From assembly GCA_024742875.1 (NCBI GenBank), contig JANSXP010000003.1, positions 124,001 to 188,000 of the forward strand: a stretch of 64,000 nucleotides of DNA. Reading direction: 5' to 3'. The translations under genes and the position numbers were made by a program. This document shows, piece by piece, positions 1 to 64,000 of the stretch (its first letter is position 1; each line of letters begins with the position of its first letter). This DNA is from Planctomycetaceae bacterium. Its GTDB lineage: Bacteria > Planctomycetota > Planctomycetia > Planctomycetales > Planctomycetaceae. The notes under the pieces are model-generated. The model was not told where the DNA came from. It worked only from the letters and a program-made list of their open reading frames with translations, and searched no databases.

Positions 1-884
1 TCGGTTCCATGTCGAAGTCGACAGCCACAATCCGGGGCAACGTGTGCTTCGAAAATCTCTACGCCGGAATCGGAAACAACAACGCCAGTCCGCTCATTGT
101 CGACAACTCCTGCTACCGAAACATCCGCGCCGGGATTGGCATCAGCGATGGTTCCTCACCGATTGTCCGTGGCAATAAATGCTACCAGAACCGTCGCGCC
201 GGAATCGGTGTTCGAACCGGCTCGGCAACTCGACCCGTGATCGAAAACAACGATTGCTACAAAAACGAGATGGCTGGGATTGGTGCGGAAGAACACGCCG
301 CCCCGACGATTTCGAAGAACCGATGTTACGAAAATAAACTGGCAGGCATTGGATGTCGCGACCACGCCCGACCAACGATCACCGAAAACAAGTGCTATCA
401 GAATGGCACGGTGGGGATTGGTCACGAGACAGATGCCGTCACAGCCCTTGTTCGCAACCAATGCTACGACAATCGCGCGGCGGGCATTGGCTTTTCTTCA
501 TGTCAGAACGGGCAGGCAACGCTGATCGGGAATCGAGTCACCAACAACGCAAAAGTTGCCATTGGAATTCAATCCGGCTGGAGCGTCATCGCAATGGGCA
601 ACGAACTATCGCGTGAGGGGGGAATGCCGCCGATTGTCATGATCTTCTCCGGAGCGAAAGCCACCTTCGTAGGAAACACAATCCGTGGCGAAGGAGTCGC
701 GGGAATCCGTGTCGCCGGTCAGCTGTCGGCGACCAACAACACGCTCATGTGCCCGAAGCCGCGCAAAAAAGGCCCCCCTTCAATTGGCATCTGGGCACTT
801 GATGGTTCGAAGGTCACACTTTCCGAGAACACTTTTGCGGGCTGGCGATCGAATCACTCGGCGGCCGGGAGCAAATCACGATGA
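1..884 (+). CDS. Right-handed parallel beta-helix repeat protein, 5' end outside window
   Basis: The reading frame is open to the left edge, and the residues before the first visible ATG (position 9) continue the repeat pattern, so the true start lies upstream. At least seven repeats of roughly 23 residues share an N-x-C-Y-x-N core followed by A-G-I-G. This is the regular turn pattern of parallel beta-helix (PbH1/NosD-like) proteins. The last 100 residues are less regular and contain G-N-x-I/L turns. Such folds occur in carbohydrate-binding or polysaccharide-degrading proteins, but no catalytic residues can be assigned here. The stop overlaps the next gene by four bases (ATGA), so the two are probably translated together. 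Family confidence is good; the role is unknown. Confidence 0.8.
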   Translation, partial: GSMSKSTATIRGNVCFENLYAGIGNNNASPLIVDNSCYRNIRAGIGISDGSSPIVRGNKCYQNRRAGIGVRTGSATRPVIENNDCYKNEMAGIGAEEHAAPTISKNRCYENKLAGIGCRDHARPTITENKCYQNGTVGIGHETDAVTALVRNQCYDNRAAGIGFSSCQNGQATLIGNRVTNNAKVAIGIQSGWSVIAMGNELSREGGMPPIVMIFSGAKATFVGNTIRGEGVAGIRVAGQLSATNNTLMCPKPRKKGPPSIGIWALDGSKVTLSENTFAGWRSNHSAAGSKSR

Positions 885-1846
885 GCAAACAGTTCAACAG
901 AAGGCAGTTCATTGGCACGAGTGCGGCTGCGACAACTGGTTTATTGTTGCCGGGATCGACAAACCTGTCTGGGGCACCCGTTGCAACACAGACCGATTCA
1001 CGCCTCATCCGCCTCGGGCTGAACGCCCTCGCTCGAGCTCCGCAGATGAAGTACTTCACCGATGGGCATCGCGGAGCCGCTCTGATTTCGGCGCACCTGA
1101 TGTGTGCGAACAATAAATTAGAAAAAGCTGCAATGAACCGCATCGTTGAACTGTTCGATCTGAACTGGGCGAAGTCGAAGCTGTGCCTGGACTTTCCGCA
1201 GGGTGATCGAATCGAGGACGCGACGGATCGGATCGGTCAAGCACTGGCAGGTGGCAAAGGCGTTCTTCGCGAAGTTGGACATGACGCGATCTTCGCAATG
1301 CACGCGATCAAGGCTTTTCGAATGATGCCGGAATTCGCAACTCGCGAACGAGTCGACGGGGTTCGCAACTTGATCAAAGCCATCAAACCGTGGCGAGACA
1401 TCAAGCCCGATCCGAGCATCAAACCACCACCATTCAAGGACCAGGTCGCAGCATCAAAGTTCATTCTCAAGGAAGCCAGCGACGCGATTGACCGCTTTGT
1501 CGGCTTCGGACAAGGCTTCGCTGGTCACATGCTGACGTTCGGCCAGTCACTGGTTGAACTGGCTGCGATGGGCGATGTCGAAGTGGCCGAAAGCTGTCGC
1601 GTAGCGTTCTGCAAATACGTCACCGTCACTCGACAAGGACCAAAACCGACCGATCGAAAGATCAAAGAGCACAAGTTCACAAAGCTCAGGCCAGACGAAG
1701 TAGAGTACTGGCAGAAGCGAGGCCACAAGACACTCGGCATCGGCCACGTCTTCAAGTACCCATACGCGTACTATGATTTGCTTGCGCGTGCGCAGGACAC
1801 CTCGCTCCAACAGCAGTTCGAGAACAAGGCCTGGAGGCTGTTCTGA
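881..1846 (+). CDS. Tat-exported protein of unknown function
   Basis: A 321-residue protein starting with a twin-arginine signal: N-R-R-Q-F followed by an Ala/Thr/Gly/Leu-rich stretch ending near residue 30. The ATG overlaps the stop of the beta-helix gene by four bases, which fixes the start and indicates a transcriptional unit. The mature part is rich in predicted helix and charged residues and has no motif I recognise. The Tat signal suggests export of a folded protein, but I see no cofactor-binding motif such as CxxCH or a cysteine cluster. Conserved planctomycete hypothetical is the most that can be said. Confidence 0.75.
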   Translation: MSKQFNRRQFIGTSAAATTGLLLPGSTNLSGAPVATQTDSRLIRLGLNALARAPQMKYFTDGHRGAALISAHLMCANNKLEKAAMNRIVELFDLNWAKSKLCLDFPQGDRIEDATDRIGQALAGGKGVLREVGHDAIFAMHAIKAFRMMPEFATRERVDGVRNLIKAIKPWRDIKPDPSIKPPPFKDQVAASKFILKEASDAIDRFVGFGQGFAGHMLTFGQSLVELAAMGDVEVAESCRVAFCKYVTVTRQGPKPTDRKIKEHKFTKLRPDEVEYWQKRGHKTLGIGHVFKYPYAYYDLLARAQDTSLQQQFENKAWRLF

Positions 1847-1957
1847 CCTTGCTGATAACGACATTGGGTTCGCCTGCTGGCAGGGTTGGGTGTATCCCAA
1901 GGTCTTGGTTGAACCAGCCGAATTGTCTCGCAATCCCATATTCTTAGAAGACTCAAC

Positions 1958-3031
1958 ATGGCGACATTCATTCTGATTGTATCTGGCCTATTGGGCAATG
2001 AACTGCACCCGGAGAACCCACAAGAACAATTGACGACAAAGAGTTCTCTGCAGTCTGTTGGCAGGCCCGCCACCAAACTCGGTTCAAACCTCACTGCAGT
2101 GTTCCAGGACAGTCACGACAATTATTGGTTTGCGGGGCTAAACGCAAAAGGAGCCGTGTACAGGTTCGACGGCCGGCAACTGACTGTTTTTTCCAGTCGG
2201 GACGGGTTGGCTGGCAACGCCGTGTTGAGCATACAGGAAGACAAGCGGGGGAATATCTACTTCGATACACGGCAGGGGGTCAGCAAGTATGACGGAAACA
2301 CCTTTGCCACGCTGAAAGTCACACCGGGTTCAGTGGAGGATTGGAAACTGGATCCTGGCGATCTGTGGTTCACCATGGGAACTGAGCGTGACGGTCCGTA
2401 TCGGTATGACGGTAAGTCGCTCTATCGACTGAGTTTCCCAGGAATCAAACGTGCTGATGAGTTCCGTGCGAGGTTTCCGAACGCGGCCTGGTCGCCTTAC
2501 GGCGTCTACACGATGTACAAAGACCGGAGCGGAGCCATGTGGTTTGGGACGGCCTCACTCGGAGCGTGCCGCTATGACGGCCAATCGCACAGTTGGCTTT
2601 ATGAAGAACAACTAACCACAACTCCGTCGGGCGGCGATTTCGGGATACGTTCAATCATTCAGGACAAAGCGGGCTTCTACTGGTTCTGCAATCCTCGTTT
2701 TCGCTACGAAGTCCTTCCGGGACGCGCAATGGGCGAAGCAATCAATTACAGAAGAAAGCGTGGCGTTGCAGGCTCCGGCAATGATGGGGTTCCCTACTTC
2801 ATGTCGATTACGAACGATGACAAAGGTCAGCTATGGATGGCCACCTACGATGACGGCGTGTGGCGAAACGATGGAAACACCCTGGTGAACTACCCCGTCA
2901 GGGACGGTAAGACAGACGTGCGACTCTTCTCGATTTACAAGGATCGACAAGGTGCTCTCTGGCTCGGAACACACAACGCGGGCGTGTTCCGCTTTGACGG
3001 CAAGAAGTTCGTTCAGTTTGAGGTGCCATGA
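1958..3031 (+). CDS. Orphan two-component-regulator beta-propeller (Reg_prop) protein
   Basis: A 357-residue protein with a short hydrophobic N-terminus, then repeated blades of the Reg_prop type: each has D-x-x-G/D-x-x-W/Y-F/L/M followed by a Y/R-F/Y-D-G turn (examples: Y-W-F-A-G, L-W-M-A-T, L-W-L-G-T-H, F-R-F-D-G-K). These blades normally form the periplasmic sensor half of hybrid histidine kinases such as those of Bacteroides. Here the protein ends after the last blade, with no Y_Y_Y, kinase or regulator domain, so it is a stand-alone propeller. It probably acts outside the cytoplasm as a binding or scaffold protein. No strong ribosome-binding site precedes the ATG. Confidence 0.75.
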   Translation: MATFILIVSGLLGNELHPENPQEQLTTKSSLQSVGRPATKLGSNLTAVFQDSHDNYWFAGLNAKGAVYRFDGRQLTVFSSRDGLAGNAVLSIQEDKRGNIYFDTRQGVSKYDGNTFATLKVTPGSVEDWKLDPGDLWFTMGTERDGPYRYDGKSLYRLSFPGIKRADEFRARFPNAAWSPYGVYTMYKDRSGAMWFGTASLGACRYDGQSHSWLYEEQLTTTPSGGDFGIRSIIQDKAGFYWFCNPRFRYEVLPGRAMGEAINYRRKRGVAGSGNDGVPYFMSITNDDKGQLWMATYDDGVWRNDGNTLVNYPVRDGKTDVRLFSIYKDRQGALWLGTHNAGVFRFDGKKFVQFEVP

Positions 3032-3169
3032 GTGGCTTGCTGGGCTCTTCTCTCGGCCATGCTGTGAACCCGGAGGCCGACTGTGATCCTGTAACACGGC
3101 ACGAGATCTTAAACCTCACAACGGTCAACGCGGCTCGTGCCTGCTTCGGTGACGCCCACCGGAGTGCAA

Positions 3170-3415
3170 TCAATCCTGTAGTCTTTTGAGTACTTGAGTG
3201 ACTCTGGCCCTGCTGACACCGACGTGCCGAGCGAGCTGTGCCCTGTTTTCGACTTCACCCGAGTTGAGCAAAGACTGGTAGTATAAAGCCAAGGCCAACC
3301 GATCGTATCGTGGGCTCTTTGGTTTGACTTGCGGCACCGGAAACGTCAGAAATGGCGTGCCACGGATAGCAAACGACATCAGTTTGTCGACGTAAGTTGT
3401 TGACCTGATAGGCAC
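3170..3415 (-). CDS. Small helix-turn-helix protein, copy 1
   Basis: An 81-residue protein with a GTG start, or 68 residues from the ATG ending at 3379. The C-terminal half is a helix-turn-helix with the core Q-L-A-R-H-V-G-V-S-R-A-R-V-T-Q-V. It is nearly identical to the protein at 13156-13410 over about 35 residues (Y-Y-Q-S-L-L-x-S-G-E-V through V-L-x-R-L-Q). Similar HTH segments are known in planctomycete small proteins and in the tails of some serine recombinases, but no recombinase lies here. The gene starts next to a hairpin element (3418-3520) that is also present at the second copy. DNA binding is inferred; the target is unknown. Confidence 0.65.
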   Translation of the reverse strand: MPIRSTTYVDKLMSFAIRGTPFLTFPVPQVKPKSPRYDRLALALYYQSLLNSGEVENRAQLARHVGVSRARVTQVLKRLQD

Positions 3416-3417
3416 CT

Positions 3418-3520
3418 AGCTCGACGATCCCTTGGTTTGAGTAGAGTCCGCCTCGGGGAGCTTTCTCATGCGAACCGGAAAACCCTCGGTCACAAGTCGT
3501 TTATTGGCCGGGGATTTTGT
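3418..3520 (+). ncRNA. Repeated hairpin element with terminator-like tail, copy 1 (possible small RNA)
   Basis: This segment is shared with 13456-13563. On the plus strand it starts with AGCTC, which pairs with GAGCT at 3458-3462 to close a stem that contains the conserved block CCGCCTCGGGGAGCTTT. It ends with a second stem (3484-3492 with 3505-3513, nine pairs including two G-T) followed by a T run, as in a rho-independent terminator. The sequence of the second stem differs from copy 2 while its position and T run are kept. It could be a small RNA divergent from the HTH gene, or a mobile-element end. Nothing else was recognised in the gene-free stretch 3416-3747. Confidence 0.4.
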
Positions 3521-3747
3521 CATGTCTACGCATACATTCATTGAATGTGGGCGTTAAGACTCCGGTGCAAAATGAACTTTAGGTTCCTGGTTTCTTGCTC
3601 CCGGTAGGGGATTGGAGCCGGATATTGGTTCGAGTCCTCCCGTCAGATAATGCTGTGACTCGAACCAATCAAGAATCTGAATCGATTCGAATCTCGAGTC
3701 GTCGTTGCATTTGCCCAGATGCTGGTGGCTTTCGGACGATTCGTTGG

Positions 3748-5304
3748 TCATTTGCCCGGGGCGACTGAGTTTGCGACCGCTGACCACGACGTTCCGATCT
3801 TCAGTTCGTCCAACTGCCATACTCCGTCCTTGCCCGAGTTCACACGGATTGAATTGAATCTGCTGACACGAGCCGATTGAACACCACTTACCGTCCACAC
3901 GGTCGGCTCTGTTTGATCGACAAGATCACCCGGTACGTAGACCCGCATAGTGGCTGCACTATTCGGTTCTTCAACGGCGTATCGAAAGACCAGTAGGCAT
4001 GTTTGGTCAACAGGAACGGGAAACGCCGTTTCAAGGACTTTGCCAGCGTTGTTGACGTAAGGTGCGCCTTTCGAGGTGATCCCCCAAGAGACACTGTGTC
4101 GCCTCGTGTATCGAGGAGAATTTGAATCTGGTTCCAACAGAACTTGAAACGAAGCCTGACCATCCGAACTGCTCTTCGTTCGATGCACCAGAAGCGACAT
4201 AAAAATGCTGCTATGCGACGAAACGTCGATGGGAGTATCGAGTTTCCTCCGCATGTCGATCCCGTCTTGTACCGACAGCAATCGGTGGCCCTCACGATCG
4301 ATTCCGAACACCGAGTCATTCGGGGCGTCAATCACTTCGGCGAGTTGTCCATGCCCTCGGCCGGCTGACTCCCAGCCGCCGGCCCAGCCGAATCCGCTGC
4401 GACCCCGACGAAGTTTCCCTGCGAGATTCTCAAAACCATCGTAGACGAGCAACTGCGCTCCTGCAGCGGCGCGAATCTCCGCTTCGACTCGGCGTACGAA
4501 CTGTCGCTTTCCGAACGGGATTCGGTGAGGACGATGCGGCGCATCGCGAGAAAATCGTCGAGCTTCACCCGAGATGATGCGATCCTCGAAGTTCGAGGAG
4601 GTGTCCGTTGTCGTCCAGATAACGCTGCCGTCAAAGACATGAACTTCGGTCGACTCAGAATTCAACGAGACCGCGTACTGTGTGCCCTCGTCAACAATAT
4701 TTGCCTCGGGCGTCGTCAGCAGAAAACCATTGGAAACTTCCGTCACATCGACGAACACCGTACCGGCAAGGAGTTGTGCGGAGTCTGAGGAATCGATTTT
4801 CAACAAGCATGGAGACTCTAAAACGACATCTGTCCCCGAATCGAACCGTAGTTCAGCGACGCCAGCCGTGAGTTCCATTAAACCGCGTGAAAAGCGGCCA
4901 TTCGCGGGTGGTATCTGTTTCCACTCGCAATCTGCTTGTTGAATCAGGTGGCCGCACTCGATGACAGGATCAAGGCCCTGTCGCGGTCCTTCGGCAATCT
5001 GAGTCTGTTCGCCACGTTGTGATTGCTTCAACCAGACAAATGAAATCAACAGTACCGCAGCGATCGCAGCGACTGCGCCAACCAATGCCCACGTTGATCT
5101 CCGCCCGTTCACGACGGGATGTGCTTCTAATACGTCTTCCGAAGCCCACGTGTGGAGCGAGGCCTCTAGATCCATTCGTTCGCGAAACTTCGCTCGTGCC
5201 TGAGGATCATCCCGCAAAAGTTCTTGCAGCTCGGAATGATCCTCTTCGTTAATCGTTCCGTTAATAAGGTGGTTGATTATCTGGGAAAGAGAATCATCGC
5301 TCAT
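3748..5304 (-). CDS. FecR-domain membrane protein with LamG-like C-terminus, putative anti-sigma factor
   Basis: 518 residues. Residues 1-65 are an acidic cytoplasmic segment of the kind that binds ECF sigma factors. Residues 71-92 form a single membrane helix. Residues about 150-255 match the FecR domain (L-x-A-G-T-V-F-V-D-V, then F-x-L-x-T-P-x-A-x-I-x-D-x-G-T-x-Y-A-V). The C-terminal 220 residues begin with a Y-D-G-F-E motif and resemble the LamG-like domain seen behind FecR in many planctomycete proteins. The start codon overlaps the stop of the sigma gene by four bases, so sigma and regulator are translationally coupled. The inferred role is to hold the sigma factor at the membrane until an extracytoplasmic signal arrives. 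Confidence 0.85.
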   Translation of the reverse strand: MSDDSLSQIINHLINGTINEEDHSELQELLRDDPQARAKFRERMDLEASLHTWASEDVLEAHPVVNGRRSTWALVGAVAAIAAVLLISFVWLKQSQRGEQTQIAEGPRQGLDPVIECGHLIQQADCEWKQIPPANGRFSRGLMELTAGVAELRFDSGTDVVLESPCLLKIDSSDSAQLLAGTVFVDVTEVSNGFLLTTPEANIVDEGTQYAVSLNSESTEVHVFDGSVIWTTTDTSSNFEDRIISGEARRFSRDAPHRPHRIPFGKRQFVRRVEAEIRAAAGAQLLVYDGFENLAGKLRRGRSGFGWAGGWESAGRGHGQLAEVIDAPNDSVFGIDREGHRLLSVQDGIDMRRKLDTPIDVSSHSSIFMSLLVHRTKSSSDGQASFQVLLEPDSNSPRYTRRHSVSWGITSKGAPYVNNAGKVLETAFPVPVDQTCLLVFRYAVEEPNSAATMRVYVPGDLVDQTEPTVWTVSGVQSARVSRFNSIRVNSGKDGVWQLDELKIGTSWSAVANSVAPGK

Positions 5305-5855
5305 GACATTCCTCCTTCCTTCGCCAACTGCAGGCGAATGCAGGCAACCAGTTTATCGCGCAGCCGCGCCAATTGTTTGTAGAGTGCGGTTCGTTCTCGC
5401 CCAAGTCGCTCAGCAACCTGCGTGATGGACTCGCTCCCCGAGTAACATTGACGCAGGATCTTCTGCTGGCGATCGGACAGTCGATTCAGGCATTCTCGCA
5501 TCGCATTCAAACGCGAATCGGAAGCAACATCTTCTTCACATGCCTCTTCCGCCAGCAGCGCCGTAAGTTCATCATCAAAGTGCAGCTTGCTGCGCCGTTG
5601 TACCTTCAGGAAATTGCGGACTTCGTTGTGTGCGATCCCACATGCCCAGTGAAAAAAACTGCTATCGTTGTCGAACTGATCCATCTTCTTCCACAGAATC
5701 ACGCTGGTCTTCTGGAAGACATCTTCGGCATCAGCGCGGTTGACCAACTGCTTCAGGATAAACGCAAATAACCGATGCCGGTGTTCCATCAACAGGCTGA
5801 CGAAAACATCAGCTGATTTAATGTCACGGTCGTCGCTGGGATCCGGCAGCTTCAT
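5301..5855 (-). CDS. ECF-type RNA polymerase sigma-70 factor
   Basis: 184 residues, the usual ECF length. Region 2 spans roughly residues 25-95 and includes the typical A-D-A-E-D-V-F-Q segment for core binding and -10 recognition. Region 4 spans 125-175 with a helix-turn-helix around I-T-Q-V-A-E-R-L-G-R-E-R-T-A-L-Y-K. The R-x-R-x-A-L-Y-K-x-L-x-R-L-R-x-x-L ending is typical of the Rhodopirellula/Verrucomicrobium sigma family. It lies between the thioredoxin-like gene and FecR with four-base overlaps on both sides, so the three genes form one operon. The promoter it reads cannot be deduced here. Confidence 0.9.
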   Translation of the reverse strand: MKLPDPSDDRDIKSADVFVSLLMEHRHRLFAFILKQLVNRADAEDVFQKTSVILWKKMDQFDNDSSFFHWACGIAHNEVRNFLKVQRRSKLHFDDELTALLAEEACEEDVASDSRLNAMRECLNRLSDRQQKILRQCYSGSESITQVAERLGRERTALYKQLARLRDKLVACIRLQLAKEGGMS

Positions 5856-6415
5856 TTCAAGAGGTCCGGGATTTCTTTGATCACTGCGGTTACCGCTTTG
5901 GCATTCAACGATTCTGAGGTGAAGGCATGATTTGTCCTCACCTTGGCTTCATTCCAAAACATGATGGTCACATCGGCCTGCTGCGCGATTTTCATCTTCG
6001 GTGGACCGGTAAGTCCATCGAACAAAGTCAGAGGAACGTGTTTCAGCCGGTGCTTTGCAGCTACGTTTTCCAATGTTTCTCGGTCAGACTCGGGATCGAG
6101 CGAAAGTAGCACAAGAAAGACCTGAAGCTGCTCGTCTCTGTGTGTTTCAACCTGTGCATCGAGTTGACGCACCAGCGATACCACTTCGTCGGTAATCTCA
6201 CGCGCAAAGACGTTCACAACCGGTCGGCTGCCGTAACGACACGCGTAGCAAATCGACTTTCCCTTTGCTGGACCTGTCACGTCTTCTACATGGAAGGATG
6301 CAATTGTCTCCCCGGGCTGGAGACCGGACTTTAGGGAATTGCTCTCGTCCCCAAAGGTTGGAGCTGCGAGAAAAGTTGCGGCTAAGACCGGTAAAGCGAA
6401 GTATTTATTCTTCAT
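5852..6415 (-). CDS. Exported thioredoxin-fold protein with a CxxC motif
   Basis: 187 residues with a Sec signal peptide (positive N-terminus, hydrophobic stretch ending near residue 22). After the signal comes G-P-A-K-G-K and then C56-Y-A-C59 followed by R-Y-G-S-R-P-V-V, an arrangement seen in redoxin/SCO-like thioredoxin folds. The later segment V-P-L-T-L-F-D-G fits the strand preceding the cis-proline region. It probably acts as an extracytoplasmic thiol-disulfide protein. It is the first gene of the sigma/FecR operon and lies 57 bp downstream of the UGA-containing thioredoxin-PDZ gene on the same strand, so redox function and regulation may be linked. Confidence 0.7.
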   Translation of the reverse strand: MKNKYFALPVLAATFLAAPTFGDESNSLKSGLQPGETIASFHVEDVTGPAKGKSICYACRYGSRPVVNVFAREITDEVVSLVRQLDAQVETHRDEQLQVFLVLLSLDPESDRETLENVAAKHRLKHVPLTLFDGLTGPPKMKIAQQADVTIMFWNEAKVRTNHAFTSESLNAKAVTAVIKEIPDLLK

Positions 6416-6472
6416 GACTGCATTGTGATTAATAGATTGATTGATGACACGTGGGATGCGGATACGTGCGTG

Positions 6473-7705
6473 TCAATCCAGTTTCATCGTGAGTCGCAGT
6501 TTGCGGCCATTGCGAATGACGTTTACCTTGACGGTCTCGCCCTTCAAATAATTGCTCCGCACGTGAAGCAGGAAATCATAGGCCGACATGTCGAGCTCAT
6601 TATCGTCAAATCCGAGTATCACATCTCCTTCGCGAATTCCCGCTTTCTTTGCTACGGCCGGTACGCTGGCCTTCTGCCGAAACGCCAGTTGAGTTTTCGT
6701 TAGGCCAAGTTCGTCGCGTTCGCCTTCTTTCAGATCCTTGCCGTAAATTCGGCAGGTCGCCACAAAGTTCTGCAGCGATGGGCGCCAACTAATGTCCGTA
6801 CGTTTCCAGCGATCCGCCAGAGTCAATTTCGCCGAACGCTGGCGGCCATCCCGCTGCCAAGTCACATCAATTGAACCGCGTTTCGGGGCTCTGTCGAGCG
6901 CAAAACGAACATCTGCTTCTGAGTGAATGGGAACCTGATTGACGTTGAGCAGCCGGTCACCAGCCTCAATGCCCGCTGTTTCCGCAGGCGAATCCGCCGC
7001 GACTTTTGTGACTATGTGACTGCGATCAACGTCCAGCTTTAGCCCAACGTTTTCCGGCAACGGATACCGAAACGCAAGTTCGGTGTTCCATTTGCCTTTG
7101 CGATCAAGATCGTTGTAGACGACTTCTTTTGCCTGATGGCAATGAATACATCTGCCGAGACCTCGTGGCGGCGCAACCTCACGAATCAAAAAAGGTTTAC
7201 CGGGCTGCTTGGGCGCAAATCGCGGGGAGTCTGATTTGCATTCAACCAACACAGATTTCATTGTGCTGCGCAGACCCTCCAGCGATTGACGTGCATCGGG
7301 CCCTTGTTCGCAGCGACCTCCATAGCGAGCGTACACCTGCTGCTCGGCGTTCATAAACAGAACCATGAAGGTAAGGTCGTGGTCAAAGTCGAATACCTTT
7401 AGGTCCAATGGTTCGATCGCTGCCAATCGCACGCGAATGAATTCGTCCGCGGTGTCTTTGAGTTCTTCGAGACGAACAACCTGCTCGTCAAATTGTGAGC
7501 AGTCCACTCAGGGGACGCATCGGAGCACGACCATCATCGGCTTTTTAGCTTCGTCGGCTTCCTGCCGAGCCTGTTGGTAATCGAATCGCCAGTTGTTTGC
7601 GATGGCTTCGCGGCTCTGTGCCGGGTTATTGCGCCCTTGAGCAAACAAGTGTGTCGCGGTGAGCAGTGTGAGGCCAACGGCCAATGTCGAAGCAAATCGA
7701 GTCAT
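6473..7705 (-). CDS. Thioredoxin-PDZ protein read through an in-frame UGA, candidate selenoprotein
   Basis: Read from the ATG ending at 7705, the frame has a signal peptide (residues 1-22), then K-K-P-M-M-V-V-L-R-C63-V-P, a UGA at codon 66 (7508-7510), and continues without a break as V-D-C69-S-Q-F-D-E-Q-V to codon 410. UGA as residue 66 gives a U-x-x-C redox motif exactly where thioredoxin folds have CxxC. The sequence on both sides of the UGA is coherent: a thioredoxin-like fold (about 30-155), one CxxCH at 186-190 (possible heme c), then two PDZ domains (about 220-300 and 325-408). I recall a RefSeq family called Trx7/PDZ domain-containing (seleno)protein that matches this layout; this was not checked. 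A conventional caller would split it into a short peptide and a GTG-started 344-residue protein. The alternative is a nonsense mutation of a Cys codon. Confidence 0.75.
7473..7510 (-). promoter_or_regulatory. SECIS-like stem-loop starting at the UGA
   Basis: On the coding strand, the 38 bases starting with the UGA fold into one hairpin. CTGCTC pairs perfectly with GAGCAG around a ten-base loop, there is one A-G mismatch, and seven outer pairs (many G-T) bring the UGA itself into the base of the stem. Bacterial SECIS elements lie immediately 3' of the UGA inside the coding region, as this does. The apical loop does not begin with the G usually found at its first two positions, so the match is partial. 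Confidence 0.45.
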
Positions 7706-7775
7706 GTCAGCGATGATCACAGGAGTTAAATGTGAGCGGTAGTAGTGAGAAGGCGATACAGCATCAGCGCCCGAT

Positions 7776-8441
7776 CTACTCATCATCAAACGGACTTTTG
7801 CTTGTGCCCGATGACTTTGCCGCTGGTTTGTTCTCGGCGGCAGCTGGTTCTTTGCTGCCAGTTGGTTGTTCGAGTTCCGGCCGTTGTCCTCGCCCAAAGC
7901 CACCGCGGCCTCTGCCTTGCGGCTGGCCGGCGCCTTGTTCTGACTGGTTGCCTCCAAATCGACCGCGTCCGCCAGCCATGCCGCCTCCGCCGTGACCATG
8001 GCCGTGGCCACCTCCGGTCGCACCAGCCTCTTCTTTGGTCAGCTTGCCGTCTTTGTCTTCGTCAAGCCGCGCGAACGCCAGAATGGCGTCTTCCATTTCA
8101 GCTTTAGTGATGACACCGTCGCCGTCCGCGTCGATTGCCGCGAAAAGCTTGTTCGTTGAGCCACCGCCTCCAAATCGCCCTCCGCCAGCAGAGCCTCCCG
8201 CTTGTGCCTGCCCACCGCCAAATCGACCTCCCCGTCCACGTCCGCGACCTGCGGGTTGATCTTCTGCGGTTCCTCCAAAACGGCCGCCGCGTAAACGGCC
8301 CGCTGGCTCTATCGTCTCGTCTTTCTTTTTCTGGTCTTCCGTCTGCGGCCGAAAGCCACCACGGCCGCGTTGAGCATTGGCATCGGCCGCCAGGACCAGA
8401 CTGAATGCAAACGTGAGAGTGAAACACAGGGCATTGCGCAT
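7776..8441 (-). CDS. Exported EF-hand protein with Gly/Arg-rich low-complexity regions
   Basis: 221 residues from the ATG ending at 8441, chosen because it is directly followed by a clean signal peptide ending A-N-A-Q; an upstream in-frame ATG would add a non-signal extension. Two canonical EF-hand loops lie in tandem: D-A-D-G-D-G-V-I-T-K-A-E and D-E-D-K-D-G-K-L-T-K-E-E, both with the acidic ligands expected for calcium. They are flanked by G-R-G-R-G-G and G-H-G-H-G-H stretches. It is the first gene of a run on the minus strand, 70 bp ahead of the thioredoxin-PDZ gene. The role is unknown; calcium binding is likely. Confidence 0.75.
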   Translation of the reverse strand: MRNALCFTLTFAFSLVLAADANAQRGRGGFRPQTEDQKKKDETIEPAGRLRGGRFGGTAEDQPAGRGRGRGGRFGGGQAQAGGSAGGGRFGGGGSTNKLFAAIDADGDGVITKAEMEDAILAFARLDEDKDGKLTKEEAGATGGGHGHGHGGGGMAGGRGRFGGNQSEQGAGQPQGRGRGGFGRGQRPELEQPTGSKEPAAAENKPAAKSSGTSKSPFDDE

Positions 8442-8640
8442 CGTTGATTTCCTTAGATATTTCGAGGATTGCAAGGTGTAGTCGTACGGCCACATTCGAA
8501 TTGGACGCAAGAAAATGAGATTTTGTGAACCGGAGCGATCTAAGGGCAGAAATCAGCAGAAAATCTGGAATTCACGCGGGCAATCATCGCCCAAACGTAC
8601 GAACACAGGGCAATCCCATTCCGAAAGCAGATTGGCTCTC

Positions 8641-9201
8641 ATGATCAGAAGATACTCGATACTTGTTGTAGTACTGGCATTCACAACAGCAGTGCAGGCG
8701 GATGAGACTTTCGTAATCCTGCATAGCGTAAGCGGCAATCGCATACAGGTTTCGCCGGGCTCAGCTGGCCAAGGTATGGGCCCACGTGGTCGCGGAGCGG
8801 GCGGAATGGAAGCTCAGCCGACTCAGGGAATAGGTCGCGGTCGTGGGAGGTCCGGTGGCGGGGCCGCTGGTGGCGGTCGGGGGCGAGGAAGATTCGGCGG
8901 TCAAACCCAGCCGAAAACAACAACCGTGAATGTGCCTTCAACAGCAAAGATCACGACGGCGATGCGTGAACGACGCACGTTTGAGTTCCGAGTCATGGGT
9001 GAAATCGCTGGTGGACTTCGTAATCCAATCTTCACTCGGATGAAGGAGCCGATGCAGGCTCGGATTGTGACCAGGAACAACACAATCACAGAAATCAACG
9101 TCATTACCGGGGATACAGACATCAATCAGACATCGACTTCATCAAGTGGCGAAAGCATCATTGCAGTGAAACCCAAGCGTCCACCGATGAAAAGGAAATA
9201 G
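8641..9201 (+). CDS. Exported Gly/Arg-rich protein of unknown function
   Basis: 186 residues from the ATG at 8641, followed by a hydrophobic signal peptide ending A-V-Q-A. Residues about 40-90 are low complexity (G-R-G-R, G-G-A-A-G-G-G), much like the divergent EF-hand gene. The C-terminal half is compact and beta-rich (T-T-T-V-N-V-P, R-I-V-T-R-N-N-T-I-T) with a basic tail. There is no EF-hand. It ends three bases before the DUF1549/DUF1553 gene, so it heads that operon. I do not recognise a family. Confidence 0.6.
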   Translation: MIRRYSILVVVLAFTTAVQADETFVILHSVSGNRIQVSPGSAGQGMGPRGRGAGGMEAQPTQGIGRGRGRSGGGAAGGGRGRGRFGGQTQPKTTTVNVPSTAKITTAMRERRTFEFRVMGEIAGGLRNPIFTRMKEPMQARIVTRNNTITEINVITGDTDINQTSTSSSGESIIAVKPKRPPMKRK

Positions 9202-9204
9202 CGA

Positions 9205-11730
9205 ATGTGGCTTCTCCGCTTAAACTCGCGACTCGACCGTTCGCTTCTTTGCTTCGCAGTTGTGCTGTTGCTCGCGCCGGTCGTGCAAGCACAGGTTCGC
9301 GACGAGGGAACGCGTTTCTTCGAGTCCAACATCCGCCCTGTGCTCATCAAGCATTGCTATGAATGTCACAGTGCCGAATCGGGGAAAGCTCGGGGTGGGT
9401 TGAAGGTCGATTCCGCTGAAGCCTTGCACCGTGGCGGTGACACAGGGCCTGCAGTCGTGCCTCGCAATCTGCAAAAGAGCCTGCTCCACGAAGTGCTTTT
9501 GTACGGCGAAGACTCGTACCAGATGCCGCCAAAGGGAAAACTGCCGGACAGAGTCATCGCGGATTTCCGCAAGTGGATTCAGATGGGCGCGCCTGATCCG
9601 CGAGCTACCGAAATAAATCCCGATGTCAAAACCGAAATCGACATCGAAAAGGGGCGCGAGTTCTGGGCGTACCAGCCACCTGAAATGCCGGAACTTCCTC
9701 CGAAAGGTGATTGGTCTCGGACAGACATCGATCGGTTCGTTGCGGAGCAGCGGACTCAGAACGGACTGAAGCCAGTGGGGGATGCTGATGCACAGGCTCT
9801 GATTCGTCGGCTCTATTTTGTCCTGATCGGTTTGCCGCCTTCACCGGAGGATATGCAGCGATGGATGTCCAGAATCACATTGTCCGGCAGAAGCACATCC
9901 CTTGATCAAACCGCCGTCGCGGACCTTATCGATCATCTACTTGAACAACCTCAGTATGGTGAGCGATGGGGACGGCACTGGATGGACGTAGCCCGTTTCG
10001 CCGAATCCACGGGAGGAGACCAGAACAACACATTCCTGCATGCATGGCGATACCGAGACTGGATTATCGATGCTTTCAACGCTGACATGCCCTACGACCA
10101 GTTCGTCAGAACTCAGCTTGCCGGCGATCTCTTGCCGATCGCCGATGAACGTGAGTGGGCAGACAATATCATCGGCACCGGCTTCCTTGCTGTCGGTGTG
10201 AAACTGGTTGGTGAAGAAGACCAGCAGAAGTACTTTGCTGACCTCGTCGACGAGCAGATCGACGCCACAACCCGAGCATTTCTGGGAATGAGCGTAGCTT
10301 GTGCTCGGTGTCACGACCACAAGTTCGACCCGATTCCGCAGGCAGACTATTACGCATTGGCGGGTGTTTTTCGTGCTACTGAAACTCACTACGGCCTGCT
10401 CAAAGCACAGGCGCGGCAAGCGACGACACTCATTGACCTCACTGGCATGGGGCCGGAAGCCGGCACACCGAATCTCAGTCGTGACGAGTATGCGAAGCTG
10501 ATCCAGGCGCGTGATGACGCGCGCACGACCGTCGAAGATGCGATGAAAAAGATTCGTTCAGGCGAAAACGTATTCCGTGGCACACTTCGCCGGATTCGAT
10601 CTGACCGCGACGAAACCGAGGCCGCGTTGCAAGCCTTCCTTGGCAATGGGCAGCCGCGCGTCTTTGCAATGGGGGCTCAGGATCGTGACTTCGCGTTGCC
10701 GACACGTTTGTTGGTCCGAGGTGAACTGGATAATCCGGCTCAGGAAGTTCCTCGCGGACTGGTGAAAGTGCTTTCGCCAGAAGGAAAACACACGCTGGCC
10801 AAGTGGACGACCGACCCAGCCGTTCGACGGGAAAAGATTGCAGCAGATCTGGGCGACCTCAGCTACAAGTCCACGAGTGGACGGCTGGAACTCGCGCAAT
10901 GGATCAGCAGCCGGAATAATCCACTGACGGCACGAGTCATGGTGAACCGTATCTGGCACTGGATGTTTGGGCATGGAATCGTGCGAACCGTTGACGACTT
11001 TGGTTCGGCCGGTGATCCGCCGTCGCATGCAAAACTGCTCGACTATCTTGCAATTCAGTTCATGAACGAAGGATGGTCGGTCAAGAAATTGATCCGCGAA
11101 ATCGCCCTGTCACGCACGTGGCAGCTTGCATCAACTCACAATGACGCGGCCTACTCAAGCGATCCAGGCAATATCTATCTCTGGCGCATGAACCGCAGGC
11201 GACTGGAAGCGGAAGCTGTTCGAGATGCGATGCTGGCGGTCAGCGGCAAACTGGATCTCAAACGCCCCCGTGGAACACTGCTTCGCGAAGCTGGCGAAGG
11301 TAACGTAGGGCAAAACGTGTTTGAACCGGTGATCCGAGGTCTTGATTGGGATCATCGCTCTGTCTACCTGCCTCGTGTTCGCGCGGTGTTGCCCGAGATT
11401 TTGGATCTGTTTGATGCTCCCGATGCTGGACTCGTCGCCGGTTCGCGCGACTCGACTTCCAGTCCTCTTCAATCTCTTTATCTGATGAACAACCCGTGGA
11501 TGCAGAAGCAGGCCGTTGCTATGTCGGAACGTGTCAGCGAAGCACCGGGAAGTGAACGAATCCGTCGCGCCCACCAGTTAGTGCTGAGCCGTGATCCGAC
11601 CAAGACCGAATCGGAAGCCGCCATCGCATTCATGACGAGAATCAGCGATGCAAGGATGAGTACCGACGACAAACTGGCAGCCTATTGTCAGGCACTTATG
11701 TGTACAGCGGAATTTCGATCGATCGACTGA
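9205..11730 (+). CDS. Planctomycete cytochrome C / DUF1549 / DUF1553 protein
   Basis: 841 residues. After a signal peptide (about 1-30) comes the planctomycete cytochrome domain with heme motif C51-Y-E-C-H55 and M-P-P-K-G as likely distal ligand region. DUF1549 follows (about 160-390, including R-W-G-R-H-W-M-D-V-A-R and a second C-x-x-C-H in A-C-A-R-C-H-D-H-K). DUF1553 covers the C-terminal part (N-P-L-T-A-R-V-M-V-N-R-I-W through a W-x-M-N-R-R-x-L-E-A-E segment). This domain set is almost restricted to Planctomycetes and relatives, often next to sulfatases. It is followed at 39 bp by the DUF1501 partner, the usual pairing. Biochemical function is unproven. Confidence 0.92.
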   Translation: MWLLRLNSRLDRSLLCFAVVLLLAPVVQAQVRDEGTRFFESNIRPVLIKHCYECHSAESGKARGGLKVDSAEALHRGGDTGPAVVPRNLQKSLLHEVLLYGEDSYQMPPKGKLPDRVIADFRKWIQMGAPDPRATEINPDVKTEIDIEKGREFWAYQPPEMPELPPKGDWSRTDIDRFVAEQRTQNGLKPVGDADAQALIRRLYFVLIGLPPSPEDMQRWMSRITLSGRSTSLDQTAVADLIDHLLEQPQYGERWGRHWMDVARFAESTGGDQNNTFLHAWRYRDWIIDAFNADMPYDQFVRTQLAGDLLPIADEREWADNIIGTGFLAVGVKLVGEEDQQKYFADLVDEQIDATTRAFLGMSVACARCHDHKFDPIPQADYYALAGVFRATETHYGLLKAQARQATTLIDLTGMGPEAGTPNLSRDEYAKLIQARDDARTTVEDAMKKIRSGENVFRGTLRRIRSDRDETEAALQAFLGNGQPRVFAMGAQDRDFALPTRLLVRGELDNPAQEVPRGLVKVLSPEGKHTLAKWTTDPAVRREKIAADLGDLSYKSTSGRLELAQWISSRNNPLTARVMVNRIWHWMFGHGIVRTVDDFGSAGDPPSHAKLLDYLAIQFMNEGWSVKKLIREIALSRTWQLASTHNDAAYSSDPGNIYLWRMNRRRLEAEAVRDAMLAVSGKLDLKRPRGTLLREAGEGNVGQNVFEPVIRGLDWDHRSVYLPRVRAVLPEILDLFDAPDAGLVAGSRDSTSSPLQSLYLMNNPWMQKQAVAMSERVSEAPGSERIRRAHQLVLSRDPTKTESEAAIAFMTRISDARMSTDDKLAAYCQALMCTAEFRSID

Positions 11731-11769
11731 CGGCCGCAGTAGGCCGCCAAAATCTTGCCGAGATGAAAC

Positions 11770-13200
11770 ATGAAACGCCAACTATGTAGTAACCGAATCA
11801 CCGCAATATCTAGACGCGACGCATTGCGTGCCACCTCCGCCGGGTTTGGCCTTTTGGCGTTCGCCGGTCTGGCATCTGCGGACGCTTCGCAGGATGTAAC
11901 GCCATCGTTACTTGCCCCGAAGAATCCTCATTTTGAGCCGCGAGCGAAACGGGTCATCTTTCTTTGCATGCGCGGCGGACCTTCACATGTCGACACTTTC
12001 GACTACAAGCCGCGGTTGAAGCAGGATCACGGTCGGGCTTCGCACTACGGCAGCCCGTGGTGCGCACCCCATTGGAAATTTGCCCAGCACGGACAATCCG
12101 GGCTATGGATGTCCGAACTCTTTCCTAACCTTGCCGAGCATGCCGACGAACTATGCATGCTTCACGGGATGCATTGTGATCAACCGGCTCACGCCCAGGC
12201 CTATCTGCAGATGCATACGGGACACTTTCAGTTTGTCCGACCATCCATGGGCGCTTGGGCGCTGTACGGCCTTGGCACGGAAAATCAAAACCTGCCGGGG
12301 TTCATATCGATCAATCCAACGACGGCCAATGGAGGAGCTCAAAACTACGGCAGTGCGTTCCTTCCAGCTGCCTATCAGGGCACAAAGTTCACCGTGCAGG
12401 ACAGCAGTGCTCGCAATCGCCGCATCGATCGCATGCGACGAGGCGAAGTCAATCCGTACGGTATTAACAACGCCGTCAATGAGCAGTTGTCGACTTCCGT
12501 TCAACGAGCACAACTTGACCTGATTGCGTCGCTTGATCGCGCGAAGCTGGACAATGATAAGGTCAATCCAATCGTCGAAGGAGCTATCGAGAACTTTGAA
12601 CTCGCCTTCCGCATGCAGGATGCTGTCCCCCGCGTGATGGACTTCTCGAACGAAACGGATGTCACGCAGAAACTGTACGGAATCGGCGAAGATCCAACTG
12701 ACGGCTTCGGACGCCAATGCCTGCTCGCCCGACGCTTCGCCGAAGCGGGGGTTCGCTTCATCGAGCTGGGCCATGGTACGTGGGATCAGCACAGCAACAT
12801 TCAGACGGCTCTTGCGGACAACTGTGCCGAGACCGACAAACCCATCGCGGGTTTGATCGCCGATCTCAAGCAGCGAGACATGCTCAAGGACACGCTCATC
12901 ATCTGGGGCGGCGAATTTGGCCGTACACCGTATTCCGCCGATGGCAACGGCCGCGACCACAACCACAAGGGCTACACGGCATGGATGGCCGGTGGTGGAG
13001 TGAAGGGAGGACTAGCATACGGGGCAACTGACGAGCACGGGTACGAAGCCGTTGACGGCAAGATGCACATCCACGACTGGCACGCAACCATCCTGCACCT
13101 CCTCGGCTTCGACCACGAACAGCTCACCTTCCGGCACGGCGGCCGCGAAATGCGACTAACCGAAGTTTCTGGATCTGTTGCAACCGACATTCTCGCATGA
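11770..13200 (+). CDS. DUF1501 protein, Tat-exported
   Basis: 476 residues with a twin-arginine signal (I-S-R-R-D-A-L at about 14-20). Family hallmarks are R-A-K-R-V-I-F-L-C-M-R-G-G-P-S-H-V-D-T-F near residue 65, W-G-G-E-F-G-R-T-P in the C-terminal third, and N-G-R-D-H-N-H-K-G. DUF1501 belongs to the alkaline phosphatase/sulfatase fold superfamily, so a metal-dependent hydrolase is possible but not shown. It is the standard partner of the DUF1549/DUF1553 protein upstream. Its last 45 bases overlap the convergent HTH gene at 13156-13410. Confidence 0.92.
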   Translation: MKRQLCSNRITAISRRDALRATSAGFGLLAFAGLASADASQDVTPSLLAPKNPHFEPRAKRVIFLCMRGGPSHVDTFDYKPRLKQDHGRASHYGSPWCAPHWKFAQHGQSGLWMSELFPNLAEHADELCMLHGMHCDQPAHAQAYLQMHTGHFQFVRPSMGAWALYGLGTENQNLPGFISINPTTANGGAQNYGSAFLPAAYQGTKFTVQDSSARNRRIDRMRRGEVNPYGINNAVNEQLSTSVQRAQLDLIASLDRAKLDNDKVNPIVEGAIENFELAFRMQDAVPRVMDFSNETDVTQKLYGIGEDPTDGFGRQCLLARRFAEAGVRFIELGHGTWDQHSNIQTALADNCAETDKPIAGLIADLKQRDMLKDTLIIWGGEFGRTPYSADGNGRDHNHKGYTAWMAGGGVKGGLAYGATDEHGYEAVDGKMHIHDWHATILHLLGFDHEQLTFRHGGREMRLTEVSGSVATDILA

Positions 13201-13410
13201 CTCTGCAACAGGTTGCTGCAAACGATTCAATACCTGTGTCACGCGAGCCCGACTCACCCCTAAATGTCGGGCCAGTTCGGCACGTGTTGAGACCTCACCA
13301 GAATCGAGCAGCGACTGATAGTATCGGGCCAAACGCATGCGATCCCGTTTCGGCTTCACAGACTCCGTTTCCGCCCGAATTTGGTTTGAAATCGAGTTCC
13401 ACTTGAACAT
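13156..13410 (-). CDS. Small helix-turn-helix protein, copy 2
   Basis: 84 residues from the ATG ending at 13410, which has GGAG six bases upstream. A longer frame to 13659 exists, but its extra part runs through the repeated hairpin element and looks non-coding. The core A-E-L-A-R-H-L-G-V-S-R-A-R-V-T-Q-V and the preceding Y-Y-Q-S-L-L-D-S-G-E-V match copy 1 (3170-3415). The N- and C-termini differ completely between the copies, so selection appears to act on the HTH. The 3' end overlaps the convergent DUF1501 gene. Likely a DNA-binding protein; the target is unknown. Confidence 0.65.
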   Translation of the reverse strand: MFKWNSISNQIRAETESVKPKRDRMRLARYYQSLLDSGEVSTRAELARHLGVSRARVTQVLNRLQQPVAESCENVGCNRSRNFG

Positions 13411-13455
13411 CTCGATCTCCGGAAATCGTCGTAACCTCTTGGTACGAAAGGCCCT

Positions 13456-13563
13456 AGCTCGACGAATCCCCGGTTCGAATTGAGACCGCCTCGGGGAGCT
13501 TTGGGGGACTCCACGCGAACAGCAAGCCCCTGGCCACTTATCGTGGTCGAGGGTTTCTTTTTT
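13456..13563 (+). ncRNA. Repeated hairpin element with terminator-like tail, copy 2 (possible small RNA)
   Basis: This is the second copy of the element at 3418-3520. AGCTC (13456-13460) pairs with GAGCT (13496-13500), with CCCG/CGGG inside. After a spacer, a strong ten-pair stem with one bulge (13528-13537 with 13543-13553) is followed by TTTCTTTTTT, a convincing rho-independent terminator on the plus strand. No plus-strand coding gene precedes it, which argues for a short transcript that starts in the HTH-gene leader region. From 13564 to 13752 I see nothing else. Confidence 0.45.
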
Positions 13564-13752
13564 GCAAACATGGCTCTGCCAGCAGCCTCCCTTTGAAATG
13601 TGGCAATATCGGAAACCTGCTTCGCAGCGGGGACTTGCCGTCATCGAGCAGTCGCGCACTCTGTTCTCAGGATTCTTCGAGGATGGTGCCGGATTTGGAC
13701 ACAGGGCCGGCTATCCGGCGCTTTCCAGTCGCCCACTGTTTGAACTGCTCGC

Positions 13753-14979
13753 CTAATTCTGAAGCAGGTGCAGATCCATCTGACTACTGCCAAACTCACC
13801 GACGTCGATGTCGTGCTTGTGCAGAAGTTCCAGCCACAGGTTGCAAAGTGGTGTCGGTTTTTCCAGAACCGTGTGGGTCTGGTGGCGGAAGCCTCCGCCG
13901 GCAACGATTGTAGGAAGGTTGTTGCAGGTATGGTTTGACGAATCACCGAAGTTGCTGCCGATCACCACGGTTGTGTGATCCAGCAACGTCCCGCTGCCTT
14001 CTGCGATTCCGTCGAGTGCCGTGAGGAACTGATTCAGGTGCTTCATGATGTCGATTTCGACTCGGCTGAGTTTCGCCAGCACATCCGGTTTGCCTCCGTG
14101 GTGAGAAAGCGTGTGCCAGCCGCCGGTTGCTCCGGGAACCCTGATCGCTCCGTAAATCCAGTCAAGAGACAGCGTGATGACTCGGGTTGAGTCCGTTTGA
14201 AACGCGAGCCTGGCGAGTTCAAGCAGGTTTCTGATCTTCGTTGAAAAAGCAAACTCCTGATCCTCGCTGAGCGTGTTGGGGACGCGGGGCTTTTTCGTTT
14301 CCAGCCAGAATTGCTCACGGCGAAAACCGGCTTCAAGCTCAGCGACAACGGTGCGGTAGGAATCGATTTTGCGGGCGTCGCCGTGGTCCTGAAGCCGCTC
14401 CATGTCTCGATGAAGGCTGCGGATGATTTGCTGGTCGGTCTTCAGCTGGCGACGTTTGGCGGCGAGGTCTTCTTTCCCAAATAGTTTCTCGAAGATGAAT
14501 GACTCGTCGTGCATCGGGGGAACAGGAACGCCACGATCGTTCCACGAACACCCCCAGCCGCGATCGTAGATGCTGAACGAAAGAAACGGGAACCTTGTAT
14601 CACCACCCATATGCCGAGCCAGCAGCTGATCCACCGATATCGTATTCACGAAACTGGAAGACTCAGGCCTGGCCGCGCCGGTGAGAAATGACTTCTCTGA
14701 GTCATGATTGCTCGTCTCCATGCCCGGATGGAAGAAGTTTTGAAAGACCGTCATCTTGTCCTTCGAACCCACTTCCTTCAGGTACTTCGACGATTCGAGG
14801 TTACCTCGCTCAGCGGGAAAAAAGCTCGGTCCGTAAAAGCCCAGCGAGTTGCAGATAAACATGACACGTTTTGGCGGGTTCTTCGTCGGCCTTTGGCCTG
14901 CTCGCGCGGAGAGCGCGTGCCTGCCAACAGGCAGCGCTGCCCCGAACTTCAAAAAGTCTCGTCGGCTGGGACTGTTCAT
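13753..14979 (-). CDS. DUF1552 protein, Tat-exported
   Basis: 408 residues from the ATG ending at 14979, which overlaps the upstream stop by four bases and is followed by a twin-arginine signal (S-P-S-R-R-D-F-L-K). A longer in-frame ATG at 15039 lies inside the upstream gene and is less likely. Family marks are R-V-M-F-I-C-N-S-L-G near residue 40, H-D-S-E-K-S-F-L-T-G, and V-V-I-G-S-N-F-G-D-S-S-N-H near the C-terminus. DUF1552 proteins accompany DUF1592/DUF1588 cytochromes in planctomycetes. It is the last gene of the IclR operon. Confidence 0.9.
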   Translation of the reverse strand: MNSPSRRDFLKFGAALPVGRHALSARAGQRPTKNPPKRVMFICNSLGFYGPSFFPAERGNLESSKYLKEVGSKDKMTVFQNFFHPGMETSNHDSEKSFLTGAARPESSSFVNTISVDQLLARHMGGDTRFPFLSFSIYDRGWGCSWNDRGVPVPPMHDESFIFEKLFGKEDLAAKRRQLKTDQQIIRSLHRDMERLQDHGDARKIDSYRTVVAELEAGFRREQFWLETKKPRVPNTLSEDQEFAFSTKIRNLLELARLAFQTDSTRVITLSLDWIYGAIRVPGATGGWHTLSHHGGKPDVLAKLSRVEIDIMKHLNQFLTALDGIAEGSGTLLDHTTVVIGSNFGDSSNHTCNNLPTIVAGGGFRHQTHTVLEKPTPLCNLWLELLHKHDIDVGEFGSSQMDLHLLQN

Positions 14980-17867
14980 GGGACCTTCTCCGACAGTGAA
15001 TAGATCAGCACATTCGTCACCACATCCCTCATTCGGCACTGATGCGGTTGTTCGTCGATGATCGCCAGCAAAGCCAGTCGTTGAGTGAGGTCGGGTGCGT
15101 AGCCGTTTGCGTATTCAAAGAACTTCCTGGCGAAGTTGTATCCAACGCGTCGGTGGTCTGAGAGCAGAAGCTTCTTCAGCCCAAACGCGTCAGCGAAGTG
15201 GCGGTCACTGATTTCGCCGGAGGAATCGACCTTACCACCGTCACGGAAATAGCCTTCCAAACGAAACTGAAAGGTGCCTCGGTGTGGTTTTTCAACTCGA
15301 TACTTTTCTCGCCACTGTCCGGTTGCATCGAAGTTTTCGAGGGCGAAACCGTACGGGTCAATGCTCTTGTGACATGCGTAGCACGTCGTGTTGTTTTTGT
15401 GCTGATCGATCTGCTCGCGAAGTGTCTTCGCCGTCGCGCCGTGTTCAGGTTCGATGGCCTTCACAGTTTCCGGTGGCGGAGAAATCGGCGTGCCGATGAT
15501 GTTCTTCGACACCCACGCTCCTCGCAGAATGGGTGATGTTTCGAAGCCGTCCGTGGTGACTTTTAATACACTTCCCATTGTCAGCAACCCTCCGCGGGGA
15601 ACTTCACGGTCGAATGAGATTTTGCGTAGTTGCTGCCCAGTGATTCCTTCAATTCCATAGTGCTGCGCGAGCCGCTGATTCAGGAACGTGTAATTGGAAT
15701 CGATCAGATGTTCGACCGGCCTATTTTCGCGTATGAGGTACGCCAGATACGCCCGTGTTTCGAGCGGCAGGTAGTGATGCAGCAGGTCGTCGTACTTTGG
15801 ATATAGCTTGAGGGACGGCGAGACTTTGTTCCATGACCTGAGGTTTAGCCATTGATCGCAGAACGATTTGATCATGCGGTCGCTCTGGCTGTCGGCCAGC
15901 ATGCGATGAATCTGCGAGCGGAGCCTGTTCTCGGTCAGTCCTGATGAACTGGAATCAGCAGCCGCTTTTAGCAGTTCACCATCGGGGACTGACAACCACA
16001 GCGTCCTGGCGAGACTCGCGACCTGGGCGTGCGCCGGGCTGGAATGTTCGCCGGGAGCCATCAGAAATCTGGGCGAACAGATGACGGCCTTAACGCCCAC
16101 CCTGGTGGCGCGAACGAAGTCACCGTGCTCCTGAAGACTCTTCTGAGCAACTTCAGTGTACGGCGTCAGTTCGGCTTCGGTAAGCTGCGTCGAGAAGGCT
16201 CTTTCGGCGAATCGTTTGATGGTTTCCCTGAGAGCCATCGGAGAGTCTGAACCAACGGCGACTTTTGTTCTGGCAGCCTCCCGACTGGTCGAAACGATGA
16301 CGTCCAGCTTTCCGATGGACGCCAGCGACCGGCCGTCCAGTGTCTTCGCGTCAGTGATCAGGAACTTCAGGAATCGATGGGCTGTCGGCCGGGGAAACAG
16401 AATCGGCTGTTGATTGGCAAGACGAACTTCCAGCTCTCCGCTGGCGATCGCGTCACCCCATTGCCGTCCATCGTCGGATGCAAAGATCGAATACGCCTTG
16501 ACCTGACCGTTGCCGTTCCCTCCCGACCATGTTGCATAGGACAGACCGTGGATTGGGACGCCGCGGGGATTTTCGATGATCACATAGTGCGGCGGTTTTG
16601 CGAGAGTTGGCGTGAATCTTGTGTGCCAGAACGTCCTGTTCGATCCGTCCAGCATATTTTCTTTTTCCATGCCCGGCTGAAAACTACTGACGGAGATACG
16701 CCCACCAATGCGTTGCAAGCTGGATTGGTAATCCGACACGTGATCAGGAGATCGAGATTTGCTGCGCTCTGCTCTTCGCTCAGGCTTCGGGTTAGCGGAC
16801 GTCTCAATCGGCAAGTCACCAAACAGCTGTTCATATCGATCTGGCGGCCAGTGGTCCTGCACGGGCCCTCGCACTTTCAACTGGCGAATGTAAGCTCCTT
16901 CTTTGGGCGATTTCTGTCGCCAGTTGTGCCTGGAATAACAGTGGACAGACACGTTCTCGCCGGCGTTCAGAAAGACACGAATCGTGTGCGTTTTTAGCTC
17001 GCGATTCCCAAGTGAAATCACGTCCAGCAATCGCTGTGGCTGTGGACGATCGTCTGCATAGTAGTACTTGCCGGCATGCACCTGAAGGCTGATGTCTTCG
17101 CGGAAGTCACCAACCTTCGCAGCCTCGAAGGTCAGGTCGTACCAGCCCGCAACCGCAGGATCGAAATTGTCGTAGAAGAATGAATAGCTGTTGCCGTTGT
17201 TCGCTCGTGTCCATGAAAACAGAACACCCTCTTCATGGTCGCGAACGTAGACGTTGTACGTCTCATGGCTGTCCTTCAGCTTGTTCGTGACCCACGTTTG
17301 TTCGTTCGCAAACCCCTTTGGCGGAAACGCCGAGTCGAGCATCCTGTCGGCGACAGCAAAGTAACTCCCCAGCACTTCGCGGCTGAGTGGAATCCGCCGG
17401 TCCGAATCAAAGTCGCAGGTGCCTCGGTCTCCGGGGATCTGGTCGGAAAGATCCCGCTTTGTGCTCAGCAGATCATTGACACTGTGAACGAATTCATGAC
17501 GGCTGATTCGTCGGAAAGAATTTCGCTGCGGTTCCGGCTGCTGTTGTGCCAGCCAGCTGAGCATGTTTCTTCTTTCGCCACCCGTCGGCGAGTCAGCATC
17601 GACCGGCGGCATTTTTCCGGTCGCGATGTTTTCAAAGATGAGTGTGGCATCGAATTTACTTTTCGTCAGCAATGCAGTGAGGTCAAGATTGCCCTGCGCG
17701 TGCGAGCCTTCATGGCAATCGATGCAGTACTGGTCGAACAGCTGCTTCGATTCATTAAAGTCCTCGGCGGAAAGCACGTCCCGATAGCTCAGAAGTAAGA
17801 GACAGGCAAACACGTATGCTGCAAGCGATGCGCTGCGGACCGTGCGACAGGACCGATAGGCACTCAT
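14976..17867 (-). CDS. Planctomycete cytochrome with DUF1587/1592/1588/1585-type domains
   Basis: 963 residues from the ATG ending at 17867 (four-base overlap with the IclR stop). An N-terminal signal anchor is followed by heme motif C-I-D-C-H and a DUF1587-like segment (R-R-I-S-R-H-E-F-V-H-S-V-N-D-L-L). The middle region carries a carbohydrate-binding-like beta-sandwich. DUF1592 and DUF1588 follow, the latter with T-C-Y-A-C-H-K-S-I-D-P-Y-G-F-A-L-E-N-F-D as second CxxCH. The C-terminus fits DUF1585. The arrangement is typical for large exported planctomycete cytochromes paired with DUF1552. The electron partner and substrate are unknown. Confidence 0.9.
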   Translation of the reverse strand: MSAYRSCRTVRSASLAAYVFACLLLLSYRDVLSAEDFNESKQLFDQYCIDCHEGSHAQGNLDLTALLTKSKFDATLIFENIATGKMPPVDADSPTGGERRNMLSWLAQQQPEPQRNSFRRISRHEFVHSVNDLLSTKRDLSDQIPGDRGTCDFDSDRRIPLSREVLGSYFAVADRMLDSAFPPKGFANEQTWVTNKLKDSHETYNVYVRDHEEGVLFSWTRANNGNSYSFFYDNFDPAVAGWYDLTFEAAKVGDFREDISLQVHAGKYYYADDRPQPQRLLDVISLGNRELKTHTIRVFLNAGENVSVHCYSRHNWRQKSPKEGAYIRQLKVRGPVQDHWPPDRYEQLFGDLPIETSANPKPERRAERSKSRSPDHVSDYQSSLQRIGGRISVSSFQPGMEKENMLDGSNRTFWHTRFTPTLAKPPHYVIIENPRGVPIHGLSYATWSGGNGNGQVKAYSIFASDDGRQWGDAIASGELEVRLANQQPILFPRPTAHRFLKFLITDAKTLDGRSLASIGKLDVIVSTSREAARTKVAVGSDSPMALRETIKRFAERAFSTQLTEAELTPYTEVAQKSLQEHGDFVRATRVGVKAVICSPRFLMAPGEHSSPAHAQVASLARTLWLSVPDGELLKAAADSSSSGLTENRLRSQIHRMLADSQSDRMIKSFCDQWLNLRSWNKVSPSLKLYPKYDDLLHHYLPLETRAYLAYLIRENRPVEHLIDSNYTFLNQRLAQHYGIEGITGQQLRKISFDREVPRGGLLTMGSVLKVTTDGFETSPILRGAWVSKNIIGTPISPPPETVKAIEPEHGATAKTLREQIDQHKNNTTCYACHKSIDPYGFALENFDATGQWREKYRVEKPHRGTFQFRLEGYFRDGGKVDSSGEISDRHFADAFGLKKLLLSDHRRVGYNFARKFFEYANGYAPDLTQRLALLAIIDEQPHQCRMRDVVTNVLIYSLSEKVP

Positions 17868-18718
17868 GCCTGCTCCTCCAACCGCCCCGAAATCTGCCGT
17901 GCAGCAGTTCGCACGTGTTCGCCGAGTTCTCGAAAACGTCGCTTCGGGATTCGTTTTGCAGGGCCGGAAATCCAAATCGATCCAACGACCATTTCGTTCG
18001 CATCGAAGATGGGTCCGGCAATGCAGTGCACACCTTCGTCGGCCTCGGCGTAGTCCGTTGAATAACCGCACGCAACGATCCGCTTGCACTCCTGCTTTAA
18101 TTCTGACCTGCCAGTGATTGTTCGTGACGTTGTCGCTGGCAGCCTGATCTCACTGAACACCTTTCTCTGCTGCGACGATGGCATGTATGCGAGAAGCAGT
18201 TTTCCAGGCGCGTTGTTGTGAAGTGAGAACCGAAGCCCAGGGTCGACGACAATGCGCAGCGGCCGGGTGCCTTCAACCTGATCAATAATGACGCCTTCCT
18301 GCCCACTCAGCACACCCAGCTGCACGGTTTCTCCGGTCACATCTCGAAGCACGTTCATTGCTTCGCGAGAGGCCTCAGGCAGACTGAGACTTCCCCATCG
18401 TGGTGGTGCAAGTCTCAGCAGCTTTGGCGTCAGACGAAACGCCAGCGTCCCACCGTCTCGGGCAAGATAGCCACGAGCGAGCAGAGTCTGAGTGATTCGG
18501 AACACCGAGTTTTTGGGGGCATTCAGCTGGTCGCTCAGCTGCGAAATCGTCAAGCCTCGCGGCTCATCGCTCAATCTCTCCAAAATGTCCAGCGAGCGAT
18601 CAAGCGCCGGCACCGAACCGGAGGCTTCACCGTTCGTGGCAGGATCTCCCTGAGGCACGTTTGTGCGGCTGGTCGTCGAAGCCATTCCCGGGTGTTCCAT
18701 ATACGGTAAACTGTTCAT
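17864..18718 (-). CDS. IclR-family transcriptional regulator
   Basis: Up to 284 residues. The N-terminal winged HTH (S-L-D-I-L-E-R-L, L-T-I-S-Q-L-S-D-Q-L-N-A-P-K-N-S-V-F-R) and the C-terminal effector domain (H-N-N-A-P-G-K-L-L-L-A-Y, G-Y-S-T-D-Y-A-E-A-D-E-G-V-H-C-I-A-G-P-I-F) are clear. Start choice is uncertain: ATGs at 18718, 18700 and 18685 are all possible, and the first two are part of a direct repeat (18698-18726) that may be the operator. The gene heads an operon with the DUF1592 and DUF1552 genes via four-base overlaps. IclR proteins typically sense small aromatic or sugar-derived acids; the effector here is unknown. Confidence 0.9.
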   Translation of the reverse strand: MNSLPYMEHPGMASTTSRTNVPQGDPATNGEASGSVPALDRSLDILERLSDEPRGLTISQLSDQLNAPKNSVFRITQTLLARGYLARDGGTLAFRLTPKLLRLAPPRWGSLSLPEASREAMNVLRDVTGETVQLGVLSGQEGVIIDQVEGTRPLRIVVDPGLRFSLHNNAPGKLLLAYMPSSQQRKVFSEIRLPATTSRTITGRSELKQECKRIVACGYSTDYAEADEGVHCIAGPIFDANEMVVGSIWISGPAKRIPKRRFRELGEHVRTAARQISGRLEEQA

Positions 18719-18726
18719 ATACGGTA
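18698..18726. promoter_or_regulatory. Direct repeat at the IclR start, possible autoregulatory operator
   Basis: CATATACGGTA occurs at 18698-18708 and again at 18716-18726, 18 bp apart. On the coding strand both copies read TACCGTATATG, so each ends in a possible ATG start of the IclR gene. Exact eleven-base direct repeats at this spacing next to a regulator suggest a binding site on one face of the helix. Confidence 0.5.
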
Positions 18727-19025
18727 CACCCCATCAAGAGGCAACGCAATCATAACCGGCTGGAGTACGAACGTTGCCGCGTACCGATGACATAATGATG
18801 CGCTGCCTGGACGTTGATCGCCGTCGCCCTCGATTCCAGACCCGCTGAAGAAGATTCCGGGAAACGTCAGTTAGTCGCGAGCATTAGAGGCGATCCCTGT
18901 GACCAGTGTTCGCTTGCCCTGCGAACAATTTGACCTCATCAAATCCAGAGTCGTTTCTTCATCAGCCAGCCGTTTTCGATCTCGTTTGGACCATACCCGG
19001 GCCATGTCACGGGATCTGCCTGGGG
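18727..19025. other. Intergenic region between the IclR operon and the cupin gene
   Basis: About 300 bases upstream of the IclR gene and downstream of the cupin gene. I see no supported gene, RNA or clear terminator in it. It should hold the IclR operon promoter. Confidence 0.5.
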
Positions 19026-19970
19026 TCATCGCTCACCGGCTGGGCAGGGGGCACTCGATGAAAGAAGCTGGAATCTGCCTTTGGTGCGCACATAGACAAT
19101 CGATTCTCCGTCTGTGCGAATCTGATGTTTGGCTGGTCCGTCCGATCCGAAGTAGCTGCCGGCGGGAAGGGGGTTCGCAGCCTCCTGACCATCGGCGTAC
19201 AAGTGGACCGTCCCCTTAACGACAACCGCCCGCAGTGACTCTCCGTTGCCGTCAAGTTGCCCGCGGAAACCGGCGGGAAGTTTCAGCATTGTTCCGACGG
19301 GCTGAGTGCCACCCGGCTGACCCCACAGAAATGTCAACCTGGGGCTCACGTCAGAGTTGGTGCCGGCTGTGCCCTGGATCCAGTCTGTGTCCCTCGCATC
19401 GAGCCAGACGATGTTTGTGGCGTCCATGTTGACGGGCCGTTCTCCATTGTCGAACGCTTCGCCGCTGGGTTTCACCAGATACGGACCACTTGCGATTTCC
19501 ACATAACCAATGCTGTCCACGCTGGCGGCCGTAATATGCACTTCGCCGGCGGGCTGTATCCACCAGGATCCTGCTGGCATCCACATGAGTGCCGCGTTCG
19601 GATCGTCATTGTGCAGCTCTCCGGCAATGACGAACCCGCGATAGGTGATGTTGTGAATGTGGGGCGGCGAAGCGAAGCCTTCGCGAAATCTGACGAGAAA
19701 GCCGGATTCCCCATCCTTCGTCTGATCGCCCCACAAAGTGCCGGCGGCGGGGCTGGCGTCTCCACGAGCCGGATTGAGGTGTCGCCACTGAACCTCGGAT
19801 GCCAGCACGACTTCCGTCGAGGAGACGGACTTGCCTGTGGCTGGATCCTCCGGTCGTTTCTTTGGCGAGACAGCCTGCTGAGCACAACTCGCCGTGTGCA
19901 CTGTCATGAGAATCACACTGAGCAACAGGGGAATTCGAAAGCGGCTGAGGCAGTACTGGTGCGGTGACAT
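19026..19970 (-). CDS. DUF4437-like cupin, putative lipoprotein
   Basis: 314 residues. The N-terminus has a hydrophobic signal ending H-T-A-S-C29, a plausible though imperfect lipobox. Two related cupin halves follow. The first has [16 protein letters not shown] and [15 protein letters not shown]. The second has F-L-W-G-Q-P-G-G and G-T-V-H-L-Y. The pattern resembles DUF4437 proteins. H-I-H-N may bind metal in the first half; the second half lacks an obvious histidine pair. It is probably surface-exposed; the substrate is unknown. Confidence 0.65.
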
Positions 19971-20029
19971 GAGGGGCTTTCTGCAACGAGAACAAGTGAC
20001 CGAATCATGGAATCTGTTCGGGCTGGTAC

Positions 20030-20491
20030 TCAGTGCGTAATCCCGCGAGAAAAGCCCTCACGTTTTTGGCTTTTTTTGCCCCGGGCCGAATCACACAGCA
20101 CTGGCTGACGCGGTCCGTAGTGATCGACGCAGCAGTCATGAGATCTCTGTGTGCAGCCAGGCGCGGGCGTAGGCCCAGTGTCGTTCTGCGGTGGCTGTCG
20201 AAATACCCAGAGCTGCGTAAACTCCATCACCAGCGGGGCCGCGAAGAACACGATTGCCACCGCGAAGTCAACGGCAAGATGCAGAGAGTAAGGCAAAAGC
20301 CGAAGAGCACCAAGTTTGTGATCAGTAAGCAGCGTCAGCACGAAAGCCGCCACACCCGTGACAACGGACAGCCAGAACGCGGCCGGGTGTGACTGTCCGA
20401 GTCCCAGTGGGATCGGCAGCACCATCAAACTGAAGGCGACGGGGTAGTCGAGCCAGGCGTGCATATTCTTTGTGACAAATTGAGGTCGCAT
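20030..20491 (-). CDS. Small SPW-repeat-like membrane protein
   Basis: 153 residues. The first 95 residues contain the pattern [12 protein letters not shown] followed by three to four hydrophobic helices and [12 protein letters not shown], matching small membrane proteins of the SPW-repeat kind. The last 50 residues are polar and basic, and do not continue the expected final helix. The C-terminus may therefore have been altered by an old frameshift, although I cannot reconstruct a better frame. It lies next to the YHS-domain genes on the same strand. Function unknown. Confidence 0.6.
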
Positions 20492-20567
20492 AGCGATGTT
20501 CCCTGATTGGAATGGGTGAAAAGTCAGCGGTCACCAGACCGCTGACGAGGCGTTGCAGCTGAGTGAA

Positions 20568-21488
20568 TCAGCGATCAGCCGAACGAGCGTGTTTCGCAAC
20601 AAGACCGGGCCAGTTGCGGTCGGCCTTGTCGATGTTTGTGTCAATGTTGCTGTTGAACATCTTCAGAATCTGTGGATTCAGGTTCAGATACAGCTTGTCG
20701 TTGCGAACCTGCCACGTGTTGATGTCCACGGGAAACAGTGCCCCGACGGAAACACCAAAAGCGCAGTAGCCACCACACTGCGGTGCGTATTTGGTCGGAT
20801 TGCCGTCGAACATGGCCTTGTGCTGTTTGCTGGCAAAGAAGTAGATGGCTCCGCCGTGCCGGGACGTGATTTGAAAATCGCCGTGCACCGGCTTTTTCAT
20901 TGTGAAGAACGCAACGGGGTCGCAGCCGCTCATGGCAACTCGACTTCTGCCGGACGTATTCACAAGGTCCCTGGACTTCTCAGCGCCGTCGTTTGCGTCG
21001 TTTGCGTCGTTTGCGTCCTTCGCAGCCCTGGCGGCAAGATCGGGCCAGTTCTGTTCTGCTTTGGCGATGTTGGCGTCGATGTCTTTGTTGAACATCTTCA
21101 GAATCTGTGGATTCAGGTTCAGATACAGCCGATCATTGCGAACCTGCCACGTGTTGACGTCCACGGGAAACAGTGCCCCGACGGAAACACCAAACGCACA
21201 GTAGCCACCGCACTGCGGTGCATACTTTGTCGGATTGCTGTCAAACATGGCCTTGTGCTGCTTGCTGGCAAAAAAGTAGGTGGCTCTTTTGTGCGTCGAC
21301 GTGATCTGGAAGTCGCCGTGCACGGGCTTCTTCTGGGTGAAGAAAGCCACGGGGTCATAGCCACTGATCGCGACTTTGCTGTGCCCCGAGATGTTCACAG
21401 CCTGCGCTCTCGCAGAGTGCGTGTTCATCACCTGGGAGCCAATGACAATGGCCAGAAGAAGAAGATTCATTTTTCTTAATGTCAACAT
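20568..21488 (-). CDS. Exported tandem YHS-domain protein
   Basis: 306 residues: signal peptide (about 1-29) and two YHS domains (about 38-155 and 185-300) that are nearly identical to one another. Each carries A-x-S-G-x-D-P-V-A-F-F, Y-F-F-A-S-K-Q-H-K-A-M-F-D and Y-A-P-Q-C-G-G-Y-C-A-F-G-V. The DNA of the two halves is also very similar, so this is a recent internal duplication. The linker holds a short D-A-N repeat (nine-base tandem repeat near 20993-21020). The second domain has G-C-D where the first has G-Y-D. YHS domains are often linked to metal or copper handling; the exact role is unknown. Confidence 0.8.
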   Translation of the reverse strand: MLTLRKMNLLLLAIVIGSQVMNTHSARAQAVNISGHSKVAISGYDPVAFFTQKKPVHGDFQITSTHKRATYFFASKQHKAMFDSNPTKYAPQCGGYCAFGVSVGALFPVDVNTWQVRNDRLYLNLNPQILKMFNKDIDANIAKAEQNWPDLAARAAKDANDANDANDGAEKSRDLVNTSGRSRVAMSGCDPVAFFTMKKPVHGDFQITSRHGGAIYFFASKQHKAMFDGNPTKYAPQCGGYCAFGVSVGALFPVDINTWQVRNDKLYLNLNPQILKMFNSNIDTNIDKADRNWPGLVAKHARSADR

Positions 21489-21642
21489 GTCCTGATCTTT
21501 CGTAAGTTTGATGAGTGTGATTTTGGTCGGACCTCACGGACCGCGCGAGGCATGGCCGACACAGGCAGTCCGACTCGGGAGAGTTCGCTTTCACGGATAC
21601 CACGGAAGCCTCAAGTCTTCTGCGGCGTCGTTGAGGATCGCG

Positions 21643-22023
21643 CTACGATGCGGCCTGCTGGAGGTTGCTCCAGTGGTGGTTGGCGTTGGCCAGGCACCTG
21701 GCTTCGTCTTCCCTGTCCCAAAGCTCCAGCGCGTTGGTGTTGTCGTCGTGCAGGAACAGGTACAGGCGGTCGTCGATGATGCGGAAGTTCCGGGGGCACG
21801 GCTGGAATTCCTTCTCGATCGACATGCCGAACGCGCACCGTCCGCCAAATGCCGGGACATACCTGTCCGGGTTCTTTTCGAACTCCTGCTTCGCGTCCTC
21901 ACTGACGAAGTAGTACATCCTGCCGTCATGCGTGGCGTGGAACTCCGGTCGGCCTTCCAGTGGCTCGTTGGCCAGAAAGTAGGCGACCGGACAATACCCC
22001 TGAATTTCGGGTGACTGATTCAT
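21643..22023 (-). CDS. Small single-YHS-domain protein
   Basis: 126 residues without a signal peptide, so probably cytoplasmic. The YHS domain covers most of it: I-Q-G-Y-C-P-V-A-Y-F, Y-Y-F-V-S-E-D-A-K-Q-E-F and Y-V-P-A-F-G-G-R-C-A-F-G-M-S. The ATG has AGGAG nine bases upstream. It is transcribed away from the sigma54-dependent regulator at 22295, with a 17-base palindrome in between, so that regulator is a candidate controller. The two YHS genes and the SPW-like gene point the same way and may be co-expressed. Confidence 0.75.
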   Translation of the reverse strand: MNQSPEIQGYCPVAYFLANEPLEGRPEFHATHDGRMYYFVSEDAKQEFEKNPDRYVPAFGGRCAFGMSIEKEFQPCPRNFRIIDDRLYLFLHDDNTNALELWDREDEARCLANANHHWSNLQQAAS

Positions 22024-22059
22024 GTTGTTTGGCTCCTGCGATATGGGTGATCAAAGCGA

Positions 22060-22076
22060 GCAGCGTGGCACGCTGC
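22060..22076. promoter_or_regulatory. Perfect palindrome between divergent YHS and sigma54-activator genes
   Basis: GCAGCGTG and CACGCTGC flank a single central G: eight paired bases on each side. The position, 37 bp upstream of the YHS start and 219 bp upstream of the activator start, fits an upstream activator site for a Fis-type HTH. No convincing -24/-12 promoter was found by eye. Confidence 0.45.
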
Positions 22077-22294
22077 GATAGGTTGTCCGGGTCGCTGTCT
22101 TGACTCCGGCTCGTGTGGAATGGACAAAAGCACGAGCCGTGCCGAAATTGCGGCGCGGCGTTTGCGTTGGCCGTAAACCACAGGGCTGAAACATGTTGCG
22201 GAGCCTCCCCTCTACAAGTCGGCCCACCGCCGGTACCATATTTCGTGCCTCGACACGAAATGCCGTACCAGAAGACACTGCCGGGAAAGAGCAA

Positions 22295-23839
22295 ATGGCA
22301 AGCGAAACAGAAACACACATCGCTGAACCCGACGCCACACTGCGGTCCATCATGGAGGGCACCGCGCGTGGTCAGGGCGAGGAGTTTTTTCGATCGCTGG
22401 TGCAGTACCTGGCGATCTCACTGGGGGCGAAAGTGTCGTTCGTGGCTCAGTTCACCAACGAAAAGCAGACCGTGCAGACACTGTCCGCCTGGGTGACCGA
22501 CCAGCACGTTCCGAACTTTGATTTTGAACTCAAAGCCACTCCGTGCGAAGGCGTCCTCAGCGGCGAGATTCAGCATTACTGCGACAACGTGCAGGCGGCG
22601 TTCCCCGCCAACCAACTTCTGAAGGATCTGCAGGCGAGCAGCTACCTGGCCATTCCGCTGACGGACGAAGAGGGCGACGTCGTGGGTCACCTTGCCGTCA
22701 TTCACGATGAACCACTGGCGGCAGACGAACGGCAGCTTTCGATCTTTCACATCTTTGCCGCCCGCGCGACGGCAGAACTCAATTGTCGCCGCGCTGTGAG
22801 CAAACTCGACGACATTCGTGAACGAGAAGATCAGTTGCGGATCGAACGCGAACGTGCAGAAGCGGAAGTGGTCTATTTGCGTGAGGAACTGCGATCGCGG
22901 TCGGAGTTGTCTGAAATCGTCGGAGAAAGCGACGGCATCTGGCGCGTGCTGCGAAATATCGACATGGTGGCTCCGACAGGCAGCACGGTGCTGATCCTGG
23001 GAGAAACGGGCACCGGCAAGGAACTCGTCGCACGAGCGATTCACGGCAACAGCGAACGGAAGTCGGGCCCTTTCGTCCGCGTCAATTGTGCTGCGCTGCC
23101 GGAATCACTTCTCGAGAGCGAACTGTTCGGCCACGAGGACGGCGCCTTCACGGGGGCAACGGGAAAACGAACGGGCCGCTTTGAACTGGCCGACGGAGGC
23201 ACCATTTTCCTGGACGAAATTGGCGAAATGCCGCTGTCGGCACAGTCTCGATTGCTCAGAGTTCTACAGGAACAGGAACTGGAACGCGTCGGCGGCAGCG
23301 AGACGATTCGTGTGGACACCCGAGTCGTCGCCGCGACCAACCGTGATCTGCTGGAGATGTCAGAAGACGGCGATTTCCGCGAAGACCTGTACTACCGTCT
23401 CAACGTGTTCCCCATTCAGATTCCACCGCTGCGGGAGCGAAAAGAAGACATTCCCACACTCGTGCGCAGCTTCCTCAGAAAGCTGGCAGGACGACTTGGC
23501 AGGAAGGTTGAGAATGTCCCCGCCGGTGTGCTGGCCTCTCTCGAAAACTACCACTGGCCTGGCAACGTCCGTGAGCTGGAGAACGTGGTGGAAAGGGCCA
23601 TGATTCTCACACCCGGCAACTCACTCGTGTTGCCCGAGGGGATCACTCAAAACCGCAGGCGCAAGCGGGGCGACAACGCCATGCGGCCCCTCGCAGAGGT
23701 GGAAGCCGATCATATCCGGCTGGTCCTGTCCCACTCCAACGGCGTCGTTGGCGGGCCGAATGGCGCCGCAAAGATTCTTGAGCTGAACCCGAACACACTG
23801 CGCAGTCGTATGGCAAAGCTCGGTATCAAATCATCGTGA
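22295..23839 (+). CDS. Sigma54-dependent transcriptional activator with GAF sensor
   Basis: 514 residues from the ATG at 22295 (GGAAAGAG upstream); an in-frame ATG at 22193 gives an unlikely extension. Residues about 30-175 form a GAF-like sensor, then a short coiled coil ([13 protein letters not shown]). The AAA+ domain has Walker [11 protein letters not shown], the sigma54 contact loop G-A-F-T-G-A, Walker [12 protein letters not shown] and the R-finger region L-Y-Y-R-L-N-V-F. A Fis-type HTH closes the protein ([15 protein letters not shown]). All elements for active open-complex formation are present. The ligand is unknown; the neighbouring YHS genes are likely targets. Confidence 0.93.
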
Positions 23840-23846
23840 GACTCTT

Positions 23847-24428
23847 ATGAGCGAAGATCTCAGCAACTTGTTGACGCAGATCCGCAGTTGTACCGCATGC
23901 GCGGCTGATTTGCCCTGTGGCCCCAGACCGATTGTTGCAGCAGGAGCAACGGCCAGGATTCTGATCATCGGGCAGGCGCCCGGCATTCGCGTTCACCAAT
24001 CGGGCGTTCCCTGGGATGATCCAAGCGGCAATCGACTCCGCGAGTGGATGGGCGTCACCTCAGAAGATTTCTACGACGAGTGCAAAGTCGCACTGGTCCC
24101 AATGGGCTTTTGTTACCCCGGCACCGGCACGTCGGGCGATTTGCCTCCGCGTTCTGAATGTGCCGAACTGTGGCACGAATCGCTGCTCAGTCAGCTGAAT
24201 AACATTCGATTGACTCTGGTCATTGGCCAGTACGCCCAGAAATACCGACTGGGCAGTCGCCGCCGGTCGACGCTGACAAAAACCGTTCAGGCATGGCAGG
24301 ACTTTACCCCTGACAACCTGCCGCTTCCGCACCCCAGTCCGCGCAACAATCGCTGGCTGAAAAAGAACGCGTGGTTTGAGACGGACGTGCTCCCTTACCT
24401 GCAGCGACGAGTTAAGCGCCTGATCTGA
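23847..24428 (+). CDS. Uracil-DNA glycosylase superfamily protein
   Basis: 193 residues, starting seven bases after the sigma54 activator. Near the N-terminus is a C-T-A-C pair. The UDG motif 1 is I-I-G-Q-A-P-G-I-R-V-H, followed by P-W-D-D-P-S-G-N-R-L-R, and the C-terminal loop is H-P-S-P-R-N-N. This matches a bacterial uracil-DNA glycosylase-like family that lacks demonstrated glycosylase activity in many members. The four-cysteine iron-sulfur pattern of family 4 enzymes is not complete. Base-excision repair is a reasonable but unproven role. Confidence 0.8.
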   Translation: MSEDLSNLLTQIRSCTACAADLPCGPRPIVAAGATARILIIGQAPGIRVHQSGVPWDDPSGNRLREWMGVTSEDFYDECKVALVPMGFCYPGTGTSGDLPPRSECAELWHESLLSQLNNIRLTLVIGQYAQKYRLGSRRRSTLTKTVQAWQDFTPDNLPLPHPSPRNNRWLKKNAWFETDVLPYLQRRVKRLI

Positions 24429-24489
24429 ACGCGGCCGGCGGTGGTGAAGCAGGGCGAACGCCAACAGCGTCAGCTGTGCCAGCCTATTG

Positions 24490-25266
24490 TCAGTCAGCAT
24501 CCAGCCATTCGCGCGTCACCTGGTCGATCGGCCGGTTTTCGCGGCAGACCTCGTCATCGAGCCGGGCGATGATGTCGTTGCCAAAGCGGAGGGAATCCAG
24601 TTTCGCCAGTTGCTCGGCAGTGAACAGTGACTCTCGATCTGCTCGCAACAACAGCACAGCTTTGTCGACCACGCCCAAAAGACCTTTCGGGTCTTTGAGT
24701 TCACGGATTTCATAACGTGCATGCAGGAACTGGGGTTTCCACAGGGGCACCACCAGCCAGTCGCCAGCGGCAACGGCCCGCTCAAACGTGCCGAAGCAAT
24801 CGTCTTCACTCCCGTGATGAAATTGATATCCGGCGTCCCCCAGTCCGTACTCAGCGATCATCTTTACCGAGAAGCGACTGATGCCGGCGCCCGGATTGAT
24901 CCCCTGAATATCCTTTCGCATTTTTGCGAGCACATCCGGCTGCAACAGATCCGCGACCTGGGACACTTCCGACTCAGGCACATAGCCCGGCACGCCCCAC
25001 AACGCGTACGGCTCGTAGTGCAAACCGAGTTCGATGAGAGGAACCGTTTGCTCGACGTCCGCCCTGTAACCGCCATGGCTGGAGGGCAGCCAGGCAGAAA
25101 CCAGCAGGTCGGTCTCGCCCGCCTGAAGCTTTCTGACGTTGTCTTCGTGGTGAGAAAACACACGCTCCACCTCAAAGCCCATGTCCTGCAGAACATGGGA
25201 AACCAGTGCAGCAGTGAGACGATGAAAAGACAGGTCGGTCACGCCGATCGTGAGTTTGCGAGACAT
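24490..25266 (-). CDS. OpuAC-like glycine betaine-type substrate-binding domain protein
   Basis: 258 residues. L-T-I-G-V-T-D-L-S-F-H at the start and the pattern through W-L-P-S-S-H and G-I-N-P-G-A-G-I match the OpuAC/ProX binding domain. Unusually, it has no signal peptide or lipobox, and no ABC permease or ATPase is nearby. It may be a stand-alone cytoplasmic ligand-binding protein, or its transporter may be elsewhere. It lies 147 bp downstream of the monooxygenase gene and may be a separate unit. Compatible-solute binding is inferred from family only. Confidence 0.75.
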   Translation of the reverse strand: MSRKLTIGVTDLSFHRLTAALVSHVLQDMGFEVERVFSHHEDNVRKLQAGETDLLVSAWLPSSHGGYRADVEQTVPLIELGLHYEPYALWGVPGYVPESEVSQVADLLQPDVLAKMRKDIQGINPGAGISRFSVKMIAEYGLGDAGYQFHHGSEDDCFGTFERAVAAGDWLVVPLWKPQFLHARYEIRELKDPKGLLGVVDKAVLLLRADRESLFTAEQLAKLDSLRFGNDIIARLDDEVCRENRPIDQVTREWLDAD

Positions 25267-25368
25267 GGGCAGAGACTCTCAGGGAGGGACAGAAAACGCG
25301 GCCCCAACACACAGGGCAGGCCGTCTCGACGGCGTTCATGTAAGGGCAGGTAAGCCATGCCATGACGC

Positions 25369-25424
25369 GCGTTAGGCAACACGCATTGGGCAACACGCAT
25401 TGGGCAATGTGCGTTAGACAATGT
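25369..25424. repeat. Four tandem 14-bp repeats
   Basis: Units at 25369, 25383, 25397 and 25411 follow GCRTTRGGCAAYRY with few changes. The last unit overlaps the final codons and stop of the monooxygenase gene. Short spacer-less tandem units like these usually expand by replication slippage. Confidence 0.8.
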
Positions 25425-25704
25425 GTGTCATTTCGTGGAGCGTGAAGTTTTCGACCATGCCGTCGGTGGCGGCCATGTAGTCTTTCAGGTGCCGGTTGTT
25501 CATGTGCGCCTGCCAGAGTCCCCGCGAATCCCAGTTTTCGTAGAACAGAAAATGAGCGGGGTCCTCATTGTCCTGATGCAGGTCGTACTGCAGGCAGCCC
25601 TCTTCCGCGCGGGTGATGGGGATCAGCTTTTCGAGCTCCGCTTTCACGGTATCGATGTGTTCCGACTTCACAATGATGTTCGCGACGATGGTCAGTTTGG
25701 GCAT
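25414..25704 (-). CDS. Putative quinol monooxygenase (ABM domain)
   Basis: 96 residues, the typical length of a single antibiotic-biosynthesis-monooxygenase ferredoxin-like domain. Family marks are the opening L-T-I-V-A-N-I-I-V-K, E-E-G-C-L-Q-Y-D-L-H-Q-D, and F-L-F-Y-E-N-W-D-S-R-G-L-W-Q-A-H. Related proteins include YgiN, a quinol monooxygenase. It lies 41 bp downstream of the short-chain dehydrogenase gene, so it probably belongs to an LLM/SDR/ABM operon. The substrate is unknown. Confidence 0.85.
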   Translation of the reverse strand: MPKLTIVANIIVKSEHIDTVKAELEKLIPITRAEEGCLQYDLHQDNEDPAHFLFYENWDSRGLWQAHMNNRHLKDYMAATDGMVENFTLHEMTHIV

Positions 25705-25745
25705 GGCAATTCTTCCATAGGCTTCGGAGAAAACAGGTTGTGTGA

Positions 25746-26543
25746 TTACGACAGCAGCCCTTCGATGGCCTGCACCACGGCGGCCGTCCGGGTTGGGTCC
25801 AGAGCATCGGGATGGGGGGACGTGAATCGGCCAGCGTCGTTGTCAAAATACTGACCTGACGCCGCTGCGAACTCGTCGTCCAGAGCGGCACGTGTCAGGA
25901 TCTGTGCGCCGATTTGAAGGTCTTTGCCTTCCCGACCGTATGCCTCTTTGACCATCTTACTGCCCAAAAACGAGCCCGGATTGACGGCCACTATCACGGG
26001 GCCTTCCGCCCCCAGTGACGTTGCCAGTTCGCGAGACCACATCGTGATGGCCAGCTTGCTTTGCGCGTAGGCTGCGCCATCGCTCAGCCGATGCTGTCCG
26101 GTGAGAGCGGCCAGATCCACGGGTGACTGAGCGGCAGACGACAGATTAATGACGCGGCCAGTCGCTGGCATGTGGCTGAGCAGTCGCTTCGTCAGCAGCC
26201 ACGGAGCAATTGCGTTCACCACAAACCGCAGATCCAGACCGTTGTCTGTGACCGGATTCTTCAGGGCAAATACGCCCGCGTTGTTGATGAGGACATCCAG
26301 ACTCTCGTGCTGCTGGATGACGGCGGCCGCCAGTGCCTCAACTTCGGCCATGCGGGACAGGTCCGCGACGAATGATTCTGTCTGGGCATCGTCAAACTCA
26401 GAGTGAATCGCCTGCTGCGCCTTTTGCAGCTTGTCCACACTGCGACCATGCAGCAAGACACGATGTCCCAGTGCGGCCAGCGATCGGGCTGTCTGGAATC
26501 CGATGCCGTCCGTGGAACCGGTAATGAGAATGGACTTCTTCAT
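25746..26543 (-). CDS. Short-chain dehydrogenase/reductase
   Basis: 265 residues. The nucleotide-binding motif is T-G-S-T-D-G-I-G near the start. N-N-A-G-V follows the fourth strand, and the catalytic triad can be read as Ser in N-L-S-S-A, Tyr in Y-A-Q-S-K and the Lys four residues on. An Arg in L-H-G-R-S after strand 2 favours NADP(H). It lies nine bases downstream of the LLM oxidoreductase, so they are likely co-translated. The C-terminal A-S-G-Q-Y-F-D segment is common in retinol-dehydrogenase-like SDRs. Substrate unknown. Confidence 0.9.
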   Translation of the reverse strand: MKKSILITGSTDGIGFQTARSLAALGHRVLLHGRSVDKLQKAQQAIHSEFDDAQTESFVADLSRMAEVEALAAAVIQQHESLDVLINNAGVFALKNPVTDNGLDLRFVVNAIAPWLLTKRLLSHMPATGRVINLSSAAQSPVDLAALTGQHRLSDGAAYAQSKLAITMWSRELATSLGAEGPVIVAVNPGSFLGSKMVKEAYGREGKDLQIGAQILTRAALDDEFAAASGQYFDNDAGRFTSPHPDALDPTRTAAVVQAIEGLLS

Positions 26544-26552
26544 GGGATACTC

Positions 26553-27575
26553 TCACGAGTGAAATTCTGGCAGCACTGCCGCGGCGAGTTGCTGCAGCGT
26601 GTCTTCGATGTCCGCCTGATTGAAGCGAAGATTCAAAGCAACATGATTCACGCCGATCGCCTGGCGGGTCCGCAGATACTCCACGAGACTGTTCGCCCCC
26701 AGTCGAAACCCGAGGTGAATCGGCGCGGGGGGCGCGTCCGGATCTGACACGAGGTCAATATACAGGGGCTCTAAAATCGGCTGATCAGATCGTCCGGCGG
26801 CGCGCAGTTGCTCTCGCCACTGCTGGATGAAGGGCTGCTGCAGGAGGGCGGGGCGAGGGTACAGCATTCGCCCGTCACTATGACTGACCAGCCACTGCGG
26901 ATTTTGCTGACTGCCACCGGTGATCAGCAGCGGCAACCTGCCACCGGTGGCCCGGGGAAGCATCTCGATACTCTCATCAACCGTCCCGAACGCATTGGAG
27001 AATCGCGACGGCCCTCCCGTCACGCTGCGGATGTAATCGAAACTTTCACGGAACCGCACACCACGATCCGCATACGGCACATTCAGCGCGGGATACTCTT
27101 CCGGCCGGTCACCGGATGCGATGCCCAGAATCAAACGCCCGTCCGACAGCACATCGGCCGTCGCCGCCGCTTTGGCCACATGAGCCGGATGCCGTAGTGG
27201 CAGGATGATGCTGGCCACACCCAGTGCAATGTCCTGCGTGCATGAGGCCAGGCATCCCAGATACACAAACGGATCAAATGTCTGCCCCGCATCACCAAAC
27301 GACGGGACGCTGTAGGGAACATCACGCAGCCAAACGGCCGAGAAGCCCAACTGTTCTGCCAGCTGAACCCGTTCCACATGCCGCTGCATTTGCGGGACAG
27401 GGTTGGAGGCATAGTTTTCGATGGGCACAACAAGTCCCACACTCAGTCGATCCTGACGGAAGACGCAGTTGTACGCTCGATTGATTGTCGGAAACTCGGA
27501 TTGACTCACTGTCCATCGCCACGGGTCTTCAAGCGGCCCACCGCCTGGGGGCACGCGTTTGTCTGCGGGCTCCAC
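26553..27575 (-). CDS. LLM-class flavin-dependent oxidoreductase
   Basis: 340 residues from the ATG at 27575. The family usually starts close to I-N-R-A-Y-N, so a GTG at 27509 (318 residues) may be the real start. Luciferase-like TIM-barrel marks are L-S-V-G-L-V-V-P-I-E, A-V-W-L-R-D-V-P, L-A-S-C-T-Q-D-I-A-L-G-V-A-S-I, G-R-L-I-L-G-I-A-S-G-D-R-P and G-G-S-Q-Q. It probably uses FMN or F420 as cofactor. It is the first gene of the LLM/SDR/ABM operon, which looks like a small set for oxidation of an organic compound. Confidence 0.85.
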   Translation of the reverse strand: MEPADKRVPPGGGPLEDPWRWTVSQSEFPTINRAYNCVFRQDRLSVGLVVPIENYASNPVPQMQRHVERVQLAEQLGFSAVWLRDVPYSVPSFGDAGQTFDPFVYLGCLASCTQDIALGVASIILPLRHPAHVAKAAATADVLSDGRLILGIASGDRPEEYPALNVPYADRGVRFRESFDYIRSVTGGPSRFSNAFGTVDESIEMLPRATGGRLPLLITGGSQQNPQWLVSHSDGRMLYPRPALLQQPFIQQWREQLRAAGRSDQPILEPLYIDLVSDPDAPPAPIHLGFRLGANSLVEYLRTRQAIGVNHVALNLRFNQADIEDTLQQLAAAVLPEFHS

Positions 27576-27978
27576 CGATGCCTACCACGGCCATCCCACT
27601 CCCGGCGAATACTGCCTGCCGGTCGCAGCGAGTCCTGCGAACTCACCGACTAAGAGGAATGACGAGGGCGAATACTAGGCCGTACACCTGCCTGGACCAA
27701 TAACGCACTTTTCAGACACATAGGCACAGAATGGGAACCAACGGAGAACGGCCCGTCGATGTGTGGCGACGCGATCTTCGCCGAAGGCCTCGAAGGCGCC
27801 GACTTTACCGAAGTACGCGTAGAGCCCGTCGGAAGCGGGGATGTCGCAACAGGCAATCCGGAGAAATGAGAATCACCCCTGGTTCGCTCCGGTTGGTTAC
27901 CTCAAAGACTTCGACGCCTGTTAACGAAAACACCGCACCGAAAGCCCGGATCGACTCCGAAAACAGGTCCCTTGTCAG
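27576..27978. other. Intergenic stretch with a small coding-like remnant
   Basis: No intact gene is supported in these 400 bases. On the plus strand, 27759-27869 reads as 36 residues with coding character and a D-F-T-E-V-R-V-E-P ending, which resembles the C-terminal end of double-CXXCG-type proteins; it may be a gene fragment. The rest shows no motif. Confidence 0.35.
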
Positions 27979-28458
27979 TCAACGTCCTGACTCTTCCCTG
28001 TAATGTTGTTCTGCACTCTGACGACCGATCTTCTGCTCAAAGACTGCAAATGCCGGGCTATCTTCGAGTGTTGCAAACAGGTAGACAGTCCAGTCCACCT
28101 GCAGCAGGTCCCGCAGAGTTTCCTTTGGCGGAATAGAAATTTGCCGAATAAAACCGAGCGGCTTCCCATCAAAGGTTGGCCAAAATGCTTCTGACCTGGC
28201 TTCCCAGCGAGGCGGTTCACCGACCGAAACTTCTTCAGCATCTATGGATCGGGACCTCTGATGCCCAAGGTCTGCCGAGGCCAGGCAGATTCCCTTAAAC
28301 TCGTTGGTGATTCTCGCGACCAGCGCCTCGCCCTTCTCATCGAGCACGAAGTACTCAACCACAAAGCCACGACCGTTTTTAGTATTCCTGTCGAGCGATA
28401 ACTCAAAACGAGCGGCGTACAGGTGATAGGCTGTACTGCCGACGCTGAATGAAAACAT
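27979..28458 (-). CDS. Hypothetical protein, possibly DUF1963-like
   Basis: 159 residues from the ATG ending at 28458; a TTG three codons upstream is also possible. There is no signal peptide. The C-terminal half has F-W-P-T-F-D-G-K-P-L-G-F-I-R-Q-I-S-I, which resembles the DUF1963/YwqG pattern (W-P, G-x-P-x-F-I-x-Q-I), a fold found in some toxin-immunity contexts. The N-terminal half is beta-rich and not recognised. It is divergent from the broken leucine-rich-repeat gene with only 35 bp between the starts. The family assignment is weak. Confidence 0.5.
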   Translation of the reverse strand: MFSFSVGSTAYHLYAARFELSLDRNTKNGRGFVVEYFVLDEKGEALVARITNEFKGICLASADLGHQRSRSIDAEEVSVGEPPRWEARSEAFWPTFDGKPLGFIRQISIPPKETLRDLLQVDWTVYLFATLEDSPAFAVFEQKIGRQSAEQHYREESGR

Positions 28459-28493
28459 GAACACCAACGGAGAGCGATGCCATTTCAGTCAGT

Positions 28494-29230
28494 ATGAGTG
28501 AGCGATTTATGTGTCAGGGAATCGAGCTTTACGACTTGCCGATTGACGACGAAGCCTTTTCCAGGGTGATCTCAGAAAAAAGACGCGCAAGTCATCTGCA
28601 CTTTATAAGGTGCCCGCTGGTCACAAGTCTGGGCTTCCGCCAGATCGACAAGTTGCAGTGTGCCCAGGACGTCTGGATTTCACATTTACATTTGGGGATC
28701 AGGACTGCACACACATACCAACCAACAGACTGCAATCCTGCGCTCTCATAAATTGCGCGGTGACAGATGCTGGTGTGAAGACGTTATGTGAAGCTTCTCC
28801 ACTCCTAAGTGCTCTCGATCTGAGTGGTTGCGAGATCAATGGCGATTGCTTCGCGGGCATTTCTGCACCAAAGCTGAGTGTCCTCAACTGCGTGAATTGT
28901 CGCCGTCTGCAGGACACTTCATTATGCCTGTTGAGGGACTTCGCGCCGAAGCTTCAAGAACTAAAGATCAGCCTGATCACAGAGGCGGGACTGGATGCGA
29001 TCTGCCGCCTTGATGACCTGCACAGTTTGACCATCGTCGAATCACCTCTTCAGGAACGGCACGTGCTTCGCATAGCGCAAAGTATGGAGAGACTTGAGGT
29101 ACTACGCGCGAACGTGACCTGCGATAACGTAGAGGCCCTCCACCAAAAGTTAAGGACGATCAATCGACGGCTGCATCTGTCAACGCAAATCAGGAACGAG
29201 CATTTTGCCGAATACTTCCCCGGGGACTAA
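28494..29230 (+). pseudogene. Leucine-rich-repeat-like gene split by a frameshift
   Basis: An ATG at 28494 opens an 85-residue frame (L-H-F-I-R-C-P-L-V-T-S-L-G-F) that stops at 28751. The repeat pattern continues in a second frame from about 28690-28735 to 29230 (L-Q-S-C-A-L-I-N-C-A-V-T-D-A-G-V, then L-L-S-A-L-D-L-S-G-C-E-I-N). The second frame has roughly six leucine-rich repeats of the cysteine-containing type. A -1 shift joins the two into about 240 residues. The gene has therefore decayed, contains a sequencing error, or uses a programmed shift; no slippery heptamer was identified. Its position next to other small hypothetical genes marks an accessory patch. Confidence 0.55.
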
Positions 29231-29236
29231 ACGGGG

Positions 29237-29282
29237 TCGACAGTCTTTTTCGCAGGGATGGGCAGGAAGTGTTGACTGTCGA
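29237..29282. repeat. Hairpin element A flanking the DMP19-like gene
   Basis: TCGACAGTC (29237-29245) pairs perfectly with GACTGTCGA (29274-29282). The 26 bases at 29256-29281 match 30149-30174 at 23 positions, so this is a copy of the same small element as 30131-30195. It follows the stop of the leucine-rich-repeat gene by a few bases. Confidence 0.6.
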
Positions 29283-29402
29283 TCGCCTGAAAAAATCGCG
29301 ACTGTTCGCGATGTGATGATTGCGCTATGATGATTGCGATACCGATTCGTAAAGCGCCGAATGATTCCCGTCTTTGTGAGTTCACAGAAGGAACAGCTTG
29401 TC

Positions 29403-30041
29403 ATGCAGCGTAGGCACACAGTGCTTCCGGTTATTGTCTTCATGTTCGCTGGCTGTGCAGAACACACGGAAACTGGCGCTAAGGCGATCCTGAAAAAACT
29501 AATGGCACCAAACGTCAGCACGGCGACGAGGCTTGAACTTGCATCCAAAATTGGCACACGTTCAATCGCTCCGTACACCTTCTGTGAGGTTTACTTCAAC
29601 ATCTTTGAAGAGAGCCTGCCTTTTGACTGCTGGAACGACGATGGCTACTTCCCGGAGCGAAGTCAGTGGAGAGAGGAAGTTCAGTTAGCCTGGGTTGGGT
29701 TTGAAGCACATTTGCAGATCTCAAACGGTGGACTCAAACAATTCTTTTACAATACGGGAGGAGAACGAGCTCCGGAACTGATCGTCTGGCTGAAACGCAT
29801 CGGTGAATCGGAGTTTGCAGCAGAGTTGTCAGAGTGTGTCGGAAGTCTGCAGGGCAGCGTCAGAGTGAGAAGTGAGCGTATTGTCTGGCTGGCGACTCCA
29901 GGTGTGCTGGACAAGCTGGAAGCTCTGTCGAACAATGCTCCATTGGCTCTCATTGACGAAGGTCAGTTTGATCTCGTTTCTGTCGCTTACCTGCAGACGA
30001 TTGGTATATCGACACTGGTGAACAGGCCATGGGCTCGTTAG
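29403..30041 (+). CDS. DMP19-like (DUF4375) lipoprotein
   Basis: 212 residues from the ATG at 29403 (AAGGA upstream). The signal ends in M-F-A-G-C, a lipobox, so the protein is probably lipid-anchored. The mature part holds the DMP19/DUF4375 pattern: V-G-F-E-A-H-L-Q-I-S-N-G-G-L-K-Q-F-F-Y-N, followed by a helical segment. DMP19-type domains are usually cytoplasmic, so a lipoprotein version is uncommon. The gene is flanked by two copies of a small hairpin element. No biochemical function is established for the family. Confidence 0.7.
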   Translation: MQRRHTVLPVIVFMFAGCAEHTETGAKAILKKLMAPNVSTATRLELASKIGTRSIAPYTFCEVYFNIFEESLPFDCWNDDGYFPERSQWREEVQLAWVGFEAHLQISNGGLKQFFYNTGGERAPELIVWLKRIGESEFAAELSECVGSLQGSVRVRSERIVWLATPGVLDKLEALSNNAPLALIDEGQFDLVSVAYLQTIGISTLVNRPWAR

Positions 30042-30410
30042 TTGAGAAGGTCAACAAGGAGCCACAGGTGCCTACCAAAGGCCAAAAAGGGTCGCAAAGT
30101 CCAGGCAGGGTCGCAAAGGCCAGCAAGGGTCGGGAGTCTCTCTCGGTTGGATGGGCAGGCCGTATTGACTGTCGCTGGCCCGATAAAGACTCCCGCCCCG
30201 TTGAACCTCTTATGCGAACTCTGTGCTGGGAACGGTGGACGTCCAGACCGAAAGTCTTGACGACTCCGCTCCGTTTCGGCCACACGTTAGATTACGGTGA
30301 CTCGATGGGTGCCACCAGGGTGCGCTGGGAAGCTGCCGTTGCCTGCCTGATGGCCTGGGTGCACGCCTGTCTTTGACAACGAAAACGGCCCTAGGGACGC
30401 CATCGGCAGA
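30042..30410. other. Gene-free stretch downstream of the DMP19-like gene
   Basis: No gene is supported. It contains hairpin element B (30131-30195) and, just before it, three imperfect copies of GGTCGCAAAG-like sequence near 30089-30130. Open frames here overlap the repeat elements and lack coding character. Confidence 0.5.
30131..30195. repeat. Hairpin element B
   Basis: CGGGAGTCT (30131-30139) pairs perfectly with AGACTCCCG (30187-30195). The core 30149-30174 is shared with element A at 29256-29281. The arms of A and B differ in sequence, but each is fully self-complementary over nine bases, which is the pattern of compensating change in a structured element. Confidence 0.6.
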
Positions 30411-31295
30411 TTAGCCCGAGCGGGCGATCTCGATGAAGGCTGCCATGTAATCGATCTGGGCGTCGGCTTCACGAAGCCCAAGGAAGATTTGTTTTTTGAT
30501 GCCCTTTCGCCCCAACGGCAGCGGCACTAACGCAAAACGGTCCTGCTGTTCCAGCACCAGCCACCGGGGCAACGCCGCCACCCCGCGACCGCAGGCCACC
30601 ATCTGCAGCATCACCTCCGTGGTCTCAATCAACTTATGCCGACTCGGCAGGACGCCGGCCGGTGTCAGAAACTGACTGAAGACGTCGAGACGATCGACAG
30701 ACACCGGATAGGTGATCAGCGTCTGTTCCGCCAGCATCTCAGGTTTGGCGAATTTTGCCTTGGACAAGGGGTGCGACTTCTCGACCGCCAGCACCAGTTC
30801 GTATTCGAACACCGGCTCAAACCGGACCCCCGTTTTCTGCAAAGGGTCGGGCGTGACCAGCACGTCGATGCCGTGGCCAAACAACGCCTCGAGTCCACCA
30901 AACTGAAACTTCTGGATCACATCCAGATCCACATCCGGCCAGCTGGTCATGAACGGGGCGGCGACGCTCAGCAGCCACTGGTAACAGGGGTGGCACTCCA
31001 TGCCGATCCGCAGGGTTCCTCGTTCGCCCTGGGCAAACTGCGCGAGCTTTTGCTCGGCCCGTTCCAATTGTGGCAGCAGCCGCTTGGAAACAGACAGCAG
31101 GTATTCGCCCCCCTGGGTCAGCCGCAGAGATTTTCCTTCCCGCGTCCAGATCTTCAGGCCCAGTGACGACTCCAGTTTGCGGATCGAATGGCTCAGCGCA
31201 GGTTGAGTGACAAACAAAGATTCTGCGGCCGCTGTGACGGACCCCAGTTCGTCAACAGCCCGGATGATCTCCATATGCGTGCGTTCAATCGTCAA
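30411..31295 (-). CDS. metR: LysR-family methionine regulator MetR
   Basis: 294 residues from a TTG at 31293-31295. The TTG is preferred to the ATG at 31325 because GGGGAGG lies six bases upstream of it and the family begins T-I-E-R-T-H-x-E-I-I-R-A-V-D. The N-terminal HTH (S-V-T-A-A-A-E-S-L-F-V-T-Q-P-A-L-S-H-S-I) is typical of LysR, and the C-terminal half is a LysR effector domain. The gene is divergent from metE with a MetR-like box in between, the classic enterobacterial arrangement. MetR normally uses homocysteine as co-effector and activates metE and related genes. Confidence 0.88.
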   Translation of the reverse strand: MTIERTHMEIIRAVDELGSVTAAAESLFVTQPALSHSIRKLESSLGLKIWTREGKSLRLTQGGEYLLSVSKRLLPQLERAEQKLAQFAQGERGTLRIGMECHPCYQWLLSVAAPFMTSWPDVDLDVIQKFQFGGLEALFGHGIDVLVTPDPLQKTGVRFEPVFEYELVLAVEKSHPLSKAKFAKPEMLAEQTLITYPVSVDRLDVFSQFLTPAGVLPSRHKLIETTEVMLQMVACGRGVAALPRWLVLEQQDRFALVPLPLGRKGIKKQIFLGLREADAQIDYMAAFIEIARSG

Positions 31296-31345
31296 CAGTG
31301 GCCTCCCCGTCCCTCGGCAAATCATGAGCAGAGGTAATGCAATGA

Positions 31346-31364
31346 TGAAAATATAGAATTTTCA
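31346..31364. promoter_or_regulatory. MetR-type operator between metR and metE
   Basis: TGAAAAT and ATTTTCA form a perfect seven-base inverted repeat around ATAGA. This fits the known MetR consensus TGAA-N5-TTCA in symmetry and ends, with a longer spacer between the TGAA and TTCA ends. It lies 50 bp from the metR start and 69 bp from the metE start. Confidence 0.65.
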
Positions 31365-31433
31365 CTCATGGATCATAAGCGGTAGCCTTCCGTCATCACA
31401 ACTCTCTGGTTCATTTCTGGAAGGAAGGCCGTC

Positions 31434-33776
31434 ATGGCGAAAGCACACAATCTTGGTTACCCCGGCATTGGAGAACACCGCGAACTCAAGCGGGCAACGG
31501 AAGCCTTCTGGAAGGGCAGGATCTCCGCAGCAGAGCTCACGGAAACGGGAAGGGAGATTCGGCAAACCAACTGGCGGAAACAGCAGAACGCCGGACTGGA
31601 CCTGATCCCCGTGAATGACTTTTCGTTTTACGATCAAATGCTCGACATGAGTTGCCTGCTGGGGAACGTGCCCGGTCGTTTTCAATGGGAGGGCGGGCGC
31701 ACGGACCTGAACACGATCTTTACTATGGCCCGTGGAACCGAAGGCGGAGCATCGCTGGTGGCCGACAAGGACTGTCAGACGGGCCGGGTCTCCACCTTCG
31801 CCTGTGAAATGACGAAGTGGTTCGACACCAACTACCACTACATCGTTCCTGAGTTTAGGTCCGATACAAAGTTCGCGCTGAGCGGCAGCAAAGTGTTTGA
31901 CGAATTCGCAGAAGCACGAGCACTGGGCATCAACGCCAAACCGGTGCTGATTGGTCCCGTCACGTATCTGTCGCTGGGCAAAATTCAGGACTCTCTGAAC
32001 CCAAAGCTGGATCCCTTCTCCCTGCTGGACAATCTGCTGGATGTCTACACACAGATTCTGCAACAGCTGGCCGACGCCGGCGCGGAGTGGATTCAGCTGG
32101 ACGAACCGGTGTTCTCGCTGGATCTCACAGCCGCGCAGCGTGAGGCGATCCGCGTGGCCTATGATCGCCTGTCCCACAGAAAGAGGTCGGCAAAGCTGCT
32201 GGTGGCCACGTACTTTGGAGCCGTGGGAGACAACCTCGATGACTATCTGCAGCTTCCCGTTGACGCTTTGCACTTTGACTTTGTGCGTGGCGGCGATGAC
32301 TTTGAGCACGTCCTGGCCAACTTTCCTGATGAGAAGATCCTTTCAGCCGGCGTTGTTGAAGGTCGGAATATCTGGCGGAATGACCTCGACGCCTCGAACA
32401 ACCGACTGCAGCAGGCGCAGGAGGCACTGGGTTCTGAACGCGTGTGGGTGGCCCCCGGCTGTTCACTCAGGCATTGCCCCGTCACCCTGCGGAACGAACC
32501 TCAGCTGGATGAAGAGTTCCGCAGCTGGCTGGCCTTTGCCGATGAGAAGCTCACGGAAATCACGTGCCTGCGTGACCTGCTGAATGGCCAGAAAGATGAG
32601 CGCGTACTTGAAGCCAGTCGGCAGGCGGCTACCTCGCGGCAGAACAGCCAGCGGATTCACAGCGCTCACGTGCAGTCTCGCCTGGCGGGCGTGTGTGAGG
32701 CAGATTTCCAGCGGTATTCTGAGTTTGCCGTCCGGCAGCAGAAGCAGCGAGAGAAACTGCAGCTGCCGGATTTCCCCACGACCACCATTGGATCGTTCCC
32801 GCAAACCCCGGAAGTTCGCCGCGCTCGTGCCCAGTGGAAACACGGGCTGATGAGCGATGCGGACTACGACGCGTTTCTGAAAGAAGAAACCGCAAGGTGC
32901 GTCGCATTTCAGGATGAAGTGGAAATCGACATGCTGGTCCATGGCGAGTTCGAGCGCAATGACATGGTCGAGTATTTTGGGGAGAACCTCGAAGGATTCG
33001 CCTTCACCAGTAACGGCTGGGTGCAAAGCTATGGTTCTCGCTACGTGAAGCCGCCCATCATATTCGGTGATGTGAGTCGCCCCCGCCCGATGACCGTCTA
33101 CTGGTCGCGGTACGCCCAATCACTGACCGAGCGTCCGATGAAGGGCATGCTGACGGGTCCGGTCACGATTCTCCAATGGAGTTTTGTTCGTGACGACCAG
33201 CCTCGGGCTGTCACCACGCAGCAAATCGCTTTGGCCATCCGTGATGAGGTGGTGGATCTGGAGTCCGCCGGCATTGCCGCCATTCAGATTGACGAGCCCG
33301 CGTTTCGCGAGGGCCTGCCTCTGCGGCACAGCGACTGGCAGCACTACCTGCATTGGGCCGTGAGAGCTTTCCGACTGGCCGCCGCGGGCGTACAGGACGA
33401 CACCCAGATTCACACGCACATGTGCTACTCAGAGTTTAATGACATCATCGAATCGATTGCGGATATGGATGCCGATGTGATCACCATCGAGACCAGCCGG
33501 TCCAACATGGAGCTCCTCGACGCGTTTGTGGATTTTCAGTATCCCAACGAAATCGGCCCGGGTGTGTACGACATCCACTCGCCCCGTGTTCCGCCCACAG
33601 AAGAGATGGTCAATCTGATGAGCAAAGCCGACCACGTCATTCCCTCGAGGAACCTGTGGGTGAATCCCGACTGCGGTCTTAAGACTCGCCGCTGGGAGGA
33701 AGTGAAGCCTTCTCTCGTGCACATGGTGACCGCTGCGAAGGAGTTGCGTGCCAGAGTCTCGGTCAGCGAAGCCTGA
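31434..33776 (+). CDS. metE: Cobalamin-independent methionine synthase
   Basis: 780 residues, the full family length. It transfers the methyl group from methyltetrahydrofolate polyglutamate to homocysteine. Both barrels are present: the N-terminal barrel with N-W-R-K-Q-Q-N-A-G-L-D-L-I-P, and the C-terminal catalytic barrel beginning P-T-T-T-I-G-S-F-P-Q-T. Zinc ligands can be read as H-x-C in H-M-C-Y-S-E-F and Cys in N-P-D-C-G-L-K-T-R. GGAAGGAAGG sits before the ATG. It is divergent from metR and followed by metF, so the methyl-donor supply and use are linked. No B12 riboswitch was seen. Confidence 0.97.
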   Translation: MAKAHNLGYPGIGEHRELKRATEAFWKGRISAAELTETGREIRQTNWRKQQNAGLDLIPVNDFSFYDQMLDMSCLLGNVPGRFQWEGGRTDLNTIFTMARGTEGGASLVADKDCQTGRVSTFACEMTKWFDTNYHYIVPEFRSDTKFALSGSKVFDEFAEARALGINAKPVLIGPVTYLSLGKIQDSLNPKLDPFSLLDNLLDVYTQILQQLADAGAEWIQLDEPVFSLDLTAAQREAIRVAYDRLSHRKRSAKLLVATYFGAVGDNLDDYLQLPVDALHFDFVRGGDDFEHVLANFPDEKILSAGVVEGRNIWRNDLDASNNRLQQAQEALGSERVWVAPGCSLRHCPVTLRNEPQLDEEFRSWLAFADEKLTEITCLRDLLNGQKDERVLEASRQAATSRQNSQRIHSAHVQSRLAGVCEADFQRYSEFAVRQQKQREKLQLPDFPTTTIGSFPQTPEVRRARAQWKHGLMSDADYDAFLKEETARCVAFQDEVEIDMLVHGEFERNDMVEYFGENLEGFAFTSNGWVQSYGSRYVKPPIIFGDVSRPRPMTVYWSRYAQSLTERPMKGMLTGPVTILQWSFVRDDQPRAVTTQQIALAIRDEVVDLESAGIAAIQIDEPAFREGLPLRHSDWQHYLHWAVRAFRLAAAGVQDDTQIHTHMCYSEFNDIIESIADMDADVITIETSRSNMELLDAFVDFQYPNEIGPGVYDIHSPRVPPTEEMVNLMSKADHVIPSRNLWVNPDCGLKTRRWEEVKPSLVHMVTAAKELRARVSVSEA

Positions 33777-33788
33777 ACAGGGCCTGAA

Positions 33789-33818
33789 TGGCAGCAGGTA
33801 CTGTATACCCTGCTGCCA
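33789..33818 (+). terminator. Strong hairpin between metE and metF
   Basis: TGGCAGCAGG (33789-33798) pairs perfectly with CCTGCTGCCA (33809-33818) around a ten-base loop. No T run follows, so it is either a rho-assisted or bidirectional terminator or a stability hairpin, and metF may have its own promoter. Confidence 0.45.
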
Positions 33819-33885
33819 TCGCCTGTCCTGAGTTCGGTGTCAGTCATATTGATTAAGTCGTTCGTGTTGCCGAAGAAAGTCACTG

Positions 33886-34785
33886 ATGCAAATCAAAGAA
33901 ATTCTGCTGCGAAGTCGTCCAACGTTCAGTTTTGAGTTCTTTCCTCCGCGCACAGAAGCCGGAGCCAGTGAGCTGTTTCTTACCATCAGGCGGTTGCAGC
34001 AACTGAAGCCATCCTTTGTTTCCGTCACTTACGGGGCGGGGGGCTCGACGCGTGAACGAACGCACGATCTGGTTGTTCGTATCGAACAGGAATTGAAACT
34101 GCCGGCGGTCTCGCACCTGACCTGCGTGTGCCACAGCAGGGAAGAGCTGGACCGCATCCTGCAGCGTTACAGCGCCTCCCGGATCGAGAACATCCTGGCA
34201 CTGGGTGGCGATCCGCCGTCCACGCACGTTGACTATGACCGATCTCAGGATGCCTTCCGCTACGCAGAAGAGCTGGTGCGTTTTATCAAGTCCTTTGATG
34301 GTTCTTCACGGTTCAATGTGGGTGTCGCGGGATTCCCGGAAGGCCATCCGGCGACCCCCAATCGACTGCAGGAGATGGATTACCTTAAGCGAAAAGTCGA
34401 CGCCGGGGCGGACTACATCTGCACTCAGATGTTCCTGGAGAACCACGACTTCTACGACTTTCGCGACCGCTGCGAAGTGGCGGGAATCCACATCCCCATC
34501 CTTGCCGGCGTGATGCCGATCACCTCGCACCGCAATATGCAGCGAATGTCTCAACTGGCACTGGGCGCACGAATTCCGGCGTCTTTGCAGCGAGCCGTTA
34601 TGCGGTGTGCCGACGACGAAGCGGTCGAGCAGGTCGGCCGGCACTGGGCCACGGAGCAGTGTCGGGATCTGATCGACAATCAGGTCCGCGGGATTCACTT
34701 TTACACGCTGAACAGGAGCGAATCGACCATGCAGATCTATAAATCACTGGGAGCCCATGACTCGATGGCCCTGCAACTTTCGTGA
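33886..34785 (+). CDS. metF: Methylenetetrahydrofolate reductase
   Basis: 299 residues, the bacterial MetF length. It reduces 5,10-methylene- to 5-methyl-tetrahydrofolate with FAD. Family marks are F-S-F-E-F-F-P-P-R-T near the start, F-V-S-V-T-Y-G-A-G-G-S-T-R, L-A-L-G-G-D-P-P, and the Q-M-F-L-E-N-H-D-F-Y segment. The product is the methyl donor for the MetE reaction next door. It is separated from metE by a strong hairpin, and could be co-regulated by MetR. Confidence 0.96.
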   Translation: MQIKEILLRSRPTFSFEFFPPRTEAGASELFLTIRRLQQLKPSFVSVTYGAGGSTRERTHDLVVRIEQELKLPAVSHLTCVCHSREELDRILQRYSASRIENILALGGDPPSTHVDYDRSQDAFRYAEELVRFIKSFDGSSRFNVGVAGFPEGHPATPNRLQEMDYLKRKVDAGADYICTQMFLENHDFYDFRDRCEVAGIHIPILAGVMPITSHRNMQRMSQLALGARIPASLQRAVMRCADDEAVEQVGRHWATEQCRDLIDNQVRGIHFYTLNRSESTMQIYKSLGAHDSMALQLS

Positions 34786-34884
34786 CGCCGTACGTCGCGC
34801 GGCGTAGCGGAACTCGTCAGGAGTTTCGGCCCGTTCAACGCAGGTTCCGAATTACGTCAGCCACCTCGGACCTCGGGCCTGGCG

Positions 34885-34923
34885 CCTCGGCCGAACGCTT
34901 CGGCCGAACGCTTCGGCCGAACG
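34885..34923. repeat. Three tandem 13-bp repeats
   Basis: CCTCGGCCGAACG, then CTTCGGCCGAACG twice. Each unit contains the palindrome CGGCCG, and TTCGGCCGAA is self-complementary, so the array can form stacked hairpins downstream of metF. Confidence 0.8.
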
Positions 34924-35062
34924 CCCTGACGACTTCTGCTGCGTGACCGTTCGTGCCAAATGCAGACCGTTTGTGACATGGCGTAGGGCGGGGCGGTCTG
35001 TGGCGTGTATCACGGGGGCCCACTCTTCCAATTCGCGCCCTCAATTCGACTGGCAGGCCATC

Positions 35063-36208
35063 ATGAACACACACGACACCACGCCCCCCTCTTCACCGCC
35101 GCAACAACCCGCCCGCTATTTCGTGCGTTTGGCCGGACTGGTTGTGATACTGGCGGCCGCTTCGCGTGTGTTTGCCCCTGCGGCGCCGTTATCTGCTGAC
35201 GAGGCGGCAGTCGCTGACAAGGCAGAGGGCGCAACAGACACGGCGAGTCCCGCTCCCGATCCACCAATTAAGTGGTTCTACAATGTGGATGACAGCGGAC
35301 TGGCGATCGGCGGCTATGACGTCGTGAGTTACTTCCAGGGTGAGAAGCCGATCATCGGCCAGCCGGAGATCACGAAGACCCACAACGGCGTTCGCTATCA
35401 GTTTGCCACCGGGAAGAACGCTCAGACGTTTGCGGCAGATCCCGAAAAATACGTGCCGGCCTTCGGCGGGTGGTGTGCCATGGTTATGGGGCGGACCATG
35501 GAAAACAGCGGTGGGCCGCCGGCACGGTATCCGGCTGACCCGACCAACTATGTGATTCACAACGGTCGGCTGTATCTGTTTGTGAAAGCGTCAAACGTGG
35601 ACGCCAAAGCCGTCTGGCAGGCAGACGCCGAGGAACGCATCCGTCAGGCGACGGCATTTTGGAACACGCGTCTGGAACTGGGGCGCCAGCATCCCGTAAA
35701 ACCACCGGGCCTGAACCGCCTGGCCCGCATGGAGACGCTGCAGTTTGATTTTCTGATTGGCGACTGGGAAAGCCGCTACACGGTGCGAGTGTCTCCTGAG
35801 AACCAGGCCACGGCCACCGTCCGTGGCCAGTGGCATGCGTGGTACGGCTGGGATGGATTCGCGGTGTACGATGACTGGAAGCAGGTCGGCACGCTCAGCG
35901 GCAACAGCGGTCCGGCCATCCGCTCCTACGATCCATTCAACGATCATTGGGTCATGCATTACATTCCCATCAACGCGCCCCTGGAATCTGTCTGGCCGAT
36001 GATTGCGTCGGCCGATGAAACGGGCGAGATCCACGGCGAGATGGCGGTTACTGACGGGCAGGGCAGGCGTTTTCTGCAGCGGATTCACTTTGTCGATATC
36101 GCGGAGGATTCGTTCACGTGGAGTTCGGACCGCTCCTGGGACGAGGGAAAAACGTGGATCCGAAACTGGGGTGTCGGTGAGAACACGCGCGTGAAGCCGC
36201 AGGACTGA
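35063..36208 (+). CDS. Exported YHS-domain protein with DUF1579-like C-terminus
   Basis: 381 residues from the ATG at 35063, chosen because a longer frame from 34943 has no signal-like start. A hydrophobic segment at about 20-40 is a signal or anchor. A YHS domain follows at about 70-185 (I-G-G-Y-D-V-V-S-Y-F, Y-V-P-A-F-G-G-W-C-A-M). The C-terminal 170 residues begin L-Q-F-D-F-L-I-G-D-W-E-S, which resembles DUF1579-like lipocalin proteins. The fusion of the two domains is unusual. Neighbours are metF and a histidine kinase, with no clear functional link. Confidence 0.75.
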   Translation: MNTHDTTPPSSPPQQPARYFVRLAGLVVILAAASRVFAPAAPLSADEAAVADKAEGATDTASPAPDPPIKWFYNVDDSGLAIGGYDVVSYFQGEKPIIGQPEITKTHNGVRYQFATGKNAQTFAADPEKYVPAFGGWCAMVMGRTMENSGGPPARYPADPTNYVIHNGRLYLFVKASNVDAKAVWQADAEERIRQATAFWNTRLELGRQHPVKPPGLNRLARMETLQFDFLIGDWESRYTVRVSPENQATATVRGQWHAWYGWDGFAVYDDWKQVGTLSGNSGPAIRSYDPFNDHWVMHYIPINAPLESVWPMIASADETGEIHGEMAVTDGQGRRFLQRIHFVDIAEDSFTWSSDRSWDEGKTWIRNWGVGENTRVKPQD

Positions 36209-36268
36209 TCCGGCCGAGCTGGGGCCGCCTTCGCAGTGCCCGTCGGCCATTCGTGGTATCCTTGATGC

Positions 36269-37375
36269 ATGAGCACAGATCCCGGCAATCATCAGAGCGT
36301 TTTTCGGGCCACATGGAGCACGGCCCTCGCCGCCTGGTGCGCAATCAGTGTTTCGCTGACTGTCACCTTTGCTTTAAGTGACGGGATTGTCCTCGGCACC
36401 GTACGTCCCGTTTATCTGAGTGTGCTGGGGATGGTGTGTGCGACTTTGTGGCTCGCCTGTGCGCCGATCATCGCGGCGGTCAGTCGATCCGCACTGCTGA
36501 CGAGTTGTCACAGGATCGCCGCATTCGGCATTCATTTGCTCGCCGCTTTGTTATTCGCGCTGGCCTGCACGGGCGGATTCGCTGTGCTGATGTGGCTGGC
36601 AGATCGCGGGTTGCGGCAAACACCACTGCCGTTCGCCACCACGTTTCAGTCATCAACGTTCTACTTTCTGCTGGCGAATACCGTGTTCTATGGCTTTGTG
36701 GTGGCGAGCCAGCGATTTGTCGATCAGCGGAGCGAAGTGCAGGTGCTCCGCACCCGAGAGGCAAAGATGCAGTCGCAGCTCGTCACGGCGCGAATGGAGG
36801 TGATGCGGATTCAGATGCAGCCCCACTTTCTGTTCAACTCACTCAACAGCGTCAGTTCGCTGGTGCGGCTGGAGGAAAGCAACAAGGCCATTCAGGCTCT
36901 GCAAAAGCTGGGTGCCGTTTTACGAACGACGCTGGCGCAGCACGACCAGCCGTTCGCCACACTGGAATCGGAACTGGATGTTCTGCACGAGTACATGGAG
37001 CTGGAGCAAATTCGATTCGGAGAGCGATTGCGTTATGAGCTTGCCATCGCCCCCGACACCCGGCCGCTGTGGATTCCCCGCTGGACACTGCAGCCACTGG
37101 TCGAAAACGCCATCATTCACGGCATTGAACGAAAGCTGGATGCCGGTCAAATTGCCATTCGCGCAGAGCGCTGTGGTGAGCAACTGAGCATCGAGATCTT
37201 TGACGATGGCGTCGGCCTGAGTGAACGCCGCCCCAACGGCCTGGGCCTGGGAAACACTCAGCAGCGGCTGCAGGATCTGTACGGCGACAAAGCGAGCCTG
37301 GAACTTCGCTCCAATGGCGGTGGCACCACGGCCAGTCTGCGGCTGCCGATCCGGGAGACTGTCCATGACGAATGA
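36269..37375 (+). CDS. LytS/YehU-type sensor histidine kinase
   Basis: 368 residues. Four hydrophobic segments in the first 150 residues form a membrane sensor. A short coiled coil leads to the His_kinase domain with the phosphoacceptor in M-Q-P-H-F-L-F-N-S-L-N (His near residue 186). The ATPase domain has L-V-E-N-A-I-I-H-G as N-box, D-D-G-V-G-L as G1 and G-L-G-L-G-N as G2. The 3' end overlaps the response regulator by 11 bases, so the pair is cotranslated. The signal is unknown. Confidence 0.93.
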   Translation: MSTDPGNHQSVFRATWSTALAAWCAISVSLTVTFALSDGIVLGTVRPVYLSVLGMVCATLWLACAPIIAAVSRSALLTSCHRIAAFGIHLLAALLFALACTGGFAVLMWLADRGLRQTPLPFATTFQSSTFYFLLANTVFYGFVVASQRFVDQRSEVQVLRTREAKMQSQLVTARMEVMRIQMQPHFLFNSLNSVSSLVRLEESNKAIQALQKLGAVLRTTLAQHDQPFATLESELDVLHEYMELEQIRFGERLRYELAIAPDTRPLWIPRWTLQPLVENAIIHGIERKLDAGQIAIRAERCGEQLSIEIFDDGVGLSERRPNGLGLGNTQQRLQDLYGDKASLELRSNGGGTTASLRLPIRETVHDE

Positions 37376-38150
37376 CATCCACTGCCTGATTGTCGACGAT
37401 GAGCCGCTCGCCCGTCAGAGCGTGGAACACCTGCTGTCCCGCGCTGCGGGTTTCGCAGTGACACTTTCCACCGGTGACTCGCGGCAGGCGTTGACAGTTG
37501 CCCAGTCGGGCGTGGCCGATCTGATCTTCCTGGACATCCGCATGCCGGAACTGGACGGGATAACATTTTTGAAACAGCTCAACGAACACACGCTTGCTAA
37601 GGACGGGCGGCCCTATGTTGTGCTGGTGACGGCGTTCGATCAGTTTGCCCTGCAGGCGTTTGACTACGAAGCGCTGGACTACCTGGTGAAGCCTTTCTCC
37701 AACGAGCGTTTTCACGAGACGCTGCAGCGTGCGCGACGTCGCCTGCAGAATCGCGATTGCCCGGACGGCCGCCTGGTCCGTCGCATCGATCCGAACACCC
37801 CGGTCATTGAGTTCAAAACGCGGGGCGGTCCCATGTCACTTCAGCCCGCCGAGATCACGTGGATTGAGTCGTCGGGCCACTACGTCACCGTGTACGGGCC
37901 ACAGCGATCCCATCTTTCCCGCGCACGCATTTCAGAAATTGAACAGCAGTTGCAGTCCAGCGGGTTCGTCCGCGTGCATCGGGGGGCACTGGTGAATCTC
38001 GCTCACATCACCCGGTGCGAAGCGTGCGCTGTTCACGGCCATCAGCTGGTCCTGCGGGATGGCAGCATCGTGCCGGTCAGCCGCAGACGCTGGTCACAGG
38101 TCCGGGATGCCGTCGCTCGTCAAGCCACCAATAAACACAGAAACGTGTAA
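37365..38150 (+). CDS. LytTR-family response regulator
   Basis: 261 residues. The receiver domain has the acidic pair D-D-E at 11-13, the phosphoacceptor Asp57 in I-F-L-D-I-R-M-P-E, and the conserved Lys in Y-L-V-K-P-F. The C-terminal LytTR DNA-binding domain covers about 160-255 (I-E-S-S-G-H-Y-V-T-V-Y, F-V-R-V-H-R-G-A-L-V-N). It overlaps the kinase gene by 11 bases and is followed three bases later by the VOC gene. LytTR proteins usually bind direct repeats; no such target was identified here. Confidence 0.93.
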   Translation: MTNDIHCLIVDDEPLARQSVEHLLSRAAGFAVTLSTGDSRQALTVAQSGVADLIFLDIRMPELDGITFLKQLNEHTLAKDGRPYVVLVTAFDQFALQAFDYEALDYLVKPFSNERFHETLQRARRRLQNRDCPDGRLVRRIDPNTPVIEFKTRGGPMSLQPAEITWIESSGHYVTVYGPQRSHLSRARISEIEQQLQSSGFVRVHRGALVNLAHITRCEACAVHGHQLVLRDGSIVPVSRRRWSQVRDAVARQATNKHRNV

Positions 38151-38153
38151 GCC

Positions 38154-38597
38154 ATGCCTGTCGAAAAAATCACTCCTGTTTTGAATGTCAGCGATATTGC
38201 CCAAAGCTTCGCCTGGTTTCAGACGCTGGGCTGGGAGCCATCCTTCTCCTGGAATGACGGCGGTCTCATGGGTGACGGTCCCCACTGCCCCGCAGAAGAT
38301 GAGCACGGTCCTGCCGGGTTCGCCGGAGTCCGCTGCGGCGAAGTGACGCTCTTTTTGTGCCGCGACGGGCAGGGACCACGCGGGACGAGCGCACTGCCGG
38401 CTGATGGGGGCAGCGATGGCGTATGGATGACGTGGTGGGTCAGTGGCAAAAGCGAAGTCGACGCACTCTACGAAGTCGCCGTGGAGAATCACTTTGTGGT
38501 GACGCACCCGCCCACTGACGAACCCTGGGGCGTCCGGGAATGTCATCTGCGCCATCCCGATGGCCACGTCATCCGCGTCAGCTGCGGCCTGGACTAG
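38154..38597 (+). CDS. VOC-family (glyoxalase/bleomycin-resistance-like) protein
   Basis: 147 residues, one to two VOC modules. The pattern I-T-P-V-L-N-V-S-D-I-A-Q-S-F-A-W-F-Q-T-L-G-W opens the first module, and G-V-R-E-C-H-L-R-H-P-D-G-H-V-I-R closes the second. It starts three bases after the response-regulator stop, so it is in the same transcript. These proteins bind metals or small drugs; no specific substrate can be read from the sequence. Confidence 0.8.
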   Translation: MPVEKITPVLNVSDIAQSFAWFQTLGWEPSFSWNDGGLMGDGPHCPAEDEHGPAGFAGVRCGEVTLFLCRDGQGPRGTSALPADGGSDGVWMTWWVSGKSEVDALYEVAVENHFVVTHPPTDEPWGVRECHLRHPDGHVIRVSCGLD

Positions 38598-39188
38598 CAC
38601 GCGACTGTGCCCGTGGAGTGGTCGGCCTAACGGGGAACGACTCCTGACACAGGCGGCCCCAGGCACGCAATGATGCGCGAAATCACAGCCGCGTTAGAGA
38701 ATGCAAAGGATGCCGCCGCAACCGGTTTCAAAGCCACAGCTGACGAGGCTGGCGGTAAGGATGATGATCAGTGCCGGGACTGTTCGCTCAAGTGCTGGTT
38801 TTGCAGACCTTCGACAGTTAGGCAAATAACCGTCTGAACGTGTGACATGCGAACTGCCGATGATACAATCGCCGATCGAAAACGACGTCACACCACTGGC
38901 AGCAAGCTGTTTGGTATCCGGCAGTTACCACTTGAAAACAGGCGAAGCAGGGACAACAGATTGAGCTTCGCATCCCCCTTCGGGAATCACTCACCGGATT
39001 TCCATTCAACGGGGCATTGGGCACAGCTGCCGGCAGGTCACAAAGGCATTGAGTTTCCAACCTGCGACAGAAGGCGGGATGACCAGCAATCGGCTTTACG
39101 TGCCGCGTTTTCGAACACAAAGTTTCCAACTATCTCCCGCGCCGCCTGAGACCGGCGCGATCTACAGACTCCAAGAGGTGCAACACAC
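38598..39188. other. 590 bases without a supported gene
   Basis: Short open frames exist on both strands, including one with a C-x-x-C-x-x-x-C-x-x-x-C pattern near 38780-38820, but none has a convincing start or family signal. No repeat or RNA was recognised. The region should contain the promoter of the cupin gene at 39189. Confidence 0.4.
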
Positions 39189-40502
39189 ATGGCTGCTTCG
39201 ACATCGGTTCTTGCGGAAAAACTGCACGAGTACCCACAACAGGATGTCATTGACGGAGCGTCAACCTCAATTCTGGATGACTGCCTCAATCAGCATTCAG
39301 GTGTGCTGCAACTGCTGCATCGTTACGCCGGTCGGACTTTCTGCACGCCAGGCAAGCGACTTCGCCTGGACGCACAGTCCTACTACCCGGATTACATGAA
39401 CGGCACCGGGCTGGACGAACTGTGGATGTGCTGCACCGTGCCGATTGTGACGGGCGTGATCGACACCCGGACCAACAAAGCGCCTTTTCGCGAAGGCGAA
39501 TCACACGTGCTGACGCCCGATGGACGCGTGATTTCTCTGCAGGATCTGATCACGGCCAACCCCGAAGCCATCATGGGCGAAAAGATCACCGCCTTTTCGA
39601 AAGCGCTTTACGGTGATCCAACGTGGCCAATCGTCTCCAAGAAATTCGACAACCTGAATCCGATTCCCCACCACCTGCACTGGTCCAAGTGGGAAGTCTA
39701 CGACATCAACTCGTTCGACAATCCGGGCGTCAGTCCGTCCCACTACCACACCACGGCCATGGGGCTTTACCCCTTTGTCAGCAAAGACGAGTTCCTGGCC
39801 TGCATGAAACGTTTTGGTCAGGGCGAGTACAACGGCGTACGCCATCTGTCGCCGCACGTGATGATGCAGCTGGACAACGGTTTCGTGATGCCCAACGGCG
39901 TGTTGCACTCACCGACCGACCTGTGTACTCACGAACTGCACGTCACCATGGATGAGCACTTCCTGGCCGAGGACCTGACGCTGGATGGACGCATTGGCGC
40001 AGCGGACGCGTTTTATGCCTGCCGGGAAGAAGACTTTCCTCGGGACCGCCACGAAGACTGGGACTACCTGGTGGAAAAACTCGACTTCGAAGCCAACCAG
40101 GATCCTGACTTTGTGCGGAAGAATTCTCGCCCCGCCATCACGGCGGAAGAGTTTGTCGGTGACGGCATCGACGCGAAGTGGATCATCTACGGAGATTTCC
40201 TCGGTGACCAGAAGTGCTCCATGCTGCGACTCACCGTGGCACCTGGCAGCAAAACAAACTTCTGCCCGGAAAGCCCCGCGTTGTTCCACACCAACGGCGG
40301 CAGTGGTCGAGTGGGTCAGTTGGCCGTGCGATATCACCAGGACATGAAGCTGGGCGAGATTTATCCGGAAATCGGATTTATCACGCAGACAGCTTTGAAC
40401 GGCGGCGGAGTCGAAATTGAAAACACGGGCAGCGAACCACTGGTCCTGACGTTCGACTTCCCGCAGAACGCCCACTCCCGAACGCCGGGTGTTGCGACGT
40501 AA
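39189..40502 (+). CDS. Cupin-fold protein, possibly phosphomannose-isomerase-like
   Basis: 437 residues without a signal peptide. The middle holds several histidine clusters suited to metal binding: H-H-L-H-W-S-K-W-E, S-H-Y-H-T-T-A-M-G and M-P-N-G-V-L-H-S-P-T-D-L-C-T-H-E-L-H. The M-P-N-G-V-L-H pattern recalls the P-A-G-x-x-H motif of class I mannose-6-phosphate isomerases. The C-terminal part forms a second beta-rich half with G-G-S-G-R-V-G. I consider a cupin isomerase or dioxygenase-like enzyme likely but cannot name the substrate. It stands alone, upstream of the MarR regulon. Confidence 0.6.
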   Translation: MAASTSVLAEKLHEYPQQDVIDGASTSILDDCLNQHSGVLQLLHRYAGRTFCTPGKRLRLDAQSYYPDYMNGTGLDELWMCCTVPIVTGVIDTRTNKAPFREGESHVLTPDGRVISLQDLITANPEAIMGEKITAFSKALYGDPTWPIVSKKFDNLNPIPHHLHWSKWEVYDINSFDNPGVSPSHYHTTAMGLYPFVSKDEFLACMKRFGQGEYNGVRHLSPHVMMQLDNGFVMPNGVLHSPTDLCTHELHVTMDEHFLAEDLTLDGRIGAADAFYACREEDFPRDRHEDWDYLVEKLDFEANQDPDFVRKNSRPAITAEEFVGDGIDAKWIIYGDFLGDQKCSMLRLTVAPGSKTNFCPESPALFHTNGGSGRVGQLAVRYHQDMKLGEIYPEIGFITQTALNGGGVEIENTGSEPLVLTFDFPQNAHSRTPGVAT

Positions 40503-40790
40503 CATCGCGTCGGTCTCCAGTAACAGTTGTGAAGACTTCACCAGCGAAGCGCTGGGGGATGGTCATTGCGTCCGCGTTTTCTGCTGCCCTCGGTGCCTGG
40601 GGCACAGCCAAACGCCAGAGAAACTGATCAGTCGTGGCACGTCACGTTCGCGCACATGGCGGCACACGGCGACGGTGGGCGCGGCAGGCAGCGCCCCCTC
40701 AGGCGGGCCGGGCAGCATTCCGCTCCTGCCCCGACGGGCTCCATGGTATTCTGAAAATCTTCAAAGATTTCCGGTTGCCGACCCGATAGT
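40503..40790. other. Intergenic region upstream of the MarR gene
   Basis: About 290 bases with no supported gene or RNA. Its right end leads into the MarR palindrome at 40791. Confidence 0.5.
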
Positions 40791-40800
40791 TTACATGTAA
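40791..40800. promoter_or_regulatory. MarR-type palindrome, site 1 (upstream of marR-like gene)
   Basis: TTACATGTAA is a perfect ten-base palindrome, 24 bp before the MarR start. The same sequence precedes the pirin gene, and a one-mismatch copy precedes the CDGSH fusion gene. Confidence 0.7.
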
Positions 40801-40824
40801 CATAAAAAAACACCGGAGCACCCC

Positions 40825-41295
40825 ATGGCACCATCCCTGCAAAACGAACTGAAGAAACGCGGCCCTTTTGCGTCCGTGGAGCAGGAGGCGACGCTGGCCA
40901 TCATGAGGACCAGCGACCTTCTGGAAAATCGCCTTGCGCGGTTGCTGCGGGAACACGGGCTGACGCTGTCGCAGTACAACGTGCTGCGGATTCTACGCGG
41001 GGAAGGCGGTCCGCTGCCTTGCCTGGAAGTGGCGGATCGGATGATTCAGGTGGCACCGGCCATCACCCGAGTCGTCGATCAACTGCTGAAACTGGATTTG
41101 ATCGTGAAGTCACAGTCGGCCGCAGACAAGCGGGTCTACATGGTTGATCTGAAGCCAGCCGCCAAACGCCTGCTCGGAAAACTGGATGAGCCCATTCTTG
41201 ATATGCACAGAGCACTGCTGCGTGGAGTCTCGAAGGCAGATCAGAAATCGCTCATTCGCATTCTGGAAAATCTGCGAACCGCCGTGGATGCCTGA
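40825..41295 (+). CDS. MarR-family transcriptional regulator
   Basis: 156 residues with the winged-helix core: S-Q-Y-N-V-L-R-I-L-R-G-E-G-G, L-E-V-A-D-R-M-I and the wing segment S-A-A-D-K-R-V-Y-M-V. GGAG lies before the ATG. It is preceded by TTACATGTAA, which recurs before the next two genes, so it probably represses itself together with an exported pirin and a CDGSH/glutamate-synthase protein. No conserved cysteine near the N-terminus suggests a thiol switch; the ligand is unknown. Confidence 0.9.
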   Translation: MAPSLQNELKKRGPFASVEQEATLAIMRTSDLLENRLARLLREHGLTLSQYNVLRILRGEGGPLPCLEVADRMIQVAPAITRVVDQLLKLDLIVKSQSAADKRVYMVDLKPAAKRLLGKLDEPILDMHRALLRGVSKADQKSLIRILENLRTAVDA

Positions 41296-41313
41296 CACAT
41301 TTACCCATTTAGT

Positions 41314-41323
41314 TTACATGTAA
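41314..41323. promoter_or_regulatory. MarR-type palindrome, site 2 (upstream of pirin gene)
   Basis: An exact copy of TTACATGTAA, within the longer shared context AGTTTACATGTAA also found at site 1. It lies 16 bases before the pirin start, where binding would block transcription. Confidence 0.7.
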
Positions 41324-41338
41324 TCCATAAAGGAGACC

Positions 41339-42142
41339 ATGATGGAAATTTCCCGACGCAACGCGCTGTCTGTGACCACCGCCGGACTGATCCACATCGC
41401 CGCCAATCCGCAGTCGGTACTGGCCGATCCCTCGCCGCCGCCCGAACTTCTGATTCGTCAGGCGGCGGAACGCGGACACACGGATCTTGGCTGGCTGCAA
41501 AGCTACCACTCGTTCTCCTTCGGCCAGTATTACGATCAGCGGCACATGGGGTTTCGTTCGCTGCGTGTGATCAACGATGACCAGATTGCTCCAGGCCGCG
41601 GGTTTGGCACGCACCCTCACCGTGACATGGAGATCATCTCCTATGTCCTGGAAGGCGCGCTGCAGCATCGTGACAGCACAGGCAGAGGGGCCATCATCAC
41701 ACCAGATGACATTCAGATGATGTCGGCAGGTTCCGGCATCACGCACAGTGAATACAACCCCTCAAAGACGGCCGACAACCATTTCCTGCAAATCTGGATT
41801 CAGCCGGCTGTCCGCAAAACGCGTCCACGATACAGCGATCAGAAAGTCACGCGGGAACAGAAACGCGGGCAGTGGCGAAAGATTGTCGGGCCCGAGCATT
41901 CCGATGCGGCCGTGACGATTCGACAGGACGCTTCGATTTTTGCCACACAGCTGCAACAGGGGGAAACGATGAAATTCACCGTTGAGCGGGGACGCCATGC
42001 CTGGCTGCAGGTCGCCCGTGGTTCACTGGTGGTGAATGGAACCCGCCTGCGTCGCGGCGATGCGATTGCCACCAGCCGAGCCACACAACTGCACACCCAG
42101 GCACTGGAACCGACGGACGCACTGCTGTTTGACCTGGCCTGA
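41339..42142 (+). CDS. Pirin-family protein with a twin-arginine-like signal
   Basis: 267 residues. The N-terminus I-S-R-R-N-A-L-S-V-T-T-A-G-L looks like a Tat signal; most pirins are cytoplasmic, so export would be unusual. The pirin core carries the metal ligands: H-P-H-R-D-M-E-I in the first cupin motif and I-T-H-S-E-Y-N in the second. AGGAG precedes two adjacent ATGs (41339 and 41342); the second has better spacing. Pirins can have quercetinase-like dioxygenase or redox-sensing roles. The upstream palindrome places it under the MarR. Confidence 0.88.
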   Translation: MMEISRRNALSVTTAGLIHIAANPQSVLADPSPPPELLIRQAAERGHTDLGWLQSYHSFSFGQYYDQRHMGFRSLRVINDDQIAPGRGFGTHPHRDMEIISYVLEGALQHRDSTGRGAIITPDDIQMMSAGSGITHSEYNPSKTADNHFLQIWIQPAVRKTRPRYSDQKVTREQKRGQWRKIVGPEHSDAAVTIRQDASIFATQLQQGETMKFTVERGRHAWLQVARGSLVVNGTRLRRGDAIATSRATQLHTQALEPTDALLFDLA

Positions 42143-42161
42143 TACCGCCTGCCCAACGACT

Positions 42162-42171
42162 TGACATGTAA
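42162..42171. promoter_or_regulatory. MarR-type palindrome, site 3 (upstream of CDGSH fusion gene)
   Basis: TGACATGTAA differs from the palindrome at one base and is followed by ATCCA, as at site 2. It lies 78 bp before the start of the fusion gene. Confidence 0.55.
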
Positions 42172-42249
42172 TCCACGCCTGCATTCTGCGGGAACCAAAC
42201 GCTTCGGCCACACGGTCGTTACCACACCCCCTGACTGGAAAGCCAACTC

Positions 42250-43785
42250 ATGACGTCTCCCAAAATCGCTGGTCGACAACCCATTCAAGTCCCCCTGGAG
42301 CAGGGTGAGCATTATTGGTGCGCCTGCGGACTGTCAAAGTCTCAGCCATTCTGCGATGGCTCTCATCGCGGCACGGGCATCGAACCGCTTGCCTTCACAG
42401 TCGACCAGGAACAGGAGGGCTATCTGTGCCTGTGTAAGCACACAAAGAACCCACCGTACTGCGACGGCAGTCACAGTCAGCTGGATACGGCGGACGCAGC
42501 CCCCCAGGCCGCGACATCCAGTGAGGCCGAAGATGGACCACCGGCGGCTGTGGCCACTCCTGAAGAACCCACCGTCGAGCTGATTCACGCGCTGGCGCGG
42601 GACGGACTGGAGAAGACGGGGCACCACGGTCCCCTCGCGGCGATGGGTGTGCCCCGGTCTGAGCTGCCCCAATGGGACGACATTCAGATGGTGACCGCCC
42701 AGATGGCCACCAAACCGCTGGCCGATGATGCCCCCGTAGGGACCGACCTGGTGATTGGGCCCAATGCGAAAAAACCACTGCGACTGGAAATTCCCATCTT
42801 CGTTTCCGACATGAGCTTTGGCGCACTGTCTGAAGAAGCGAAAGTCGCCATGGCGCGAGGCGCTGAACTGGCAGGCACAGGAATCTGCTCGGGCGAAGGC
42901 GGCATGCTGCCCGAAGAACAGGCGGAAAACACCCGTTATCTGTACGAGCTGGCCTCCGCAAAATTTGGCTATGCTGACGAACTGCTGCCGAAGATCCAGG
43001 CCTTCCACTTCAAGGGCGGGCAGGGTGCCAAAACGGGCACCGGTGGTCATCTGCCGGGCAACAAAGTGAAGGGAAAAATTGCTCAGGTCCGTCGACTGCC
43101 GGAAGGTCAGTCGGCCGTTTCACCGCCCATGTTCACCGACTTCACAAGTGCTCAGGACTATCGCGACTTTGCCGATCACGTGCGGGACGTCAGTGGCGGT
43201 GTGCCGATTGGCTTCAAGCTGTCGGCGCAGCACATTGAAAAGGACGTCGACTTTGCCCTGGACGCTGGCGCAGACTACATCATTCTGGATGGACGCGGCG
43301 GGGGAACCGGAGCAGCACCGCTGATCTTTCGCAACAACATCTCTGTGCCCACCATTCCGGCGCTGGCCCGCGCCAGAAAACACCTGGACAGCAGCGATCG
43401 CCGCGATGTGACGCTGATTATCACTGGCGGCATTCGCACGCCGTCGGATTTCATCAAGGCGCTGTGCCTGGGGGCCGACGGGATTGCCGTGGCCAACTCG
43501 GCCATGCAGGCCATTGGCTGCATCGCGGCGCGAATCTGCAACACCAATAACTGTCCGGTCGGCATCGCCACACAGCAGGGACACCTGCGGGCCAGACTCA
43601 ATGTGGAGAATTCGGCCGCCCAGCTGGCACGGTTCCTGAAGGCGTCCACAGAACTCATGCAGGTGATGGCTCGCGCCTGCGGTCACCACCACCTGAGTGA
43701 GTTTTGCCTGAGTGATCTGACCACCTGGAAGAAGGATATGGCAGATCTGAGTGGAGTGGCCTACGGAGGCGTCCGGCAGGGCTAG
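42250..43785 (+). CDS. Double CDGSH iron-sulfur domain fused to FMN glutamate-synthase-like domain
   Basis: 511 residues. Two CDGSH motifs lie in tandem: C24-A-C26, C35-D-G-S-H39 and C60-L-C62, C71-D-G-S-H75, each suited to one [2Fe-2S] cluster with three Cys and one His. After an Ala-rich linker (about 78-105), the rest matches the FMN-binding glutamate-synthase domain (I-F-V-S-D-M-S-F-G-A-L-S, K-G-G-Q-G-A-K, G-R-G-G-G-T-G-A-A-P, and C-N-T-N-N-C-P-V-G-I-A-T near the 3Fe-4S site of GltB). There is no glutaminase domain, so it probably is an electron-transfer flavoprotein rather than glutamate synthase. It belongs to the MarR regulon. Confidence 0.9.
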   Translation: MTSPKIAGRQPIQVPLEQGEHYWCACGLSKSQPFCDGSHRGTGIEPLAFTVDQEQEGYLCLCKHTKNPPYCDGSHSQLDTADAAPQAATSSEAEDGPPAAVATPEEPTVELIHALARDGLEKTGHHGPLAAMGVPRSELPQWDDIQMVTAQMATKPLADDAPVGTDLVIGPNAKKPLRLEIPIFVSDMSFGALSEEAKVAMARGAELAGTGICSGEGGMLPEEQAENTRYLYELASAKFGYADELLPKIQAFHFKGGQGAKTGTGGHLPGNKVKGKIAQVRRLPEGQSAVSPPMFTDFTSAQDYRDFADHVRDVSGGVPIGFKLSAQHIEKDVDFALDAGADYIILDGRGGGTGAAPLIFRNNISVPTIPALARARKHLDSSDRRDVTLIITGGIRTPSDFIKALCLGADGIAVANSAMQAIGCIAARICNTNNCPVGIATQQGHLRARLNVENSAAQLARFLKASTELMQVMARACGHHHLSEFCLSDLTTWKKDMADLSGVAYGGVRQG

Positions 43786-44135
43786 AGGTTCGCAGGGCGG
43801 GCTGCAGCAGACAGAACTGTGGGCGACGGACGCTCGCCGCCGTACGGCCCACAGCGACGTTCGCAGCTCGTCTGTTTCCGCTTCACACAGTCGCATCCCG
43901 GCTGGCGGTGCGGCTGTCCGGATGCATCGACCGCCGCAAACCCTCAGTGGGACCTGACAGATCAGATTCGCAGAAAACAGGGCACAACCGCATGTGGTTC
44001 TCGTCTTCGTGCTGTGCATCCACAGGGCTGCTGCTTTACACTCGTGGCAGGCAGCAGAGCGTTTCATCGATTATTCCGGGCCGCGGCAGTGTACTCCGAC
44101 GGGAAGGAACCCGCGGCCATCCGCAAGCACATGCC
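43786..44135. other. 350 bases without a supported gene
   Basis: An open plus-strand frame enters the sulfatase gene from 43908, but the signal peptide begins only after 44136, so the upstream part is treated as non-coding. No repeat or RNA was seen. Confidence 0.5.
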
Positions 44136-45620
44136 ATGAACGATCACAAACAACATCTCCCGGCGCGAGGCTGCCGCAGGCTGATATTTTCGCTGACGAT
44201 TCTGGCCGCACTGGCGCCCCGTTCTCTGCCCGCAGACAAACAAGCCCGGCCCAACGTGCTGTTCATCGCCATCGATGATCTGAATGACTACGCACTCGGA
44301 CTCAACGCCGAGTTTCGTGCCGCGACACCGCACATGGAACGGCTCGCCCGGCGCGGCACACTGTTCACGAATGCTCACTGCGCGGCTCCGGCCTGCAATC
44401 CGTCTCGAGTCAGCGTGATCACAGGAGTATCGCCATCGACCAGCGGGGTCTACATCAACCGGGACGACTGGCGTGAGAACGCCCGCCTGAAATCCGTCAC
44501 GACGCTGCCACAGCACATGAGAAACCACGGTTACCGGGTGATCGGCGGTGGCAAACTGTACCACGCAGCCAACCTGTCCCAGCAGGGGCTGGAAGGATAT
44601 CTCGATCCGCGGCCATGGCATGAGTACTTCCCGTCAACCACTCGCCAGCTGCCCGACGCTTTCATTCCTTCCGGGCACTCCAGAAACGGGTCCAACCGCT
44701 TCTACGGTGGTCGCTTTGACTGGGATGCGCTCGACATTTCCGACGCAGAGATGGGCGACGGGCAGGTTGTGGCATGGGCAGAACGGCAACTGTCCAAGGC
44801 ACACGATGCGCGCCTGTTTCTGAGCGTTGGCATCTACCGTCCACACATCCCCTGGTACACGCCGGCCCGCTGGTTTGACAAAACCCCGCGTGATCAGATC
44901 AAACTCCCGGAAGATCCGCGGCGGGACGTGCAGGATGTGCCCGAGACGGCCGTCGACTCCACAAAACAGCAGTGGCATCAGTGGCTGGCGGACAACGGAA
45001 AGTGGAAGGACGCCACGCACGCTTATCTGGCGTCGGTGCGCTTCGCCGACGCCATGGTTGGGCGACTCATCGCAGCGCTGGATGCCAGTCCTCTGGCAGA
45101 CAACACAATCATCGTGCTGTGGTCTGATCACGGCTACCATCTGGGTCACAAACAGCACTGGGAAAAACGCGTCCTCTGGGAACAGGCCACTCATGTGCCG
45201 CTGATTGTCGTGGACTCCCGAATCCCGGCCAGTGCGAACCAACGATGCAACACTCCCGTCAGCCTGCTTGATTTATACCCCACCCTCTGTGACCTGTGCT
45301 CACTTGATCGTCCAGCGCATCTGGAAGGGGAAAGCCTGAAACCGTGGCTGCAAAGTGCGGACCGGGCGTCCCGCCGCGCCGTCGTGACAACTTACCAGTT
45401 CAACAATCACTCCATCCGTTCTCGTCACTGGCGCTACATTCGCTACGCTGACGGCAGCGAAGAGCTGTACGACCATCGCATTGATCCGGGGGAGCGCCGC
45501 AATGTGGCAGCAAGGAGTGCGTCGGCGGACGTCATCCGGCGACTGGCCGCGTTTCTGCCGGAATACAACGCTCCGCAGAAAAACGTAAGACGTTTGAATG
45601 CCGGCGGCACAAAAAAATGA
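44136..45620 (+). CDS. Exported sulfatase, iduronate-2-sulfatase-like
   Basis: 494 residues from the ATG at 44136, which gives a basic N-terminus and a signal segment ending near residue 33. The sulfatase signature is C87-N-P-S-R, so Cys is the residue to be converted to formylglycine. N-V-L-F-I-A-I-D-D-L-N-D is the N-terminal metal site, and W-S-D-H-G-Y-H-L-G-H-K-Q-H-W-E-K is the C-terminal one; the last is typical of iduronate-sulfatase-like enzymes. It is likely to remove sulfate esters from marine polysaccharides. No maturation enzyme lies in the window. Confidence 0.92.
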   Translation: MNDHKQHLPARGCRRLIFSLTILAALAPRSLPADKQARPNVLFIAIDDLNDYALGLNAEFRAATPHMERLARRGTLFTNAHCAAPACNPSRVSVITGVSPSTSGVYINRDDWRENARLKSVTTLPQHMRNHGYRVIGGGKLYHAANLSQQGLEGYLDPRPWHEYFPSTTRQLPDAFIPSGHSRNGSNRFYGGRFDWDALDISDAEMGDGQVVAWAERQLSKAHDARLFLSVGIYRPHIPWYTPARWFDKTPRDQIKLPEDPRRDVQDVPETAVDSTKQQWHQWLADNGKWKDATHAYLASVRFADAMVGRLIAALDASPLADNTIIVLWSDHGYHLGHKQHWEKRVLWEQATHVPLIVVDSRIPASANQRCNTPVSLLDLYPTLCDLCSLDRPAHLEGESLKPWLQSADRASRRAVVTTYQFNNHSIRSRHWRYIRYADGSEELYDHRIDPGERRNVAARSASADVIRRLAAFLPEYNAPQKNVRRLNAGGTKK

Positions 45621-45653
45621 TGGCCCGCTGCCCACCATCAGTCGTCGTCATGA

Positions 45654-46571
45654 TCAGCAGAGGCCGCCAGCCATCCGCACAGCGCCGGCCACCGGCTGTT
45701 CGACCAGCACGGCGCCTCGGCTGTCTGCTCGCTGCAGCAGAGTTAACAACTGCTGTCGGAATTCCGGCTGGTGAATGAGCACACCCCCCGTCATGGCCAG
45801 CACACAGTCATCCGCCAGTGCGAGCCGCTCGGTGACCGTGGTCACCATGGTGGCCAGATGGCCGGCCGCCGTGCTGATGACCGACTGAGCGACATGATCG
45901 CCCTGTGCGGCGCAGTCAAAAACGACGGCCGCCAGGCGGGCGATTTCGGACGGTGACTGGCTGCCTGCGGGAATCACTGACACCAGCTGGCTGGCCGTCT
46001 GCAATTGCAGGGTGTTCAGCAGCTCGCTCAGAAGTCGCGTCTCCGGTCGGCGTCCATCGGCCATCTGTGTCGCCTGCTGCAGTGCGGAACGGGCGATCTG
46101 ATAGGCGCTGCCTTCATCGCCCAGAACGTGGCCCCATCCGCCCGTTCGACAGGTCTCTCCCGCTGAATTGCGTCCCCAGGCCAGCGAACCGGTGCCCGCG
46201 ATCACCGCCACGCCCGTCTGATCCGCAGACGCAGCCGCCAGCACAGCCTCCACGTCCGTTCTCACGATGGCGTCTGAGGCCACCGACAGCGACTGAATCC
46301 ACTCGTGCAGGCGGACTCGGTCAGCTTCCCGCCCCGCACCGGCAGCACACAGACACACGGCGCGAACCTGCCCGCTGACGCCAGTCCGAACGGCATCCAG
46401 CGCCTTTCGAATGCTGGTGGTCGCAACCGTGAAACCGGCAGAACGCAGATTTCCCGGACCAGCCACAGCAGTGGCCAGCGGAACGAAGGGCCAGGGCGCG
46501 GCGGCGGACGCCAGCCACGCGACCGTACTGGTTCCGCCTGCGTCGATGCCGATGACGTATTCTGTCGCCAT
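45654..46571 (-). CDS. BadF/BadG-type amino-sugar kinase
   Basis: 305 residues of the ASKHA fold: I-G-I-D-A-G-G-T-S-T phosphate-1 motif at the start, V-I-A-G-T-G-S-L-A-W-G and G-G-W-G-H-V-L-G-D-E-G-S-A-Y phosphate-2 region. This matches N-acetylglucosamine kinases, and the Clostridium MurK enzyme that phosphorylates both MurNAc and GlcNAc is of this type. It lies 14 bp downstream of murQ on the same strand, so phosphorylation of MurNAc ahead of MurQ action is the best guess. Confidence 0.85.
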   Translation of the reverse strand: MATEYVIGIDAGGTSTVAWLASAAAPWPFVPLATAVAGPGNLRSAGFTVATTSIRKALDAVRTGVSGQVRAVCLCAAGAGREADRVRLHEWIQSLSVASDAIVRTDVEAVLAAASADQTGVAVIAGTGSLAWGRNSAGETCRTGGWGHVLGDEGSAYQIARSALQQATQMADGRRPETRLLSELLNTLQLQTASQLVSVIPAGSQSPSEIARLAAVVFDCAAQGDHVAQSVISTAAGHLATMVTTVTERLALADDCVLAMTGGVLIHQPEFRQQLLTLLQRADSRGAVLVEQPVAGAVRMAGGLC

Positions 46572-46585
46572 GAGTGATCTGTCGC

Positions 46586-47509
46586 TTAGGAGTGATCTGC
46601 CTGAAGGGCCACACGCAGCTGGCCGCCGGCCCGCTCAAGTGCACTGCGGGCGGCTTCCGGCGCGAGGCCACACCGCACGCACACAACAGTGGTTTTCAGT
46701 TCTCCGTCGCAAGCCTGCAGATGGGGCTCCACATCCACTTCCGACAGTCCGGTCAGTCGAGCGGCCAGCCTCCGCGCACGCGCAGTCAGCTTGGTGTTGG
46801 TGGCCCGCAGATCGACCATAAGGTTCCCGTACGTTTTGCCCAGCCGCACCATCGTGCCGGTCGTGAGCATGTTGAGTACCATCTTGGTGGCCGTTCCGGC
46901 TTTCAACCGTGTCGACCCGGTGATGACTTCCGGTCCCACCACCGGCGTGATCATGACATCAGACACGGCCTCCAGTGGGCAATCGGCATTGCACGCCAGT
47001 CCCACAGTCGCGGCGCCGATGTCCTGAGCGTGCTGCAGCCCGCCAATCACATAGGGCGTGCGGCCGCTGGTCGCAATGCCCACGAGAACATCCGCCGCAG
47101 ACAGCTGATGCGACTGCAAATCCCTGACGGCTGTTTCCGGCTGATCCTCGATACCTTCGGCCGCACTGTGCAGCGCCTCATAGCCTCCGGCAATCACGCC
47201 GACCACCAGTTCTGCGGGCGTATTGAAGGTGGGTGGGCATTCAGACGCATCCAAAACGCCCAGCCGCCCCGACGTTCCGGCCCCCAGATACAGCAGCCGG
47301 CCCCCCTGGGACAGTCGTGCGGTGATCACGTCAATCGCCTCGGCAATCCGTGGTGCCTGATCGGCGACCGCAGTCGCCACCTGAGCATCTTCTGTGTTCA
47401 TCAGCCGCACAATCTGCAGCGATGACAGGGTGTCAATCTGCTGCGATGCCGGATTCTCGGCTTCCGTCGTCAGACTTCCCAGCGGCCGTTCAGTCTCGTT
47501 CGAGTTCAT
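46586..47509 (-). CDS. murQ: N-acetylmuramic acid 6-phosphate etherase
   Basis: 307 residues, the usual MurQ length. It cleaves the lactyl ether of MurNAc-6-phosphate to give GlcNAc-6-phosphate. Family marks are T-E-x-x-N near the N-terminus, the SIS domain with Y-L-G-A-G-T-S-G-R-L-G-V-L-D-A-S-E-C-P-P-T-F, and S-T-R-L-K-A-G-T-A-T-K-M-V-L-N-M. It is transcribed with the kinase gene and is divergent from the symporter/NamZ pair, forming a complete salvage set for peptidoglycan amino sugars. Confidence 0.95.
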   Translation of the reverse strand: MNSNETERPLGSLTTEAENPASQQIDTLSSLQIVRLMNTEDAQVATAVADQAPRIAEAIDVITARLSQGGRLLYLGAGTSGRLGVLDASECPPTFNTPAELVVGVIAGGYEALHSAAEGIEDQPETAVRDLQSHQLSAADVLVGIATSGRTPYVIGGLQHAQDIGAATVGLACNADCPLEAVSDVMITPVVGPEVITGSTRLKAGTATKMVLNMLTTGTMVRLGKTYGNLMVDLRATNTKLTARARRLAARLTGLSEVDVEPHLQACDGELKTTVVCVRCGLAPEAARSALERAGGQLRVALQADHS

Positions 47510-47591
47510 GTTTTCGTTGCGTTATCATCAGACTCACGTTGATTGAAAAGGCACAACGGGCACCGTCTTTTCTTCCGCTGCGGGCAGCCGT

Positions 47592-49178
47592 TTGCAATTC
47601 GCCTGTCCGTCGCCGCCAGATCCCTCGCAACCTCCCCTGCAACTTCCTGCCAACTCTCGCCCCGTCCTGTCAGAACTGCTGGAGTCCACACAGTTGACCA
47701 TTGACCTGGGATTTATCGATGCCACCGTCATGGTGATCCTGATCGCCATCTCTCTGGCGATTGGCATGTGGTCGAGCCGCAAAAACAGCGACGTGGAATC
47801 TTATCTGGTCGGCGGCCGATCTCTCCCGTGGTGGGCCATCCTCGGATCCATTGTGGCAACAGAAACCAGCACCGCAACTGTGCTGAGCATCCCGGGGGTG
47901 GGCTACAGTGACACGGGAATGCGCTGGCTGCAGCTCGCCTTTGGATTCCTGCTGGGACGGTTCGTGGTCGTCACCGTTTTTCTGCCGCTGTACTTTCAGG
48001 GCAGGCTGCTAACGGCCTACCAGGTCCTGGAAACTCGCTTTGGCAGGGCCACCAAAACGGCCGCCGCGCTGCTGTTTCTGATGACTCGCAACCTGGGGGA
48101 TGGACTCAGGCTTTTTTTGGCCGGGGTGGTCGTGCATTCGCTGCTGGGAATCTCCTTTCCACTGAGTGTCGTGCTGATGAGTGGAGTGACCATCGTCTAC
48201 ACGTTCTTTGGCGGCCTGCGATCTGTCATCTGGAATGACTGCATTCAGTTTGTCATTTACATGCTGGGTGGTGTGGCGGCCGTCTTCATCATTGTTCATC
48301 AGATCCCAGGCGGCTGGGATCAGCTCATCACTTTTGCCGAAAACACCAATCGACTGCAGATCTTCGAGTCGTCGTTCGAGCTGTCCAGCGCGTACAACAT
48401 CTGGGCCGGGTTGATCGGGGGCGCGGTACTGACAATCGGGACACATGGCACTGACCACATGATGGTGCAGCGCTACCTGAGTGCCCGCAGCGAACGCGAC
48501 GCAGGACGCGCCGTGATGCTCAGCGCCTTCGTGGTCCTGTTTCAGTTTGCCATGTTTCTGTTCATCGGCGTGCAGCTGGCCTGTTTTTATTCGCTGGATG
48601 GAAATATGGCGCCCGCCAAATCCGATCAGGTTTTCGCCCATTTTCTCGTCAACCACTTTCCACAGAATACGGGGCTGACGGGGTTGATGCTGGCCGCCAT
48701 CCTCGCGGCCGCCATGTCCACACTCTCCAGCTCGCTCAGCGCGTCCGCATCGTCCGTGCTGAACGATCTGTATGTGCCCAGCTGTCGCACGCCACCCAGC
48801 GACCAGCGCCAGCTGCAGCTGTCGCGCTGGCTCACACTGGCTTTTGGAGTGCTGCAAATGGCCATCGGTATCTTCGCAATGTCGCTGGCGGATACCGTCG
48901 TCAACAACGCGCTGACGATTGCCGGATTTTCGGCCGGCCTGCTGCTGGGCGTCTTTTCACTGGGCGTCCTTGTTGATCGCGCGGGCGAGGCCTCGGCGTT
49001 GAGCGGTCTCACCGTGGGGCTGATTGTCTTAAGCGTCGTCAAATTTGGGCTCAAAGACGAGTCGGGGGGAAGTGTCGTGGCGTGGCCATGGCTGGCGCTG
49101 ACTGGAGCGACCGCCACATTCCTGACGGGACTGGCGGTTGCCTTCGTCTTTCCAAAAACAAAGGCATTAACACAATGA
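47592..49178 (+). CDS. Sodium:solute symporter (SSS family)
   Basis: 528 residues with about thirteen hydrophobic helices. SSS marks are Y-L-V-G-G-R-S-L-P-W-W-A-I, A-T-E-T-S-T-A-T-V-L-S-I-P-G and G-T-D-H-M-M-V-Q-R-Y-L-S-A-R. The polar first 35 residues are unusual, and the true start may be a few codons downstream. It overlaps the NamZ gene by four bases and is divergent from murQ. MurNAc or a muropeptide sugar is therefore the likely cargo; SSS proteins are not the common MurNAc importer. Confidence 0.88.
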   Translation: MQFACPSPPDPSQPPLQLPANSRPVLSELLESTQLTIDLGFIDATVMVILIAISLAIGMWSSRKNSDVESYLVGGRSLPWWAILGSIVATETSTATVLSIPGVGYSDTGMRWLQLAFGFLLGRFVVVTVFLPLYFQGRLLTAYQVLETRFGRATKTAAALLFLMTRNLGDGLRLFLAGVVVHSLLGISFPLSVVLMSGVTIVYTFFGGLRSVIWNDCIQFVIYMLGGVAAVFIIVHQIPGGWDQLITFAENTNRLQIFESSFELSSAYNIWAGLIGGAVLTIGTHGTDHMMVQRYLSARSERDAGRAVMLSAFVVLFQFAMFLFIGVQLACFYSLDGNMAPAKSDQVFAHFLVNHFPQNTGLTGLMLAAILAAAMSTLSSSLSASASSVLNDLYVPSCRTPPSDQRQLQLSRWLTLAFGVLQMAIGIFAMSLADTVVNNALTIAGFSAGLLLGVFSLGVLVDRAGEASALSGLTVGLIVLSVVKFGLKDESGGSVVAWPWLALTGATATFLTGLAVAFVFPKTKALTQ

Positions 49179-50365
49179 AGATCGTGGGCCTGATTCTGCT
49201 GGCCACCTGCAGCCTGCCTGCCGCAGCAGACGATGTCGTTCTTACAGGACTGGATGTTCTGCAGCGAGACCACTACCGCATCCTGCACGGACAGCGCGTG
49301 GGGCTGATCACCAATCACACCGGCTGCAGCGTGGATGGCGTCAGTGGTGTGCGGCTGCTGGCAGGCAGTGATGCCGTCAAACTCACCGCTTTGTTCAGCC
49401 CGGAACATGGATTGGAAGGCAAACTGGACATCGCGAAGATTGACGACTCGCGCGACGCCAACACGGGCCTGCAGATTTTCAGTCTGTATGGCACAACGCG
49501 ACGGCCCACGGCCGACATGCTGCAGGCTGTCGACACACTTGTGTTTGACATTCAGGACATCGGCTGCCGCTTTTACACCTACATTTCCACGATGGGCGAA
49601 GCCATGCGGGCCGCCGCCGAACACGGCAAACGATTCGTGGTGCTCGACCGCCCCAATCCCATCAACGGAATTGATATAGCCGGCCCGATGCTCGATGCCG
49701 GCAGGGAATCCTTCGTCGGCTTTCATGCGCTGCCCGTGCGACACGCCATGACGATTGGCGAAATCGCGAAGATGCTCAAAGCAGAACTGCAGCTCGATTT
49801 GGAGTTGACCGTTGTGCCGTGCGAGGGCTGGCAACGCCATGAGTTCTGGGATGCCACCGGGCTGACGTGGATCAATCCTTCGCCCAATATGCGGAGTCTG
49901 ACTCAGGCACTGCTGTATCCGGGGATCGGACTGATGGAGACGACGAACGTGTCCGTTGGCCGCGGCACCGACACGCCGTTCGAAGTTCTGGGGGCTCCCT
50001 GGATCGATGGGCGCCGGCTGGCCGCGGAACTGAATGCCCTGAATTGCCAGGGGGTCCGCTTTGTGCCCATTCGATTCACACCGGAAAGCAGCAAATTTCA
50101 GGACAGGCCGTGCGGCGGCATCAACATCATCGTGACTGATCGCGAAACGTTTCACCCTCTGCAGACAGGGTTCGCCATCGCCACATCAATCCGCAGGCTG
50201 TATCCGAGGGACTGGGAGGTGGACGGCTATCTGAGGCTGCTGGGCAACCAGAAGACGTTCAGCGCTGTCGTGGCTGGCTCTGTGGCCAGCGAAGTGCAGC
50301 AGACATCCACTGCCGGACTGGATGACTTTCGCCGTCGACGGCAGCTCTATTTGATCTACGACTGA
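49175..50365 (+). CDS. namZ: DUF1343 / NamZ-like exo-beta-N-acetylmuramidase
   Basis: 396 residues from the ATG at 49175 (four-base overlap with the symporter stop), starting with a signal peptide that ends near A-A-A-D. DUF1343 marks are V-G-L-I-T-N-H-T-G, L-F-S-P-E-H-G-L-E-G, F-D-I-Q-D-I-G-C-R-F-Y-T-Y, V-L-D-R-P-N-P-I-N-G and N-V-S-V-G-R-G-T-D-T-P-F. The Bacillus subtilis member NamZ releases MurNAc from the non-reducing end of peptidoglycan fragments. The neighbouring transporter, kinase and MurQ give this enzyme a matching context. Confidence 0.9.
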   Translation: MKIVGLILLATCSLPAAADDVVLTGLDVLQRDHYRILHGQRVGLITNHTGCSVDGVSGVRLLAGSDAVKLTALFSPEHGLEGKLDIAKIDDSRDANTGLQIFSLYGTTRRPTADMLQAVDTLVFDIQDIGCRFYTYISTMGEAMRAAAEHGKRFVVLDRPNPINGIDIAGPMLDAGRESFVGFHALPVRHAMTIGEIAKMLKAELQLDLELTVVPCEGWQRHEFWDATGLTWINPSPNMRSLTQALLYPGIGLMETTNVSVGRGTDTPFEVLGAPWIDGRRLAAELNALNCQGVRFVPIRFTPESSKFQDRPCGGINIIVTDRETFHPLQTGFAIATSIRRLYPRDWEVDGYLRLLGNQKTFSAVVAGSVASEVQQTSTAGLDDFRRRRQLYLIYD

Positions 50366-50442
50366 CAGCGCAACGGGCAGGCTGACCACTGCTTCAGCAA
50401 CGCTCCCCCTGCGCCACTTTCCCGTTTCCAATGGAGTCGACG

Positions 50443-50955
50443 ATGACCGCTCAACTGCTTCACCGCGCCCGCGTTTTGGTGCTGTCCGCAATTTTGATCG
50501 CTCTGGGTGCCCAAACGTCGTTAGCCCAAACGTCGCCGGCTCAAACGTCGCCGGTCGAGAGTCGCCCCCCAGCCAGCAGTTCTGCACAACTGGCCGACAA
50601 ACTCTTGCCACTGATTGAAAATCATGAGGGCCGCGTTGCCGTCTCAGTGCTGCATCTGAAGACCGGCGACCGCTTTGATTATCGCTCCACAGCCGTGATG
50701 CCGACCGCCAGTTTGATCAAACTTCCCCGGCGCGTGCCTGATCTCGCTCTGCCGTCGCGACAACCGGGAACTGCTGCTGGTCACACTGGGCTCCGCCTCG
50801 ACACAGAGCCGTTATGCGGATTCCCGCAATTTGTTTCGCTGGGCATGGCAGCAGTTGTCAGGACAACAGCGCAGTGGCGGGTCGGAAGCTCCCTGAATCA
50901 ATCGTACGGGCCCGACAGACTCACACCGCACCGGCTCATTCCCACGGCCGTTTAA
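50443..50955 (+). pseudogene. Relic joining a class A beta-lactamase start to an S11 carboxypeptidase end
   Basis: From the ATG at 50443 (GGAG six bases upstream) the protein has a signal peptide, a 15-bp tandem repeat coding A-Q-T-S, and then V-A-V-S-V-L-H-L-K-T-G-D and T-A-S-L-I-K, the S-x-x-K active site of class A beta-lactamases. After K-L-P the family pattern ends. One frame over, 50735-50896 reads C-L-I-S-L-C-R-R-D-N-R-E-L-L-L-V-T-L-G-S, then R-Y-A-D-S-R-N-L-F-R-W-A-W, the C-terminal end of a D-Ala-D-Ala carboxypeptidase (peptidase S11). An out-of-frame deletion between about 50729 and 50735 best explains this. The product would be inactive. Confidence 0.75.
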
Positions 50956-51560
50956 GTCATGTCCGCAGCCTGCGACGGGTTGCTCAGACTGTGAACCAGG
51001 GCCAGCGCGGCGGCTTTTGCGGCGCGGTGGTAGCGGGGACCCAGCTCCAGTGGTGTCAGGGACTCGTGATTGAAGCAGATTGAGATGACGCCGTACCCTA
51101 CCGACCGGCATTGCCGACGAGGGACAGCAGGATAAGCCTCACGCAGCAGGTCGGCGGACCAGTCGACCAGTCGATCGATCCAGCCCCGCATCCGGGTGCG
51201 AATTTCCACAGACTCGGCGCTGGCCGCGATGAGGGCTTCGAGCACCAGCAGCGATTCGGCCGTGCTGACCGTCGTGGCAGGAAACAGATAGGTCATCAGC
51301 TGCTCGATGGGAGTCAGATGCGTTGCCTGAGCCATATGATCAGCCAGCATGCGGTCGTATTTTCCAATCACGCGTTCCGCCAGCGCGTGCACGAGTTGCT
51401 CCCGATTCCCCACGTAATGCCGCAGGATGCTGCGTTTCATCCCCGCTTCTGCCGCGATGGCCTCCAGCGAACTGCCCTCCATGCCAAATCGGGCGACGCA
51501 CCGCTCAAAGGCATCGAGTATTTCTGCCGTTCTTTGTGCAACCAGGCTCGGGCGACCCAT
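50952..51560 (-). CDS. TetR-family transcriptional regulator
   Basis: 202 residues. The N-terminal HTH spans about 10-55 (I-L-D-A-F-E-R-C-V-A-R-F-G, S-L-E-A-I-A-A-E-A-G-M-K-R-S-I-L-R-H-Y-V). The C-terminal ligand domain is helical and unrecognised. The 3' end overlaps the relic at 50443-50955 by four bases. Two copies of TTGTCA-N4-TGACAA lie in the divergent promoter region with the cytochrome-like gene, so it probably controls both directions. The inducer is unknown. Confidence 0.9.
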   Translation of the reverse strand: MGRPSLVAQRTAEILDAFERCVARFGMEGSSLEAIAAEAGMKRSILRHYVGNREQLVHALAERVIGKYDRMLADHMAQATHLTPIEQLMTYLFPATTVSTAESLLVLEALIAASAESVEIRTRMRGWIDRLVDWSADLLREAYPAVPRRQCRSVGYGVISICFNHESLTPLELGPRYHRAAKAAALALVHSLSNPSQAADMT

Positions 51561-51574
51561 GACGCTTCTCCTTT

Positions 51575-51592
51575 ATTGTCACTATTGACAAT
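51575..51592. promoter_or_regulatory. TetR operator 1
   Basis: ATTGTCA-CTAT-TGACAAT is a perfect seven-base inverted repeat, 14 bp upstream of the TetR start. A second copy with the same core lies 18 bp further on. Confidence 0.75.
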
Positions 51593-51610
51593 TTATCGCA
51601 CGTGCGTATA

Positions 51611-51626
51611 TTGTCAACCGTGACAA
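51611..51626. promoter_or_regulatory. TetR operator 2
   Basis: TTGTCA-ACCG-TGACAA has the same arms and spacer length as operator 1. It is nearer the divergent gene at 51675. The centre-to-centre distance of the two sites is about 35 bp, which would allow two dimers on one helix face. Confidence 0.7.
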
Positions 51627-51674
51627 CTTAATGTTTCGCCTGTGTCGTGCCCTGCTGTTCGGAAGGATGAGCCC

Positions 51675-53111
51675 GTGAAATATGACTTTCTGCCCTTCAA
51701 GATGGCGGCAACTGCCAGTGTGTGGCTTCTGTGTGCCGGCTGGGCGACCGCGCAACCCGGCGATATCGCGGACGAGGTTTCGTACACCAATGACATTCGC
51801 CCCATTGTCAACAACTTCTGCACAACCTGTCACGCGGGTGAGGATCCGGAAGGCGACTTTGTGCTCACCAGCTACGAGGACGTGCTGCGGCATACCAAAG
51901 ACGGAGAACTGCTCAAACGTATCAACGATGTGGAAGACCCCATGCCTCAAAATGGCCTGATGCCAGCCTACATGCGACGACTGTTCAAAGCCTGGGCCGC
52001 GCAGGGTTTTATCAACAGGGGACAGTCCCGTCCGGCGACCGAACGTCAGCAGATGACGCAGTTTGAAGCGCCGGATATCACGCCGATCGACATCAATGAC
52101 CAGGGATTCGAGATGCTGGAGTATCTGCAGGGTCACTGGGTGGGGTCGATGAATCTGATGGGGCAGGACTTTGACTGGTGGGCGTTTGACTTTCGCCCCA
52201 TCGCGGCGTCTCACATTCATGCCATCTTCGAGGGAGGCACAATCGGCAACCTGTTCACGTCATTCTTTGTGACCGAGTTTCGCGGTCGCCGCACCATCAT
52301 GGCCCGCAACGGCGGGCTGCTGAATGGCATTTACCGCACCAGTTACTTTGTGCTCGACAAGGTGCAGTACGGACGCGACTGGGCCCGGTACCGCCTGGTG
52401 GACGCCCACGGAGGTGCCGACATCATGTCCATGGAACTCACGTTTCGGGGCGATTCCCTGGAGTTTCAAGCGTGGACCAGTCGCTTTGGCCTGACGGAAC
52501 CCCGCCCACACATGCACTTCAAAGGTCAGCGGATGCACGCCGAACTTGCCGCCACGGCTGCCAGCAACGTGGGGTTCCCTCGAAACGTCGTGGACTTTGA
52601 TTTCACAAAGGGACTGCCCAAACCGACCTGGGCCGACAGTTATCCGATGACCTCAGCCAGTTACATCTGGGAAGGTGGCCAACAGCCAGCGCCAACGATC
52701 GAAGAAATGGGAAAACGAGCCAAAGACCCCAGACGCATCGACCAGATGCCACACCTTTCCCGGCTGACGGTCTCCGTGCGACGCACGCCCACGACCAGCG
52801 ACAAAAAGCTGCTCGTGTATCTCTCGCGGGATCCGCTGGTGAATCCGCAGGGGACGTTCATCAAACAGTATGGCTACATCCGCGAGGACCTGCTCAATAC
52901 GCTGCTGTCGTTTCCGGAACTGGCGAAGACGCAGAGCGCCTTTACGTTCACCTATCTGCATCCCGGCGAGTACTACCTGACTGTTATTGCCGACATGGAC
53001 GACGATGGTTTTCCGTCACCCGGTGATGTCACCCACGCACGCCGCAAAGTCCTTGTGAAACCCAAGTCCCACGCGAGGATTTCCATTAGCGATCTGAACG
53101 TCGCCAATTAG
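51675..53111 (+). CDS. Exported single-heme (CxxCH) protein with unknown C-terminal domain
   Basis: 478 residues from a GTG at 51675 with GGAAGG upstream; a start at 51702 (ATG) is possible. After a signal peptide (about 1-36) a planctomycete-type cytochrome segment carries N-F-C-T-T-C-H. The middle part has E-Y-L-Q-G-H-W-V-G-S-M-N-L and looks like a lipocalin-type beta fold. The C-terminal 120 residues contain V-Y-L-S-R-D-P-L-V-N and a D-M-D-D-D-G-F-P-S-P-G-D calcium-like loop. It is divergent from the TetR gene with two operators in between. Function unknown. Confidence 0.7.
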   Translation: MKYDFLPFKMAATASVWLLCAGWATAQPGDIADEVSYTNDIRPIVNNFCTTCHAGEDPEGDFVLTSYEDVLRHTKDGELLKRINDVEDPMPQNGLMPAYMRRLFKAWAAQGFINRGQSRPATERQQMTQFEAPDITPIDINDQGFEMLEYLQGHWVGSMNLMGQDFDWWAFDFRPIAASHIHAIFEGGTIGNLFTSFFVTEFRGRRTIMARNGGLLNGIYRTSYFVLDKVQYGRDWARYRLVDAHGGADIMSMELTFRGDSLEFQAWTSRFGLTEPRPHMHFKGQRMHAELAATAASNVGFPRNVVDFDFTKGLPKPTWADSYPMTSASYIWEGGQQPAPTIEEMGKRAKDPRRIDQMPHLSRLTVSVRRTPTTSDKKLLVYLSRDPLVNPQGTFIKQYGYIREDLLNTLLSFPELAKTQSAFTFTYLHPGEYYLTVIADMDDDGFPSPGDVTHARRKVLVKPKSHARISISDLNVAN

Positions 53112-53132
53112 TCCGCGGGGGCCATCACACGT

Positions 53133-54686
53133 TCAGCCGCCCGACTTCTCATCGTCTTCCAGCGGCCGGCTGCCCTCAAACGGCCCCCACAAGACTCTCT
53201 GTGGGTATTCTTTCGCATCTTTGTAGGCGGCGGGACGATAATTGGGATTGGGCCGTGGTATTCGCGCCCCGACATGATCGAAGTAATCCATCATCTCACC
53301 AAACAGGCGTTTGTGCGTCTGCTGTGCTGCGGGCGCGATGTTGTGCACTTCACCGCGATCCGCCTGCAGGTCAAACAGCATGGGAATGTCGGGACGTTCG
53401 TAAAAGTGCAGCAGCTTGAAGTGACCGGACACCACGGCCGAATGTGGCATGCTGGTGCGATAATGCGGATAGTGAAAATAGAGATTGCGGTCTAAGAACG
53501 CGGAGGCAGGTGTCTGCCCGGCCAACATCGCGGCCAGGCTCACGCCATCGATATTCGGCAGCGCCGCCGGATCGCCGCCCGCCCAGTCGACGAAGGTCGG
53601 CAGCAGATCGTAGTTAACCACGTTGGCAGTAAACACTGACCCTGCTTTGATGCCAGGTCCCCGCACAATCATCGGCACCCGAATTCCTCCCTGCCAGACC
53701 CACCACTTGGCCGCGTGATGCGGCTGCGTGAATCCCTCAGTCAGCTGCAGTTCTTTGTGCCGATAGCCATTGTCAGAAATCAGGACCACATATGTGCTGT
53801 CAGCGATCCCCAATGCGCGGATCCGATCCAGCACCGCACCAATGCGGCCATCCAGATCTTCGGCCATACCCAGCCAGATCGCCGGGTCCTCTTTCCGCCG
53901 TACGGTCCCGGCCGTTTTTCCGATCTTCCTGTAATAGGCCTGCACCAGCGGGTGCCGGACATACTTTTCGCGGGTAGCGGGCAGGCATTCACGACCAGCG
54001 TGCATCGCGTAGTGGGAAATCTGCAGATAAAACGGCTGGTCCGCCTGGGCCTGCTCACTCATAAATCGCAGCGCCCGGTCCGTCACACTAAACATCAGCT
54101 TGGGATCCGTCAGGTCATCCGGCAACCGCTGCCCCGCGTCTTTGGGCAGCGTATTGCCCGGACTGTTGCTGGTGTCGCCATCATGCAACACGTAGCCTTC
54201 CTCGCCGGGATCCCCACGCATATGCCACTTGCCGATGTGTGCGCTGACATAGCCCAGCGGCTTCAGCGCCTCAGGGATGGTCACCGTGTCCGGGTCGATC
54301 GTCATGTCCGAAACGCACGGAATCACGGGGAAGTCCGGATAGCCCTTTTCATCGAATTCCGCTTGCCCCCGATCGTTCATGAAGACAGTAAACCCGTTGC
54401 GTGGCGAAGACTGTCCCGTCTGCACACACACGCGAGACGGAGAACACTGCGGAGAAGCATACGCGCTGGTAAACTTCATGCCCTCGCGCGCCAGCCGCTC
54501 CACATTGGGCATCTGCACCACCGGCATACGCGAATTGGGAGCCCGCTCATCCATCGCCACGGGGGATCCGTTCCACGCCCAGTCATCGATCAACAACAGG
54601 ACGATGTTGGGCTTGTGCTCTGTGGCGACGCACGTACTGCCGCTTATCAGCGCTGCCAGCCAGAGAAAGGTGATCCGTTTTTTCAT
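53133..54686 (-). CDS. Exported sulfatase
   Basis: 517 residues with a signal peptide ending near residue 22. The formylglycine signature is C81-[16 protein letters not shown] is the N-terminal metal site, and [10 protein letters not shown] the C-terminal one. G-K-W-H-M-R-G-D fits the K/H active-site segment. It is convergent with the heme gene and divergent from the next sulfatase. A polysaccharide sulfate ester is the expected substrate. Confidence 0.92.
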
Positions 54687-54943
54687 CAGTCGTCTGCTCC
54701 CGCCTGGTCGGTGGATTGTGTCTTTGACACTGCCGATCGAGGACAGATTTCGTTAGCACAAACCTGATCAGAATGATGAGAATCGCCTGCAGCGTGCTTT
54801 CGCGGTCCACAAATGAAGGCTCGCAAGTGGAGGCCGGCGAACTGCGGGCACGGCGGTTCTCAGATCACCCTACTTGCGGATCATCGCGGGCAGGCCTAAA
54901 AACAGGGCTGCCGATGCCGTCAACCAGTCCGTGCGAGGTGTAT

Positions 54944-56464
54944 ATGCCTGCCCCAACATCATGCAGCAGCGACCTGATCGCCATAGACAGTCCTTCCCCC
55001 CGTCGCCGCACCGTATTTCGCTGGCTGCTGTCGGCCTGCTGCCTGCTGATCACCGTCTCAGCAACATCGGCCTCCGTCCGGCCTGCCAATAACAGGCGCC
55101 CCCCCAACATCATCCTTGTCATGGCGGATGATCAGGGCTGGGGCGATACGCACTACAACGGGCACCCGTTCGTCCGCACGCCCGCGCTGGATGCCATGGC
55201 GGCCGAGGCGTTTGTCTTTGATCGGTTTTATGCGGCTGCCCCCGTTTGCTCGCCCACGCGTGCCAGCGTCATGACGGGCCGGCACCCGATTCGCACAAAG
55301 GTCACCAACCACGGACGGTACATGCGGCCGCACGAGCAAACGATTGCAGAAACGCTCAGGGCGGCCGGCTATGTGACGGGCATGTTTGGCAAAGTTCATC
55401 TGGGCTCCGGTCAGCCGGACTCCCCCTGCAATCCCGGGGGCATGGGATTTGACGAGTGGGTCATCGGCCTGAATTTCTACGACAACGATCCCTACCTGAG
55501 CCGCAACGGCACGATTGAACACCGCAAAGGCAAAGGGAGCGTTCTGGCGATGGACGACGCGATCGACTTTTTACGGCGGCACAAAGAAGGCGAACAGCCC
55601 GTCTTTGCGGTAGTGTGGTTCCCGTCTCCTCATGATCCTCATCAGGAAGTGCCCGAGGGGCCCTCACTTTACGACGGTGAAAAACAGGCGGGCTATTATC
55701 GTGAAATCACGCTGCTGGATGAGCAGATGGGCAGGCTGCGACGGACACTGAAGGATCTGGAAATTGCCGAGAACACCATCCTGTGGTACTGCAGCGACAA
55801 CGGAGGTCTGAATGAGGCCACATCCGGTGGACGGAAGAAGAAGGGCAGCATTTACGAAGGCGGCCTGCGCGTTCCGTCTGTCATCGAGTGGCCCGCCGGC
55901 CAACTGCACGGTCGCACGTCTGTGCCGGCATGGACGTGCGACATCCTGCCGACAGTCCTGGCGCTGGCAAACGTGAAAACAAAACTGCCGCATTCACTGG
56001 ACGGTACCGACATCAGCCCCATCATCACCGGGCAGGCTGATCAGCGCAGCCGCCCCATGGGATTTTGGCACAACCTCCAGCCGGGGCAGGCCACCTGGAG
56101 TGATCGCATTCAGAAAGCGATCCTGGAAAAGCAGCAGACCGATGCCCCATTGCCGCACAACGCCCAGCGAATGGCGAAGGATGTGGACGAGTTTCCTCAG
56201 TTCCCGGAAACAACGGCCAAAGGACACGCCGCCTGGACTGACTGGCCGTGGAAACTGCATCGCATCAACGGCTCAGAATACGAGCTGTACCATCTGGTCG
56301 ATGACCCCATGGAGTCACGGAACCTGGCAGCCAGCCCCGAGCAACAACGGCGCGTGACCATCATGAAAAGGCAGTTGGACAAGTGGATGCGTTCGGTCAT
56401 TCGCAGCCTTAACGGCGCAGACTATGACGGCGCAGACTATGACGGCGCACGCGTTCAAAGATAG
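54944..56464 (+). CDS. Exported sulfatase
   Basis: 506 residues from the ATG at 54944; in-frame ATGs at 54773 and 54914 give longer versions without a signal at the terminus. R-R-R-T-V-F-R-W followed by a hydrophobic segment forms an export signal. The signature is C102-S-P-T-R. Metal sites are I-L-V-M-A-D-D-Q-G-W-G-D and W-Y-C-S-D-N-G-G-L-N, and the K/H segment is F-G-K-V-H-L-G-S. The C-terminus carries a short tandem repeat G-A-D-Y-D (12-bp units near 56416-56440). It is probably a polysaccharide sulfatase. Confidence 0.9.
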   Translation: MPAPTSCSSDLIAIDSPSPRRRTVFRWLLSACCLLITVSATSASVRPANNRRPPNIILVMADDQGWGDTHYNGHPFVRTPALDAMAAEAFVFDRFYAAAPVCSPTRASVMTGRHPIRTKVTNHGRYMRPHEQTIAETLRAAGYVTGMFGKVHLGSGQPDSPCNPGGMGFDEWVIGLNFYDNDPYLSRNGTIEHRKGKGSVLAMDDAIDFLRRHKEGEQPVFAVVWFPSPHDPHQEVPEGPSLYDGEKQAGYYREITLLDEQMGRLRRTLKDLEIAENTILWYCSDNGGLNEATSGGRKKKGSIYEGGLRVPSVIEWPAGQLHGRTSVPAWTCDILPTVLALANVKTKLPHSLDGTDISPIITGQADQRSRPMGFWHNLQPGQATWSDRIQKAILEKQQTDAPLPHNAQRMAKDVDEFPQFPETTAKGHAAWTDWPWKLHRINGSEYELYHLVDDPMESRNLAASPEQQRRVTIMKRQLDKWMRSVIRSLNGADYDGADYDGARVQR

Positions 56465-56507
56465 ACCGTCCGGCAACAGCAAAGACAGAAGATCCGGCGT
56501 TGACCGA

Positions 56508-56918
56508 TCAGGATCCTGGATAGGTGGGCGGGAAGATTTGATCGAGGCTTCTGAAGAGCCCAAGCAACTTGTCACGCGCCCAGCCTTCCTCCAGAACAGA
56601 TTTGAAGGTGTGATCCAAAAAGACGGCGGCATCAGCACCAAACGCCCAGATGGACACGCCCAGCAGGCCAAATGCCAGGGTGGGCACGAGACACTGCAGC
56701 AGCAGATCGGCGACTTTGTCGAGTACGCCGGACGAGTACTGTGGTCGCTCATACAGGCGTCGAATGGCCACTTCCCTGGTCAGGAGTCGCAGCGCATCGA
56801 CTGAATCGAGTGCCTGCAGTTCCGGCGGTCCGGTGTCAACGGAGCGTCCCTTGGCGTACGTCCCCACAAGAAGATCCAATTGCCGATCAGTCAGTGTTCT
56901 TACGCCACATGTATTCAT
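56508..56918 (-). CDS. Small hypothetical membrane protein
   Basis: 136 residues from the ATG ending at 56918. Residues about 10-75 are polar with a helical L-T-D-R-Q-L-D-L-L-V segment. One hydrophobic helix of about 25 residues follows (around residues 82-108), and the tail is soluble. No family was recognised. It is convergent with the sulfatase gene, and coding likelihood is moderate. Confidence 0.45.
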   Translation of the reverse strand: MNTCGVRTLTDRQLDLLVGTYAKGRSVDTGPPELQALDSVDALRLLTREVAIRRLYERPQYSSGVLDKVADLLLQCLVPTLAFGLLGVSIWAFGADAAVFLDHTFKSVLEEGWARDKLLGLFRSLDQIFPPTYPGS

Positions 56919-57422
56919 GCTACCCCCCACGACATTCCCAAAGCCCATCACTGTTGGCTGTCGGAATCGGTTTTTCCATCGTGAGTGAGGCTGCCCACTT
57001 CGGAACTAGTGTTATCCCCAGGCAGAATTCCGGTGGTTCGGTTCTTCCTGACGGTGGTTCCCGTGACAGCGACTAATGCGGTTGCAGATTTGGGAATGAG
57101 AAGTCGTCATCGGGCAATGGCCGACGCTCCACCACAAGGGTCGCGGGAGAATCGATCCTGTTCGAACGCCAGGGGATGCCTGCGAAGCAGTGGAAACAAT
57201 TCACGGGACGTCGAGCCGGAAATCTGAAAGTGAGAGTGATACTTCAAAACCGTCGTTCAATCGTGCCGGAATTACCGGAAGACTTATGGGTAGAAACACT
57301 ATACGCATGACTTCCAACTTGCCGTCCCCCAACCAGCACGTAGCTTTTCCACGGTGGAGAGTCCCACCGGTACTTCTTCGAACTCCACTTTTCTCGTCCT
57401 CGATTTTACCTGGAGTGCTGAT
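56919..57422. other. 500 bases without a supported gene
   Basis: No frame with a credible start or motif was seen, and no repeat or RNA was recognised. It should contain the promoter of the PEP-CTERM-like gene at 57423 and of the membrane protein on the other strand. Confidence 0.45.
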
Positions 57423-58151
57423 ATGCGACGGCCACTTGCTGCGACTTTGACGTCCATCTGCCTGACGTCCTCTGTTGCCGCGGACACGATCGATTTTGAG
57501 AACGCGGCCGACTACGGCGGAGATGATGCCGTGATCACGGCGGACTACTTTGCCAGTTATGGACTCACAGTCACCGCGTATTCAGGGAAAAAAGAGTCAT
57601 CAGCCAGCCTGACCGAGCTGACGTTTGAAGCGACTGGCAGGGATGGCACGGATGCGTTTCACAGCGGCAATTCGATCGACACACCCAACGCAGGAGACAT
57701 GGGCAACTACTTCCTGAAAGCCGGAGTGACCGGCCGGGACACATGGACGTCAAAATACTTCAATATGTCGATCGACTACGACCAGGCCGCATCAGCTGCC
57801 TCCGCCCAGATCTGGGACATCGATCGGCAGGAGCAGTACAAGGTGACAGCGTTTGATGCCAACGGCACAGCTTTGGCCTCCCTCACCAGCCCCAGTGGTG
57901 GCCTGGACGGCGAAGCATGGGTCTGGGCATTTGACATGGACGAGGATCTCATCACGAAAATTGACATTGAGTTTGTCGGCCGATCGACAATGCAGGGGTT
58001 TGCACTGGATAACTTTCAGTTCACATCAGGAGCCAGAGGACACGCAGCGCCCGTGCCACCTTCCGTCGCGCTGGGTATGGCCGGACTTGGTGGTACGGCC
58101 TGGATGAGACGGCGGCAGCGGCTGAAACAAAATCGTACAGCGGAAGCCTGA
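57423..58151 (+). CDS. Exported beta-rich protein with PEP-CTERM-like C-terminus
   Basis: 242 residues from the ATG at 57423, followed by a signal peptide ending S-V-A-A-D. The mature part is beta-rich with D-x-E-N at its start and F-A-L-D-N-F-Q-F near the end, like extracellular PEP-CTERM lectin-like domains. The C-terminus is A-P-V-P-P-S-V-A-L-G-M-A-G-L-G-G followed by W-M-R-R-R-Q-R, which has the tripartite layout of a sorting signal: Pro motif, hydrophobic helix, basic cluster. The usual V-P-E-P is V-P-P here. An exosortase would be needed elsewhere in the genome. Confidence 0.65.
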   Translation: MRRPLAATLTSICLTSSVAADTIDFENAADYGGDDAVITADYFASYGLTVTAYSGKKESSASLTELTFEATGRDGTDAFHSGNSIDTPNAGDMGNYFLKAGVTGRDTWTSKYFNMSIDYDQAASAASAQIWDIDRQEQYKVTAFDANGTALASLTSPSGGLDGEAWVWAFDMDEDLITKIDIEFVGRSTMQGFALDNFQFTSGARGHAAPVPPSVALGMAGLGGTAWMRRRQRLKQNRTAEA

Positions 58152-58225
58152 ATATTCCGCGCCGGCACGCCGATGACGGCACCAGGCAACACGCCGCGGC
58201 AATGTCGCACGCCGGAACCGATCGC

Positions 58226-59770
58226 TCAGGGAGCCAACCGCTTCCGCCGACTTTCTTCCGTCTTGCGTGCCGGCATGCTGGCTCCCACGGCTGCCCGCCA
58301 GTCGTGCAGTTGCTGCCTGAGTCGAAGCACCTGCTCCGGCTCCCTGTCCGCCAGATCCACGCGTTCGCCCGCGTCTGCGTTGAGATCGAACAACTGTACT
58401 GTGCCGTTTTCAAAGTACTCGATGAGCTTATAGCGTCCATCACGAACGGCGCCATTCGGACTTTGATAGCCGTGATTGCTGTAATGCGGGAAGTGCCAGA
58501 ACACGGGTCCTCGCTCGTATGGCTTAGCCCGCAGTGCGGCAACAAAACTGCGGCCATCGACATGCTGCTCGGGCAGCAGGGGCAGCCCCAGCATCTGAAG
58601 CAGTGTGGGGTAATAGTCCGTCCCGGTCACAATCGCGTCTGACACGCTGTCGGGTCGAATTTGCCCCGGCCAGTGGACAATCAGGGGCACGCGAATGCCG
58701 CCTTCGTAATTCCAGCCCTTAGCGCCCCGCAACGGCAGATTGGACGTGGAGAATCGTGAATCGAGCTCCTGACGCGGGTGGCCCACCCCACGATACTGGT
58801 TCGATGCCGCCATGCCGCCGTTGTCACCTGTGAAGACAATGATCGTATTGTCGGCCAGTTCAAGCTGCTTCAGTCGGGTCCGAATTCGACCCAGACTTTC
58901 GTCCACGGCTTCCACCATGGCGGCGAACTGCACGTTGTCCTGCCGCTGTTTCACCCACCAGACGCGGGCCGCCTGGTGAGCGGCCTGTTCATCGCCGACC
59001 ATCAGTGACTGCAGTTGCTCAGGCGTGATCGCCGCAGAGTCCGGATTGGCTTCAAGAACAAATTCGGGGCCATCGCTCTCCGGCAGTGTGGCCAGTTTCC
59101 GTTCGTACTTCTGCACGAGGTCTTTGCGGCCCTGGATGGGGTCGTGCACAGCAAAGTGCTCCAAATGAACGAAAAAGGGCTGATGCTGATGGCGTTCGAT
59201 AAAATCAATCGCAGCGTCTGTCAGTTTGTCGGTGAAGTAATCTCCGTTCTTTGCCGGCAGCTTTCTGGTGTACTGCGGCGAAAAGGGATAATAGTAGGAC
59301 CGCACCCACCCGGTGATCGCTTCATTAAAACCATACGTTGTGGGATCGCGATTCAGATGAGCCTTGCCAAAATTGGCCGTGGCATAGCCGTGCCGTCGAA
59401 GCGTTTCGGCCAGCGTGATTTCCTCCGCAGGCAGGGCCCGCACCCGCTGGGCGCTGTGCAGCGTTTCATAATCCCGTTCCGGTCGGCCGCCGAGCCAGTC
59501 CGTCAGCTGCAGTCGCGCCGGATACTTGCCCGTGAGAATACTTGCGCGGCTGGGGGAACACACGTGGCACGTGGCGTAAGCATTGTCAAACTTCATCCCG
59601 TCTCTGGCGAGCGCATCCACGGCGCGCGTTTCGTAAAACGTACTGCCGTAGCAGCCGATGTCCCGCTGCCCCAGATCATCCACGAGAAAAAACACGACGT
59701 TGGGTGGTCGTTCCGCCTGGAGGACGGGACACCACAACAGCAACAGGACGACACACAGTCGTTTTGACAT
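58226..59770 (-). CDS. Exported sulfatase
   Basis: 514 residues from the ATG ending at 59770, with AAGGTGG before it and a signal peptide ending near residue 19. The signature is C71-S-P-S-R. Metal sites are V-V-F-F-L-V-D-D-L-G-Q-R-D and V-F-T-G-D-N-G-G-M-A, and the K/H segment is F-G-K-A-H-L-N. The ordering matches arylsulfatase A-like enzymes. It is followed upstream by DUF1552 and DUF1588-type genes on the same strand with a 46-bp gap, a context often seen for planctomycete sulfatases. Confidence 0.92.
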   Translation of the reverse strand: MSKRLCVVLLLLWCPVLQAERPPNVVFFLVDDLGQRDIGCYGSTFYETRAVDALARDGMKFDNAYATCHVCSPSRASILTGKYPARLQLTDWLGGRPERDYETLHSAQRVRALPAEEITLAETLRRHGYATANFGKAHLNRDPTTYGFNEAITGWVRSYYYPFSPQYTRKLPAKNGDYFTDKLTDAAIDFIERHQHQPFFVHLEHFAVHDPIQGRKDLVQKYERKLATLPESDGPEFVLEANPDSAAITPEQLQSLMVGDEQAAHQAARVWWVKQRQDNVQFAAMVEAVDESLGRIRTRLKQLELADNTIIVFTGDNGGMAASNQYRGVGHPRQELDSRFSTSNLPLRGAKGWNYEGGIRVPLIVHWPGQIRPDSVSDAIVTGTDYYPTLLQMLGLPLLPEQHVDGRSFVAALRAKPYERGPVFWHFPHYSNHGYQSPNGAVRDGRYKLIEYFENGTVQLFDLNADAGERVDLADREPEQVLRLRQQLHDWRAAVGASMPARKTEESRRKRLAP

Positions 59771-59816
59771 CGGCCACCTTTTCGTCACTAAGAACACACG
59801 GAACCGGGCAGACAGC

Positions 59817-61226
59817 TTACATGAGAAATCGATCAATCGCTCCTGTCTGATCCAGGCGGTTGCGCTGCATGGTCAGATCCAGATCGCCGTAGTGCGCGAT
59901 GGGATTGCCGCAGGCATTCAGCAGTGTGGTGTACCAGTTGCTCAGGGTCTTGTGCCCCTTTGTTCCGTGGAAAGGCAGCCGAATATAACGGCCGGCAATA
60001 TCCAGCCGGGAGTTGCGACCGGACATCACGATCATGGGCGCTTCGGTGTCCGGGCTGTGATGACCGGCGCCGGTTTCGGGCATGTAGACGATGGTCGTGT
60101 TATCGAACATTGTGCCGTCCGCCTCCGGAATCGCCTGCAGCCGATTCACCAGAGTGGCCACCTGCTTCATATGGTGCGTCTTGATGGCGTTGCGCATTTG
60201 GGCGGCCCCGGAAATCTGACCGCCGTGACCAATCTGGTGGATGCTCGTCTTCTGTCGATTCTCCGGCAGTGAGGTGATGTCGGTGCCCAGATCATCAATC
60301 GTGTAGGTCACCACGTTGGTCAGTCCGGACGCCAGCGCCGCCACGATAATGTCGGTGAATGCCGCCTGCTTTTGCGGCAGCGTCGCATTTTCTCCGCCGC
60401 CTGCATGCACCGGGTCGATGACTGGCAGGTGTGCCTTGATGCGTTCGCCCAGGGCAGCGATTTTCAGATTGCGATCACGAATCGACTGCAGAGAGTCCAC
60501 CTGATCACTGATTTTGAGGCGCTCATCGGCATGCAGGCCGCGCAGGCGACGCGTCTCCTGCTCGTGCAGATAGTCCAGCAGTGCACTGTCAGATTCCGCT
60601 TCGTCCGTATTGGTGACCGATTTGAACAGTTCCTGCCAGGCCGTCATGGGGTCGGCATAGCAGTAGTTGCGCTGCTTTGGCGCCGGCGCCGAATAGCCAG
60701 ACACAATCCCCGTGCGGTGATCACGCCCGTGGGGCACAGCCAGCGACATTTCCACATGGCCAAACGGCGAAGGAAACAGCCTGGCCAGTTCAAAATCCAC
60801 AGTGGCCCGCTTGATGTTTCCCAGGATATCGCGACCCGCCTTGTAGGCGCCCATGCAGCCGGAATACGAATAGTGCCCACCGCCACTGACCGACATGGAG
60901 ATGCCGTGCAGGATGGTCATGTGCTGTTTGTGGTCATCCAGCCCTTTGAGCCAGTCGGGCAGTTCGTGGCCGTCCAGATCCACATCAAACGCATTTTTCT
61001 CTTCATGCTGTTTCAACTGCTGGGCAGAAAACGAAGGCAGCCCAAACTGCGTGGTCAGATTTCCATTCGATTTTCGCACAAACACAAACCGGTGCGGCAG
61101 ATTGCCGGCCGGTCGGTTTTCCACGCGCGGTTCGTTGGCCCGCAAATGGTTGAAGCAGGGAGTAAGCGCCAGGCCCATCGTCCCCAGGGACGTTGTTTTG
61201 AGAAGTTCGCGTCGATTGATCAGCAT
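59817..61226 (-). CDS. DUF1552 protein, Tat-exported
   Basis: 469 residues with the twin-arginine signal I-N-R-R-E-L-L-K. Family marks are R-F-V-F-V-R-K-S-N-G near residue 46, I-L-H-G-I-S-M near 105, and V-Y-M-P-E-T-G-A-G-H-H-S in the C-terminal third. It is only distantly similar to the DUF1552 protein at 13753-14979. It starts two bases after the stop of the DUF1588-type gene, so the two are co-expressed. Confidence 0.88.
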   Translation of the reverse strand: MLINRRELLKTTSLGTMGLALTPCFNHLRANEPRVENRPAGNLPHRFVFVRKSNGNLTTQFGLPSFSAQQLKQHEEKNAFDVDLDGHELPDWLKGLDDHKQHMTILHGISMSVSGGGHYSYSGCMGAYKAGRDILGNIKRATVDFELARLFPSPFGHVEMSLAVPHGRDHRTGIVSGYSAPAPKQRNYCYADPMTAWQELFKSVTNTDEAESDSALLDYLHEQETRRLRGLHADERLKISDQVDSLQSIRDRNLKIAALGERIKAHLPVIDPVHAGGGENATLPQKQAAFTDIIVAALASGLTNVVTYTIDDLGTDITSLPENRQKTSIHQIGHGGQISGAAQMRNAIKTHHMKQVATLVNRLQAIPEADGTMFDNTTIVYMPETGAGHHSPDTEAPMIVMSGRNSRLDIAGRYIRLPFHGTKGHKTLSNWYTTLLNACGNPIAHYGDLDLTMQRNRLDQTGAIDRFLM

Positions 61227-61228
61227 CG

Positions 61229-64000
61229 TTATTCCTCGACGTTCGGTTTTCGGTAGATGAATGAGTCAGAGGTCAGCAGGGACACGATCACTTCATCGAA
61301 GCTGCCATCGCTGTCCTGATACGCGTGATCCGCATCAATCAGTGTCTGAGAATCCGCGAGGGTCTCATTGCGCCCCAGAAAATAGCGAAAGGCATGGCGA
61401 ATGATCGACTGTCGCACGCGTTCTGATCTGGCAAGACGATCAATCAGATCATGGGCATCAACCACATCGCCATCCAGCTCTGGGTCATTTGTGCCGGTCA
61501 GCACACCACGGGAATCCACAGGCAGAGTGCGGTAAACGTCAAGTTTCGCCCCCCACTTCAGCGGCGCCTGTTTGGCGGGTGTGACCAGGTTGACCGGGTG
61601 CTCCAGATTCTCGTCCGTCCGGAACCTTCCAAAATCATCATACATTTCAAACGGCAGCCCCAGCGGATCCATTTTCTGATGGCACCGCCAGCAGTAGGCA
61701 TCGCCCGTGCGTTCTTCCATTCGCTGTCGCAGCGTTTTGTGAGGATCCGGCGGAATGACGGCATCCACGGTGATCGGCACATCGGGAATGGTGCCGGCCA
61801 GCAGTTTTTCACGAATCCACTTTCCGCGATGGATAGGGTCCGTCTCAAGATTCTGAGAATGGGCAATCAGCCAGGCAGGATGCGTCAGCAGGCCTTTTCG
61901 ATGCGGAATCGGAGCCGGCTGCTGCGGCGGGTAGTCCCAGGTTTTCCAGTCGACGTTCCAATAGGATGTGACCTGTTCGCCCCGCATTTGCTGTCCCGTG
62001 CGGCCCAGCACATTGCCACCGTGCCAGAAGCCCATCGGCGATTTCATGTAGGGCATGCCGCTGGCCTGGCCGTCTGAAAAATGCAGTTCAAGGGCGGCCA
62101 TCATGCGTTTCAAAGTGGTCAGCAGTGACTTGTTGTCGCCGCCTTTGACTTTGCGGAATTCCCAGACGGTCAGCAGAAACTCTCTGTGCGGGGCAACGTC
62201 CTCCGGTTCCCACTGCTGCCAGGGCAGGTCCCGAAAGTGCTCCCAGACCCGCCGCAGTTCTGCGGAGGCCGCCTCCATGGCGGCGTTGTCTCCGGAGTGG
62301 TACACAAAAAATCGATCGGTTGTCAGCAGTGTTTCAAAAACACGTTCGTCCTGTTCCAGAATGTGCTCGACCAGCATGTCGGCTTCATCAATCAGTCGAC
62401 TGACGGCCTGCTCATGGCGTCCCGCCCCAAAGCGAGAGTCATCCTTAAAAACTCCCTGCGCCTGTGGGTACCCAAAGAATTCGCGAAAGAACCGCAGCTT
62501 GCGGACGGGCTGACTGGTCACACTGGCGTTCAAATTGGCCGCCTGCACGCCCTCATCAATAAGCGTCCAGCGATCACGGCGGGCCAGCATCCGACGCACT
62601 TCGCGCTCATAATCAGCGCGCGTGCTCAGACGTCCCTGTGCGACCGCCAGCACCAGCCCTTCATCCGGGCTGGAATCGGTCAGCGCATAAGCCAAAGCGT
62701 AGCTGGCATCGCGAGGCGACATCATCCGCCGACCGTGCTCATCCACCGGCCCCTGCCCGAATTCGCTGCGGTAGGCAAACTCCGTGCTCAAAACAAACGA
62801 TTCAATCAGTTTGGCAATCGCCTGCTGACGCCCAAGACGACCCTCATAGCCTTCAAACTGCTGCCGGCTGTCGGCCAGTTCCGTCGGTGTTGGCGGACGC
62901 TCAAAAATCCGTCGGAAAAGTTCGTCAATCATGGCTGCCACCTGAGCGGACGTCGCCCCACCGGCCGCAGCACGCTGCGCTGCAAAATCTGCTTCCCACG
63001 CGTCAAGGCACCTGCGTGCGAGCTGGCGATACGTATCGCCAGGCTCACGGTGCTGCACAATTGCTTCGGTGAGGATGGCCATTTCGCTTTCCTCAAGCGG
63101 CCTGTATGCCGGCGCAGTAAAGCGACCATCCCTGATGTGCTGATACAGCCGGTTCATGTCCCAGGTATCAAAAAAGAGCTTCATCGTGACGATGCGATTG
63201 CGGATGCGGTAATCCGTCACCCCCTCGATGGACCAGTTGGTCTCGCACTGCCGGATGATGCGATCAAACTCGGCCCGCTCCTGGTCGCTGTAGGGCGCCC
63301 ACACGACTTTGCCCTGACGATCCTGCTGCGCTTGATCTGATTGCTCTTTGACTTCCCACCCTGTGCGTTTGCAGGTGGCAATGCCCTGCAGAATGGCGCG
63401 GGTGTCTTCCTGATCGAACCGCCCCAGGAACTCAAGATTTTCCTGTCGCTTCTGAATGCCACTGGTGGAATGCTGCGGCGGACCGGGATACGGAATCTGC
63501 CGATGCGCGATCTTCGGCAGCAGCGCTGCGTGCTGGTTGCCGTAGATTTCTTCGAGCAGGCGATCCAAAAAACCAAAGGTTTCAAGAAACTGACGACGCG
63601 TCTGGAGAGTGGCCCGGTGCTCCAGTTCCTGTGACATCAGTGCGTGCATCGCCGGGTACTGTGCACGCATCGTGTTCTCTGACGACATGTGCGCGGCGAT
63701 GCGTTTCGCGTTGCCCACCATCGTCAGCAGATGGCCTGTCGTCAGTCGACTGTGCGCCGAGTATCTCACGCCAACGGCCTGAGGCAGCAGATAAGGATTG
63801 GTGATGGTGCGACGGAACTTGTCACCACGCTCCGTTTTGGGGCTCCAGTGCACACCGCTGTCTCCGGCAACCGCGTGGCGGACGCCATAGATCGTGCGTG
63901 TCGCCTGGTAATCGAGCAGACGGTTGACGCGTTCGTTGAAGATGAATTCGCTGATCAGCCAGCGACGATCAAAGGTAAAGCCTGGGCGGTCAGCATAATC
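61229..64000 (-). CDS. DUF1588-type planctomycete protein, N-terminus outside window
   Basis: 923 residues are visible, and the frame is open to the right edge, so the start is missing. A GTG at 63851-63853 is only an internal codon: the upstream residues (F-D-R-R-W-L-I-S-E-F and following) continue the protein. DUF1592-like helices occupy the middle (F-V-L-S-T-E-F-A-Y-R). DUF1588 carries A-Y-C-W-R-C-H-Q-K-M-D-P-L-G-L-P-F-E with one CxxCH. DUF1585 closes the protein (D-L-I-D-R-L-A-R-S-E-R-V-R-Q-S). It pairs with the DUF1552 gene downstream and the sulfatase. Confidence 0.88.
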   Translation of the reverse strand, partial: DYADRPGFTFDRRWLISEFIFNERVNRLLDYQATRTIYGVRHAVAGDSGVHWSPKTERGDKFRRTITNPYLLPQAVGVRYSAHSRLTTGHLLTMVGNAKRIAAHMSSENTMRAQYPAMHALMSQELEHRATLQTRRQFLETFGFLDRLLEEIYGNQHAALLPKIAHRQIPYPGPPQHSTSGIQKRQENLEFLGRFDQEDTRAILQGIATCKRTGWEVKEQSDQAQQDRQGKVVWAPYSDQERAEFDRIIRQCETNWSIEGVTDYRIRNRIVTMKLFFDTWDMNRLYQHIRDGRFTAPAYRPLEESEMAILTEAIVQHREPGDTYRQLARRCLDAWEADFAAQRAAAGGATSAQVAAMIDELFRRIFERPPTPTELADSRQQFEGYEGRLGRQQAIAKLIESFVLSTEFAYRSEFGQGPVDEHGRRMMSPRDASYALAYALTDSSPDEGLVLAVAQGRLSTRADYEREVRRMLARRDRWTLIDEGVQAANLNASVTSQPVRKLRFFREFFGYPQAQGVFKDDSRFGAGRHEQAVSRLIDEADMLVEHILEQDERVFETLLTTDRFFVYHSGDNAAMEAASAELRRVWEHFRDLPWQQWEPEDVAPHREFLLTVWEFRKVKGGDNKSLLTTLKRMMAALELHFSDGQASGMPYMKSPMGFWHGGNVLGRTGQQMRGEQVTSYWNVDWKTWDYPPQQPAPIPHRKGLLTHPAWLIAHSQNLETDPIHRGKWIREKLLAGTIPDVPITVDAVIPPDPHKTLRQRMEERTGDAYCWRCHQKMDPLGLPFEMYDDFGRFRTDENLEHPVNLVTPAKQAPLKWGAKLDVYRTLPVDSRGVLTGTNDPELDGDVVDAHDLIDRLARSERVRQSIIRHAFRYFLGRNETLADSQTLIDADHAYQDSDGSFDEVIVSLLTSDSFIYRKPNVEE

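Follow-up and report, generated by a model that had tools for sequence, protein, structure and literature searches.

The minus strand of the window, by which we mean the whole 64,000-nt stretch of DNA analyzed here, carries between positions 7705 and 6473 a single frame of 410 residues once TGA is read as U. The translation of the reverse complement opens with MTRFASTLAVGLTLLTATHLFAQG and continues to residue 410, with a TGA stop as codon 411. The sole internal TGA is codon 66 (7510-7508), in the context RCVP-U-VDC. The plus-strand frame across 6473-7705 contains TAA and TAG stops and four TGAs. A preliminary description had reported one frame to residue 410 broken by the UGA alone, in the order C-V-P-UGA-V-D-C; the translation agrees with both points, and the strand, which had not been named, is the minus strand. 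The encoded protein starts with a signal-peptide-like N-terminus (residues 1-22, positions 7640-7705), judged by eye, and a helix at residues 2-22 was predicted in the AlphaFold2 model. A Thioredoxin_7 domain follows (residues 39-120, 7346-7591; Pfam PF13899, 8e-12, with thioredoxin-fold matches of the domain model), and alignments and translation place in it the redox motif C63-V-P-U66-V-D-C69 (7499-7519) with the UGA codon at 7508-7510. Further downstream lie a CxxCH motif (CIHCH, residues 186-190, 7136-7150) and two stretches matching PDZ (PF13180). The first PDZ domain, the best of the two stretches, covers residues 228-296 (6818-7024); the second lies at about residues 340-409 (6479-6688), a placement estimated from the 348-408 matches of the NCBIfam search. 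This is the thioredoxin, CxxCH and double-PDZ layout described before. The CIHCH motif has the form of a c-type haem attachment site, and C186, C189 and H190 are kept in all 47 rows of alignment A2; it is a possible haem site.

The protein scores 418.4 bits with the NCBIfam model NF041199, Trx7/PDZ domain-containing (seleno)protein, for which the curated cut-off is 300, and it aligns to positions 2-390 of the 390 in the profile. Since this one family is matched from residue 38 to 409 straight through the UGA, the continuous frame is more than chance. The family's domain order, Thioredoxin_7 (PF13899) followed by PDZ (PF13180, two stretches), is present, and NF041199 is evidently the RefSeq family to which the preliminary description had referred. 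The Pfam listing for the protein contains no trypsin-like peptidase domain, as an HtrA/MucD serine protease would have, and DegP-type NCBIfam models matched the PDZ part alone with scores far below cut-off. The nearest named relatives, with 64% and 57% identity, come from Planctomycetota metagenome-assembled genomes and point to a planctomycete as the source of the window, and a scan for relatives returned seven loci, five planctomycete and two verrucomicrobial. Verrucomicrobiota also carry the family, with Cys at residue 66 in both members read (L236, L237), and a Gemmataceae member (L233) has the UGA and the same downstream hairpin as the window gene.

Just downstream of the gene, on the minus strand, lies a gene for a 187-aa protein containing CYACRYG (5852-6415), for which NCBIfam gave no match and Pfam none over cut-off. 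It is followed on the same strand by genes for an ECF sigma factor (TIGR02989) and a FecR-domain protein (3748-5855), and a glycine/arginine-rich EF-hand protein and a 228-aa Gly-rich protein are encoded divergently at 7776-9201. In genome G013, the flank of L078 has matches in the order of the window: to FecR, the ECF sigma factor and the Trx7 gene, then to a portion of the EF-hand protein, to the 228-aa protein, and to DUF1549/1553 and DUF1501. The partial EF-hand and 228-aa matches thus keep their order there, and at the place corresponding to the 187-aa gene no match was found. In the other 13 flanks, DUF1501 or DUF1549/1553 homologs alone recurred, in five of them. Across the 14 flanks, which span 4.8 to 14 kb and in some cases stop at a contig end, the neighboring genes gave no functional clue, and Rfam (gathering threshold) and tRNA scans of the whole window returned no matches.

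The genome to which the window belongs (8.18 Mb, 168 contigs, 98% complete) encodes the machinery for selenocysteine (Sec) decoding. It contains one tRNA-Sec over cut-off (77.8 bits; anticodon TCA according to ARAGORN) as well as selB (334.8 bits), selA (485.5 bits) and selD (256.3 bits), each over its curated cut-off, so that the search for selA, selB, selC and selD suggested earlier found all four. The matches listed at E up to 1e-60 include four family members from this genome: two UGA forms, namely the window gene and L044 on contig C43, and two Cys forms, one over (C134) and one under (C149) the family cut-off. L044 (C43:28850-29959) is thus a second UGA-bearing Trx7/PDZ gene. Across 98 related genomes, UGA forms occurred in 18 of the 52 with selA over cut-off versus none of the 46 others, among the matches listed (Fisher p 2e-6, uncorrected for relatedness). 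The selB gene was over cut-off in 15 of these 18 genomes; G015, G021 and G055 had shorter sub-cut-off selB matches of 190 to 208 bits across 133 to 165 positions. The association is one-way, because a UGA form of NF041199 is absent from the matches listed for 34 of the 52 selA genomes.

Of these 98 genomes, 62 had a match over the NF041199 cut-off. The 83 matches over cut-off comprised 23 forms with TGA, the window gene included (21 with one TGA, two with two), and 60 stop-free forms. These family counts, as well as the 61 and 31 given below, were made by eye among the matches listed, namely at most 17 scored candidates per genome in this search (for instance 17 of 51) and at most four in a search of 392 genomes. 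Codon 66 was TGA in all 23 UGA forms, all of which were read, and Cys in all 60 stop-free forms, read in two sets of 23 and 37. The in-frame UGA therefore aligns with a conserved Cys of the homologs, as the preliminary description had expected, and in none of the relatives read is this position occupied by a different stop codon. Two more distant, sub-cut-off members (L075, L076) have Ser at residue 66; they were left out of alignment A2 and of the 147-row tree. L074 and L077, second copies of L044 and L039, were dropped from row comparisons. The 37 further Cys forms stand outside the 149-row set and the trees, and the motif pattern applied to them required Cys or Sec at residue 69, that for the 149-row set Cys or Sec at residues 63 and 66; no row failed either pattern. 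In comparisons with two relatives and with the paralog, synonymous changes predominate on both sides of the UGA, with synonymous sites near saturation and few upstream codons (31-35); between window gene and paralog, pS was 0.53 and pN 0.37.

In a 49-row tree, the window protein falls into a group made up exclusively of Sec forms, where it joins L059 of G013 (100/97; 64% identity). The Sec label requires five changes on this tree. L070 is a Sec form inside a mostly Cys clade. Two Cys forms, L071 (G039:C59), nested among Sec rows, and L036 (G094:C7), paired with a Sec row, come from genomes without selA over cut-off, and the hairpins described below are broken in them (2 and 4 of 8 pairs). Cys together with a decayed hairpin in genomes with no selA over cut-off is what loss of Sec decoding predicts, and we infer that both changes ran from Sec to Cys.

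A bacterial SECIS element is a hairpin shortly past the UGA with a G early in the loop. In the window gene, a SECIS-like hairpin with an 8-bp stem and a GGU loop lies at 7471-7489 on the minus strand, and a hairpin with this loop, 21 nt past the U of the UGA, is present in all 23 Sec forms. All eight pairs form in 16 of them, seven in five and six in two, i.e., 175 of 184 cells are paired. By comparison, 26 Cys/Ser rows have 52 of 208 cells paired, and another 36 Cys rows 64 of 288 (L106, in which two motifs matched, was left out of the latter count). Resampling of synonymous codons in the Sec rows gave a mean of 112 of 184, and 175 was reached in none of 2000 resamplings; 24 Cys rows had 45 of 192 cells paired, not above their own resampling mean of 50.5. 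When the partner was slid by one to three columns, paired cells fell from 95% to 57% or less. With respect to covariation, two pairs showed changes on both sides, amounting to 16 cells, and none of 500 shuffles was as high; two of five measures, the count of both-side-changed pairs and the count of further pair types, stayed within the shuffles. For the window row alone, 28 of 5000 synonymous resamplings also paired 8 of 8. The 20-nt hairpin by itself has a predicted energy of -8.7 kcal/mol (z -3.85). Within the surrounding 51 nt, however, a competing structure has the lowest energy (z -0.82), and the idea that the hairpin is the most stable fold of this stretch was therefore rejected. Consequently, the fold is ambiguous in that context, and the assignment of the hairpin rests on the comparison of the 23 Sec forms.

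In a second sample of 392 genomes drawn from the phylum, 110 had a match over the NF041199 cut-off, among the matches listed. By the same counting, 92 matches over cut-off bore TGA. Two TGAs were counted in 61 of them and a single one in 31, and of these 31 a pair belongs to the window's own genome; the other 90 TGA matches are from genomes of other classes. Outside the class of the window genome, 61 of 90 UGA members over cut-off therefore carry UxxU at codons 63 and 66, among the matches listed. We fetched these 90 rows together with eight TGA rows under cut-off and two Cys rows. UxxU at 63 and 66 was present in each of the 66 rows with at least two TGAs, and in each of the 32 rows with a single TGA that codon was number 66; L192 carries a third TGA, 261 codons past residue 66. 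Over both samples, UGAs three codons apart were seen in 68 of the 121 UGA rows read (L039, L062, L131-L192 and L225-L228), and Sec at 63 without Sec at 66 in none of the 121. A hairpin threshold that included a second register with an AGTT-type loop was passed by 56 of 68 UxxU, 39 of 53 CxxU and 2 of 26 Cys rows, against synonymous resampling means of 15, 11 and 1.7, respectively; 26 of the 121 UGA rows missed it. Nine rows (L189-L191, L208, L212, L213, L217, L219 and L220) share a GGCCAGTTGGCC-like stretch after the UGA and pair one base out of register, with the AGTT-type loop in place of GGU. A FastTree phylogeny of 147 rows, in which 52 of 144 inner branches were weak, requires at least 20 changes of residue 63 among the Sec66 rows. 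On balance we favor, with some reservation, the view that the commonest UGA form outside the window's class is a UxxU double selenoprotein, in which one hairpin would serve both UGAs and a diselenide may form beside a possible haem c and two PDZ domains. This form would have been gained and lost repeatedly, and the window gene would be the CxxU form of a switchable site.

The AlphaFold2 model of the window protein had a mean pLDDT of 91.2 (83.2 for the thioredoxin domain), and in both models the motif is flanked by a strand and a helix. Because all 50 rows listed by Foldseek for the full-length model were PDZ-type proteins, the thioredoxin domain was also modeled alone; its best thioredoxin-fold match was 3f9u (Z 13.0, rmsd 2.6, 115 aligned residues). 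AGR2, AGR3, ERp18 (TXNDC12), DsbH and other thioredoxin-fold proteins share the fold with VIA-align Z values of 11.1 to 12.3 (about 12 for AGR2 and ERp18), and AGR2 gave a profile match to the window protein at 4.5e-8. The likeness is limited to the thioredoxin domain, and a common fold does not show a common function.

In the profile alignments to AGR2 and ERp18, residue 66 coincides with the first Cys of the thioredoxin CxxC, the position at which the preliminary description had seen the UGA; the match obtained with the single sequence is weak (E 0.36). That description had proposed an exported U-x-x-C redox protein; in this reading Sec66 and Cys69 would be the redox pair and Cys63 accessory. 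In its favor, besides the profile alignment, every row of the 47-row alignment A2 keeps Cys69, and so do the 37 further Cys forms, for which the motif pattern demanded Cys or Sec there. However, of the 147 rows with Cys or Sec at 66, ten have something other than Cys at residue 69 (6 UxxU, 3 CxxU, 1 CxxC), whereas all 149 rows have Cys or Sec at residue 63, the one that also turns into Sec. Because Cys69 is lost in these ten rows and residue 63 in none, the conservation pattern makes residues 63 and 66 (CxxU) the more likely redox pair, and the pairing of 66 with 69 is unlikely though still worth considering. The published tables name the motif CxxU as well (in the passages of PMC13188914 and PMC9312934).

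Taken together, the family match, the sel genes, the exchange with Cys, the co-occurrence with selA and the hairpin indicate that UGA 66 very probably encodes selenocysteine. Three other readings of the codon were considered. Two separate genes, or regulated termination at the UGA with restart at the GTG behind it, would agree with the output of a mechanical ORF finder, which yields a 344-aa ORF (6473-7507) starting at the GTG directly after the TGA. The split would, however, fall within the thioredoxin redox motif, stop-free relatives have one frame across it and the downstream half would start without an N-terminal hydrophobic segment, which leaves this reading very improbable. The ORF finder result does bear out the earlier warning that the gene is likely to be mis-annotated as two, since a plain gene finder splits it at the redox site; correct annotation needs the Sec reading. 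Equally slight is the chance that the UGA is read through as another amino acid, e.g., Trp: nothing was found in favor of it, the aligned residue is Cys and not Trp in 60 of 60 stop-free relatives over cut-off, UGA forms are confined to genomes over the selA cut-off (both among the matches listed), and the window gene itself terminates at UGA. Least credible is a pseudogene with a recent nonsense mutation, since the frame is indeed interrupted by a stop but the same UGA occurs in 23 genes of 18 genomes among the matches listed, including a second gene of the same genome, its sharing by distant relatives speaks strongly against it, downstream change is mostly synonymous and the hairpin is conserved.

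We therefore regard the gene, with a probability of roughly 0.96, as coding for a putatively exported NF041199 protein with a thioredoxin fold, CxxCH and two PDZ domains, into which SelB and Sec-tRNA, guided by the hairpin, would insert Sec at UGA 66. SelB with Sec-tRNA would place Sec at this codon with the help of the in-coding hairpin 21 nt downstream. Sec66 and Cys63 would be the likely redox pair with Cys69 as an accessory residue, the CxxCH motif may carry haem, and the PDZ domains probably serve to bind a partner protein or the end of a peptide.

Members of the family have been reported before. According to passages of the Global Ocean Sampling survey of 2008 (PMC2398784), a CxxU selenoprotein named 'putative secreted serine protease MucD' was represented by two Sec and 12 Cys sequences; a 2021 paper describes the 'MucD' selenoprotein as a PDZ fusion (PMC9402790, text passages), and a 2022 review lists a PDZ protein with Thioredoxin_7 and the motif CxxU (PMC9312934, text passages). 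A table in the 2026 review PMC13188914 has NF041199 with CxxU and one Sec, citing the 2008 survey as reference 61. Planctomycetes with Sec machinery and selenoproteins are covered by PMC4807772 (2016), whose text passages do not name the NF041199 family. Through reference 61, NF041199 is apparently the 'MucD' of 2008. The window protein has the CxxU motif and PDZ in common with that selenoprotein, as far as the passages of PMC2398784 and PMC9402790 go; the name refers to a protease, in contrast to the window protein with no matched peptidase domain. The text passages cited here state no function for the NF041199 family. As in print, the UGA form of the window gene is CxxU, and with its full-length match over cut-off and its domains it shows no difference from the family as tabulated in PMC13188914; some relatives have two UGAs (UxxU), compared to the one Sec given there. 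The UxxU form was not found in print, the text passages, including those of PMC13188914 and PMC9312934, giving CxxU only, which is not proof of absence. Since NF041199 selenoproteins are in print, the window gene is a new member of an already catalogued bacterial selenoprotein family. The prevalence of UxxU and the preference for the 63/66 pair are additions to the known picture of NF041199, a natural experiment in which Cys, Sec and double Sec have changed repeatedly at one redox site within a phylum.
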